This document shows, piece by piece, positions 1 to 41,126 of a stretch of 41,126 bases of DNA (position 1 is its first letter; each line of letters opens with the position of its first letter). Origin of the DNA: Actinomycetes bacterium (GTDB lineage Bacteria; Actinomycetota; Actinomycetes; Actinomycetales; Cellulomonadaceae); contig JAJYSG010000017.1 of NCBI GenBank assembly GCA_021793675.1, positions 1-41,126 on the forward strand, read 5' to 3'. The notes under the pieces are model-generated. The model searched no databases, was not told the DNA's origin, and saw only the letters and a list, made by a program, of their open reading frames with translations. The position numbers and the translations under genes were made by a program.

Positions 1-119
1 GATCTAGGCCGGCGCCCCGGCGGAGGCGTCAACCGCGGACCGTGCCTCAACCGACGCCACGCCGTGACCTGCGGGGCGCGGCCGCCCCCGAAGGCCCGGC
101 CGGGCGCAGCCGGCCACCC

Positions 120-125
120 TAGGGT
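120..125 (+). promoter_or_regulatory. Putative -10 box (leaderless promoter)
   Basis: TAGGGT matches the actinobacterial TANNNT -10 pattern. It ends six bases before the ATG at 132, so the predicted transcript starts on the start codon. No Shine-Dalgarno is visible before that ATG. No clear -35 is seen. Confidence 0.45.
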
Positions 126-131
126 GGCGGC

Positions 132-614
132 ATGGAGCTGACCATCCCCCTGGGCGAGGCCGTGGCTCTGGTGCGGGCCACGGGCGCCCTGCCGAAGGCC
201 GTCACCAACGTCACCGCCCGGGGGACGTCCGTGCTGGCCTCGGTCAACGTCCACGAGCTGCCCGACGTCGCGCCCACCATCGCCATGGCCGCGCGGTTCG
301 CGGGCCCGTTCGAGGCCCAGCTCGACGACCTCGGCGTCACGGGCCGCTCGTGGCGGTTGGTGCTGCGGGTGGCCCACCCCGTGCTGCGGTTCGACCTCTC
401 GTCGTTCGTCACCACGGCGGTCCAGGACCAGCTGGCCAAGGCGCCGGCCGGCCTGGTCACGGTCCGCACGGAGAACGGCGCCACGGTCGTCGAGGTGGAC
501 CTCGACCGCGCGGTCGGCCTGCTCCCCGTGACCGTCCCGCCGACGGCCCGCCCGCGGGTCGAGTCCGTCTCGCTCGGCGAGTGGTTCCACCTCGTCGTCG
601 GCCTCGGCGTCTGA
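132..614 (+). CDS. Hypothetical protein, 160 aa
   Basis: I do not recognise the family. The reading frame has the GC-rich third-position pattern of real genes here and begins at an ATG placed as the first base of a predicted leaderless mRNA. No signal peptide or membrane segment is evident. It is a mixed alpha/beta-looking sequence with many valines, and the C-terminal half carries the motif VSLGEWFHLVVGLGV at the very end. It stands alone, about 200 bases before the ABC exporter pair. A small soluble protein is the most that can be said. Confidence 0.7.
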   Translation: MELTIPLGEAVALVRATGALPKAVTNVTARGTSVLASVNVHELPDVAPTIAMAARFAGPFEAQLDDLGVTGRSWRLVLRVAHPVLRFDLSSFVTTAVQDQLAKAPAGLVTVRTENGATVVEVDLDRAVGLLPVTVPPTARPRVESVSLGEWFHLVVGLGV

Positions 615-783
615 CGGCCGCCGCGCCGCCGGCAGCGATGGCCCGGTGCCGCGACCGAGGCCGGCCCGACCGGTGACGCGTCCGGCGCCGACCTGGTCAT
701 CGGTCCTGGGGATGACATCCCACCTCTCGGGACGGACCCCCGGGCTGACGACGCCGCACAGCCGGATGGCGCACCCTGGGGGC

Positions 784-819
784 ATGGCTCTCGTCCTGAT
801 GCCCCGGCGCGCCCGATGA
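784..819 (+). CDS. Possible 11-residue leader peptide (MALVLMPRRAR)
   Basis: A short open frame of eleven codons begins at ATG 784 after a G-rich stretch and ends in TGA at 817-819. That stop overlaps the ATG of the ABC ATPase at 816 in an ATGA junction. The ATPase has no Shine-Dalgarno of its own, so ribosomes finishing this leader could re-initiate on it. Coupling is inferred from geometry only; a chance ORF is possible. Confidence 0.3.
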   Translation: MALVLMPRRAR

Positions 820-1793
820 TCGAGGCGCACGACCTCACCAAGCGGTACGGCGAGACGCTCGCCGTGGACCGGCTCACCTTCTCCGCGACACCGGGTCACG
901 TCACCGGGTTCCTGGGTCCCAACGGTGCGGGCAAGTCCACCACCATGCGCATGATCCTGGGTCTGGACGCCCCGTCCGAGGGGTCCGTGACCATCAACGG
1001 CACCCCGTACCGCCACCACCGCTACCCGCTCCACGAGGTCGGCGCGCTGCTGGAGGCGAAGGCCATCCACCCCGGCCGCAGCTCCTACAACCACCTGCTG
1101 GCGGTGGCGCAGTCCAACGGCTTCGGGCCCAAGCGCGTCAAGCAGGTGCTGGAGCTCGTGGGCCTGGAGCACGTGGCGCGGCGGCGCGCGGGTCAGTACT
1201 CGCTGGGCATGGGTCAGCGGCTGGGGATCGCGACGGCGCTGCTCGGCGACCCGGGCGTGCTGCTGCTCGACGAGCCGGTCAACGGCCTGGACCCGGAGGG
1301 GATCATCTGGGTCCGCACGCTGCTGAAGTCGCTCGCGGCCGAGGGGCGCACGGTGTTCGTGTCCTCGCACCTCATGGCCGAGATGGCGCTGACGGCGGAC
1401 CACCTGGTCGTCATCGGCCGGGGGCGGCTCATCGCCGACACCTCGGTCGCGGACTTCGTCTCCCGCGCGTCCGGCGCCCGGGTGCGGGTCTCGTCCCCGG
1501 ACGCGGCGCGGCTGCGCCAGCTGCTGCTCGAGCGCTCGAGCGAGGTGGGGACGATCGAGCCCGGGCCCGACGGCGAGGCGCCGACGTTCACGGTCGCGGG
1601 CCTGGAGCGCTCGACCATCGGAGACCTCGCGCTCCACCACGGCATCGCGATCCACGAGCTCACCAGCGAGAGGGCCTCCCTCGAGCAGGCCTTCATGGAG
1701 CTCACGGCCGACGACGTCGAGTTCCGCGCCCACGGCGCGGACCAGCCCGACGAGGTTGCGGCCGCACCGGTCGCCGCGCACAGGAAGGCCTGA
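816..1793 (+). CDS. ABC transporter ATP-binding protein (drug-export type)
   Basis: This 325-residue ATPase should power the membrane protein encoded immediately downstream. Walker A is GPNGAGKST at residues 34-42. The signature is degenerate (YSLGMGQRLGIA), Walker B is VLLLDEPVNGLDPEG, and the switch His sits in VSSHLMAEM. The C-terminal 100 residues form the accessory domain typical of BcrA/DrrA-like exporters. The first ATG was chosen because it starts the domain directly; it overlaps the stop of a possible leader peptide. The substrate cannot be read from sequence. Bacitracin- or lantibiotic-type export and self-immunity are typical roles of the family, but no such genes are nearby. Confidence 0.93.
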   Translation: MIEAHDLTKRYGETLAVDRLTFSATPGHVTGFLGPNGAGKSTTMRMILGLDAPSEGSVTINGTPYRHHRYPLHEVGALLEAKAIHPGRSSYNHLLAVAQSNGFGPKRVKQVLELVGLEHVARRRAGQYSLGMGQRLGIATALLGDPGVLLLDEPVNGLDPEGIIWVRTLLKSLAAEGRTVFVSSHLMAEMALTADHLVVIGRGRLIADTSVADFVSRASGARVRVSSPDAARLRQLLLERSSEVGTIEPGPDGEAPTFTVAGLERSTIGDLALHHGIAIHELTSERASLEQAFMELTADDVEFRAHGADQPDEVAAAPVAAHRKA

Positions 1794-1796
1794 CCC

Positions 1797-2618
1797 GTGA
1801 GCGTCACCGCCCCCACGTTCACCCCGACCGCCCGGCCGGAGCACCGGCCCGGTCCGGCCGGTGTCGCCCGCTCGGAGTGGACCAAGATCCGCTCGCTGCG
1901 CTCGACCTACTGGACCCTGCTCGTCACCGCGGGGCTGACCATCGGGCTCGGCTCGTTGTTCGCGCTGGGCCGCACGTCCGGCCATGAGCCCATCGGTCCG
2001 AGCTTCAACGCCGCCGGGTTCCCGTTCAACGCCCTCTTCCTCAGCCAGCTCGCCATCGGCGTGCTCGGGGTGCTCATCGTCACCGCCGAGTACTCCTCCG
2101 GAATGATCCGCACCACGTTCACCGCGGTCCCGCAGCGCGGGCTGGTGCTCACCACCAAGGCCATCGTGTTCGGCCTGGTGACGCTCGTGGTCGCGACGGT
2201 GACGACGTTCATCACGTTCTTCGCGTCCCAGTGGATCCTCAACCGCGGCTCCCACCGGCTCGGGGTGTCGCTGAGCAGCCCGAGCGCGCTGCGGATCGTC
2301 ATCGGCGCCGCGCTCTACCTGACGTTGTGCGGGTTGCTCGGGGTGGCGCTGGGTGCGCTGCTGCGCAGCACGCCGGCCGCCATCACCAGCCTCGCCGGCG
2401 TGCTGTTCATCCTGCCCATCATGATGAACTTCCTGCCGGCGTCGTGGCACCGCGACGCGATCGCGAAGTGGCTGCCCTCCAACGCGGGCTTCCAGATCAT
2501 CGCGAAGGTCGCCCAGCCGCTGCAGTTCGCACCCTGGGTCGGGCTCGCGGTGTTCGTCGGCTGGGTCGCCGTCATCTTCGCGGTCGCCCTGGTGCTGCTG
2601 CGGCGCCGCGACGTGTGA
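1797..2618 (+). CDS. ABC-2 type transporter permease
   Basis: The 273-residue protein is the membrane partner of the preceding ATPase. It begins with a Pro-rich cytosolic tail (about 25 residues) and the motif RSEWTKIRSLRSTYWTL, which is characteristic of ABC-2 permeases beside BcrA-type ATPases. About six hydrophobic helices follow, and the protein ends in a basic RRRDV tail. The GTG start lies three bases after the ATPase stop, with AGGAAGG at 1782-1788 as ribosome-binding site. The two genes form a two-gene operon that ends at the hairpin around 2620. Confidence 0.9.
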   Translation: MSVTAPTFTPTARPEHRPGPAGVARSEWTKIRSLRSTYWTLLVTAGLTIGLGSLFALGRTSGHEPIGPSFNAAGFPFNALFLSQLAIGVLGVLIVTAEYSSGMIRTTFTAVPQRGLVLTTKAIVFGLVTLVVATVTTFITFFASQWILNRGSHRLGVSLSSPSALRIVIGAALYLTLCGLLGVALGALLRSTPAAITSLAGVLFILPIMMNFLPASWHRDAIAKWLPSNAGFQIIAKVAQPLQFAPWVGLAVFVGWVAVIFAVALVLLRRRDV

Positions 2619-2619
2619 C

Positions 2620-2639
2620 CCGGGGCCGCTAGGCCCCGG
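2620..2639. terminator. Bidirectional terminator-like hairpin
   Basis: A perfect 8-bp stem (CCGGGGCC / GGCCCCGG) closes a four-base loop GCTA. It starts two bases after the permease stop and contains the TAG stop of the convergent gene. No T-tract follows, as is common in high-GC actinobacteria. Confidence 0.5.
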
Positions 2640-3147
2640 CGGGCTCCAGGCACGGGATGTAGAAGTCGAGCACGACCGCGCCGTCCGTGCCGGGCTGTGT
2701 GAACCGCGTCCCGTCGTACAGCTCCAGCGCCCAGCCGGCGCTGTCGTCGGCCGCCACGCCGGCGTCCGACATCGCCTGCTCGGTGAGCTCCTGCGCGACG
2801 GGGACCAGCTCGTCGGGGTCGCCCTGGACCCAGCCCACGGCCGCGCTCGTCGGGCCGATGTCCCGGACGTCGAACCCCTCCGGGACGGTCGCGTCCGCCG
2901 GCAGCAGCACGCCGCACAGGTAGACGAAGGTGCTCGTCCTGGCGTCGACGTCGCCCATCCACCCCACCGGGGAGGGGTCGAAGGTCTCGAGCGACGCGAG
3001 CTCGTCGATGGTGCCGTCGCCGTGGCAGCGGGACCACAGCTCGGGGACCGGGTCGTCCATCTCGTCGGCCATCCGGACGCGCACCGCGCGCCCGACGACC
3101 TTGAGCGCGGGAAGCGACCGGACGTCGAACTTCACCAGGGTGGCCAT
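2629..3147 (-). CDS. GyrI-like / AraC effector-binding domain protein
   Basis: The 172-residue protein resembles stand-alone GyrI-like effector-binding domains, a fold that binds small hydrophobic or cationic ligands. Visible hallmarks are the start on a strand ending in a VVGRAVRVRM-type segment, a central YLCGVLLP, and the late strand VVLDFYIPC. No DNA-binding helix-turn-helix is attached. The ATG has GGAG upstream. It follows the flavodoxin-like gene by 12 bases, so the two are probably cotranscribed. The ligand is unknown. Confidence 0.75.
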   Translation of the reverse strand: MATLVKFDVRSLPALKVVGRAVRVRMADEMDDPVPELWSRCHGDGTIDELASLETFDPSPVGWMGDVDARTSTFVYLCGVLLPADATVPEGFDVRDIGPTSAAVGWVQGDPDELVPVAQELTEQAMSDAGVAADDSAGWALELYDGTRFTQPGTDGAVVLDFYIPCLEPAGA

Positions 3148-3159
3148 GGTGGTCTCCTC

Positions 3160-3645
3160 TCAGGCTGCGAGCGCCGCGTCGACCTCGCGGGCCCAGCGCT
3201 CGATGTGCTCCGGGTCACGCCAGTCGCCGGCGTGGGTCTTGGCCATGGAGCTCGCCGGGAAGCCCTTGGCGTCGGCGGACAGGTAGCCACCGAAGGCCTG
3301 CGTCCCTCGGGCGCCGACCTGTTCGGCGAGCTCGAGCACCGACGACCCGAGCTGGAAGGTGCCCTGCTCCGCGGTGTCGTCGAGCGGGCCGGATCCGACG
3401 AGCCACACCGGCAGCGCCGCGAGGGCCGCCTGGTGGTGCTTGACGAACGAGCGTGCGTCGCCGTGCCAGCGTCCGGCGTAGATGCCGCCCGCGACGATGA
3501 CCGCGTCGGTGGACGGCAGCGTGCCGACGGTGCGGGCGGGCACGACGGTGACGTCGTGGCCGAGCGCCTGCAGGGCCGAGCCGATCATGTCCGCCAACCC
3601 GGCGGTGCCGCCGCGCTTCGAGCCGTGGACCACCAGGATGCGCAT
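3160..3645 (-). CDS. Flavodoxin-domain protein (HemG-like)
   Basis: A 161-residue flavodoxin fold. The N-terminal strand-loop ILVVHGSKRGGTAGLA supplies the FMN-phosphate loop, and VIVAGGIYAGRWHGDARSF is the second conserved block, as in menaquinone-dependent protoporphyrinogen dehydrogenase-like flavodoxins. A role in low-potential electron transfer or as an FMN reductase is the family expectation; the true substrate is unknown. The start has a strong GGAGGT ribosome-binding site. It is first in a two-gene operon with the GyrI-like gene. Confidence 0.85.
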   Translation of the reverse strand: MRILVVHGSKRGGTAGLADMIGSALQALGHDVTVVPARTVGTLPSTDAVIVAGGIYAGRWHGDARSFVKHHQAALAALPVWLVGSGPLDDTAEQGTFQLGSSVLELAEQVGARGTQAFGGYLSADAKGFPASSMAKTHAGDWRDPEHIERWAREVDAALAA

Positions 3646-3887
3646 CGATGACCTCCGTGTGCCGAGCCACTGACCCCCCGAGCAAACCCCCTGGTGGCAG
3701 ACGGGTCAACGGACGGAAGTCCGGCCCCCGCCCGTCGCCGCGGACGCCGCCGGAGCCGTCCGGCGATGTCACGGGCGTACCAGGACGACGGTCCTTTGCC
3801 GTCGCCCCATGTCAGGTGTCATCATTGCTTTTGCCGGTGACCCCGGCACTGTTGTACGACACCTCCCACAAGGATGGCGAAAGACCG

Positions 3888-4094
3888 ATGACCGCGCTTC
3901 CCGTGCCGACGCTCCACCGTGTCGGCGACCGTCTCCGCAACGCCGCCGAGACCGTCTACTCCGCGCCCGCGCCCGCCTCGGGCCCCGGCCTGGCCGCCAA
4001 GGCCCGGCGCACCGCCTACGTCGTCGGCAGCGCGCTGGCCTGGACGATCGCCACCTTCGTCGTCATCGGCGTGCTGGCCAGCGTCTTCCGCTGA
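3888..4094 (+). CDS. Small single-pass membrane protein, 68 aa
   Basis: The family is not recognised. Residues 1-40 are a basic, Pro/Ala-rich cytosolic part, and residues 43-67 form one hydrophobic helix (YVVGSALAWTIATFVVIGVL) ending in FR. The start is ATG 3888. An overlapping five-codon frame (MAKDR, 3874-3891) with AAGG just upstream ends in TGA inside an ATGA junction with this start, suggesting possible coupled initiation. It is monocistronic, with a 240-base gap containing tandem repeats behind it. Confidence 0.65.
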   Translation: MTALPVPTLHRVGDRLRNAAETVYSAPAPASGPGLAAKARRTAYVVGSALAWTIATFVVIGVLASVFR

Positions 4095-4180
4095 TCGACC
4101 GCTGAGCCTGCGGCTGCTCCCTGGCCGCGCCACCGACGCTCGCGTCCGGACCGTCAGCCGGGCGCGGGCGTCGCGCGTCC

Positions 4181-4296
4181 TGCGGGCGGGCCCCGTCCGA
4201 CTAGCACCGCGCGGATGCGTTGTCGCGCCCGGCGGACCTGCGGGCGGACGCGGCCTGACGGGCACCGCGCGGATGCGTCGTCGCGCCCGGCGGACC
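4181..4296 (+). repeat. Tandem repeat, two 58-bp units
   Basis: Units at 4181-4238 and 4239-4296 match at 50 of 58 positions by eye. The last 35 bases (4204-4238 and 4262-4296) differ at one position only. The array fills most of the gap upstream of the flavoprotein gene and ends 39 bases before its start codon. Confidence 0.8.
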
Positions 4297-4335
4297 GATG
4301 ATGACCGGGTCCGACCGCCGCGCCAGGAGGCAGCC

Positions 4336-5796
4336 ATGCCCGACACCCGCACCGTCGACGTCATCGTGCTGGGAGCGGGAGCGGTCGGCGAGAACGTCGC
4401 CGACCGCGCGTCCCGGACCGGGCTCAGCGTCGCCGTCGTCGAGCGCGAACGCGTCGGCGGCGAGTGCTCCTACTGGGCGTGCATGCCGTCGAAGGCTCTG
4501 TTGCGTCCCGGCGCGGTGCTGGCAGCGGCGCACGCCGTCCCGGGGGTCGCCCTCTCGGGCGGCCTCGACGTCGCGGCCGTCCTGGCCCGGCGCGACGAGA
4601 TCGTCCACCACTGGGACGACGCCTCGCAGGTGAGCTGGGTGGAGGGCGCCGGGCTGATGCTCGTCCGTGGCGACGCGTGCATCGTCGCGCCCCGGACCGT
4701 CGCCGTGCAGGGTGCCGACATGGTGCTCACCGCGCGGCATGCCGTCGTCGTCGCCACCGGCTCCGAGCCCGTGCTGCCGCACCTGCCGGGTCTCGACACG
4801 GTGACGCCGTGGACCAGCCGCGAGGTGACGGCCATGTCCGAGGTGCCCCGGTCGATCGTCGTGATCGGGGGCGGCGTGGTGGCGTGCGAGATGGCGACCG
4901 CGCTGTCGGACCTCGGCTCGACCGTCACGATGGTGGTGCGCGGCGACCGGCTGCTGGCCGGCATGGAGCCGGTCGCCGGCAACGCGGTCGCGGCGGCGTT
5001 GGCGGTCTCCGGCGTGAGCGTCCGGCTCGGGACCCGGGCGGCGGCGGTGGCCGCGGACGGCGACGGTGTGCGGGTCACGCTCGAGGGTGGCGACGAGGTG
5101 CGCGCCGACCGGCTGCTGCTGGCCACCGGGCGGCGGCCCCGGACCGCCGGCCTCGGCCTGGAGACCGTCGGCGTGGCTCCGGGAGACCCGGTGGCGGTCG
5201 ACGAGACCGGGTGCGCGACCGGTGTCGAGGGCGGCTGGCTGTACGCCGCCGGCGACGTCACGGGCCGCACCACCACCACCCACCAGGGCAAGTACGACGC
5301 GCGCGTCACCGGCGACGCGATCGCGCACCGGTTCGGGGATGCCGCGCCGACCGGTGGAGGGTCGGCGCCCGGGCGCGCCGCGGGCGCCGCGGCCGTCGAC
5401 GACGCCCCGGACTGGTCCCGGTTCCGCGCCACCGCCGACCGCGCCGCGGTGCCACAGGTGGTGTTCACCCGGCCGGAGGTGGCGACGGTGGGCCTCACGC
5501 AGCAGGCCGCCCGGGCGCAGGGGCTCGACGTGCGCGCCGTGACCGTCGGCTTCGACTCCACGGCCGGGGCGGCGTTCTCGTCCGCGGAGCCGGGGTCGGC
5601 GACGATCGTCGTCGACGAGTCCCGCGGCGTCATCGTCGGTGCGACGTTCGTCGGGCCCGAGGTCGCCGAGATGCTGCATGCGGCGACGGTCGCTGTCGTC
5701 GGTCAGGTGCCGGTCGGCCGGCTGTGGCACGCCGTGCCGGCCTACCCGACCCGCAGCGAGGTGTGGCTGCGGCTGCTGGAGGCCTACGGCTTGTGA
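4336..5796 (+). CDS. NAD(P)/FAD disulfide oxidoreductase (dihydrolipoamide dehydrogenase-like)
   Basis: A 486-residue class I pyridine nucleotide-disulfide oxidoreductase. The FAD site is VIVLGAGAVGENVADRAS, the redox disulfide is Cys44-x4-Cys49 (GGECSYWACMPSK), the NAD(P) site is SIVVIGGGVVACEMA, and the second FAD contact is LYAAGDVTG. The C-terminal dimer-interface motif, HPTxxE in true lipoamide dehydrogenases, reads YPTRSE here, so the catalytic His is replaced by Tyr while the Glu is kept. A mercuric-reductase-like or quinone/disulfide reductase role is therefore as likely as lipoamide dehydrogenase. The start has AGGAGG at 4325-4330. It stands alone, just after the tandem repeat, and ends at a hairpin. 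Confidence 0.88.
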   Translation: MPDTRTVDVIVLGAGAVGENVADRASRTGLSVAVVERERVGGECSYWACMPSKALLRPGAVLAAAHAVPGVALSGGLDVAAVLARRDEIVHHWDDASQVSWVEGAGLMLVRGDACIVAPRTVAVQGADMVLTARHAVVVATGSEPVLPHLPGLDTVTPWTSREVTAMSEVPRSIVVIGGGVVACEMATALSDLGSTVTMVVRGDRLLAGMEPVAGNAVAAALAVSGVSVRLGTRAAAVAADGDGVRVTLEGGDEVRADRLLLATGRRPRTAGLGLETVGVAPGDPVAVDETGCATGVEGGWLYAAGDVTGRTTTTHQGKYDARVTGDAIAHRFGDAAPTGGGSAPGRAAGAAAVDDAPDWSRFRATADRAAVPQVVFTRPEVATVGLTQQAARAQGLDVRAVTVGFDSTAGAAFSSAEPGSATIVVDESRGVIVGATFVGPEVAEMLHAATVAVVGQVPVGRLWHAVPAYPTRSEVWLRLLEAYGL

Positions 5797-5829
5797 CGAC
5801 GGGCCGTGGCCCGCGACGGAACCGGGGGA

Positions 5830-5865
5830 CCGGTGCCGGCGGCGAGCTCGCGTCGCCGGCACCGG
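5830..5865. terminator. Strong hairpin between convergent genes
   Basis: A perfect 12-bp stem (CCGGTGCCGGCG with its complement) surrounds a 12-base loop that itself contains the palindrome GCGAGCTCGC. It sits between two convergent stops and probably terminates both transcripts. No T-run is present. Confidence 0.6.
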
Positions 5866-5877
5866 ACCCCGCACCGG

Positions 5878-6897
5878 TCAGCTGGCGAGGCTGCCGTCCG
5901 ACGAGAACACCAGGCCCAGCGTGACCTTGCCCTGCTGGAGGGCGGCCTTGGTCAGCGGGCCACCGGCGTCGAGCGAGACGAAGCTGCTGATCTTCAGCCC
6001 GTAGGTGCCGGTGAGCCCGGGCTCGCAGAAGGGCCGCGTCGGGCACTCGGGAGGCCCGCCGAGCACGATCCCGCTGCAGCTCTTCGCCAGGTCGCTCAGC
6101 GTGGTCAGCGAGTGCGCGTCGGCGAACGCCTTGGTGACGGCGAACGCGTTCTGGTCCTGGGCGGCGGCGGGCTTGCCGAACGTCAGCCCCACCTGCTGGC
6201 CGAGCGCCTGCAGCGCGGTGACGGTCGCGTCGAGGTTCGAGCTCGCCTTCGCCGCGGCGCCGGCACCGTTGATCTTCTGGTTGAGGAACTCGGTGAGCGT
6301 GCCGGCGTACTCCGGGACCACCGTGAGGTCACCGCGCTCGAGCGCAGGCTCGTAGGTCTCGCGGTTGCCGATCGTCTGGGTCGACGCCTCGAACCCGGCG
6401 GCCTTGAGCACGTCGGCGTAGATCGCGGCGAGCGTCGCGCTCTCCGAGAAGTTCGCCGCGCCGACCAGCACCTTCGCCCCGTGGCCGACCTGCTGCTGGG
6501 TGCCGAGCTGCTGCGCGGCGACGAACTGCGTCGCCGCCTGGCTGGACGTCTGCCGGTCGATGTCGACCGCCTTGTTCAGCGCGATGAGCTTGCTGGTGTC
6601 GAGCGTCGCCGACACGGCGTCGAGCACGCTGACGAGCTGCGGCGAGCTCGCGGCGGCCTTCGCGTTGACGGCCGGGATGACGTTGTCGACGGTCTGCAGG
6701 TGCTTGTCGTCCTGCAGCACCACCAGCTGGGTGCCGGCGACCGGGGCGCACACCGCGGTGGCGGCGGTGCCGGCGGCCGTGGTGCTGCCGCCGGGCGTGG
6801 GGGCGCCGGCTGCCCCGCCCGACGAGCCCGGCGTCCCGCACCCTGCCAGGACGAGGACGGAGGCGGCGATGGCGACAAGGACGGGCGGGCGACGCAT
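5878..6897 (-). CDS. Osmoprotectant ABC transporter substrate-binding lipoprotein
   Basis: A 339-residue lipoprotein with a signal peptide ending in the lipobox LAGC (Cys20) and a Gly/Ser/Ala-rich linker. It resembles OpuBC/OsmF-type binding proteins for glycine betaine, choline or carnitine: ANFSESATLAAIYADVLKAA, then GNRETYEPALERGDLTVVPE followed by YAGT. A usual single binding domain is about 270-300 residues. This one carries an additional N-terminal segment (about residues 45-130, including QLVVLQDDKHLQTVDNVIPA) that looks like a partial second copy of the lobe. The ATG at 6897 was chosen over upstream starts because it gives the signal peptide and has GAGGGA before it. Last gene of the importer operon, after a 148-base gap with a stem-loop. 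Confidence 0.88.
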   Translation of the reverse strand: MRRPPVLVAIAASVLVLAGCGTPGSSGGAAGAPTPGGSTTAAGTAATAVCAPVAGTQLVVLQDDKHLQTVDNVIPAVNAKAAASSPQLVSVLDAVSATLDTSKLIALNKAVDIDRQTSSQAATQFVAAQQLGTQQQVGHGAKVLVGAANFSESATLAAIYADVLKAAGFEASTQTIGNRETYEPALERGDLTVVPEYAGTLTEFLNQKINGAGAAAKASSNLDATVTALQALGQQVGLTFGKPAAAQDQNAFAVTKAFADAHSLTTLSDLAKSCSGIVLGGPPECPTRPFCEPGLTGTYGLKISSFVSLDAGGPLTKAALQQGKVTLGLVFSSDGSLAS

Positions 6898-6982
6898 GGG
6901 ACTCCCTCGGGGTCGGTGGCCGTCGGTCACGTGAGTGCTCACCGTAACGACCGGGTCCGACATCGGCTTCCCGAACGTCGTC

Positions 6983-7034
6983 GCGCGGCGCCGTGACCGG
7001 GCCGGACGCGACGCGTGGCGGTGCGGCGCCGCGC
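6983..7034. other. Long-loop inverted repeat inside the importer operon
   Basis: Eleven-base arms GCGCGGCGCCG (6983-6993) and CGGCGCCGCGC (7024-7034) flank a 30-base loop between the second permease and the binding-protein gene. It may be an RNA stem-loop that sets their relative expression; this is inference. Confidence 0.35.
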
Positions 7035-7045
7035 CGGTGACGGTC

Positions 7046-7735
7046 TCAGCGAGCGATCGCCGTGACCCGCAGCGGCGCCGGTGTGAGGATCCGCTGCACC
7101 GCGGCCAGCACCCCTTCGACCGCCAGGCACACCACCGCCACGATGATCCCGCCGGACACCACCTCGCCGTAGCGCTGGGTCGCGAACCCGCTGACGATGA
7201 TGGTGCCCAGGCCGCCGCCGCCGACGAGCGCCGCCAGCGGCACCGTGGCGACCACCTGCACGGCGGCGGTCCGCAGCCCGGCCGCGATGAGCGGCAGCGC
7301 CAGCGGCAGCTCCACCGTGGCCAGCACCCGCGCCGCCGACATCCCCATGCCGCCCGCGGCGTCGCGCGCCGCGGGGTCGACCTCGCGCACGCCCGTGAAC
7401 GCGTGCGACAGGATCGGCGGGACCGCGAACAGTGCGGCGGCCAGGATCGTCGGCCGGTTGCCGAAACCCACGCCCGTCGTGGCGAAGATGAACAGCAGCG
7501 CCAGCGTCGGCAGCGCCCGGGAGGTGTTGGAGACCACGACGGTCAGCGCCCCGCCGCGCGGCCGATGCCCCAGCCACACGCCGAGCGGGAGCGCGACGAG
7601 GGCCGCGAGCAGCACCGCCGCCGCCGACATCCCGAGGTGCTCCACCGTGAGGGCGGGCACCCCCTGCGGCCCCTGCCAGTTCAGCGGGTCGTTGAGCCAG
7701 CGCAGCGTCTGGGCCGGCACGCCGTCGCCGTTCAT
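7046..7735 (-). CDS. Osmoprotectant ABC transporter permease 2 (OpuBB/OpuBD-like)
   Basis: A 229-residue inner-membrane permease with about six helices. The EAA loop reads VDPAARDAAGGMGMSAARVL, and the family-typical GGGGLGTIIVSGF follows. Start ATG 7735 overlaps the preceding permease stop by four bases (ATGA), implying translational coupling. With the 7732-8388 permease it would form the heterodimeric channel for quaternary amine osmolytes energised by the divergent ATPase. The periplasmic N-terminus before helix 1 contains WLNDPLNWQGPQGVPAL, typical of this permease group. Confidence 0.9.
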   Translation of the reverse strand: MNGDGVPAQTLRWLNDPLNWQGPQGVPALTVEHLGMSAAAVLLAALVALPLGVWLGHRPRGGALTVVVSNTSRALPTLALLFIFATTGVGFGNRPTILAAALFAVPPILSHAFTGVREVDPAARDAAGGMGMSAARVLATVELPLALPLIAAGLRTAAVQVVATVPLAALVGGGGLGTIIVSGFATQRYGEVVSGGIIVAVVCLAVEGVLAAVQRILTPAPLRVTAIAR

Positions 7736-8388
7736 CGCCGCCCTCGCGCCCACGGCGTGGCCAGCCGCCCGGCGAGCCACAGCAGCACGTCCGCGACGAA
7801 CGCGACCGCGAGCGTCAGCACGGTCGCGGTGACGATCTCCGCCCGGTAGAGGCTGGTGAAGCCGCGGTACATGAGCTGACCGAGCCCGCCGTAGCCGACC
7901 ACCACCCCGATGGTCACCAGGGCGACGGTGCTCACGGTCGCCAGGCGCAGCCCGACGACGACCGACGGCAGCGCGTTGGGCAGCTGCACCGTCAGCAGGA
8001 TGCGCGTCGGGCTCTGCCCCAGCCCGCGTGCGGCGTCCGTCACCGCCGGGTCCACGCCGCGCAGCCCGACGAGCACGTTGCGCACCAGCACCAGCAGCGC
8101 GTACACGACCAGCCCGACGAGGACCGTGGTGCGCCGGTCCCGCAGCGCCGGGTAGAGCACCGCGAACAGCGCGAGCGAGGGGATGGTGTACAGCACGCCC
8201 GACGTGCCGATGACCAGCCCGGACAGCCGAGGGTGGCGGAACGCGACGAGCGCCAGCGGCACCGCCACGAGCGTGGCGATCGCCACGGCCTCGACCGTCA
8301 GCAGCACGTGCTGGGTCAGGGCCGTGGTGATGTCGTCGCGGTTCGCCTGGACGTAGGCCCACGAGAACCACGGGTTGGGGGCACCCAC
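7732..8388 (-). CDS. Osmoprotectant ABC transporter permease 1
   Basis: A 218-residue permease and first gene of the minus-strand importer operon. The N-terminus WFSWAYVQANRDDI and the EAA loop VDPAVTDAARGLGQSPTRIL identify the OpuBB/YehY-like group. VVVGYGGLGQLMYRGF is the second conserved block. The GTG at 8388 was chosen because a TANNNT box (TACCGT, 8395-8400 on this strand) places the transcription start exactly on it; no ribosome-binding site is visible. It couples to the second permease by an ATGA overlap. Confidence 0.88.
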   Translation of the reverse strand: MGAPNPWFSWAYVQANRDDITTALTQHVLLTVEAVAIATLVAVPLALVAFRHPRLSGLVIGTSGVLYTIPSLALFAVLYPALRDRRTTVLVGLVVYALLVLVRNVLVGLRGVDPAVTDAARGLGQSPTRILLTVQLPNALPSVVVGLRLATVSTVALVTIGVVVGYGGLGQLMYRGFTSLYRAEIVTATVLTLAVAFVADVLLWLAGRLATPWARGRR

Positions 8389-8394
8389 GGAGGC

Positions 8395-8400
8395 ACGGTA
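8395..8400 (-). promoter_or_regulatory. Putative -10 box of the permease operon
   Basis: TACCGT on the minus strand ends six bases before the GTG at 8388, consistent with a leaderless transcript. It lies in the 60-base divergent gap shared with the ATPase gene. Confidence 0.45.
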
Positions 8401-8434
8401 ACCGCCACGACCGACACGTGTCGGACGGCGCGGG

Positions 8435-8440
8435 TAGCGT
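8435..8440 (+). promoter_or_regulatory. Putative -10 box of the importer ATPase gene
   Basis: TAGCGT ends eight bases before the GTG at 8449, which lacks a ribosome-binding site. Together with the divergent box at 8395-8400 it would let one regulator control both importer transcripts. Confidence 0.4.
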
Positions 8441-8448
8441 CGACGTCC

Positions 8449-9474
8449 GTGAGCCTGGAGACCTTCGCGCGTCCCGGCACGGCGGCGATCGAGTTCCGGG
8501 GCGCGCGCGCCGAGTACGGCGACGGCACGGTGGCCGTCGAGCACCTCGACCTCGTCGTGCGCGAGCACGAGCTGCTCGTGCTCGTCGGGCCCTCCGGCTG
8601 CGGCAAGTCGACCACGCTGCGGATGGTCAACCGGCTCGTGCCGCTGGCGGCCGGCCGGGTGCTCGTCGGCGGGCAGGACGTCGCGGTCGGGGACCCGGTG
8701 GCGCTGCGCCGGCGCATCGGCTACGTCATCCAGCACGTCGGGCTCTTCCCGCACCGCACGGTCGCCGCCAACGTCGGCACCGTGCCGACGCTGCTGGGCT
8801 GGGGCCGGGACCGGGTGCGGGCGCGCACCGCGGAGATGCTCGAGCTGGTCGGCCTGTCCCCGACGACGTACGCGCGGCGCTACCCGCACCAGCTGTCGGG
8901 CGGCGAGCAGCAGCGCGTCGGCGTCGCCCGGGCGCTCGCCGCGGACCCGCCGGTGCTGCTCATGGACGAGCCGTTCGGCGCCGTCGACCCCATCGGCCGG
9001 CGCCGGCTGCAGGAGGAGTTCTGGCGCATCCAGCGCGCCGTCGGCACCACCGTGATCTTCGTGACGCACGACGTCGACGAGGCGGTCCGGCTGGGCGACC
9101 GGGTCGTCGTGATGAGCCGTGGCGGCCACCCGGAGCAGGTGGCGGACGCGGTGACGCTGCTCGCCCGCCCGGCCTCCGGCATGGTGACCGACTTCGTCGG
9201 CGCCGGCCGCACCGCGCGGCTGCTGCCGATCACCGAGATCGAGCGGGCCGACCTCGAGCCGGCCGTGGGGCCGTCCGGCGGTCCGGCGCTGCGCCTGGGC
9301 GACCGCCTCGACGTTGCCCTGGCCGAGCTCGTCGCGCGCGACGCGGTCGACGTGACGGACGGCACGTCAGTGGTGGGACGGCTTACCCCGGACGGCGTGC
9401 TGCACGCGCTGCGCCGCGTCGTCGAGCGGGTGCCCGACGACGAGCAGGAGACCGCCGGCGCCGCCGGCGCATGA
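8449..9474 (+). CDS. Osmoprotectant ABC transporter ATP-binding protein (OpuCA/ProV-like)
   Basis: A 341-residue ATPase that should energise the divergently encoded permeases. It shows Walker A GPSGCGKSTT, signature LSGGEQQRVGVARAL, Walker B VLLMDEPFGAVDP and switch FVTHDVDEA. The QPQ-like VIQHVGLFPH loop is typical of betaine/choline importers. The C-terminal ~90 residues look like a single CBS-like unit (DRLDVALAELVARDAVDV) rather than the usual pair that senses ionic strength. The GTG start fits a leaderless transcript. DinB follows after 18 bases and may be cotranscribed. Confidence 0.92.
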   Translation: MSLETFARPGTAAIEFRGARAEYGDGTVAVEHLDLVVREHELLVLVGPSGCGKSTTLRMVNRLVPLAAGRVLVGGQDVAVGDPVALRRRIGYVIQHVGLFPHRTVAANVGTVPTLLGWGRDRVRARTAEMLELVGLSPTTYARRYPHQLSGGEQQRVGVARALAADPPVLLMDEPFGAVDPIGRRRLQEEFWRIQRAVGTTVIFVTHDVDEAVRLGDRVVVMSRGGHPEQVADAVTLLARPASGMVTDFVGAGRTARLLPITEIERADLEPAVGPSGGPALRLGDRLDVALAELVARDAVDVTDGTSVVGRLTPDGVLHALRRVVERVPDDEQETAGAAGA

Positions 9475-9492
9475 CGAGAAGGGGACCATGAC

Positions 9493-10017
9493 ATGCAGGT
9501 TGCCGATGTGCTCAAGGACGGGTTCGGCCGGATCCACGAGGGGGTGGAGCGGGTGCTGGGCGGGCTCGACCAGGCCACCTTGGGTGCCCGGGTCGACCCC
9601 GACGCCAACTCGATCGCGTGGCTGGTCTGGCACCTCACCCGGGTGCAGGACGACCACGTCGCCCAGGCCTTCGGCACCGACCAGGTGTGGCTCACCGAGG
9701 GCTGGGCGGAGCGGTTCGCGCTGCCGTTCCCGGTGGCCGACCACGGCTACGGGCACACCAGTGAGCAGGTGGCCGCGCTGTCGGGCGTCGACGGCGAGCT
9801 GCTGGCGGGCTACCACGAGGCGACCTGGCGGCGCACCGTGGAGCTGCTGGAGACCGTGACGGCCGAGGACCTGGACCGCGTCGTGGACACGCGCTGGACA
9901 CCCGCGGTCACGCTCGGCGTGCGGCTGGTGAGCGTGCTCGCCGACGACCTGCAGCACGTCGGGCAGGCCGCCTTCGTGCGTGGGTCGGTGGAACGGCAGG
10001 CCCGCGCGGGAATGTGA
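9493..10017 (+). CDS. DinB / DUF664 family protein
   Basis: A 174-residue four-helix-bundle protein of the DinB-like superfamily. The metal-binding His triad is visible in WLVWHLTRVQDDHV (two His) and DLQHVGQ (third). Actinobacterial members include mycothiol-dependent enzymes and unknown hydrolases; the DUF664-type N-terminus here favours the latter group. ATG 9493 has GAGAAGGGG upstream. It probably lies downstream of the ATPase transcript and 25 bases before the F420 reductase gene. Confidence 0.82.
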   Translation: MQVADVLKDGFGRIHEGVERVLGGLDQATLGARVDPDANSIAWLVWHLTRVQDDHVAQAFGTDQVWLTEGWAERFALPFPVADHGYGHTSEQVAALSGVDGELLAGYHEATWRRTVELLETVTAEDLDRVVDTRWTPAVTLGVRLVSVLADDLQHVGQAAFVRGSVERQARAGM

Positions 10018-10042
10018 CGCCCGCGCCGTCGTTGCACGTCAC

Positions 10043-10690
10043 ATGACCACCATCGGCTTCATCGGTTCCGGACACATCGGCTCGCAGCTCGCCCGGCTGG
10101 CGGTGGCCCACGGCTACGACGTCGTCCTCAGCAACTCGCGTGGCCCGCAGACGCTCGGCGACCTGGTCGACGAGCTCGGCCCGCACGCGCGTGCCGCGAC
10201 GCCCGCGGAGGCGGCGGCCGCCGCCGACCTGGCGGTGGTCACCATCCCGCTGCACGCGCTCGCGACGGTGCCGGTGGAGCCGCTGGCCGGCAAGGTCGTC
10301 ATCGACACCGACAACTACTACCCGCAGCGGGACGGTCAGGTCGCCGATCTGGACGACGAGACGACCACGGTGTCCGAGCTGCTGCAGCGGCACCTGCCCT
10401 CGTCGAAGGTGGTCAAGGCGTTCAACCACATCCTGTCGAGCGAGCTGACCACGGACGGCTCGCCCGCCGGGACGCCCGGCCGGCGGGCGCTCGTCGCGAT
10501 CTCGGACGACGAGGCCGCGCGCGCTCGGGTCGCGGCGCTCATCGACGAGCTCGGCTTCGACGCGGTCGAGGTGTCGCCGCTGTCCGAGGGGTGGCGCATC
10601 CAGCGCGACACCCCGGCCTACGGCGTCCGCCGCACCGCCGACGAGCTGCGTGCCGACCTGGCGGCCGCACAGCGGTACCGGGACATGTGA
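10043..10690 (+). CDS. NADPH-dependent F420 reductase family protein
   Basis: A 215-residue Rossmann protein that begins directly with the dinucleotide loop IGFIGSGHIGSQLARLA. The next loop, VVLSNSRGPQTL, has the Ser-Asn-Ser-Arg pattern that selects NADP. VVIDTDNYYPQRDG and VVKAFNHILSSEL are conserved in F420:NADP oxidoreductase relatives and NADP-binding ProC-like proteins. It probably moves hydride between NADPH and a flavin or deazaflavin, although related actinobacterial proteins are often of unproven substrate. No ribosome-binding site is clear. It converges on the FkbM gene. Confidence 0.85.
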   Translation: MTTIGFIGSGHIGSQLARLAVAHGYDVVLSNSRGPQTLGDLVDELGPHARAATPAEAAAAADLAVVTIPLHALATVPVEPLAGKVVIDTDNYYPQRDGQVADLDDETTTVSELLQRHLPSSKVVKAFNHILSSELTTDGSPAGTPGRRALVAISDDEAARARVAALIDELGFDAVEVSPLSEGWRIQRDTPAYGVRRTADELRADLAAAQRYRDM

Positions 10691-10765
10691 TGGCGACGCC
10701 CGGGCGGCTGCCGGACGCGGGGCCCGTGGCCGTGGCCGTCATCGTCGTGCCCGCGGCCGTCACCT

Positions 10766-10782
10766 CGCGGCCTCAGGCCGCG
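10766..10782. terminator. Hairpin at a convergent gene end
   Basis: A 7-bp perfect stem (CGCGGCC / GGCCGCG) encloses the three bases TCA, which are the stop codon of the minus-strand methyltransferase. It could terminate both converging transcripts. Confidence 0.4.
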
Positions 10783-11510
10783 GGCGCGCGGAACAGGACG
10801 TTGCGGCCGAGGATCCCGGGCTGCCAGCCGTCCGGCTCCCAGTGCGAGGGCGTGTAGCCGAGGTCCTTGAGCCGCTCCACGACGACGTCGACCGACGTGT
10901 CGAAGCGCTCCAGGTGCCGGTCCTCGAGCTCCAGCAGCAGGTGCGGCCGGAACCGCTCGAGAGTGGCACCGGCCCCGGCCAGCAGCCGGTCCTCGGCGCC
11001 CTCGACGTCGGCCTTGACGAGGTCCAGCCGCGGCAGGCGCAGCCGCCTGACGAGGTCGTCGAGCGTGTCGACCCGCACCGCGATGCTGCGGTGCCGCCGG
11101 AACTCGGCGTTCGAGCCGAGCCCGCTGGTCCCGTCCGCCAGGAACGTGCGCCCGCGGACGCGCACGAAGCCGCGGCTGGGCTGGGACAGGTGCCCGGCCC
11201 CTGGCGCGTCGCCGAGCGCCAGCCGGTGGACCGTCACGTTGCGCGCGCCGACGAGCCCCCGGCCGAACCGCAGCAGGCGGCCGAGGTCGGGCTGCGGCTC
11301 GACGGCGTGCACGGCGCCCGCCGATCCGACGAGGTCGGCGAGCGACCAGGTGTACAGCCCGAACTCCGCACCGACGTCGATGCACACCGCGCCCGGCCCG
11401 ATCAGGGTGTCCAGGCCGAGGACCTCGTCCTCGACGAAGGGTGCCCGGCGTGCGCCGGCGCGCAGGGCCGCAGCCAGCGCGGAGAGGCGTCGTGGGGAGC
11501 GAGGCGGCAC
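10773..11510 (-). CDS. FkbM family methyltransferase
   Basis: A 245-residue SAM-dependent methyltransferase. The SAM loop is VCIDVGAEFGLYTWSL, the acidic residue binding ribose is in VHAVEPQPD, and the family motif LVKADVEGAED is present with LLELEDRH near the end. FkbM relatives O-methylate sugars and polyketides; the substrate here is unknown. GTG 11510 was chosen because TAGTGT (11518-11523, minus strand) lies seven bases upstream; GTG 11519 is an alternative. It stands alone after the ABC exporter terminator. Confidence 0.85.
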   Translation of the reverse strand: MPPRSPRRLSALAAALRAGARRAPFVEDEVLGLDTLIGPGAVCIDVGAEFGLYTWSLADLVGSAGAVHAVEPQPDLGRLLRFGRGLVGARNVTVHRLALGDAPGAGHLSQPSRGFVRVRGRTFLADGTSGLGSNAEFRRHRSIAVRVDTLDDLVRRLRLPRLDLVKADVEGAEDRLLAGAGATLERFRPHLLLELEDRHLERFDTSVDVVVERLKDLGYTPSHWEPDGWQPGILGRNVLFRAPAA

Positions 11511-11517
11511 GTCCTGC

Positions 11518-11523
11518 ACACTA
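11518..11523 (-). promoter_or_regulatory. Putative -10 box of the FkbM gene
   Basis: TAGTGT on the minus strand, seven bases before GTG 11510, consistent with a leaderless start. Confidence 0.35.
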
Positions 11524-11580
11524 ACGAAGCCCGCCGGGAGCGGCACGACCGGTGCCTGAGGTGAGTCACGACGCGCCGCG

Positions 11581-11600
11581 AGGGTGCGTCGGCGCACCCT
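11581..11600. terminator. Hairpin after the ABC exporter operon
   Basis: A perfect 8-bp stem AGGGTGCG / CGCACCCT with a TCGG loop lies 20 bases beyond the permease stop (minus strand). It is a likely terminator without a T-tract. Confidence 0.5.
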
Positions 11601-11620
11601 TCGTCGTCGGCCGGTGCCCG

Positions 11621-12391
11621 TCAGCGGACCGTCCAGCGGAACCAGCGCACCCCGACGTACCCGAACGCGATCGCGTAGACGAGGGACGCGACGAGCCCGA
11701 TCACCTGGTCGGACCCCCAGCCGACGCTGCCCGTCGCGGCGCTGTACAGGTTGGACAAGCCGCCGACCGGTGTCCATCCCGCGACGGTCTTGAACGTGCT
11801 CCCCAGCAGCCCGCTCGAGCCGATGAGGCCGACGACGAGCAGCAGCGCGAACAAGACCCGGCTGAGCGCGTTCACCTGGCCCGACGTCGACGTCAGGCCG
11901 ACGATGGCCTGCCCGATCGCCAGGAAGACCGCGGCCCCCAGCAGGGAGACGGCGAGCACCAGCAGCCAGGCGCCGATGCCGAACGTCAGGTGGTGACGCA
12001 GGCCCCCGAGCCCGAGGACCACCAGCGACATGACGAGCGAGAGGACGAGCTGCACGACGATCCGGCTCACGGACACCGTCCACATGGGGACCGGCGTCAC
12101 GCGCATCCGCTGGAAGACGCCGCTCTCGCGGTCCCGGGCCACGGCCATCGGGTAGCCGAACCGACAGGCCGCCATGAGCCCGTACGTGATGGACAGGCCG
12201 ATGAGGTACCCCGGGTCGAGGACCTGGCGGCGCCCGCCGCCGGCGCCGGTGATGAACAGGATCGCGACCGGCAGCACGATCGACAGCAGCAGCGCCTGCC
12301 GGTTGCGCAGCAGCACGGTGGCGTCCGCGCGCAGCAGGGTGCGCAGCGCCAGCCCGGTGGGCGGGGGCCTGAGGAGCGCGGTGTCAGTCAC
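11621..12391 (-). CDS. ABC-2 type transporter permease
   Basis: A 256-residue membrane protein with about six helices. After a short Pro-rich N-terminus the motif LLRADATVLLRNRQALLL leads into helix 1. The cytosolic loop AVARDRESGVFQRMRVTPVP is diagnostic of ABC-2 permeases of the DrrB/NodJ kind. It pairs with the ATPase whose 3' end overlaps its start by eight bases. The exported substrate (drug, lipid or polysaccharide) is unknown. Confidence 0.9.
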   Translation of the reverse strand: MTDTALLRPPPTGLALRTLLRADATVLLRNRQALLLSIVLPVAILFITGAGGGRRQVLDPGYLIGLSITYGLMAACRFGYPMAVARDRESGVFQRMRVTPVPMWTVSVSRIVVQLVLSLVMSLVVLGLGGLRHHLTFGIGAWLLVLAVSLLGAAVFLAIGQAIVGLTSTSGQVNALSRVLFALLLVVGLIGSSGLLGSTFKTVAGWTPVGGLSNLYSAATGSVGWGSDQVIGLVASLVYAIAFGYVGVRWFRWTVR

Positions 12392-13163
12392 GGATCTCGT
12401 CCCCTGTCAGGCCGATGAAGACGTCCTCGAGCGTGACCTCGCCGTGTGCGGCGCGGAGCACGCGGGGGTCGTCCTTGTGCTGCGCGACGAGCTCGGCCGG
12501 CGTGCCGAGGGCGACGAGCCGTCCCTGGTCGATGATCGCGACCCGGTCGCAGACCGCCTGGGCCTCCTCCATCGAGTGCGTCGTCAGCAGGACGGAGCCG
12601 CCGTCGCCGCGCGCCCGCTCGATCTGCGACCACAGCTGGCGGCGCGCCTGCGGGTCCAGGCCGGCGGTCGGCTCGTCGAGCAGCAGCAGCGGCGGGTCGT
12701 GCAGCATCGCGACGAGCAGCGAGAAGCGCTGCTGCTGGCCACCGGACGTCTGGCGGAACCGCTTGCCGGCCTCGCCGTCCAGCCCGGCCCGGTGCAGCCG
12801 CGCGCCCAGCTCCTCCGCCGGCAGCCGGAGCCCGTACAGGCCGGCGTAGAGCCGCAGGATCTCGGTCAGCGTGAGCTCGGCCTGGAAGCTCGAGGCCTGC
12901 AGCTGGACGCCGATGAGCGCACGGACCGCGAGCGGATCGTCGGCGGCGTCGCGTCCGACGACCCGCACCGCGCCAGCCGCGGGCCGTAGCAGCCCCTCGA
13001 CGGCCGACAACGTGCTCGTCTTGCCCGCGCCGTTCGGTCCAAGCAGCCCGAAGATCTCGCCGCGCCGCACCGCGAGGCTCAGGCCGTCGACCGCGGTGCG
13101 CGATCCGTACCGCACCACGAGGCCCTCGACGTCGAGGATCGCGGCGCTGCCCTGGTCGGTCAT
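12384..13163 (-). CDS. ABC transporter ATP-binding protein (exporter)
   Basis: A 259-residue ATPase, first in a two-gene operon. It shows Walker A GPNGAGKTS, a degenerate signature QTSGGQQQRFSLLVAML, Walker B LLLLDEPTAGLDP and the switch region TTHSMEEAQAVCDRVAII. It belongs to the CcmA/DrrA-like exporter ATPases. ATG 13163 has GGAAGG eight bases upstream; longer in-frame starts give a low-complexity Arg/Pro N-terminus and were rejected. The overlap with the permease implies fixed stoichiometry. Confidence 0.93.
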   Translation of the reverse strand: MTDQGSAAILDVEGLVVRYGSRTAVDGLSLAVRRGEIFGLLGPNGAGKTSTLSAVEGLLRPAAGAVRVVGRDAADDPLAVRALIGVQLQASSFQAELTLTEILRLYAGLYGLRLPAEELGARLHRAGLDGEAGKRFRQTSGGQQQRFSLLVAMLHDPPLLLLDEPTAGLDPQARRQLWSQIERARGDGGSVLLTTHSMEEAQAVCDRVAIIDQGRLVALGTPAELVAQHKDDPRVLRAAHGEVTLEDVFIGLTGDEIRD

Positions 13164-13312
13164 GGGACCGCCTTCCCTGCCCACCGGTGGTGGCGATGAC
13201 GCGCATGGTGCCAGGCCTGGCTGTGATCGGTGGGGGGCTGCGCGTCGCGGGGCGCGAGGCGGACCTTCGTCCTTCCGCGTGCGGTACCGGGGGGCGCACC
13301 CTGAGTCCACAG

Positions 13313-13328
13313 ATCAACTAAGCTTGAT
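13313..13328. promoter_or_regulatory. ArsR-type operator, ATCAA-N6-TTGAT
   Basis: A perfect inverted repeat ATCAA CTAAGC TTGAT sits 30 bases before the ATG at 13358. The same TCAA-N6-TTGA core occurs at the arsR promoter at 18109-18122. It also overlaps TAAGCT (13319-13324), a possible -10. ArsR/SmtB repressors are known to bind inverted repeats of this form; actual binding is inferred. Confidence 0.5.
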
Positions 13329-13357
13329 ACAAGATCACCTGAAGCAGAGGAAATGAC

Positions 13358-13741
13358 ATGACGACCGAGAACGCGCCGAGCGTCGACCAGGTCCTGAGGA
13401 ACATGACCGCGTCGCTGAACGGCCACATCCCCCCGGCCATCCAGCACGCGGCCACCGTGATGCCCGCGCTGGTGGTGCGGCATGCGCAGGACAGCGCGTT
13501 CGCGATGCCGCCGCAGGGCGGGGCTCTGACGAACGAGACCCGTACCCTGATCTACCTCGGCATCGCGCTGGCCACCGGCAGCCGTGCCTGCGTCGACGCG
13601 ATGACGGACAAGGCCCTGACCCTGGGCATCGCGCGGGAGAAGCTGCTGGAGACGTTCACGATCGCCCGGTTCGCCGAGGCGACCCGGGTGCTCGGCAACG
13701 CCGAGTCGCTGCTCGCGACGCTCGACGACGACCGGAGCTGA
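13358..13741 (+). CDS. Carboxymuconolactone decarboxylase-like protein with altered active site
   Basis: A 127-residue single-domain CMD/AhpD-fold protein with GALTNETRTLIYLGIALAT and the helix after it. Peroxidase members of this fold have Cys-x2-Cys-x3-His. Here the corresponding residues are Ser75, Cys78 and Met82, so the AhpD disulfide mechanism is unlikely. A binding role or another decarboxylase-like chemistry remains open. ATG 13358 has AGAGG upstream. The gene is divergent from the ABC exporter operon and carries an ArsR-type operator, suggesting induction by a metal(loid) or thiol stress. Confidence 0.8.
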   Translation: MTTENAPSVDQVLRNMTASLNGHIPPAIQHAATVMPALVVRHAQDSAFAMPPQGGALTNETRTLIYLGIALATGSRACVDAMTDKALTLGIAREKLLETFTIARFAEATRVLGNAESLLATLDDDRS

Positions 13742-13770
13742 CCGGCCCCCACCCGTCGGTCGGGGGGTCA
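13739..13770. terminator. Hairpin joining two convergent stop codons
   Basis: TGACC and GGTCA form the stem base, followed after a two-base bulge by a C-run pairing with a G-run. The 5' TGA is the CMD stop and the 3' TCA is the thiD stop, so both genes end inside the same stem. Confidence 0.45.
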
Positions 13771-14574
13771 CTGCCCCCAGAGCGCGTGGAAGTGGTGCAC
13801 CGGGCCGTGCCCGTGTCCGATCTCGAGCTCGTCGGCCCGGCGCAGCGCCTGGGTGAGCCAGGCCTTGGCGTCGCGCGCGGTCTCCACCCAGTCCGGCCGG
13901 CGTGGGCGCAGCGCCGCGAGCGCCGACGAGAGCGTGCAGCCGGTCCCGTGCGTGTTCGCCGTCGGCACCCGCGGCGCTGCGAGCAGCGTGGTGCCGTGCT
14001 CGTCGACCAGCACGTCCACGGACGTGTCGCCGCCGAGGTGGCCACCCTTGAGCAGCACCCGGGGAGCGCCCAGCGCCCGGAGGGCCGCAGCCTGGTCCGC
14101 CATCTCGTCGACGTCCACGGCGACCGGCCCGCCGAGCAGCACCGCCGACTCGCCGAGGTTCGGGGTGATGACCGAGCTCAGCGGCAGCAGCATGCGGACC
14201 GCGGCGACGGCGTCGTCGGCGAGCAGCCGGTCACCGCTGGTGGCTACCATCACGGGGTCGAGCACGACGATCCCCGGGGCATGCCTGACAAGGAACTCCC
14301 GCACCGCGTCGGCGACCGCCGCGTCGGCGAGCATGCCGATCTTGATCGCGTCGATGCGGACGTCCGCGACCAGTGTCTCGAGCTGGCGCGTGACGAACTC
14401 GGCGGGGACCACGTGCACGCCGGTGACGCCGGTCGTGCTCTGCGCGGTCAGCGCGGTGATGACGCTCGTACCGAAGGCGCCCAGGGCGCTGAACGTCTTG
14501 AGGTCCGCCTGGATGCCGGCCCCCCCGGACGGGTCGCTGCCTGCGATGGTCAGCGCGACGGGTGGGCGCGTCAC
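13768..14574 (-). CDS. thiD: Hydroxymethylpyrimidine/phosphomethylpyrimidine kinase
   Basis: A 268-residue ribokinase-family enzyme that phosphorylates HMP to HMP-P and then HMP-PP for thiamine synthesis. The N-terminal substrate loop is [20 protein letters not shown], and the catalytic anion hole is [15 protein letters not shown] with the conserved Cys. [15 protein letters not shown] is also typical. The GTG start overlaps the thiE stop by four bases (GTGA). It is the last gene of the riboswitch-controlled operon. Confidence 0.95.
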
Positions 14575-15251
14575 CGCGCGCCCACCCGGCACTCGTCCCA
14601 CGCCCGGCGCAGCCGTGACGTCGCGGCGCCGACATCCGCCTGCCCGCAGATCGCGCTGATCACCGCGACGCCGGCAGCCCCGGTGGCGGCCGCCGCCTCG
14701 ACCCGGGCGGCGTCGATCCCGCCGATCGCGACGCACGGCCACGGGCTCGCCGCGGTCAGCTCACGCAGCACCCCGAGGCCGCCGGCCGGGGCGGCGTCCG
14801 CCTTCGAGCCGGTGGGCCAGACCGGCCCGACGCCGAGGTAGTCCAGCGCGTCGAGCGGCAGCGCCGTGGCCGCCCGGACGTGCTCGGCGGTCTGCACCGA
14901 CAGGCCGAGGTAGGCGTCCGGGCCGAGCGCCGCGCGGGCCTCCAGCACGCCGACGTCACCCTGACCGACGTGCCCGCCGTCGGCGCCGATGGGCCCGACC
15001 AGGTCCACCCGGTCGTTGACGAGGAGCGGCACGCCCGTGCCGACGAGCGCGGCGACGAGAGTCCGGCCGAGCGCGACGAGCTCCCGGTCCGACGCGTCGG
15101 GGTCGCGCAGCTGGACCACCGTCACGCCGGCCGCCACCGCTGCGGCGACCGTGGCAGGCACGCCGGCAGCGCCGCACCGGCCGGTGTCGGTGACCAGGTA
15201 GAGGGACAGGTCGAGCGGGCGGCGGGAGCCGGCGGTGGCAGCGCTGCCCAT
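14571..15251 (-). CDS. thiE: Thiamine-phosphate synthase
   Basis: A 226-residue TIM-barrel enzyme that condenses HMP-PP and thiazole phosphate to thiamine phosphate. Conserved motifs are [21 protein letters not shown], the substrate loop [20 protein letters not shown], and [15 protein letters not shown]. The ATG overlaps the thiM stop by one base (TGATG). Compared with bacterial ThiE (about 210 residues) it is of normal length. Confidence 0.95.
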
Positions 15252-16057
15252 CAGCCCAGCCTGACCTCGGCGGCGAGGGTGGCCGGCGTGAGCAGGCTCA
15301 GCTCGTCGAGGAGGGCGGAGGCGAACCCGCCGGGGCCTCGGGTGGTGGCGACCGCATGCTCCGCGCTGACCGTGAGCATCGCGGTGGCGGCGACCGCCGC
15401 CAGCAGCGGGTCGTCGACGGCCGCCGCGAAGCCCGCCATGAGCGCGCCGAGCGAGCAGCCGACCCCGGTGACCCGCGTCAACCACTCGTGCCCGTTGCTG
15501 ACGAGCACCATCCGGTCGCCGTCCGTGAGGTGGTCGGTGGGGCCGCTGACGGCCACGACCGTCATCCGGTCCCGTGCCAGCGTGCGCGCGACGCCGGCCG
15601 CCGCCTCCGGCGAGTCGGTGGCGTCCACCCCCTTGCCGCCGGCGCCTCCCGCGAGCGCCAGCACCTCGGAGGCGTTACCGCGCACGATGGTCGGCGCGGA
15701 CGCCCCGAGCAGCTCGATCGCCAGATCGGTGCGCCAGCGCAGCCCACCGGCGGCGACCGGGTCCAGCACCCACGGGGTGCCCGCGTCCGCGGCGGCAGCC
15801 GCCGCGAGCCGCATCGCGCCGGCCGTCTCGTCGTACGGGGTGCCGAGGTTCACCAGGACGCCGCCGGCGATCCGGGCGAAGTCGCCGGCCTCGTGCGCGT
15901 TGTCGACCATGGCCGGCGCCGCGCCCGCGGCGAGCAAGAGGTTGGCCGTCCACTGCGCGACCACGATGTTGGTCAGGCACTGCACCAGCGGCGTGGTGTC
16001 GCGGAATGCCTCCAGCGCGTCGCCGACCGCGACCGTGGTCACCGTGCTCCTGGTCAT
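15251..16057 (-). CDS. thiM: Hydroxyethylthiazole kinase
   Basis: A 268-residue ribokinase-like enzyme that salvages the thiazole moiety. It shows VQCLTNIVVAQWTANLLLAA, VLDPVAAGGLRWR, the ATP loop VRGNASEVLALAGG and the catalytic TGVGCSLGALMAGF with the conserved Cys. The start overlaps the permease stop by four bases. Together with the permease it indicates salvage of external thiamine precursors, since no thiC or thiG is in the window. Confidence 0.95.
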   Translation of the reverse strand: MTRSTVTTVAVGDALEAFRDTTPLVQCLTNIVVAQWTANLLLAAGAAPAMVDNAHEAGDFARIAGGVLVNLGTPYDETAGAMRLAAAAAADAGTPWVLDPVAAGGLRWRTDLAIELLGASAPTIVRGNASEVLALAGGAGGKGVDATDSPEAAAGVARTLARDRMTVVAVSGPTDHLTDGDRMVLVSNGHEWLTRVTGVGCSLGALMAGFAAAVDDPLLAAVAATAMLTVSAEHAVATTRGPGGFASALLDELSLLTPATLAAEVRLG

Positions 16058-17463
16058 CGTGCACCCTCCTCGTGGGGCGCGAGGCTCGCCTCGGCGCCGG
16101 TGTCGTGGTCCGTCCTGCGGTCCGCGGCCGTCTCGTCCGGCGCCGCGTGGCCCCGCAGCGACAGGCTGAGCAGGGCCGCCACCACCGCCGCGACGACGAA
16201 CGAGAAGAGCGACGCCCCCAGCCACGGTGGTGCCGTGAAGTGCAGCGCCGCGCCCAGCCTGGTCCAGACGGGCACCCACCACGTCAGCGCGCCGGGGTTG
16301 ACCAGCTGGTACGCGACGAAGCCCACCAGCCAGGCGGCCAGCGTCGCCCACCGGGTCCGGCTCGCGGTGCCGAGGTCCCAGCGTCCACGCCGCAACCAGA
16401 ACCAGTTGACCAGGAGGACGCCGAGCAACGGCACGAACACCGAGCCGATGAGCAGCAGGAAGCTCTCGTAGTCGGCGATGTTCAGCACCACGGCGCCCAC
16501 GGTGGCCAGGACGCCGATGACGACGGCGAGCACGCGCCGGTCCCAGCGCGGGCGGAGGTTCTGCACCGACACGGCGGTGGAGTACGTGTCCGCGAACGAC
16601 TGGTCCAGCTCGCGGATCGTCAGCACGCCGAACACCAGCGCGCCGAGCGGCACCGCGATGAACGAGCCGAAGATCTTGCCGGGGTCCCGCCCGGCCACCG
16701 TGACGAGCGCCAGCAGACCGATCGCGTAGCAGGCGACCTGGGTGACGGCGTACCCCACGGAGGTGCCGACGAAGGCCTTGCGGGGCGTGCGGGAGTGGCG
16801 CGCGTAGTCGGCCACGAGCGGCACCCAGGAGACGGTCACGCCGATCACGGTGTCCACCGCCACCCAGAAGCCGTTCCAGCCACCGCCGGACAGTGCGGGC
16901 AGCGGGTGCCGGAGCAGCTGGATGCCCAGGTAGGCCAGGGCGATCAGCACGACGACGGTGACGTAGCGGCGCAGCACGCGGATCCACGCCAGCGGCCGCA
17001 GCGCGAGGGCGGTGCTGAGCACGCCGGCCGCGACGGCGTACGCCGCGCGCGGCACGCCGGGTGCGAGCTGGTTGAGGGCGGTGCTGATGGTGACCAGCTC
17101 GAACGTGGTCCACCCCACCAGCTGCACGATGTTGAGGACCGTCGGCAGGTACGACGCGCGGGTGCCGAACAGGCCGCGCAGCAGCACCATCGACGGCGCG
17201 CCGGTCGCCGCGCCCGGAACGGCTGCCGCGCCGAGCCCCAGCGCTCCCAGCACGGTGCCGACGAGCACCGCGGCGAGCGCCGCGCCCAGCGACATGCCCG
17301 GCCCGGCGACGGGAACCAGCACGAAGATCGCCCCGGTGAACCCGAGCAGGCTCACGCCGAGATTGCCCCACAGGCCGAGCTGGTCGGCGAGGCCGAGCAC
17401 GCGGGGTGCGGGCTTCTCGAGGGTGAGCGGAGCCTCGGTCGGATGGTCCTGAACCGCTGTCAT
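16054..17463 (-). CDS. cytX: NCS1-family hydroxymethylpyrimidine permease
   Basis: A 469-residue transporter with about 12 helices of the cytosine/purine (NCS1) family. Helix 1 contains WGNLGVSLLGFTGAIFVL, and TTFELVTIS and FVPLLGVLLVNWFWLRR are later signatures. NCS1 members located directly behind a TPP riboswitch and before thiM/thiE are the CytX group that imports HMP; the assignment rests on that context. The C-terminal ~25 residues are hydrophilic and acidic. The ATG is six bases from a strong GGAGGAG that is part of the riboswitch expression platform. Confidence 0.9.
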   Translation of the reverse strand: MTAVQDHPTEAPLTLEKPAPRVLGLADQLGLWGNLGVSLLGFTGAIFVLVPVAGPGMSLGAALAAVLVGTVLGALGLGAAAVPGAATGAPSMVLLRGLFGTRASYLPTVLNIVQLVGWTTFELVTISTALNQLAPGVPRAAYAVAAGVLSTALALRPLAWIRVLRRYVTVVVLIALAYLGIQLLRHPLPALSGGGWNGFWVAVDTVIGVTVSWVPLVADYARHSRTPRKAFVGTSVGYAVTQVACYAIGLLALVTVAGRDPGKIFGSFIAVPLGALVFGVLTIRELDQSFADTYSTAVSVQNLRPRWDRRVLAVVIGVLATVGAVVLNIADYESFLLLIGSVFVPLLGVLLVNWFWLRRGRWDLGTASRTRWATLAAWLVGFVAYQLVNPGALTWWVPVWTRLGAALHFTAPPWLGASLFSFVVAAVVAALLSLSLRGHAAPDETAADRRTDHDTGAEASLAPHEEGAR

Positions 17464-17469
17464 GGCGAT

Positions 17470-17572
17470 CTCCTCCCTACGCCGGCATTACCCGGTCAGG
17501 TTCGTACGGTCGGCGACGCCTGGTGTCGCCCTCTCAGCCCGGCCATGTCCGAGCTCCCGTTGGTGCGAAGGT
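17470..17572 (-). promoter_or_regulatory. TPP (THI-box) riboswitch
   Basis: On the minus strand the order of conserved elements is GGGAGC (17551-17556), CTGAGAG (17531-17537), ACCTGA (17496-17501) and GTAATGCCGGCGTAGGGA (17474-17491), the defining THI-box. The ribosome-binding site GGAGG abuts the last element and can pair with CCTTC at 17567-17571 as P1. This suggests translational repression when thiamine pyrophosphate is bound. The ends are approximate. Confidence 0.93.
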
Positions 17573-17765
17573 GACGGTACCTCGTCGTGGGGTCGACCGC
17601 GTGGCCGGGCTCGCGCGCGTGGCTGCCGGGCGGGCCTGGCTGGGCCGCGTCGACCGCGTGGCGGGGCGCGGAGGTCGCCCCGCGTGAGTCGATGGCGCCG
17701 TTCTCAGCCGTCGCTCGTGCACCGCGACGAGCCGGGTGCAGACGAGGCCCGGCTCGCCGGCGTCA

Positions 17766-18116
17766 TCACCGTCGAGAGGATCCGGCGGACGTCGCGGCAG
17801 CGCCGGGCAGCGCCGCGGTCAGCCGGTCACGCGCGTCGTCGGCGAGCGCGTAGTCGATCCAGCGACCCCGCCGCGAGGTGGTGACCAGCCCGGCGTCCCG
17901 CAGCACCTTGAGGTGGTAGCTGAGCAGGTTGCCGGCGATCGGGATGTGCTCCTGGAGGTCGCACACGCACGACGAGCCCTGCGCCAGCCGTGCCAGCACC
18001 GCCCAGCGGATCGGGTCGGCCGCCGCGGTGAGCAGCGCCACGGCCTGCGTGGGGGTGTCCTGCGGAGCGGCGTCACGCACCACCGGATCGTTGAGGGACA
18101 CCACCGAGTCAACCAC
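17766..18116 (-). CDS. arsR: ArsR-family metalloregulator
   Basis: A 116-residue winged-helix repressor. The recognition region is AGNLLSYHLKVLRDAGLVTT followed by the wing RRGRWIDYAL. The helix before it carries Cys50-Val-Cys52-Asp (SCVCDLQEH), the metal(loid) site of classical As(III)/Sb(III)-responsive ArsR. GTG 18116 is the first base of a predicted leaderless transcript (TATACT at 18123-18128). It is divergent from the DUF318 permease genes, which it probably controls along with itself. An AUG-less short leader and high GC are normal for the neighbourhood. Confidence 0.92.
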   Translation of the reverse strand: MVDSVVSLNDPVVRDAAPQDTPTQAVALLTAAADPIRWAVLARLAQGSSCVCDLQEHIPIAGNLLSYHLKVLRDAGLVTTSRRGRWIDYALADDARDRLTAALPGAAATSAGSSRR

Positions 18117-18128
18117 GCTTGAAGTATA
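18109..18128 (-). promoter_or_regulatory. arsR promoter with TCAA-N6-TTGA operator
   Basis: The -10 TATACT (18123-18128, minus strand) ends six bases before GTG 18116. The inverted repeat TCAA CCACGC TTGA (18109-18122) covers the start codon and abuts the -10, the right place for autorepression. Confidence 0.6.
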
Positions 18129-18203
18129 GGCGCCGACCGCCGATGGCTCGCCGGCGCCGGCTCCGTGGACCTACGTCCTGCGGGCCGTCGGCGCGCGGCG
18201 TGT

Positions 18204-18237
18204 TACGTTCCAATCGTGACTGATACAACACGGCTTG
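18204..18237 (+). promoter_or_regulatory. Promoter and weak operator of the permease operon
   Basis: TACGTT (18204-18209) ends six bases before GTG 18216. Downstream, CAA CACGGC TTG (18226-18237) keeps the six-base spacing of the arsR operator, with an outer mismatch, and shares the bases GCTTGAAGT with it. Confidence 0.5.
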
Positions 18238-18383
18238 AAGTGATGACGTCTGCGATGGACGCCTCGCCGGCCGTGCTCCAGGCGACGGCCGAACCGGTGC
18301 GCTGGGCCGTGCTCACCGCGCCGGCGGACGACGCGCACGACCGGATGACCGCGGCGCTGCCCGGCTCGCTGGTGTCGGCGTGA
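18216..18383 (+). pseudogene. Internally deleted arsR copy, retained as leader of the permease gene
   Basis: The 55-codon frame starts at GTG 18216 under its own leaderless promoter. Its middle reads ATAEPVRWAVLTA, matching AAADPIRWAVLAR of the neighbouring intact ArsR. It continues directly with ADDAHDRMTAALPG, matching ADDARDRLTAALPG near the intact C-terminus. About 55-60 residues, including the Cys-Val-Cys site and the whole DNA-binding helix-turn-helix, are missing in frame. The stop overlaps the permease GTG at 18380 (GTGA), so translation of the remnant may be needed to start the permease. It cannot bind DNA as ArsR does; a dimer-poisoning role is conceivable. Confidence 0.75.
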
Positions 18384-19435
18384 GCATCGCGGAGCGGGTG
18401 CGGGCCCGCACCCCGCTGCGCCGTTGGGTGGGGCTCGGCGCCGCGACGGTGGTCTGGTTCGTGCTGTACGCGCTCAACGGGCGGTTCTGGACCTGGCTGG
18501 TGCACGACGTCGTCGGCCTGGACCTGACCAGCCGGCTGGGGTCGGGCGTGCTGTTCTTCGTGTCCGACTCGGCGAAGATCCTGCTGCTGCTGATCGGCAT
18601 CATCTTCATCGTCACGGTGCTGCGCTCGTTCATGAGCGTGGAACGCACCCGGGCGATGCTCGGGGGCAAGCGCGAGGGCCTGGGCAACGTGATGGCGGCC
18701 GGTCTGGGCGTCATCACTCCGTTCTGCTCGTGCTCGGCGGTTCCGGCGTTCATCGGCTTCGTCGCCGCCGGGGTGCCCCTGGGCGTGACGTTGTCGTTCC
18801 TCATCGCCTCCCCGCTGGTCAACGAGGTGGCGATCGCGCTGCTGTTCGGGATGTTCGGCATCGGACCGACCGCGCTGTACATCGGCGCCGGGCTGGTCAT
18901 CGCCGTGGTGGCCGGCTTCACCCTGGGCCGGCTCAAGCTCGAGCGCTGGGTCGAGCCGTTCGTCTTCGAGACCCGGCTCGGTGGCCAGGTCGTCGACTCC
19001 ACCGCCAGCCTGACCTGGGACGACAGGATCCAGATGGGCGTGGAGGAGGTCGGCAACATCCTGCGCCGGATCTGGCCCTACCTGCTGGTCGGCATCGGCC
19101 TCGGGGCCGTGATCCACGGCTGGGCACCGGCCGACTTCTTCGTGCGGTACGCCGGTCGCGGCAACCCGTTCGCCGTGCTCATCGCCGTCGGCATCGGCAT
19201 CCCGCTGTACTCCAACGCCGCCGGCGTCATGCCGCTGGTCCAGGTGCTGCACGACAAGGGCCTGCCGATGGGCACCCTGCTCGCCTTCATGATGGCGGTC
19301 GTCGCCCTGAGCCTGCCGGAGATGATCCTGCTGCGCCGCGTGCTCAAGCCGCCGCTGATCGCCACGTTCGTCGCCGTCACCGGCCTGGGCATCGTCGCCG
19401 TCGGCTACCTGTTCAACGCCGTCATCCCGTCCTGA
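18380..19435 (+). CDS. DUF318 / ArsP-like permease
   Basis: A 351-residue membrane protein with about eight to ten helices of the YraQ/DUF318 permease family. The signature VITPFCSCSAVPAFIGF with two Cys, the following ASPLVNEVAIALLFGMFG, and the repeat-half counterpart GIPLYSNAAGVMPLV are all present. Members beside ArsR are implicated in efflux of organoarsenicals (ArsP) or other metal(loid)s. The GTG start overlaps the decayed arsR stop. A CxxC protein follows after 25 bases, a recurrent partner of this permease. Confidence 0.88.
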   Translation: MSIAERVRARTPLRRWVGLGAATVVWFVLYALNGRFWTWLVHDVVGLDLTSRLGSGVLFFVSDSAKILLLLIGIIFIVTVLRSFMSVERTRAMLGGKREGLGNVMAAGLGVITPFCSCSAVPAFIGFVAAGVPLGVTLSFLIASPLVNEVAIALLFGMFGIGPTALYIGAGLVIAVVAGFTLGRLKLERWVEPFVFETRLGGQVVDSTASLTWDDRIQMGVEEVGNILRRIWPYLLVGIGLGAVIHGWAPADFFVRYAGRGNPFAVLIAVGIGIPLYSNAAGVMPLVQVLHDKGLPMGTLLAFMMAVVALSLPEMILLRRVLKPPLIATFVAVTGLGIVAVGYLFNAVIPS

Positions 19436-19460
19436 CCCCTCCGCGAAGGAAGGCATCACC

Positions 19461-19703
19461 ATGATCATCAAGATCCTCGGCTCCGGCTGCGCCAACTGCG
19501 TCAACCTCGAACGGGTGACCCGCGAGGCGGCCGGCGAGCTGGGCCTCGACGCCCAGTTCGAGAAGGTCACCGACTACGGCGCGATCGCCGGGTACGGCGT
19601 CATGCGCACCCCGGGCCTCGTGGTCGACGAGCAGCTCGTGCTGTCTGGCCGGGTCCCCACCACCGCCCAGGTGCGCGACATCCTCGCGCCGCTGGCCTCC
19701 TGA
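19461..19703 (+). CDS. Thioredoxin-family redox-active disulfide protein
   Basis: An 80-residue minimal thioredoxin fold. It begins MIIKILGSGCANCVNL, where the Cys-x2-Cys sits at the usual helix start, and ends with the cis-Pro region VMRTPGLVVDEQL. This 'disulfide protein 2' group is habitually encoded after DUF318 permeases next to ArsR and probably reduces or delivers metal(loid) substrates to the permease. The ATG has AAGGAAGG upstream. Confidence 0.9.
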   Translation: MIIKILGSGCANCVNLERVTREAAGELGLDAQFEKVTDYGAIAGYGVMRTPGLVVDEQLVLSGRVPTTAQVRDILAPLAS

Positions 19704-19730
19704 CGTCCGTCCCGGAAGGTTGCCCCCGTC

Positions 19731-20870
19731 ATGACGACGAACACCCCGGCCCACCCGGTGGAGCCGGCGGCCGCGCGCCATCAGGAACCCATGTCCCCGG
19801 AGCGCGCGTCGCGGATGCGTGACCTGCACCCCGGCTGGTTCGCCGCCGTGATGGGCACCGGCATCGTCGCGGTGGCCAGCGACGACAACCCCGGTGGGCT
19901 GGCCGCCCTGCAGCCGGCAGCGCACGCGGTCGGCGTCGCGATGGCGGTGCTCACCTATGCGATCGGCGCGGTGCTGCTGGTGGCCTACGCGGTGCGCTGG
20001 GTGCGGCACACCGATGCCTGCCGCGCCGACCTGCGCCACCCGGTGCTCGGCGCGATGCACGCCACCCTGCCGGCCGGCCTGCTGGTGCTCTCGGTGATGA
20101 CCTCGGCCGTCGGCCCGCGGTTCCTGCCCTCGTCCGTGACGGTGCCGCTGGCCGGCACGCTGCTGGCCCTCGGGGCGGTGATCGGGCTGGTGCTGGGCGT
20201 GGCATTCGCCTACACGCTGTTCACGGGCGAGGTCGCCGCGGCGTCGGTCAACGGCGGCTGGTTCATCCCCCCGGTCGTCACGATCATCATCCCGGTCGCG
20301 GCGGCGGCGCTCGTGCCGCACGTCGGCGCCGATGGCGGCCGCCTGCTGCTCGTCCTGGCCTACGCCACGTTCGGCATGGGGTTCGTGCTGTTCCTGCTCA
20401 CCCTGGGGCTGCTCTTCGCCCGGTTGGTGCTGCACCCGCTGCCGCCTGCCGCGCTCGCCCCCACGGTGTGGATCGCGCTGGGTCCCGTCGGGGTCGGTGC
20501 CCTGGCCGGCCTCGCCCTGGCGCACGCGATGCCGGTGGCGAGCCCCGCGGCCGCCGGCGCCGTCGGCACCGTGTCGCTGCTGTTCGCGTCGGCGCTGTGG
20601 GGGTTCGGCCTGTGGTGGCTCGGCATCGCCGTGGCGTTGCTGGTGCGCTACCTGCGGGCGGGTGGCTTCGCGTTCCACCTCGGCTGGTGGGCGTTCACCT
20701 TCCCGCTCGGCGCCTACACCGTGGCCACCCTGACGATCGCGCGCGCGTGGCGGGCCCCGGCGCTCGACGCCGTGGCGGCCGTGCTCTACGTCGCACTCGT
20801 GGTCGCGTGGGCCGTCGTCGGCGTGCGGACCGTGCGGGGCATGCTCAGCGGCCGGGTGTGGCTGCGCTGA
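19731..20870 (+). CDS. TDT family transporter (SLAC1/TehA-like)
   Basis: A 379-residue membrane protein with ten predicted helices. After a ~35-residue hydrophilic N-terminus, LHPGWFAAVMGTGIVAVAS is the family signature at helix 1, and GLWWLGIAVALLVRYL and FHLGWWAFTFPLGAYT occur near the end. TDT members export C4-dicarboxylates, tellurite-related species or anions. It lies 27 bases after the CxxC gene and may share the arsenic-linked transcript. GGAAGG precedes ATG 19731. The 3' end overlaps the convergent tetR gene by 26 bases. Confidence 0.88.
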   Translation: MTTNTPAHPVEPAAARHQEPMSPERASRMRDLHPGWFAAVMGTGIVAVASDDNPGGLAALQPAAHAVGVAMAVLTYAIGAVLLVAYAVRWVRHTDACRADLRHPVLGAMHATLPAGLLVLSVMTSAVGPRFLPSSVTVPLAGTLLALGAVIGLVLGVAFAYTLFTGEVAAASVNGGWFIPPVVTIIIPVAAAALVPHVGADGGRLLLVLAYATFGMGFVLFLLTLGLLFARLVLHPLPPAALAPTVWIALGPVGVGALAGLALAHAMPVASPAAAGAVGTVSLLFASALWGFGLWWLGIAVALLVRYLRAGGFAFHLGWWAFTFPLGAYTVATLTIARAWRAPALDAVAAVLYVALVVAWAVVGVRTVRGMLSGRVWLR

Positions 20871-21468
20871 CGGGGGCCAGGTCGCGCTCGTCGGCCGCCG
20901 CGGCGAGGCGTGCGATCGTCGCGCCCAGCTCCGACGCGGTGGGGTTGCGCGTCGTGTAGCCGCTGTCGGTGTGCAGCATCACCGCGGCGAACACGAGGGC
21001 CACGACGAGTCGCGCCTGCTCCGGCGACGTGCGCTGCTCGGCGAGCTGCACGATCCGCTTGCGCACGCTCACGGTCCAGTGGTTGAGCGTGGCCAGCAGC
21101 TCGGGCTCGAGCCGGATCATCTCGCGCAGCCGGGGCAGCTCCTCGGTGCGCAGCCGGGCCGCGTCGGCGACCAGCAGGCACACGTCGTCGACGAGGTTCC
21201 CGGGTGCGGCCAGGAAGCGCTGCTCGTCGTCGGGCGCCAGGACGGCCTCCGGCAGGCCGAGGGCGGCCGCGGCCTTGGACGGGAAGTAGTTGAAGAACGT
21301 CCGGTCGGAGACGGTCGCGTCCGCGCAGATGTCCGCGACGGTGACGTGCGGCAGCCCGCGTTCCATCACCAGCCGGCTCGCCGAGTCGTGGATCGCGCGG
21401 CGCGTCTGCTGCTTCTTCTGCTCCCGCAGCGAGCACGGCTTGTCGACGAGCGGTGTCGTCCGGGCCAC
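20845..21468 (-). CDS. TetR family transcriptional regulator
   Basis: A 207-residue repressor. The helix-turn-helix spans about residues 15-60: QTRRAIHDSASRLVMERG, VTVADICADATVSDRTFFNY and FPSKAAAALG. GTG 21468 has AGGAGG six bases upstream, so the longer in-frame start (21522) was rejected. It lies 58 bases after the DHA2 exporter and very likely regulates that gene and itself. The ligand domain is unrecognised, as usual in this family. Confidence 0.9.
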   Translation of the reverse strand: MARTTPLVDKPCSLREQKKQQTRRAIHDSASRLVMERGLPHVTVADICADATVSDRTFFNYFPSKAAAALGLPEAVLAPDDEQRFLAAPGNLVDDVCLLVADAARLRTEELPRLREMIRLEPELLATLNHWTVSVRKRIVQLAEQRTSPEQARLVVALVFAAVMLHTDSGYTTRNPTASELGATIARLAAAADERDLAPVSAATPGR

Positions 21469-21487
21469 GGTGCCTCCTCTCCGGTGC

Positions 21488-21520
21488 GGTGACGGGAACC
21501 CTACGAGGGTTCCCGTCACC
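21488..21520. repeat. 15-bp-arm perfect palindrome between exporter and tetR
   Basis: The arms GGTGACGGGAACCCT (21488-21502) and AGGGTTCCCGTCACC (21506-21520) are exact complements around ACG. It begins 20 bases before the tetR start and ends seven bases from the exporter stop. It may be an attenuating hairpin in the MFS-tetR transcript, a terminator without T-run, or a TetR operator. Confidence 0.75.
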
Positions 21521-21526
21521 ACCGCG

Positions 21527-23593
21527 TCATGCTCGGTGCGTGTGGACCGTGCCGCCCCCGGGCCCCGTCGGGGCGCCGGCCCCGACGGCGGCGTCGATGG
21601 CGTCGACCTCGAGGTCGTCGGCGGTGCCCAGCGCGTCGGCCCGCTCCTGCAGCGCGGACCGCTGGCGCAGCGGCGGCGTCTTGAAGAACCAGCTGAGGAC
21701 GAATGCCAGGAGCATCACGGCGAGGCCCACCCAGTAGACGAGCACCGCCGAGCTGTTGAACCCGATGAGGAACGGCCTGGTGAGCCGCTTGTCGGCGCCG
21801 TTGAGGAAGGACGTGTCGGTGGTGCTCGACGACGCGCCGGCCGAGATCGGCGAGCCCTTGACCGTGGCGATCATCGTCGGCACCAGGCGGTCCACCAGGG
21901 TGCGGCGCTGGGCCGGGTCGGCGTAGTCCACCGCGAGCCTGCCGTCGACCACCCCGACGCCCGCCTGCTGCGCGGCCGCCTGGAGAGCCTTCTGCTCGGC
22001 TGCCGGCGTGGCCGCGGCCACCTGGGTCGCGATGACGCTCGGCGCCGCTGCCGCCGGCACCGTGCCGGCGGCGACCTGGGCCTGCACGGCGGCGGTCACC
22101 TGCTGCGTCACCGCCTGGTCGGCGGCCTGGCGGGCGGTGGCCGCGCCCTTGTCGAGCTGGGCCTGCACCTGCGCCTTGAGCGGGGTGACCACCGGCGTCC
22201 AGATCTGGTTCATGACGCCCTGGTTGCCCGGCGCGGCGGCGATGGACGGCGTGAGGGCCGCGTCCAGCGCGCTGGTCAGGTCGGCCGGGTTCTGCATCGC
22301 CACGCCGATCTTCGTCGGCATGACGGCGAACAGCACGGACAGCAGCACGGCGGTGCCGAGCGTGCCGCCGATCTGGCGGAAGAACGTCGCCGAGCTCGTT
22401 GCGACGCCCATGTCCGTGACGGGCACGGCGTTCTGCGTCGCGAGCGTGAGCGACTGCATGAGCTGGCCGAGGCCGAGGCCGATGAGGAACATCGCGATCA
22501 TGAGGAACCACAGCGGGCGGTCGACGGTCATGAACGTGAGGACGACGTAGCCGCCCGCGGTGACCAGCGTGCCCGCGATGGGGAAGATCCGGTACTTGCC
22601 GGTGCGGGCGATGAACTGCCCGGAGCCGACCGAGGCGATCATCAGGCCGCCCACCATGGGCAGTGTCGCGAACCCCGACTCGGTGGGTGTCAGGCCGGTG
22701 ACGAGCTGCAGGTAGAGCGGCAGCGTGAGCATCGCGCCGAACATCCCGAAGCCGACGAGGAAGCCCAGCACGGTCGCCATCGAGAAGGTGCTGGAGCCGA
22801 ACAGGCGCAACGGGATGATCGCGTCGGCCTTCATCACCGACTCGATGACGACGAAGGCGGCCAGGCCCACGCCGCCGATGACGAAGCACGCGATCGAGGT
22901 CGCGGACCCCCAGCCCCAGGTCTGGCCCTGCTCGGCGACGAGCAGCAGCGGGACCAGCGTGACGACCACCGCGGTGGCACCCCACCAGTCGATGCGCGGC
23001 GCCGCGCTCTTGTGGAACTTCGGCAGGTGCAGGAACGCCAGCACCATGACCAGCGCGCCGATCCCGACGGGTACGTTGATGAGGAACACCCAGCGCCAGC
23101 CGGCGATCCCCAGGATGTGCGGCGCGTCGGCGAACACCCCGCCGATGAGCGGCCCCACCACGGCGGAGACGCCGAACACCGCCAGGAAGAAGCCCTGGTA
23201 CTTGGCCCGCTCCCGGGGGGCCAGCATGTCGCCCATGATCGCCAGCGGCACCGACATCAGCGCCCCGGCCCCGATGCCCTGGAAGGCCCGGAACCCGGCG
23301 AGCATGACCATCGACGTGGAGAACGAGGACATGAACGACCCGACGACGAACATGCCCAGGCCGAAGATGTACAGCGGGCGGCGCCCGAACAGGTCGGACA
23401 GCTTGCCGTAGATGGGCGTCGCGATCGTCGAGGTGATGAGGTAGGCGGTCGTCACCCACGCCTGCTGGTTCAGGCCGTGCAGGTCGTCGCCGATGGTGCG
23501 GATCGCCGTGCCGACCACCGTCTGGTCGAGCGACGAGAGGAACATGCCGGCCATGAGCGCGTAGATCACGAGCATGATCTGCCGCTGGCTCAT
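21527..23593 (-). CDS. DHA2 (14-helix) MFS drug exporter with enlarged extracytoplasmic loop
   Basis: A 688-residue EmrB/QacA-type proton-coupled multidrug exporter. It shows motif D1 LDQTVVGTAIRTIGDDL, motif A GKLSDLFGRRP, motif C region SAVVGPLIGGVFAD and the ATSSATFFRQIGGTLGTAV block. Between helices 13 and 14 lies a ~180-residue Ala/Gln-rich segment instead of the short loop of QacA. It begins with NPADLTSALDAAL and is predicted to face outside. The ATG at 23593 (MSQRQIM) matches the family N-terminus; no strong ribosome-binding site is seen. It is cotranscribed with tetR. Confidence 0.9.
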   Translation of the reverse strand: MSQRQIMLVIYALMAGMFLSSLDQTVVGTAIRTIGDDLHGLNQQAWVTTAYLITSTIATPIYGKLSDLFGRRPLYIFGLGMFVVGSFMSSFSTSMVMLAGFRAFQGIGAGALMSVPLAIMGDMLAPRERAKYQGFFLAVFGVSAVVGPLIGGVFADAPHILGIAGWRWVFLINVPVGIGALVMVLAFLHLPKFHKSAAPRIDWWGATAVVVTLVPLLLVAEQGQTWGWGSATSIACFVIGGVGLAAFVVIESVMKADAIIPLRLFGSSTFSMATVLGFLVGFGMFGAMLTLPLYLQLVTGLTPTESGFATLPMVGGLMIASVGSGQFIARTGKYRIFPIAGTLVTAGGYVVLTFMTVDRPLWFLMIAMFLIGLGLGQLMQSLTLATQNAVPVTDMGVATSSATFFRQIGGTLGTAVLLSVLFAVMPTKIGVAMQNPADLTSALDAALTPSIAAAPGNQGVMNQIWTPVVTPLKAQVQAQLDKGAATARQAADQAVTQQVTAAVQAQVAAGTVPAAAAPSVIATQVAAATPAAEQKALQAAAQQAGVGVVDGRLAVDYADPAQRRTLVDRLVPTMIATVKGSPISAGASSSTTDTSFLNGADKRLTRPFLIGFNSSAVLVYWVGLAVMLLAFVLSWFFKTPPLRQRSALQERADALGTADDLEVDAIDAAVGAGAPTGPGGGTVHTHRA

Positions 23594-23722
23594 GACAGGG
23601 CTGGAGGGTCCGGTGCTCGCCGCACCACGTGCGGACCGTCCAGCTGCTGCGTGGGGCACGAGGGGTCCCGTTTCTGTCGTCGTCGGGGGGATGCCGTGCA
23701 CCGGAGGCCTCGGTTGCAGGGC

Positions 23723-23736
23723 GTGTAAGTTTACAC
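23723..23736. promoter_or_regulatory. Candidate TetR operator GTGTAA-GT-TTACAC
   Basis: A perfect 6-bp-arm palindrome in an otherwise very GC-rich upstream region of the MFS exporter. On the minus strand it contains TAAACT, a TANNNT -10 candidate. Its form is typical of TetR-family operators; binding by the adjacent TetR is inferred. Confidence 0.5.
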
Positions 23737-23837
23737 ACTGCGCAAGTTCCTCGTCGACCACGCGTGCTCGGCTGACGTCGCCGGGCAGCCGTGACGGCCG
23801 GATCGCGCCGGGTGACCACCCGTCCCCGTCGACGGCG

Positions 23838-24347
23838 TCAGCGAGGAGCCGGGTCCGCGTGCGGTTCGGGCCGGGAGCCGTCCGGGGCGATCCCCGCTGC
23901 GGCGAGCCGGTTGAGGATCTGCTGGATCGCCTCGTCCTGCGCCTGGAGGTGCGCCTGGATCTGCTTGGCCTCCTCCAGCACGGCGGAGGCGTCGTTGTAC
24001 GTGGCCAGCGACCGCTCGTCGGCAGCCGCGGCCTGCACGTTCTGGCCCACGATGATGATCGGCAGCAGGACGAGCTGGAGGAACGTCTGGGCGATCCACG
24101 CGACGATGATGATCGAGTTGCCGGTCTTGAACGCCGCCGGGGCGCTGACCAGGGTCAGCAGCGTGAACAGGTAGGCGGTCCACATCGTGCCGACGATCAG
24201 GGTGATCCGCAGCCCGACCTTGGCGTTGAACCGTCCGATCGGCCCCGTGCCGTGGACGGTGGCGGCGGCAGCGGCCACCTTGGGCGGTCCGGTCTGCTTG
24301 CGCCGCTCCACGTGCGGGTGCTGCGCGTAGTGGAAGAGGTCGGACAT
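23838..24347 (-). CDS. DUF1003-like membrane protein
   Basis: A 169-residue protein with a hydrophilic N-terminus, two hydrophobic helices (TLIVGTMWTAYLFTLLTLV and FLQLVLLPIIIVGQNVQ) and a cytosolic coiled-coil-like tail (ASAVLEEAKQIQAHLQAQDE). The order FNAKVGL, two helices, then a QN-rich turn fits DUF1003 proteins of unknown function. ATG 24347 was chosen because CATACT lies seven bases upstream as a -10. It is divergent from doxX. Confidence 0.8.
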   Translation of the reverse strand: MSDLFHYAQHPHVERRKQTGPPKVAAAAATVHGTGPIGRFNAKVGLRITLIVGTMWTAYLFTLLTLVSAPAAFKTGNSIIIVAWIAQTFLQLVLLPIIIVGQNVQAAAADERSLATYNDASAVLEEAKQIQAHLQAQDEAIQQILNRLAAAGIAPDGSRPEPHADPAPR

Positions 24348-24354
24348 GCCGGTC

Positions 24355-24360
24355 AGTATG
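24355..24360 (-). promoter_or_regulatory. Putative -10 box CATACT of the DUF1003-like gene
   Basis: Seven bases separate this box from ATG 24347, matching the leaderless geometry. A CAGCGC/GCGCTG inverted repeat (24362-24377) lies just upstream of it. Confidence 0.4.
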
Positions 24361-24594
24361 GCAGCGCGGATGCGCTGACCGGGGGCGTCACGGCCGGCCC
24401 TCGGTGCGGGGCGCGGCCGGAGGTCCGCAAGGGGATCCCGAGCCGAGGGCGCCGCCGGCGGCTGCGTCCGGACGGGATGCGCCCGCCGCCGTCCGAGCGC
24501 ACGATCGTCGGGAAAGGCGCCGATGCCACGGCGTGTGATGTCCTCGCGCCGCAAGGTCCCCGCCGTGGGGTGCGGCGATCGAGAGGTGAGCGAG

Positions 24595-25185
24595 ATGAGC
24601 CGGCAGACGATCGAACCGCGGACCACTCCGCAGCCCTTGGTCGAGACCTGGTCGTGGGCGCGGACGCTCTTCGCCTCGCGGAACCCGGTCTCGGGGACGT
24701 TCTGGCTGATCGTGCGGGTGCTGCTGGGCTGGCAGTGGCTGGAGGCCAGCCTCGAGAAGTTCGGCAGCTACGGCCCCTGGCGCAGCGGGGCGGCCGTGCA
24801 GGGGTTCGCCAAGGGCGCGCTCGCCGGCATGAAGGGCGCCCATCCCAGCGTCATCGGCGGGACGTTCGGCTGGAACAAGGCGTGGCTGCAGTACGTGGCC
24901 GACAGCGGCTACCGCTGGATCGGGCCGATCATCCCGTTCGTCGAGCTCACGATCGGCACGCTGCTGGTGCTCGGGCTGTTCACCGGGATCGCGGCGGCCG
25001 CCGGGCTGCTGATGAACGTCAGCTTCCTGTTCGGCGGCAGTGCCGGCGTCAACCCGGCGTTCGCCCTCACCGCGGGTGCCCTCATCGCGGCGTGGCGGGT
25101 CGCCGGCTACTACGGGCTGGACAACTGGGTCCTGCCCCTCGTCGGCGTGCCGTGGAGCCGCGCCCAGCGCGAACGCCGCGGATGA
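24595..25185 (+). CDS. DoxX family membrane protein
   Basis: A 196-residue protein with four helices. LIVRVLLGWQWLEASLEKFG is the DoxX N-terminal signature, followed by IGPIIPFVELTIGTLLVLGLF and the FLFGGSAGVNPAF motif. It resembles the thiosulfate:quinone oxidoreductase small subunit (TQO/DoxD type), but no partner is nearby. ATG 24595 follows GAGAGGTGAG. Its last 104 bases are overlapped by the convergent gene at 25082-25528. Confidence 0.88.
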   Translation: MSRQTIEPRTTPQPLVETWSWARTLFASRNPVSGTFWLIVRVLLGWQWLEASLEKFGSYGPWRSGAAVQGFAKGALAGMKGAHPSVIGGTFGWNKAWLQYVADSGYRWIGPIIPFVELTIGTLLVLGLFTGIAAAAGLLMNVSFLFGGSAGVNPAFALTAGALIAAWRVAGYYGLDNWVLPLVGVPWSRAQRERRG

Positions 25186-25528
25186 GCCAGGAGGTCGCGT
25201 CGCCGGGCTGTGCCGAGCGCGCCTGCTCGCGGTGCAGCGACAGCGCCAGGCCAGGGATCGCGAAGGACAGCAGGAAGACAGGCAGGATGCTCTTCCCGGT
25301 GCACCGGTAGGCGACCAGCCCGCCGTCGGTGACGTCGAAGCTCACCGTGCGGCTGGAGCTGCGGCCGTCGCGCATCTGCAGGGTGTGCCGTCCCGGCGCC
25401 AGCGAGGTCTCGAACGTCTGGTTCATCTCCACCGAGCCGACACTGCCTCCGTCGAGCACGACGTCGTAGGTGCCTCGGCGCACCTCGGCCCCGATCGTCT
25501 TGTGCGTCACTGTCAGCGTTGCGGGCAT
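25082..25528 (-). CDS. Small membrane-anchored beta-sheet protein, 148 aa
   Basis: The family is uncertain. Residues 1-75 form alternating strands (ATLTVTHKTIGAEVRRGTY, SVGSVEMNQTFETSLAPG, TLQMRDGRSSSRTVSFDV) like a PEGA- or carbohydrate-binding-type fold. A hydrophobic segment SILPVFLLSFAIPGLALSL follows, then a basic tail. The ATG has GAGGAG upstream. The frame stays open far into the 3' end of doxX on the other strand, so the true C-terminus overlaps it by 104 bases unless the stop is misread. The membrane segment and strong ribosome-binding site support a real gene. Confidence 0.65.
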   Translation of the reverse strand: MPATLTVTHKTIGAEVRRGTYDVVLDGGSVGSVEMNQTFETSLAPGRHTLQMRDGRSSSRTVSFDVTDGGLVAYRCTGKSILPVFLLSFAIPGLALSLHREQARSAQPGDATSWLIRGVRAGRGSTARRRGAGPSCPARSSRRPATPR

Positions 25529-25548
25529 CGTCGTCTCCTCGTGCCGTG

Positions 25549-25849
25549 GGGTGTCCGGAACCGGGGGCACGTCGTCATGCGCGCCTGCCGGTGACGAGCC
25601 GTTCTCGGTCGAACATCGCGGCCACGACGCGCCCGGCGAGCAGGTCGAACACCAGCAGTCCGGCCGCCAGGCCTCACCCGTCGCGGCCCCGGGCTCGAGG
25701 TGGTCCGCCGCGACGGGCGCTCGATCGTCGCCACGGTCGACGACGCCGGGACGGCGGCCGCCGTCCTCGAGACGTACGCGCGCAGTGCGGTGCGACGCCG
25801 CAGGCGAGCCCACCTGGGAGGGGTCGCACTACGCCGCACGACGTTGAGA
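25549..25849. other. Gene-poor stretch with possible gene remnants
   Basis: No complete gene is evident in these 300 bases. On the minus strand a stop-bounded 32-residue frame (25575-25673) contains AAGLLVFDLLAGRVVAAMF, resembling a membrane-protein tail. On the plus strand, frame 25700-25840 contains GRSIVATVDDAGTAAAVLET, which looks protein-like but has no stop or start of its own. Neither could be assigned to a family. Confidence 0.35.
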
Positions 25850-27124
25850 TCAGGCACCGAGGAGCGCGGCCGGGATCACAGCGATCCCGTCGGGCCGTCG
25901 GTAGGCGGCCGGCCCGGTGGTGATCACCGCAGCATCGAGCAGGTCTTCGCCGACCCGCTCCTTGAGCCACCTGAGATGCCGGGTGTCCTCGTCCGTCGGA
26001 ACCGGAGCGAGCTTGACCTCGAGTGCCACGAACCGCCCGTCGTCGCGGGTGACCACCAGGTCGACCTCGTGGTCGCCCCCTCTCGTGCGCAGGTGACTGA
26101 CCCGTGCACCGACCACGGCTGCGTAGACCTGGACCGACAGCGTCACCAGCCCCTCGAAGAGTGCGCCGAGCAGTGTGCCGTCGCGCGGGATGAGCGGGCC
26201 GTCCGGGCTCGGAGAGCTGACCAGCGCCGCCGCGTTCACGCCGAGGAGCCGAGCGGCGAGGGCAGGGTCGGCGAGGTGATGCTTGGGGGCCTGGCCCAGG
26301 GAGGCGATCGGCGACCTCGACCCCGTCCACGCGGGCACCTCGTCGAGCAGCCAGAGTCGCTCGAGGGTGTCGCGGTAGCCGATCGTCGTCGTCTTGGCCG
26401 GCTTGCCGCTCTGGCCGGCCGTCGCGGCATCCATGATCGAGTTGTAGGACGCGGTCGTGGCGGTCGCCGCCGCGTACGCCGTGAGCCACCGGCGGAGGGT
26501 CGCGGGACGGCGCACCACATGACCGAGCTCGGGAAAGTCCCTGTCGACGATCGCCTCCACGTAGCCGCCGAGGGCATCGGGACGCACGTCGTCGTCGAGT
26601 GCCCGCAGGCCCGGCATGCCGCTGCGCACGACCTCGTCTGCGTAGGTGCGCAGGTTCACCGGGCTCGCCCCGGCGACGGTCGGCCTGGTGCCCCGGAGCA
26701 GGTCCGCGAGCGAGACGGTCGGCTCGACGAGGGCGCGCTCGGCGAGCGACATGGGGCGCATCCGTACCCGCACGATCCGGCCGGCCCCGGTGTGGGTCGG
26801 TGCGGACGTCGGCGCCGCAGAACCCGTGAGCAGGAAGGACCCCGGGGGGGCACCGTTGTCGACGGCGCGCCGGACCTGGTCCCAGACCGCCGGGTACAGC
26901 TGCCACTCGTCGACCAGCACCGGCCGGTCCGCGGTGGTGAGTCGCTCGCGGTCGGCTTGGAGCAGGTCCCGCTCGAGGGGGTCGTCGAGGGCCAGGACGG
27001 TTGCGGCACGCCGCGTCGCGGTCACCGTCTTGCCGACGGCCTTCGGCCCGTCGATCACGACCGCCGGCAGGCCCGCGAGCAGTCGGTCCAGCTGCCGGTC
27101 AAGGAGCCGTGGGCTGTAGGGCAC
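25850..27124 (-). CDS. DUF4143 AAA+ ATPase, copy 1 (intact)
   Basis: A 424-residue AAA_14-DUF4143 protein. The P-loop is DGPKAVGKT (residues 25-33), Walker B is PVLVDEW (69-74), sensor 1 is LLTGSAAP, and the family motif RVRMRPMSLAER follows. The C-terminal DUF4143 domain shows a PD-(D/E)xK-like array: Asp355 in HEVDLVV and Glu369-x-Lys371 in ALEVKL. Family members are of unproven function; nuclease-like or regulatory roles are inferred. GTG 27124 is the first base of a predicted leaderless mRNA whose -10 is formed by the first of four 23-bp-spaced repeats. Two relatives lie at 34.9-37.3 kb. Confidence 0.9.
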   Translation of the reverse strand: MPYSPRLLDRQLDRLLAGLPAVVIDGPKAVGKTVTATRRAATVLALDDPLERDLLQADRERLTTADRPVLVDEWQLYPAVWDQVRRAVDNGAPPGSFLLTGSAAPTSAPTHTGAGRIVRVRMRPMSLAERALVEPTVSLADLLRGTRPTVAGASPVNLRTYADEVVRSGMPGLRALDDDVRPDALGGYVEAIVDRDFPELGHVVRRPATLRRWLTAYAAATATTASYNSIMDAATAGQSGKPAKTTTIGYRDTLERLWLLDEVPAWTGSRSPIASLGQAPKHHLADPALAARLLGVNAAALVSSPSPDGPLIPRDGTLLGALFEGLVTLSVQVYAAVVGARVSHLRTRGGDHEVDLVVTRDDGRFVALEVKLAPVPTDEDTRHLRWLKERVGEDLLDAAVITTGPAAYRRPDGIAVIPAALLGA

Positions 27125-27130
27125 AACTGG

Positions 27131-27208
27131 AGGCTACCGCTTGGGGTGTCCAAACGCTACCGTTTTGCTCTCTCACGGGCTACCGTTCTGTCGGCCTGAA
27201 CGCTACCG
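27131..27208 (-). repeat. 23-bp-periodic array (four GCTACCG repeats) in the DUF4143 promoter
   Basis: GCTACCG occurs at 27133-27139, 27156-27162, 27179-27185 and 27202-27208, exactly 23 bases apart each time; the following T at the ninth position is also kept. Read on the gene's strand the repeat is CGGTAGC. The first copy plus two bases forms TAGCCT (27131-27136), the -10, and the second overlaps the -35 region. An operator array or iteron-like site for a cooperative DNA-binding protein is inferred. Confidence 0.8.
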
Positions 27209-27292
27209 ATCGAGGACGCGACCCGGGCCGCACCGGCGGGCGGTGTGACGGCGCCGGGCCGCCGGGGTAGCCAGACCAGCGGCAGGCGGACG

Positions 27293-29968
27293 TCAGGACG
27301 CCCGGCGGGTGCAGATGAGGTGGGCCACCAGCGACGTCCAACCCGTCTGGTGCGAGGCGCCGAGCCCCTCGCCGGTGTCGCCGTGGAAGTACTCGCTGAA
27401 CGTCGGGTGCGCGTTCCACAACGGGTGGTCGGGATGGTCGTGCGGCTGGCTGGGTCGCCGGCCGCCGGGACCCGGCCGGAACAGTCCGACGAGCCGTTCC
27501 GACAGCTCGTCGGCGGCCTGCGACAGGTTCACCCGGTGACCCGACCCCGTCGGCACCTCGACCTGGAGCTCGTCGCCGACCCCCTGCGCGTAGGTGCGCA
27601 TCGCCTCCACCAGCAGCACGTTGACCGGCAGCCAGACCGGTCCGCGCCAGTTGGAGTTGCCGCCGAACAGCTCGGAGTCCGATTCACCCGGCGCATACCG
27701 GATCGCCAGCGCCTGCCCGCCCACCTGCACCGTCGTCGAGTCGCGGTACGCGGCGGACAGCGAGCGGACCCCGTACGGGGAGAGCAGCTCGCCGGTGTCC
27801 AGGGCGCGTTGCAGCACGCGGACGTACCGCGCCGGCGGCACGAGCGCCAGGCCGCCCCGGTGGCCCGGCTCGGGATGGACGACGACCCTGCGCTGCAGCA
27901 GGTCCTGGCGGTGCTCCTCGAGCCAGTCCCGGCGCTGGACGTAGGACTCCAGCTGGTCGACCCAGTCCGGGGTCACCGCGACCGCGAGCAGCGGGACCAG
28001 CCCGACGTACGACCGGACGCGGATCGGCTCGGCGCCGCCCTGGTCGTCGACCAGCAGGTCGTAGTAGAAGCCGTCCGCCTCGTCCCACAGGCTGGTCCCC
28101 GCCGAGCCGAAGGCCTCGCTGGCCTCGGCGATCGCGAGGAAACGCTCGAGGAACGTGGTCGGCAGCTCGCTCCAGCCGGGGTCGTGCCGGGCCAGCTCCT
28201 GCGCGATGCGCAGCATCGCGAGGAACGCGAACGCCACCCAGCTGGTGGCGTCGGACTGCTCCAGGTGGTGGCCGGCGGGCACGTCGCGGGACCGGTCGAA
28301 CACCGAGATGTTGTCCATCCCCAGGAACCCGCCGCCGAACAGGTCGGTGCCGTGCTCGTCCTTGACGTTGGTCCACCAGCCCATGTTGAGCAGCAGCTTG
28401 CTGGCCATCCGGGCCAGGAACGCCTGGTCGCGCGAGCCGTCGATGACGTACACCAACCAGGTGGCCCACGCGTGCACCGGCGGGTTCACGTCCGAGAACG
28501 ACCACTCGTACGCGGGGAGCTGACCGGACGGGTGCTGGGCCCACTCCCGGCACAGCAGCAGCAGCTGCTCCTTGGCGAGCGTGGGATCCACGTGCGCCAA
28601 CGTGACGGCGTGGAACGCGAGGTCCCAGGCGGCGAACCAGGGGTACTCCCACTCGTCGGGCATCGAGATCACGTCGGCGAGCTCGAGGTGCGGCCAGTCG
28701 GTGTTGCGCCCGGCCGGCTCCGGGGCGCGGCGCTGCGGCGGGGCCGGCGGCTGGCTCGGGTCGCCCTCCAGCCACTCGCCGACCGCGTACCGGTAGACCT
28801 GCTTGCCCCACAGCAGCCCGGCGAACGCCCGCCGTGCCGTGAGCGCGTCGTCCGGGGAGGCGGACGCCGGGACCACGCCCGCGTAGAAGGTGTCCGCCTC
28901 GGCCCTGCGTGCGGCCAGCACCGCGTCGTACGCGTCACCGAACGGCGGGTCGTCGTGCGCCGCCGCCCGCAGCCGGAGCGTCACCGTCACCGACTCCCCG
29001 GGCCCGACGGCGGCGAAGCGGTAGTCGAGCGCGACCTTGGTGCCGCGGTTCTCGGGGTTGGTCGCGCCCGGGTCGCCGTGCACGATCGCGGCGTCGATCC
29101 CGTTCGTCGGGTAGCGGGACGCGTTGTGGTCCGCCCCGAACAGCCCCACCGCGTCGGTCTCGTTGTCGCAGAACAGCACCCGCGGGTGACCGGCCGCGTC
29201 CAGGCGGTAGTCGCCGAGGAAGTCGTGGTGGCCGTCGACGCGCACGCCCGCGGGGTCGTCGGCCAGCGCGAGCGTGGGCCGACGGTCGTCGCGGCCCCAG
29301 GCCCAGGTGTTGCGGAACCAGAGCTGCGGCACGAGGTGCAGCGGGGCGGGGTCGGGCCCGCAGTTCCGTGCGGTGACGGTCAGCAGGACGTCGTCGGGGG
29401 CCGCCTTCGCGTGGGTGATCGTCACGTCGAAGAACCGGTTCTCGGCGAGCACCCCGGTGTCCGCCAGCTCGTACTCCCGGTCGCCGCGACCGCGCCGCGC
29501 GTTCTCGGCGACGAGCTGCGCGTAGGGGAAGGCCGCCTGCGGGTAGCGGTAGAGCAGCCGGCCCCACGAGTGGGTGGGGGTGGCGTCGAGCGGCCACCAG
29601 TACTCCTTGACGTCCTCGCCGTGGTTGCCCTGGCTGTTCGTCAGCCCGAACCAGCGCTCCTTGAGCCGGTCGTCCCGCTCGTTCCACAGCGCCACCGACA
29701 GGTGCAGGAACCCGTGCGCGTCGCACAGGCCCGCGATGCCGTCCTCGCCCCAGCGGTACGCGCGGGCGTGCGCCTGGTCGAACGGCAGGTAGGCCCACGC
29801 GTCGCCGTCGTCGGAGTAGTCCTCCCGGACCGTGCCCCACTGGCGGCCCGACTGGTAGGGGCCCCAGAGCCGCCACGGCGCGTCCGCCGGCAGGTCGGCG
29901 ACCCGTGCCCCCTCGGCGCCGCGACGGTCGGAGGCGGCCGACCTACCATGGGCTTCGTCAGTGGCGAT
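27293..29968 (-). CDS. GH63-like glucosidase (MGH1-like domain), apparent AUC start
   Basis: A protein of about 891 residues resembling large bacterial 'glucosidase' proteins of the GH63 clan. Near the N-terminus are RLWGPYQSGRQWGTVREDYS and AYRWGEDGIAGL, then ERWFGLTNSQGNHGEDVKEY. Near the end are GGNSNWRGPVWLPVN and GEGLGASHQTGW. The conserved N-terminal block lies upstream of the first standard start (GTG 29695). No ATG, GTG or TTG occurs in frame before it. The codon ATC at 29966-29968 has GGGAG six bases upstream and is taken as the start. If GTG 29695 were used, about 91 residues of conserved sequence would be lost. No signal peptide is visible, so the enzyme is probably cytosolic, acting on alpha-glucosides or trehalose-like sugars (inference). 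Confidence 0.85.
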   Translation of the reverse strand: MATDEAHGRSAASDRRGAEGARVADLPADAPWRLWGPYQSGRQWGTVREDYSDDGDAWAYLPFDQAHARAYRWGEDGIAGLCDAHGFLHLSVALWNERDDRLKERWFGLTNSQGNHGEDVKEYWWPLDATPTHSWGRLLYRYPQAAFPYAQLVAENARRGRGDREYELADTGVLAENRFFDVTITHAKAAPDDVLLTVTARNCGPDPAPLHLVPQLWFRNTWAWGRDDRRPTLALADDPAGVRVDGHHDFLGDYRLDAAGHPRVLFCDNETDAVGLFGADHNASRYPTNGIDAAIVHGDPGATNPENRGTKVALDYRFAAVGPGESVTVTLRLRAAAHDDPPFGDAYDAVLAARRAEADTFYAGVVPASASPDDALTARRAFAGLLWGKQVYRYAVGEWLEGDPSQPPAPPQRRAPEPAGRNTDWPHLELADVISMPDEWEYPWFAAWDLAFHAVTLAHVDPTLAKEQLLLLCREWAQHPSGQLPAYEWSFSDVNPPVHAWATWLVYVIDGSRDQAFLARMASKLLLNMGWWTNVKDEHGTDLFGGGFLGMDNISVFDRSRDVPAGHHLEQSDATSWVAFAFLAMLRIAQELARHDPGWSELPTTFLERFLAIAEASEAFGSAGTSLWDEADGFYYDLLVDDQGGAEPIRVRSYVGLVPLLAVAVTPDWVDQLESYVQRRDWLEEHRQDLLQRRVVVHPEPGHRGGLALVPPARYVRVLQRALDTGELLSPYGVRSLSAAYRDSTTVQVGGQALAIRYAPGESDSELFGGNSNWRGPVWLPVNVLLVEAMRTYAQGVGDELQVEVPTGSGHRVNLSQAADELSERLVGLFRPGPGGRRPSQPHDHPDHPLWNAHPTFSEYFHGDTGEGLGASHQTGWTSLVAHLICTRRAS

Positions 29969-30100
29969 GGCCTGCTCCCTGCTCGGCGGGACGATGGTCC
30001 CAGCGTAGGCGGCTCCCCTGAGGAGCCACCGGAGCGAGGCCGCCTCTCCCGGCGAGGTCGACGTCCGAGGGCTGCGGAAGACACGCGAAGGGAACGGGAC

Positions 30101-30883
30101 ATGGCATCAGCAGGCTTGGCAGGCAGGACGGTCATCGTCACGGGAGGCGCCACCGGGATCGGCGCCGCGATCGCCACCAGTGCCGCCCGCGCCGGGGCCA
30201 GGGTGATCGTCGACTACGTCGTCTCGCCCGAGGAGGCCGTGGCGTTCGCAGCCACGCTCGAGGGGCAGGAGACGCCCGGGTCCGTCGAGGCCTTCGAGGC
30301 CGACGTCAGCGACGTCGCCCAGGTGCAGGGGCTCGTCGCCGAGGCGGTGCGCCGGTACGGGCGGCTCGACGTCCTGGTCAACAACGCCGGCATCGAGACC
30401 CGCCAGTCGCTGCTCGAGACCACCGAGGCGGACTACGACCGCGTGCTCGGCATCGACCTCAAGGGGGCGTTCTTCGCGGCGCAGGCCGCGGCGCGCCAGT
30501 TCATCGCCCAGGGCGGTGGGGGCGTCATCGTCAACGTCTCGTCGGTGCACGAGGACTGGCCGATGCCCGGCAACGCGGCGTACTGCGTGGCCAAGGGCGG
30601 GATGCGCATGCTGACCCGCAACAGTGCGGTCGAGCTGGGCCCGCACGGCATCCGCGTGGTCGGGGTGGCGCCGGGGGCCGTCGACACGCCGATCAACGCC
30701 CGGACCGTCGCCGACCCGGCGGCGACGAGGACGCTGGACGCGGCCATCCCCCTGGGGAAGATCGCCCGGCCCGAGCAGATCGGCGACGTGGTGACGTTCC
30801 TCGCCGGCGACGCGGCGTCGTACGTCACCGGCACGACGGTCGTCGTCGACGGCGGCCTCATGCAGTCGTCGCCCGGTCTGTGA
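30101..30883 (+). CDS. SDR family oxidoreductase (glucose 1-dehydrogenase-like)
   Basis: A 260-residue classical short-chain dehydrogenase. It shows the cofactor loop VTGGATGIGAAIA, NNAG in DVLVNNAGIE, the catalytic Ser in NVSSVHED, Tyr-x3-Lys in AAYCVAKGG, and ITxPGA-type VAPGAVDTPIN. It begins at ATG 30101 with GAAGGGA upstream. It is divergent from the GH63-like gene and coupled to the aquaporin gene by a GTGA overlap. The pairing suggests polyol or sugar metabolism (inference). Confidence 0.92.
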   Translation: MASAGLAGRTVIVTGGATGIGAAIATSAARAGARVIVDYVVSPEEAVAFAATLEGQETPGSVEAFEADVSDVAQVQGLVAEAVRRYGRLDVLVNNAGIETRQSLLETTEADYDRVLGIDLKGAFFAAQAAARQFIAQGGGGVIVNVSSVHEDWPMPGNAAYCVAKGGMRMLTRNSAVELGPHGIRVVGVAPGAVDTPINARTVADPAATRTLDAAIPLGKIARPEQIGDVVTFLAGDAASYVTGTTVVVDGGLMQSSPGL

Positions 30884-31731
30884 CGGCCGCCCTCACCACC
30901 AGCTTCCGCGGCCGGCTGCACCGATGGCACGACCTCGAGCGAGCGGCCGACCGCAGTGCCTGGTCGCTGTACGTCGCTGAGCTCCTCGGCACGGCGCTGC
31001 TGCTGGTGGGCGGCCTGTCGGCGGTGATCGTCGTGATCTCGCCCGCCTCACCGCTCAACGCGCTCGCGCTGCCCGGATGGCTGGCGCGCGGCATCGCCGG
31101 TGCCTGCTTCGGGCTCACCGGCACGCTGGTCACCCTGTCCGCCCTGGGGCGGCACTCCGGTGCCCACCTCAACCCGGCGATGACCCTCGCCTTCCTCCTC
31201 GAGGGCAAGATCAGCGCCTCGCACGCGGCCTGGTACGTCGTCAGCCAGTTTTCGGGGGCCGTCGCGGGGGCGGCCGTGGTGCTGGCGTGGGGACCGCTGG
31301 GCAAGCCCCTGCGCGACGGGGCCACGACGCCGGCGCTGGGCATCAGCCCGTGGCTCGCGGTGGGGCTGGAGGCCCTGTGCACGGTGGTGCTGGTGGGCAC
31401 CGTGTTCGTGTTCCTCGGCCGGCCCCGGCTGCGGCGGCTCACGCCGTGGACCATGGGCCCGATGTACGCGCTCATGGTCTCGCTCGAGGCGCCCTGGACA
31501 GGCACCAGCACCAACCCGGCCCGTTCGCTGGGTCCCGCGTTGGTGACGAACACGTGGCACGGCTTCTGGGTCTACCTGGTGGGACCGGCCCTGGGGGCGG
31601 CCGCGGGGGTAGGGCTGGCGCGGGCGCTCGGTCACGGGCGGCGCCGCGTGGACCAGGCGCGCGTCGCGCCGCACCCCTCCGGTCCGCGCACCTCGGGGCG
31701 CGGCTCAGGCGCCGGTCGGGTGGCCGGCTGA
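30880..31731 (+). CDS. MIP family channel (aquaporin/glycerol facilitator)
   Basis: A 283-residue six-helix channel with both half-helix signatures: SGAHLNPAMTLAF (first NPA) and TSTNPARSLGPAL (second NPA, followed by Arg). VYLVGPALGAAAGVGLARAL is helix 6, and the C-terminus is a ~35-residue basic, Ser/Gly-rich tail. The GTG start overlaps the SDR stop by four bases. Whether it passes water or glycerol cannot be settled from the motif alone. Confidence 0.93.
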   Translation: MTAALTTSFRGRLHRWHDLERAADRSAWSLYVAELLGTALLLVGGLSAVIVVISPASPLNALALPGWLARGIAGACFGLTGTLVTLSALGRHSGAHLNPAMTLAFLLEGKISASHAAWYVVSQFSGAVAGAAVVLAWGPLGKPLRDGATTPALGISPWLAVGLEALCTVVLVGTVFVFLGRPRLRRLTPWTMGPMYALMVSLEAPWTGTSTNPARSLGPALVTNTWHGFWVYLVGPALGAAAGVGLARALGHGRRRVDQARVAPHPSGPRTSGRGSGAGRVAG

Positions 31732-31810
31732 GCCGCGCCACCTCGTGCGAGTCCGGCACCTGTGACCCGATCAGCCCGGTCCGCGCCGCGCGCACCGGCG
31801 GCGGACGCCC

Positions 31811-32566
31811 TCAGCCGCGGCGATCGGGCGCCAGCTGCGTCCCGTCGGGCCATTGCGTGACCATCGAGTAGCGGTCGCCGCGGATGAGGCTGGTGCGCCA
31901 CTCGATGGCCGTGTCCCCCGCGAGGACCAGGCGTTCGACCGAGAAGGCCGCCACCGCGGGCGGTAGCCGCAGCAGCCGCTGGTCGGTCGGGTCGGGCACC
32001 ACCGGCCTGATCCGCTCCCAGCCGCCGGTGATGCGCACCGAGCAGTGGCTGGCGAGGAGCTCGTAGAGCCCCCCGGAGGTGAGGTCGGCGTCGAGCAGCC
32101 CGGCGGCTTGGGGCGCGGGCAGCCACGACCGGTCGCGGGCGATGGGCTCGTCGCCCGCGAAGCGCAGCCGCTCGATGAACACGACCTCGACGCCGGTCCC
32201 GACGCCGAGCTGCTCCGCCACCTCGAGCGGCACCGGGCGGCGCTCGGCGGCGAGCACGTCGCTGCGTTCCGCCAGGCCGCTGGCCCGCACCGTCGAGGCG
32301 AGGCTGTAGAGGGAGTGCAGGGGCTGCTCGAGGACGGGCGGCGTCACCGACGACCCGCGACCCCGCTCGCGCACGACCAGCCCCTCGGCGGTGAGGTGGC
32401 GCACCGCCTCACGCGCGGTCTGGCGGCTGACCGCGTAGTACCCGGTCAGCTCCTCGTCGGTCGGGAAGCGCTGCTCGAACTCCCCGGCGAGCAGGCGTCG
32501 CCGCAGGTCGTCGGCGATCTGTGCCCACAGCGGCAGCGGGCTGGACCGGACGACGGTGCTCGCCAC
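31811..32566 (-). CDS. GntR/UTRA (HutC-type) transcriptional regulator
   Basis: A 251-residue regulator. An N-terminal winged helix (about residues 12-75) contains LWAQIADDLRRRLLAGEF, RFPTDEELTGYYAVSRQTA and REAVRHLTAEGLVVRERG; the UTRA ligand domain follows (VFIERLRFAGDEPIARDRSW). It starts at GTG 32566, three bases after the DUF1634 stop, as the last gene of the TauE operon. It probably autoregulates that operon via the TGTACGTACA site at 33927. Confidence 0.9.
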   Translation of the reverse strand: MASTVVRSSPLPLWAQIADDLRRRLLAGEFEQRFPTDEELTGYYAVSRQTAREAVRHLTAEGLVVRERGRGSSVTPPVLEQPLHSLYSLASTVRASGLAERSDVLAAERRPVPLEVAEQLGVGTGVEVVFIERLRFAGDEPIARDRSWLPAPQAAGLLDADLTSGGLYELLASHCSVRITGGWERIRPVVPDPTDQRLLRLPPAVAAFSVERLVLAGDTAIEWRTSLIRGDRYSMVTQWPDGTQLAPDRRG

Positions 32567-32569
32567 CGC

Positions 32570-33082
32570 TCACGCTCCGGCGAGGAAGAACGAGCCGACG
32601 AGGAGCGCGAGGACGAGGAGGGTGACGAGGGCCATCGGCGTGTCCTTCTCGTAGACGAAGGACAGCACGCCGACCGCCACTCGCAGCACCGGGGTGAGGA
32701 TCAGGGTCAGGACGCCGAGCAGGATGATCCCCTGGCCCTCCCCCTGGGCGATCGAGTGCCAGAGCGTCGCGAACGAGTGCGGGAACGGCGTCGAGGTGGA
32801 GGTCAGCGTCTCGTAGGAGACGGGTCCACGGATCGCCAGGTAGTCGGCGTGGTGGGCGAGCATCACGACGAGCCCGGCGGCGATGATGACGACGCTGACG
32901 ACGACGCCGATCCGCAGCACCAGGCTGATGGCGAGCTCGACCCGGCGCACCTTCTGCGCCATGACCAGCGCCTCCTGGGGGCTGAGCCGGCGCCGGCGGC
33001 CCGAGCCGCGATAGTCCTGCGGTGCCGGCTCCCCGGAGGCGGGTTGCTGAGGAGTTCCGGTGGGTCCGGTCACGTCGGTCAC
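32570..33082 (-). CDS. DUF1634 family membrane protein
   Basis: A 170-residue protein with a ~50-residue Pro-rich cytosolic N-terminus and three helices (LRIGVVVSVVIIAAGLVVML, IILLGVLTLILTPVLRVAV, ALVTLLVLALLVGSFFLAG). DUF1634 proteins are habitual neighbours of TauE/SafE permeases and presumably form part of the same export system. The GTG start overlaps the permease stop by four bases (GTGA). Confidence 0.88.
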   Translation of the reverse strand: MTDVTGPTGTPQQPASGEPAPQDYRGSGRRRRLSPQEALVMAQKVRRVELAISLVLRIGVVVSVVIIAAGLVVMLAHHADYLAIRGPVSYETLTSTSTPFPHSFATLWHSIAQGEGQGIILLGVLTLILTPVLRVAVGVLSFVYEKDTPMALVTLLVLALLVGSFFLAGA

Positions 33083-33918
33083 GGGAGGATCCCCTTCTGG
33101 AGCATCTCGAGGGAGATGACGACGAGGACGACGACGAAGACCAGCCGCACCGTCCGGCTCGCCACCCGGCCCAGGACGCGAGCACCCACGGTCGCCCCGA
33201 GCAGCACGCCGATGGCGACCGGCGCGGCGATGATCGGGTCGATCTGGCCCCGGACGAAGTAGACGGTCGCGCTCGCGGCGGCGGTCACGCCGATCATGAA
33301 GTTGCTGGTGGCCGAGGACACCTTCATCGGCAGGTGCATCGCGCTGTCCATGGCTGGCACCTTCAGCGCACCCGAGCCGATCCCGAGCAGCGCGCTGACC
33401 AGTCCGGCGACGTACATCAGGGCGAGGCCGAGCTTGGTGTGGACCACCTTGTAGGGGATCTCCTGCTGCTCAGCCTGGTCGTAGTACGAGCCGTGGAGGT
33501 TGAAGTAGTTCGCGATCCGGTCGTTCGACACGGTGAGCGGCACGTCGGCATGCCGACGCCGGAACGTGGTGAACGACGAGTAGGCCAGGACGAGCCCGAA
33601 GACGAGGAACAGCACCCGGGTGGGGAACACGGTCGTCAGGTACGCCCCGCTCACCGCGCCGGTCACCGTCGCGAGCTCGAGGAACATCCCGGCCCGCAGG
33701 TTGGTCATCCGCTCCCGCACGTAGGCGGCGGCCGCGCCGCTGGAGGTGGCGATCACCGAGACGATGCTCGCCCCGATCGCCAGGCGGATGTCCACGTGGT
33801 AGATCAACGTGAGGACGGGGACGATCACCACACCGCCGCCCAGGCCGATCAGCGAACCGAGGACGCCCGCCGCAACCGAGATCAGCGCCACGGAGGCCAC
33901 GAAGTCGAACGGCGTCAT
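33079..33918 (-). CDS. TauE/SafE family sulfite/anion exporter
   Basis: A 279-residue permease of eight to nine helices. GVLGSLIGLGGGVVIVPVL is the first internal-repeat signature and SALLGIGSGALKVPAMD the second. These proteins export sulfite, sulfoacetate or related anions. The start at ATG 33918 is supported by TACAAT (33925-33930) six bases upstream; a longer start at 33954 would run through the palindromic operator. It is first in an operon with DUF1634 and GntR. Confidence 0.9.
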   Translation of the reverse strand: MTPFDFVASVALISVAAGVLGSLIGLGGGVVIVPVLTLIYHVDIRLAIGASIVSVIATSSGAAAAYVRERMTNLRAGMFLELATVTGAVSGAYLTTVFPTRVLFLVFGLVLAYSSFTTFRRRHADVPLTVSNDRIANYFNLHGSYYDQAEQQEIPYKVVHTKLGLALMYVAGLVSALLGIGSGALKVPAMDSAMHLPMKVSSATSNFMIGVTAAASATVYFVRGQIDPIIAAPVAIGVLLGATVGARVLGRVASRTVRLVFVVVLVVISLEMLQKGILP

Positions 33919-33924
33919 AGTCCG

Positions 33925-33936
33925 ATTGTACGTACA
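33925..33936 (-). promoter_or_regulatory. Promoter with TGTACGTACA operator for the TauE operon
   Basis: The 10-bp palindrome TGTACGTACA (33927-33936) overlaps the -10 box TACAAT (33925-33930), which places the transcript start on ATG 33918. The palindrome resembles the operator core recognised by the GntR-fold AraR of Bacillus subtilis. The operon's own GntR is the likely binder. Confidence 0.55.
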
Positions 33937-34005
33937 TTCTTCGTTCGGCTGCACCGCCCGTCGACGAGGGGGCGCGCTCGGGGAGACCGGCCGTCTCGTC
34001 GCAGG

Positions 34006-34701
34006 CTACGAGTCGGCGGCCGGGTGCCCGATGCCCACGAAGCGGCGCAGCACCTGCGCGCCCTCGACCGAGACCGGACCGTCCGGCCGGACGAAGGTGG
34101 CCGGCGTCACCGTCACGCACTGCTCGTCCACCCCCACCTTGCCGTCGCGCGTGCGCTGCACGATGCGTCGCCGGCCGTCGTCGACGTAGCCGACCTTGCG
34201 GCTGACCGCCGCCGAGGCATGGTTGCCGACGATGTAGCCGGACTCGCACCGGTCCGCTCCGAGCTCGTCGAACGCGAAGCCCACGACGAGCTGCCGCATC
34301 AGCGTGCCGGTCCCCGCGCCCTGATGCGCCCGGCCCAGCCACGAGCCGGTCAGGACGGTGCGGGTCTGCGCGAAGTCGGTCGCGTGCAGGTCCTGCATGC
34401 CGACGAGGCGGCCGTCACGCCGGACCGCCAGCGCGAGCTGCCACTCGTCGGGCGCGAACGTGGCGCGCTGCGTCCACCACCACCGCAACGAGCTCGTCGG
34501 GAACCCGTCGGGCGCGCCCGGGGCGAACGGCTCCTGGTGCCAGGCGGTGAGGAACGGCATCGGCAGACCGGGAACGTCGATGCCGGCTCGCACCAGCTCG
34601 ACGAGCTCGGGGAAGTCCTCGTCGCGCAGCACGCGGAGCTCCAGCGGGCCGCAGGAGATCCGCAGCGCGAACGGTGGGAAGACGTCCTCGAGGGTGAGCA
34701 T
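34006..34701 (-). CDS. GNAT family N-acetyltransferase
   Basis: A 231-residue acetyltransferase. The acetyl-CoA loop is GSWLGRAHQGAGTGTLMRQ, and the last motif NHASAAVSRKVGYVDDG matches the RimJ-like group that acetylates protein N-termini or small amines. An N-terminal ~15-residue extension precedes the strand LELRVLRDEDFPEL. ATG 34701 has GGAGAGGA upstream. It is monocistronic; the substrate is unknown. Confidence 0.85.
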   Translation of the reverse strand: MLTLEDVFPPFALRISCGPLELRVLRDEDFPELVELVRAGIDVPGLPMPFLTAWHQEPFAPGAPDGFPTSSLRWWWTQRATFAPDEWQLALAVRRDGRLVGMQDLHATDFAQTRTVLTGSWLGRAHQGAGTGTLMRQLVVGFAFDELGADRCESGYIVGNHASAAVSRKVGYVDDGRRRIVQRTRDGKVGVDEQCVTVTPATFVRPDGPVSVEGAQVLRRFVGIGHPAADS

Positions 34702-34965
34702 GCGGCATCCTCTCCCGTTCGGGGTTGCGGCTCACCCTGACCGACGTGCCTCGCTGACGGCAGGGCAGCGGGCGCCTCGGTCACGACAGGAGGTCGCCGA
34801 TGTCCTGTCCTGAGGCCTCGCAGTCTGCTTGCACGCGCCGGTCCGCCGTTGAAGTAGGCGTCCATCTCGGCCTCGGTCGCCGTCGAGAGCGTGCGGGCGC
34901 GCGACGCTGCGGTGCCACGCGGCGGCCTTGAGGCCCGCCGGCCGTGCGCCGCACAAGGGCCGGCC
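34702..34965. other. Stretch with gene debris and a candidate small ORF
   Basis: No conventional gene is clear in these 264 bases. On the minus strand, the frame ending at 34781 reads QADCEASGQDIGDLLS before a stop, like the tail of a lost gene. A second minus-strand frame contains TATEAEMDAYFNGGP. The plus-strand candidate is listed separately. Confidence 0.3.
34800..34931 (+). CDS. Candidate 43-residue ORF with a strong ribosome-binding site
   Basis: ATG 34800 follows AGGAGG (34788-34793) at ideal six-base spacing. The peptide starts MSCPEASQSAC, is Arg-rich, and has a second Cys near its end. GACAGGA (34785-34791) and TCCTGTC (34803-34809) can form a hairpin that buries the ribosome-binding site and start. 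No family is recognised, and it may be spurious. Confidence 0.22.
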   Translation: MSCPEASQSACTRRSAVEVGVHLGLGRRRERAGARRCGATRRP

Positions 34966-36207
34966 TCAGGGACCAAGGTTCAGGATCGAGGTGACGAAGA
35001 CGCCGTCCGCTCGGCGGTAGGAAGGCCCGGTGGCCGTCACGACGGCAAGTGCGGACGGCGGAGTTCGCATCCGCTCGGCGAGCCGAACGAGGCTCGACGC
35101 AGCCCCCTCGATGATCTCCGGGCGGCCGGAGAGCTTGACCTCGACCCCCATCCAGCGATCGTCGCGGACGACGACCGCGTCGAACTCGGCAGTGGTGTCC
35201 TGGTAGGCGAACACGCGAGCGTCGATGGCCTGGGCGTAGACGGACAGGTCACGGAACACGAGGCTCTCGAACAGCTGCCCGAACGTCTCGGGGTCGGCCA
35301 CCAATGCCTCGGGGCTGGCGCCCATCGCCGCCGCGGCCAGGGACGGGTCGACGAGGTGCCGCTTGGGGGCCCGCCGCACCTGCGCCGAGGACCGCATGTG
35401 CTGCCCCCACGCCGGCTGCTCGACGTAGAGCCACAGTCGTGCGAGGGCGTCCAGGTAGTTGTCCAGGGTCCGCGGCGCGAGGTTCTGCCCGTCACCGGTG
35501 ATGTCCGCCTGGAGCGTCCGGTTGGTCACGTAGGTTCCGGCGTTGCGCGCGAGCGCGAAGATCAGCGCGGTGACCTTGCGCGGGTCCCGGCGGACGCCGT
35601 CGAGCGTGACGATGTCGGCGCCGGCGATCGTCGCCAGGTAGTCACGGTTGGCGTTGAGCGCATCGCCGAGGTCGCGCCCGAGGTTCCCCGGCCAACCTCC
35701 TCGGCAGAGCAGGCTGGCCACGCCAAGCAGGTCGATGTCGCTGCCCGCACTGGTGGCGGGCTCGCCGTCGAGCAGCGCCCGCAGCGACACCTGGCCATTC
35801 GACTGCTGCTGCTCGAACAGCGACATCGGCATCATCCGGACACGGGAGAACCGGCCCGCGCCGGTGTGCCGTGTGACGTCATCCGTGGGGGTCGCGGACC
35901 CCGTGAGGATGAACTGTCCGCTGGCTTGTCGCTCGTCGACCGAATGACGCACGGCGTTCCAGACCTCAGGAACCAGCTGCCACTCGTCGATCAGCCGGGG
36001 CGTCTCCCCCGCGAGCAGCACGCCGGGGTCGACCTGGCCGGCTGCGCGAAGCTGTGGCGACGCATCGAGGCGGACGAGGCTGGCGGCCTGCTGGCGTGCC
36101 GTGGTCGTCTTGCCGCACGCCTTCGGACCTTCAAGCACGACGGCACCCGCGGAGCGAAGGCCTCGGGCGAGCTGGTCGTCCACCAGCCTCGGGAGGTAGG
36201 TAGCCAT
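34966..36207 (-). CDS. DUF4143 AAA+ ATPase, copy 2 (intact)
   Basis: A 413-residue paralogue. The P-loop is EGPKACGKTTTA (about residues 26-34), Walker B is PRLIDEW, sensor 1 is ILTGSATP, and RVRMMPMSLFE is the family motif. DUF4143 has AEFDAVVV and VEVKL in place of the PD-(D/E)xK-like residues. It is clearly more divergent from copies 1 and 3 than they are from each other. The start MATYLPRLVDDQLARGL at ATG 36207 has GAGG five bases upstream and a TATTAT -10, so unlike the others it seems to have a short leader and no 23-bp array. Confidence 0.9.
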   Translation of the reverse strand: MATYLPRLVDDQLARGLRSAGAVVLEGPKACGKTTTARQQAASLVRLDASPQLRAAGQVDPGVLLAGETPRLIDEWQLVPEVWNAVRHSVDERQASGQFILTGSATPTDDVTRHTGAGRFSRVRMMPMSLFEQQQSNGQVSLRALLDGEPATSAGSDIDLLGVASLLCRGGWPGNLGRDLGDALNANRDYLATIAGADIVTLDGVRRDPRKVTALIFALARNAGTYVTNRTLQADITGDGQNLAPRTLDNYLDALARLWLYVEQPAWGQHMRSSAQVRRAPKRHLVDPSLAAAAMGASPEALVADPETFGQLFESLVFRDLSVYAQAIDARVFAYQDTTAEFDAVVVRDDRWMGVEVKLSGRPEIIEGAASSLVRLAERMRTPPSALAVVTATGPSYRRADGVFVTSILNLGP

Positions 36208-36223
36208 GTGACCTCGGGTGTCG

Positions 36224-36229
36224 ATAATA
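36224..36229 (-). promoter_or_regulatory. Putative -10 TATTAT of DUF4143 copy 2
   Basis: An AT-rich hexamer in a GC-rich setting, 16 bases before ATG 36207. It predicts a short ten-base leader that carries GAGG. Confidence 0.45.
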
Positions 36230-36317
36230 GTTGAAGTCGAACACCGCACAGTAACGCATCGATGCGCGACGGGCACCCAGGGCAGTCGCGACGGGCCGCG
36301 TGACAGTCCGCAGGACC

Positions 36318-37339
36318 CTACGGCCCCAGCAGCGCGAGCGGGATGACTGCGACGCCGTCCGGGCGGCGGTACGCGTGCGACCCGGTCGTGAGGACCACCA
36401 TGTCGACCAGCCGCTCGCCGAGCCGCTCCTTCAGCCAGATCAGGTGCCGCACGTCGTGCGCGCTGGGTAGTTCGGCCAGCTTCACCTCGAACGCCACAGC
36501 CAGTCCGTCGTGGCCCTCGACGAGGAAGTCGACCTCACGATCGCCGGTCTTGGTGCGCAGGTGCGCCACCGTTGCCTCCGCGGCCTGGGCGAACACGCGC
36601 AGCTCGAGTGCTGCGGGGGATTCGAAGAGCGCACCGAGCAGGGTGCCGTCCCGGGGGATCGCCACGTCCCCTTCCCCGCCGGCGAGAAGCTTGGCGGGGG
36701 TGACATCGAGCAGCGTCACAGCAAGGGCTGGATCGGCGAGGTACCACTTCGGCGACGTGGTCAGCCTGTTCAGCCGCGACATCGTCGGCACGTGGCCCGG
36801 CAGCGGGTCAGCGATCCAGATGCGCTCCAGCACGTCGCGGTACGTCTGCACCGTGGTGCGTGCGGGGGGCGTCCCGTCGCCGGCGGCGTCGCGGATCTTC
36901 TCCATCGTCGTGGTCGTTCCGGTCGCGCCGGCGTAGGCCGTCATCCAGCGCCGGAGGCCCCGCGGGTTGCGTACCTCGTGACCGGCCTCGTCAAAGTCTC
37001 GGTCGACGATGCGGGCCACGTAGCCGGCCAGCTGGCTGCGCTGGACCCGTGGGGAGGGGACCGGGGGCCGGGGAAACCACCGGTGACGATCTCGTCCGTG
37101 TAGTCACGAAGTCCGACCTACGTCTCACCCTCGATCTCCGCCGCGCCTTCGAGGAGTCGCCCGAGCGACACGGTCGGTCGCTCCACCCCACGTTCGACCA
37201 GCGTCATCGGACGCATGCGCACGGTGACAATGCGACCGGCGCCCGAGTGCGTCTGAGGCGCGTGCGGCGAGGCGGAGCCGGTGAGCAGAAACCTGCCGGG
37301 GCTGGAGCGCTCATCCACGGCCCGGCTGCGCCAGGTCAC
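36318..37339 (-). pseudogene. DUF4143 ATPase, copy 3: truncated, nonsense and frameshift
   Basis: The sequence is closest to copy 1. Residues aligned to copy 1 begin only after its Walker B: VDERSSPGRFLLTGSASP, then RMRPMTLVERGVERPTVSL. The P-loop and Walker B (about 83 residues) are absent. An in-frame TAG at 37118-37120 interrupts GET/VGLRDYTDEIV. Within G/C runs at about 37047-37078 the frame then shifts, and the remainder continues GYVARIVDRDFDEAGHE to the normal end VAVIPLALLGP. DUF4143 keeps REVDFLV and FEVKL. A GTG at 37339 under a TAGCGT -10 remains in place, so the promoter survived the N-terminal deletion. Confidence 0.85.
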
Positions 37340-37345
37340 GCCACC

Positions 37346-37406
37346 ACGCTACAAATCGTCGGGTCGGAATGCTCCACATCGTCACCCTCCTGGGCTGCAG
37401 ATCGTC
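37346..37406 (-). repeat. 23-bp-periodic array (three repeats) at the promoter of DUF4143 copy 3
   Basis: GCTACAAATCGTC (37348-37360), GCTCCACATCGTC (37371-37383) and GCTGCAGATCGTC (37394-37406) are spaced exactly 23 bases apart and share ten of thirteen positions. The first plus two bases forms TAGCGT (37346-37351), the -10. The repeat edge lies nine bases from the GTG, as in copy 1. Confidence 0.75.
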
Positions 37407-37672
37407 ACGCCTGGTTCGACGTTCTCTCTGCGCGTGCGAACTGCCACGACCGTCGCCGCCGGACCACAGCTCCCGACAGGAACGAGCGCCTCCCCGACGT
37501 CAGCGTCGGCCCAGGTGCGGGATCACTCGAGCCGGGCGTAGCAAGTCCTCCAGGTCGGTCCGCCGTCGCGCCGCCGGAATGCCGAACAGCTGCCCCCAGC
37601 AACGGCACATGACTCACCACTCACGAGACCGGAGGCGACAGCAGGCTGCGCGTTGACGGTGAGTCGCCGTGC
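37407..37672. other. Non-coding stretch before the HNH gene
   Basis: I see no supported gene here. Base composition drops slightly toward 37650, where TTGACG (37653-37658) and GAAGCT (37673-37678) form a possible short-spaced promoter for the endonuclease gene. Confidence 0.3.
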
Positions 37673-37685
37673 GAAGCTGTGGTGC

Positions 37686-38681
37686 ATGGAGAGCGGTGGC
37701 CCGCGAAGAGCGTGGTTGCTGATGGCCGCAGGCGAGAACCGAGGCCACGGTGGCAACTCCGGCTACGACGATCAGATCGATGCGTACTACTCCTGGGACA
37801 GCAACGTTCCCAACCACAAGAGCCTTGCCGTCGGCGATCCGATCGCCCTGTGGGACAAGGAGCGTCTGCTCGGTGTCTCCGTCATCGAGGCGATCGAGAC
37901 GTCGCACGGCCTCAAGCTGCTCAATCGCTGCCCCAGGTGCAGCACGACCCGGATCAGCGAACGCAAGAAGAGCCAACCGCGATACCGGTGCATGAGATGT
38001 CACGCCGAGTTCGAGGCTCCACGCACCGATGTGGTGGAGGTGCTCGAGTACAAGGCGAGGTACGACGCGGCGTGGACATCGCTGGACGGGATCTTCGACG
38101 GAGACGAGATACGGTCCCTAGCCGTCCACGCCGGCGACTTCAACGCGATGCGCCCGTTGGACTGGGCTGCCTTCCGCGAGGCGCTGATGGCCAAGGATGG
38201 TCGCCGTGCCGTCGATCGCGTGACGGCGCGAATCGACCTCGCTTGGGCGACGAATTCCGGCGTGCCCGTCGAGATACCGCAGGGGTTCACTCACGCACTC
38301 GTTCGGATCCGTAGAGGCCAGCAGCAGTTCCGAGACCAATTGCTCGCAGCCCAGGGAAGCATGTGCGCACTCACGGGGGGCGCTCCGGCGCGGGTCCTTG
38401 AGGCCGGTCACCTCTACAGCTACGCCCAACTGGGCACGCACTTCAAGCACGGCGGACTCATGCTGCGACGGGACATTCATCGACTGTTCGACGACGGGTT
38501 GCTCGCAGTCCACCCGTCGAAATTGCGGATCGATGTCGCGCCCGGGCTCGCGAAGTATCCCCAGTACGCGCGCCTCCAGGACGAACGCCTGACGGTGCGG
38601 CTTCACGACGAGCAGGTCGACTGGCTGGACAAGCACTGGCAGGAGCATCGCGTCGATGCTCAGCCGTCGGACTACTCGTAG
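37686..38681 (+). CDS. Putative EVE-like/zinc-ribbon/HNH endonuclease
   Basis: A 331-residue protein with three parts. Residues ~8-75 (RAWLLMAAGENRGHG ... LAVGDPIALWDKERLLG) look like an EVE/PUA-type domain that in restriction enzymes reads modified bases. Cys82-x2-Cys85 and Cys102-x2-Cys105 form a zinc ribbon. Residues ~235-285 carry an HNH nuclease: CALTGG, LEAGHLYSY and GLMLRRDIHRLFDDGLL. The architecture suggests a modification-dependent (type IV-like) restriction nuclease; target base and activity are inferred. ATG 37686 was preferred over the GTG at 37653. Codon use is less GC-extreme than in neighbours, hinting at transfer. It lies between DUF4143 genes and tRNA-Gly. Confidence 0.8.
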   Translation: MESGGPRRAWLLMAAGENRGHGGNSGYDDQIDAYYSWDSNVPNHKSLAVGDPIALWDKERLLGVSVIEAIETSHGLKLLNRCPRCSTTRISERKKSQPRYRCMRCHAEFEAPRTDVVEVLEYKARYDAAWTSLDGIFDGDEIRSLAVHAGDFNAMRPLDWAAFREALMAKDGRRAVDRVTARIDLAWATNSGVPVEIPQGFTHALVRIRRGQQQFRDQLLAAQGSMCALTGGAPARVLEAGHLYSYAQLGTHFKHGGLMLRRDIHRLFDDGLLAVHPSKLRIDVAPGLAKYPQYARLQDERLTVRLHDEQVDWLDKHWQEHRVDAQPSDYS

Positions 38682-38735
38682 CCGAGATGGTGACCGGCTC
38701 CGACAAGGCCGAGGCTCTGAACTGCGAAAACGCGG

Positions 38736-38806
38736 AGCGGGTGACGGGAATCGAACCCGCGCTCTCAGCTTGGGAAGCTGAAGTTCTACCATTGAACTAC
38801 ACCCGC
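38736..38806 (-). tRNA. tRNA-Gly (anticodon CCC)
   Basis: The acceptor GCGGGTG pairs with its 3' partner CACCCGC, and the discriminator is U. The D-arm contains AGTTCAATGGTAGAAC. The anticodon stem TCAGC/GCTGA holds the loop TTCCCAA, and the T-arm is GCGGGTTCGATTCCCGT. CCA is not encoded. Confidence 0.97.
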
Positions 38807-38892
38807 GCGGCGGCACCCAGGAGGTCCCGGACGCGCTGCGGCCCCGATCCTACCCGGTCGGCACCGACCGCCTCCAACCCGCTCCCACCTGC

Positions 38893-38898
38893 GATGCT
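38893..38898 (+). promoter_or_regulatory. Putative -10 box of the GNAT gene
   Basis: GATGCT, one mismatch from TANNNT, ends six bases before GTG 38905; no ribosome-binding site is present. Confidence 0.3.
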
Positions 38899-38904
38899 GG
38901 GCCG

Positions 38905-39492
38905 GTGCCGCAGCTGCGCGCCTACCGCCCGGGCGACCTGCCCGCCCTGTACCGCATCTGCCTGCTGACGGGCGACGCCGGCCAGGACGCGTCCCCGGTG
39001 TACCGCGACCCCGACCTCCTGGCGCACGTCTACTGCGGGCCCTACCCGGCGGCCGACCCGTCGCTCAGCCTCGTCGTCGTGGACGACGACGGCGTCGCCG
39101 GCTACCTCGTCGGCACCGCGGACAGCGCCGCCTTCGCCGCCTGGCAGGACGAGCACTGGTGGCCGGCGCTGCGCGCCCGCTACCCGTTGCGGCCCGACGA
39201 CGGGACGGCCGACCACGGTCTCGTCGAGCTGCTGCACCACCCGCCGCGCGACGAGGCTCCCGAGGGCTACCCGGCGCACCTGCACATCGACCTGCTGCCG
39301 CGCCGCCAGGGCCAGGGCTGGGGACGCCGGCTCATCGAGACGTTCGCGGCCGCGCTCGCGGACCGTGGCGTGGCGGGCATGCACCTGCGGATCGACGTGC
39401 GCAACACCGCCGCGCAAGCGTTCTACCTGCGGCTGGGCTTCACGGCCCTGACCGACTCGGTGCTGGTGCGGCCGGTCAGCCCGCGACCGTGA
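38905..39492 (+). CDS. GNAT family N-acetyltransferase
   Basis: A 195-residue acetyltransferase with LLPRRQGQGWGRRLIETF as the acetyl-CoA loop and NTAAQAFYLRLGFTAL as motif B. The middle contains an insertion (residues ~75-125, HWWPALRARYPLR) seen in O-GlcNAcase-associated acetyltransferase-like proteins. The substrate is unknown. It starts at GTG 38905 on a predicted leaderless transcript and overlaps the convergent aldose epimerase end by 17 bases. Confidence 0.85.
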   Translation: MPQLRAYRPGDLPALYRICLLTGDAGQDASPVYRDPDLLAHVYCGPYPAADPSLSLVVVDDDGVAGYLVGTADSAAFAAWQDEHWWPALRARYPLRPDDGTADHGLVELLHHPPRDEAPEGYPAHLHIDLLPRRQGQGWGRRLIETFAAALADRGVAGMHLRIDVRNTAAQAFYLRLGFTALTDSVLVRPVSPRP

Positions 39493-40450
39493 CGCGGAAG
39501 CTCGCCGCCATCTCCTGACCCGGCTCCAGCACCACGACGCCGGTGCCCGGCACGCCCGCCGCGTGCAGCGCGAACCCGCCGTTGACGTGCGTCGTCGGCT
39601 CCACGGCGAGGTGGCCGCGGCCGCGCGGGACGTACAGCACCACGTGCGAGTACGCCTCGTCGGCCTCGAGCGTCACGGTGACGTCGGGGTCGCCGTAGCG
39701 CAGCGTCGCCAGCGGCCCGGGGGTGCGGGCGGTGAGCACGTCGTCGACGTGCAGCACGCTCACCCGCCGCTCCACGCGGAAGTCCGCCCGCGGGGGGATC
39801 GGCCCCGCGGCACCCAGCGCCAGGCCGCCGTGCAGCAGGTAGCCGGCATCAGCCCCGATCCGCAGCAGCGGCTGACCCGGTTCGTCGGGCATCGGGGATC
39901 CCACCGGGACGAGCGAGCGCCGGAAGTAGGGGTGGTGCCCGAAGCCGGCGGGGAACGCCACCTCGTCCGCGTTGCGCAGGCTGGTCGTCACCTCGAGCGC
40001 GTCGCCCGCCACGGCGTAGCCCACGCGCGCCACGAACCGCCACGGGAAGTTGACGCCCACCATGTCCGCGGCCACGGCCTCCAGCAGCACGGAGCCGTCG
40101 TCCTGCGCGACCACCGCCCACGGCGCGTACCGCATCGCACCGTGGATCGCGGTGCCGTCGGCGCCGTTGCGCTGCAGCTGCCACGTGCGGCCGGCGAAGG
40201 GCAGCACGCCGGCGTCGATCCGGTTGGACCACGGCAGCATCGGGAAGCTGGCCGTGCGCTCCGGGTCGCCACGCCGGCTGCGCGGCGTCGGGCGCAGCAG
40301 GTCGCGCCACACGCCGTCGGCGGTGCGGATGCGGCCGGCCGCGAGCGACGCGCCCGTGCCCGCCAGCACCTCGACCTCCCACCGGTCCGAGCGCAGCAGC
40401 ACCGGGTGGGACGTCGCCGGTGCGGGCCGGCGTACCTCGTCGAGCGCCAT
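39476..40450 (-). CDS. Aldose 1-epimerase family protein
   Basis: A 324-residue mutarotase-fold enzyme that interconverts alpha and beta anomers of sugars. Catalytic His residues are visible in GTAIHGAMRY and GFGHHPYFRR, and the catalytic Glu in LAVEPTTHVNGGFAL. ATG 40450 follows the stop of the GH94 gene by five bases, so the two are cotranscribed; an epimerase would supply the anomer made or used by the phosphorylase. Confidence 0.9.
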   Translation of the reverse strand: MALDEVRRPAPATSHPVLLRSDRWEVEVLAGTGASLAAGRIRTADGVWRDLLRPTPRSRRGDPERTASFPMLPWSNRIDAGVLPFAGRTWQLQRNGADGTAIHGAMRYAPWAVVAQDDGSVLLEAVAADMVGVNFPWRFVARVGYAVAGDALEVTTSLRNADEVAFPAGFGHHPYFRRSLVPVGSPMPDEPGQPLLRIGADAGYLLHGGLALGAAGPIPPRADFRVERRVSVLHVDDVLTARTPGPLATLRYGDPDVTVTLEADEAYSHVVLYVPRGRGHLAVEPTTHVNGGFALHAAGVPGTGVVVLEPGQEMAASFRVTVAG

Positions 40451-40455
40451 CGAAC

Positions 40456-41126
40456 CTAGAGCGTGACGCTGACGTGCACCGTCGCGCCGGCCGGCGCGTA
40501 CGGGACCAGGTTGCCCTCGATCGGCCGGCCGTCGACGACGAGCGAACCGCGTGCGCCGCGCGCGCCGGAGTTGGTGACGTCGACGACGTAGGTCGCGCCG
40601 CGCGCCACCCGCGTCACGGTGAAGCTCGGCACCTCCGGCCCGATCTGCGGGTCGATGACCAGGCCGTCGAGCTCCGGCCGCACGCCGAGCAGGTACTGCG
40701 AGACCGCGACGAAGTTCCATGCCGCGGTACCGGTGAGCCAGGAGTTCTTCGCCTCGCCGTGCCGCACCGCCTCCTTGCCCGCGATCATCTGCGCGTACAC
40801 GTACGGCTCGAGCCGGTGCACGTCGCTGATGTCCTCGCGGTAGGCGGGAGTGATCCGCTTGTAGTAGTCGAACGCGCGGTCGCCGCGGCCCACCACCGTC
40901 TCGCCGATGATCACCCACGGGTTGTTGTGGCAGAAGATGCCGCCGTTCTCCTTGTACCCCGGCGGGTAGGTGGAGACCTCGCCGAGCTCCACCTGGTACG
41001 TGGTGTACGCCGGGTGCTGCAGCACCAGCCCGTGCGGCGTGCCGAGCAGCTCGGCCGACGAGTCCAGCGCCTGGATCGCGGGCGCGGTCACGTCGTCCGG
41101 CCCACTGCCGACGCCGATGCCGGCGA
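40456..41126 (-). CDS. GH94 glycoside phosphorylase (cellobiose phosphorylase-like), 5' part outside window
   Basis: Only the C-terminal ~220 residues lie in the window; the frame is open through the right edge. [44 protein letters not shown] and [19 protein letters not shown] match the end of GH94 cellobiose phosphorylases, which split cellobiose with phosphate into glucose 1-phosphate and glucose. The catalytic Asp lies beyond the edge, so the exact substrate (cellobiose, cellodextrin, chitobiose) is not fixed. Confidence 0.88.

Follow-up and report, generated by a model that had tools for sequence, protein, structure and literature searches.

PDC-S01, a candidate phage-defence gene encoding an ATPase fused to a PD-(D/E)XK domain, has been ranked fourth in frequency among defences across prokaryotes, with 29,494 bacterial and 9,986 archaeal detections (PMC12988326), and no other individual locus is counted more often in rumen genomes (PMC13356809). 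In Thermus, the DUF4143 gene TT_P0211 was up 6.6-fold with plasmid in a strain with Argonaute, so that at least one DUF4143 gene is inducible (PMC4406477). A phage-defence island has been reported to be repressed cooperatively by RptR via three direct repeats over the -10 (PMC12255303). The passages of PMC12988326 on PDC-S01 make no mention of promoter arrays, operators or DNA-reading residues, arrays of the present kind are likewise unmentioned in the relevant passages of PMC12255303, PMC4406477 and PMC13356809, and a search of the open-access literature by title and abstract returned nothing relevant joining repeats, promoters and such ATPases. We describe here a spaced repeat array upstream of a DUF4143 gene in a 41,126-nt stretch of actinobacterial DNA (the window), and compare it with the upstream regions of its relatives.

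The array and the protein encoded beside it

The gene and its array are laid out as follows.

25850..27124, minus strand: DUF4143/AAA_14 ATPase gene, 424 aa, GTG start, probably leaderless, PADLOC PDC-S01 (Pfam, PADLOC)
27131..27222, minus strand: putative four-unit 23-bp operator array (sequence; score unmatched in shuffles)
27200-27222, 27177-27199, 27154-27176, 27131-27153, minus strand: array units in transcription order
27131..27136, minus strand: -10 hexamer TAGCCT within the promoter-proximal unit (sequence; TANNNT in the last unit of relatives)

As the original prediction held, GCTACCG (CGGTAGC on the gene strand) starts at 27133, 27156, 27179 and 27202 of the plus strand, in steps of exactly 23, 23 and 23 bp, and the arrangement is non-random: the period-23 stack score of 15.3 was reached in 0 of 2000 shuffles with periods 15-35 scanned, and no other 7-mer in the 41-kb window has four equally spaced copies at spacings of 10-60 bp. 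The word alone is not enriched (7 copies found versus 4.3 expected, with at least 7 in 17 of 100 shuffles), so the spacing is the signal. The TAGCCT on the minus strand, proposed from the outset as a -10 six bases before the start codon, has its end exactly 6 nt upstream of the GTG at 27124. The accompanying proposal that the sites occupy one face of the DNA is wrong, since at about 10.5 bp per helical turn 23 bp amounts to 2.19 turns and successive sites rotate by about 69 degrees. Within the window's own genome, which is 62% complete and therefore allows a partial regulon check, the spaced GCTACCG pair occurs only in the window array, as three overlapping matches. The upstream neighbour of the gene (27293-30082, minus strand) encodes a glycoside hydrolase with MGH1-like/GH63 domains.

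The encoded protein exceeds the curated Pfam cut-offs for DUF4143 (82.2 bits versus 28.1) and AAA_14 (48.1 versus 27), and by sequence the gene matches PDC-S01, a very common candidate defence gene, over residues 3-422 of 424 (E 1.2e-71). NCBIfam and PHROGs assign the protein to no family, and a sequence search of the PDB with it gave one chance-level match (E 0.44). Its domains map to the window as follows.

26738..27064, minus strand: AAA ATPase domain, residues 21-129 (Pfam AAA_14; model pLDDT 93)
26339..26512, minus strand: presumed winged-helix region, residues about 205-262, with recognition helix 244-256 (model secondary structure, fold match)
26012..26062, minus strand: PD-(D/E)XK catalytic stretch, D355...E369-V-K371 (invariant columns; fold matches of the C-terminal domain)

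The winged-helix label is our own assignment and should be read as presumptive. D355, E369 and K371 are invariant among 70 aligned sequences, and the catalytic Asp and Glu-X-Lys sit on the core fold in the structural model, which places the protein in the PD-(D/E)XK superfamily as a predicted nuclease.

Spacing, repeat word and promoter placement among relatives

The 80 loci nearest by protein were compared by self-match at increasing lags, 79 of them having 150 upstream bases and one being too short. The self-match rate was 0.421 at lag 23 and 0.365 at its harmonic, lag 46, while the remaining lags between 5 and 60 gave 0.24-0.29; the best lag between 10 and 60 was 23 or 46 in 72 of the 79, and far-upstream and coding controls had no peak at lag 23. 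A wider set was then assembled by dropping genes whose model match starts beyond position 30 and removing 24 of the remaining 221 for having fewer than 100 upstream bases or being identical over the first 200 residues. In these 197 distinct DUF4143/AAA_14 loci, with arrays called by a likelihood score tested over periods 15-35 against the 99% shuffle level, the period was 23 in 153, 22 in 8, 24 in 3 and 31 in 1, and 32 had no array above that level. The window's subfamily carries a period-23 array in 91 of 99 loci and none significant in the other 8, and the pattern fades below about 100 bits to the subfamily model, where 5 of 14 loci have period 22 or 23. A 22-bp step was found at L109, L114, L228 and L291, in Chlorobiaceae, Myxococcales and Actinomycetota genomes and a Rhizobium plasmid.

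The arrays extend to plasmids, where 177 records hold a relative. Eight were examined: the period is 23 in the loci of Prosthecochloris, Actinomyces oris, Lentilactobacillus, Collinsella and two Bacteroides, 22 in that of Rhizobium, and weakly 22 in that of Thermus (score 10.4 versus a 99% level of 9.6). PDC-S01 models match all five plasmid-borne relatives scanned. The DUF4143 gene adjoins cas3u in the Actinomyces oris plasmid locus (L286) and a Y-family DNA polymerase or dinB gene in the Prosthecochloris (L285) and Rhizobium (L291) loci.

The period is conserved across the family and the repeat word is not. Six subfamily paralogues in one genome carry five words: those of L131, L133, L134 and L139 differ from one another and from that of L104 and L130 (= L011), whose consensus sequences are identical at every position called in both, so that the words are not fully private. 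Of the expectation that homologues would carry the same repeats upstream, the general part stands, as most have spaced repeats with spacing stricter than sequence; the literal recipe of GCTACCG at 23-bp steps fails, since the word changes from locus to locus.

The unit was described from the subfamily loci that reach an array score of 9, which leaves aside 7 of the 99. Over the remaining 92, the gene-strand consensus is CCGCGAAATGGTAGCGTA followed by about 5 loose bases, a conserved unit longer than the 7-mer GCTACCG, and arrays comprise 2 units in 6 loci, 3 in 56, 4 in 26 and 5 in 4. The window's units score 8.8, 6.2, 10.3 and 5.6 versus a median best unit of 10.7 in these loci, and the left half of the conserved unit is degenerate there. 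TANNNT is present in 80 of 92 last units versus 119 of 212 others. In the 73 loci used for geometry it lies in the last unit in 64, and the nearest in-frame start codon follows it by 6-8 nt in 47, as expected if the message is leaderless. The -10 position across the window's subfamily thus backs the promoter placement put forward originally, and the array has the layout expected of an autoregulatory multi-site operator, with repeated sites overlapping the gene's own predicted promoter.

This placement bears on whether bound protein would block or recruit RNA polymerase. Autoactivation, in which protein on the array recruits the polymerase, appears distinctly unlikely to us: a -10-like hexamer within the last unit in those 64 of 73 loci suits occlusion, although at both Bacteroides plasmid loci a likely -7 promoter element follows the end of the array, an arrangement that equally suits activation. 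We give the least credence of all to a row of tandem -10 elements without a dedicated binder. Units do contain TANNNT, and 23 bp is the start-to-start distance of -35 and -10 elements with a 17-bp spacer; against this, just over half of the non-terminal units keep TANNNT, the CGAAAY half of the unit lies outside it, the L088 and L114 arrays have units that lack it, and the bases track protein residues, as described below.

The array is confined to the promoter site within the sequence searched. At 75% of the maximum score, the 240 bp upstream of the genes contain 228 motif matches, every one on the gene strand, and there are none in the gene, downstream or far upstream on either strand (408,518 positions; flanks of at most 2.5 kb per side). 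The spaced pair GTAGYGT-N16-GTAGYGT has eight matches in four genomes (5, 2, 1 and 0), with none for a reversed-pattern control, and all eight are upstream arrays of DUF4143 genes, by letters or by place. A host regulon was rejected on this distribution, none of the pairs in the four genomes lying away from a DUF4143 gene. Arrays of the Tn7 type, which would stand at both ends of an element, were likewise set aside, with no matches outside the upstream 240 bp in flanks of up to 2.5 kb per side. The same absence of a second array makes it highly improbable that the repeats are transposase-type binding sites at the end of a mobile element, even though AAA+ and PD-(D/E)XK parts together with 22-23-bp repeats resemble Tn7, and paralogues are numerous in some genomes.

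Viral sequences were searched with a triple-repeat pattern, which returned eight stretches, several of them plain tandem duplications with the spacer included and none with a DUF4143-like ORF; the idea of phage decoys was set aside after this search. PF13635 is absent from the five whole viral records searched (a set outside which L293, L294 and L296 fall), and none of 36 stretches matching peptide patterns proved a viral homologue by alignment. At L298 (13027-13079, plus strand) and L299 (5518-5570, plus strand), three 23-bp units score like real ones (8.5, 10.3, 10.3). These related contigs share 97.8% identity over 5,572 bases, ending two bases past the array, neither record has a DUF4143 match, and they count as a single coincidence because the units are copies of one 23-mer. 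A further viral contig, L300 (3708-3760, minus strand), carries three GTAGCGT at 23-bp steps, with no DUF4143 match in the record.

Covariation of repeat bases with protein residues

Mutual information between repeat and protein columns of the window's subfamily singled out residues 348-351 and 243-245, which correspond to two short segments of the window protein.

26390..26398, minus strand: reader 1, residues 243-245 (A-K-T), co-varying with repeat columns 9, 13 and 14
26069..26083, minus strand: reader 2, loop residues 348-352 (R-G-G-D-H), of which 348, 349 and 351 co-vary with columns 1, 3, 4 and 5

The first mutual-information table contained artefact scores from nearly invariant columns, and a tree-based rerun was restricted to columns with at least 8 minority residues, using a phylogenetic null in which each repeat column was simulated 100 times on a protein tree built without the reader regions. 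After this correction z was 12.9 for column 9 with residue 244, 12.2 for 4 with 348, 8.8 for 13 with 245, 7.9 for 3 with 349, 7.7 for 3 with 348, 7.3 for 14 with 245 and 5.8 for 1 with 351, relative to a 95% per-column maximum of 4.5-4.8 for the reader-linked columns. Three other strong pairs do not fit this reading and weigh against it, namely column 20 with residue 54 (z 7.7), 11 with 235 (7.4) and 3 with 277 (6.4); column 20 is a spacer base and residue 54 lies in the ATPase domain, a pairing that may reflect chance, mis-registration or a third contact.

The underlying associations are simple (repeat columns with less than 60% agreement being omitted cell by cell). His348 accompanies C3 in 19 of 19 loci, G4 in 20 of 20 and A5 in 17 of 18; C4 accompanies Arg348 in 18 of 20 and Lys348 in 9 of 10; Lys244 goes with G9 (44/52), Arg244 with T9 (17/21) and Arg351 with G1 (18/20). 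Eight such rules were applied to a held-out set, in which 42 new loci were reduced to 30 with less than 90% identity to known loci or to each other, 27 of them with a usable array; registration relied on the other columns, and one-sided Fisher p values are uncorrected and not tree-corrected. Six of the eight were significant:

Lys244-G9, 15/16 versus 0/8
Arg244-T9, 6/8 versus 0/16
Arg/Lys348-C4, 13/14 versus 2/12
Asn/Asp349-G3, 10/12 versus 3/14
Thr/Ser245-G13, 14/14 versus 9/13
His348-G4, 2/2 versus 3/24

The other two, His348-C3 (2/2 versus 5/24, p 0.065) and Arg351-G1 (4/6 versus 4/18, p 0.069), were not. Of the six paralogues that share a genome, five obey the residue-244 rule and L131 breaks it.

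When 6-residue windows were scanned across the subfamily without guidance, those at 240, 243 and 348 came out top, and 1 of 300 random window pairs equalled the readers. With distant clades pooled, the readers did not stand out in a partial Mantel test, being equalled by 89 of 300 random windows; there residue 348 ranks third of 8073 pairs, yet weakly (z 4.3). As read from these alignments, the residue-to-base code is established for one subfamily only.

Two arrays in the window can be compared with the code. By our reading of the units, the array of the intact gene follows the Lys244 rule (G9) in 4 of 4 units and the Arg348-C4 rule in only 2 of 4, so that the left half of this array is weak. 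The second array belongs to a broken paralogue.

36324..37324, minus strand: broken DUF4143 paralogue (matches in two frames, one internal stop)
37320..37411, minus strand: second four-unit 23-bp array, with a different word, directly upstream of the broken paralogue

Among the matches listed for this paralogue none covers the first 83 model positions, and it carries Arg244 and Lys348 versus Lys244 and Arg348 in the intact protein. The code accordingly predicts T9 and C4 for the second array, where, as we read the units, T9 is found in 3 of 4 and C4 in 4 of 4. A third, more distant DUF4143 gene (34987-36198, minus strand; 279 bits) lies directly downstream of the broken paralogue, and a scan of the stretch before it gave no significant period-23 array.

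Direct reading of the repeats by the gene's own product offers the simplest account of both the covariation and the differing words. As the repeat letters follow residues of the gene's own protein in the best-sampled branch, the protein probably controls its own gene, and the early suggestion that the ATPase itself could be the binder gains backing from the covariation, the held-out prediction and the differing paralogue words. Dedicated small regulators do often bind spaced operators, RptR being an example (PMC12255303). We nonetheless hold it very unlikely that a separate host regulator binds these repeats, given five words among six paralogues of one genome and bases that follow residues of the adjacent gene's own product.

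Readings of the array and comparison with described systems

These data favour a model, which we consider likely, in which the ATPase-nuclease recognises the array of its own gene as a private operator and most likely acts as an autorepressor. Each asymmetric unit would be read by two spots of the protein: its GGTAGC half by the first residues of the winged-helix recognition helix, and its CCGCGA half by the loop that immediately precedes the catalytic Asp355. Several protomers would line up head to tail, occupying between 2 and 5 units, in most cases 3. The placement of the array over the -10 suggests repression: as the last unit holds the -10 box, the bound protein would occlude the promoter and keep expression low. 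The model envisages direct and cooperative binding, repression over activation, and derepression on infection or loss of the protein. The turn of about 69 degrees per protomer is near the step of an AAA+ spiral, a matter of geometry and not evidence. The intact catalytic triad is not needed for a mere repressor, exceeds what one would require, and counts against the operator reading.

The triad and the position of the second reader have a place in two other readings. The array could be a DNA-encoded nuclease lock, a possibility that we rate as unlikely though worth stating, in which the enzyme is parked on its own site with its active-site loop clamped on specific bases. Parking would silence the gene and keep the nuclease idle, and events such as phage take-over or locus loss, by stripping the enzyme from the DNA, would release it and lift the silencing at once. 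If true, the operator would be the antitoxin of a single-gene defence system, and the code would stop most paralogues from cross-silencing one another. Rather more doubtful is an assembly platform or parking site with transcriptional control as a side effect or absent, whose chances are not exclusive of those of the operator. One reader being the loop beside the nuclease active site, the invariance of catalytic residues beyond an operator's needs and the fit that head-to-tail direct repeats would offer a spiral AAA+ assembly all speak for it; the fixing of the array to the promoter, with the -10 commoner in the last unit than in others, would be needless for assembly.

The residue-to-base code predicts what each protein of the subfamily would bind, the covariation singles out a loop next to the nuclease active site as a candidate DNA reader, and short synthetic DNA would make binding, regulation and activation testable.

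The two halves of the protein have separate structural counterparts. Residues 1-295 and 1-294 match the folds of the archaeal AAA+ ATPases 2qen (PABY2304) and 2fna (SSO1545), respectively, a match that excludes the C-terminal nuclease-like domain; the latter has fold matches among PD-(D/E)XK proteins, namely the McrBC nuclease subunit, an archaeal repair endonuclease, Can2 and restriction enzymes. In its combination of an ATPase with a PD-(D/E)XK domain the window protein is like PDC-S01 as described (PMC12988326). In promoter layout it is comparable to the RptR system, where direct repeats likewise lie across the -10 upstream of a defence gene. RptR, however, is a small dedicated repressor with 9-bp repeats and a palindromic 6-bp site (PMC12255303), whereas here the units are asymmetric, recur at 22-24-bp steps and change their word from gene to gene, and the presumed binder is the ATPase-nuclease itself.
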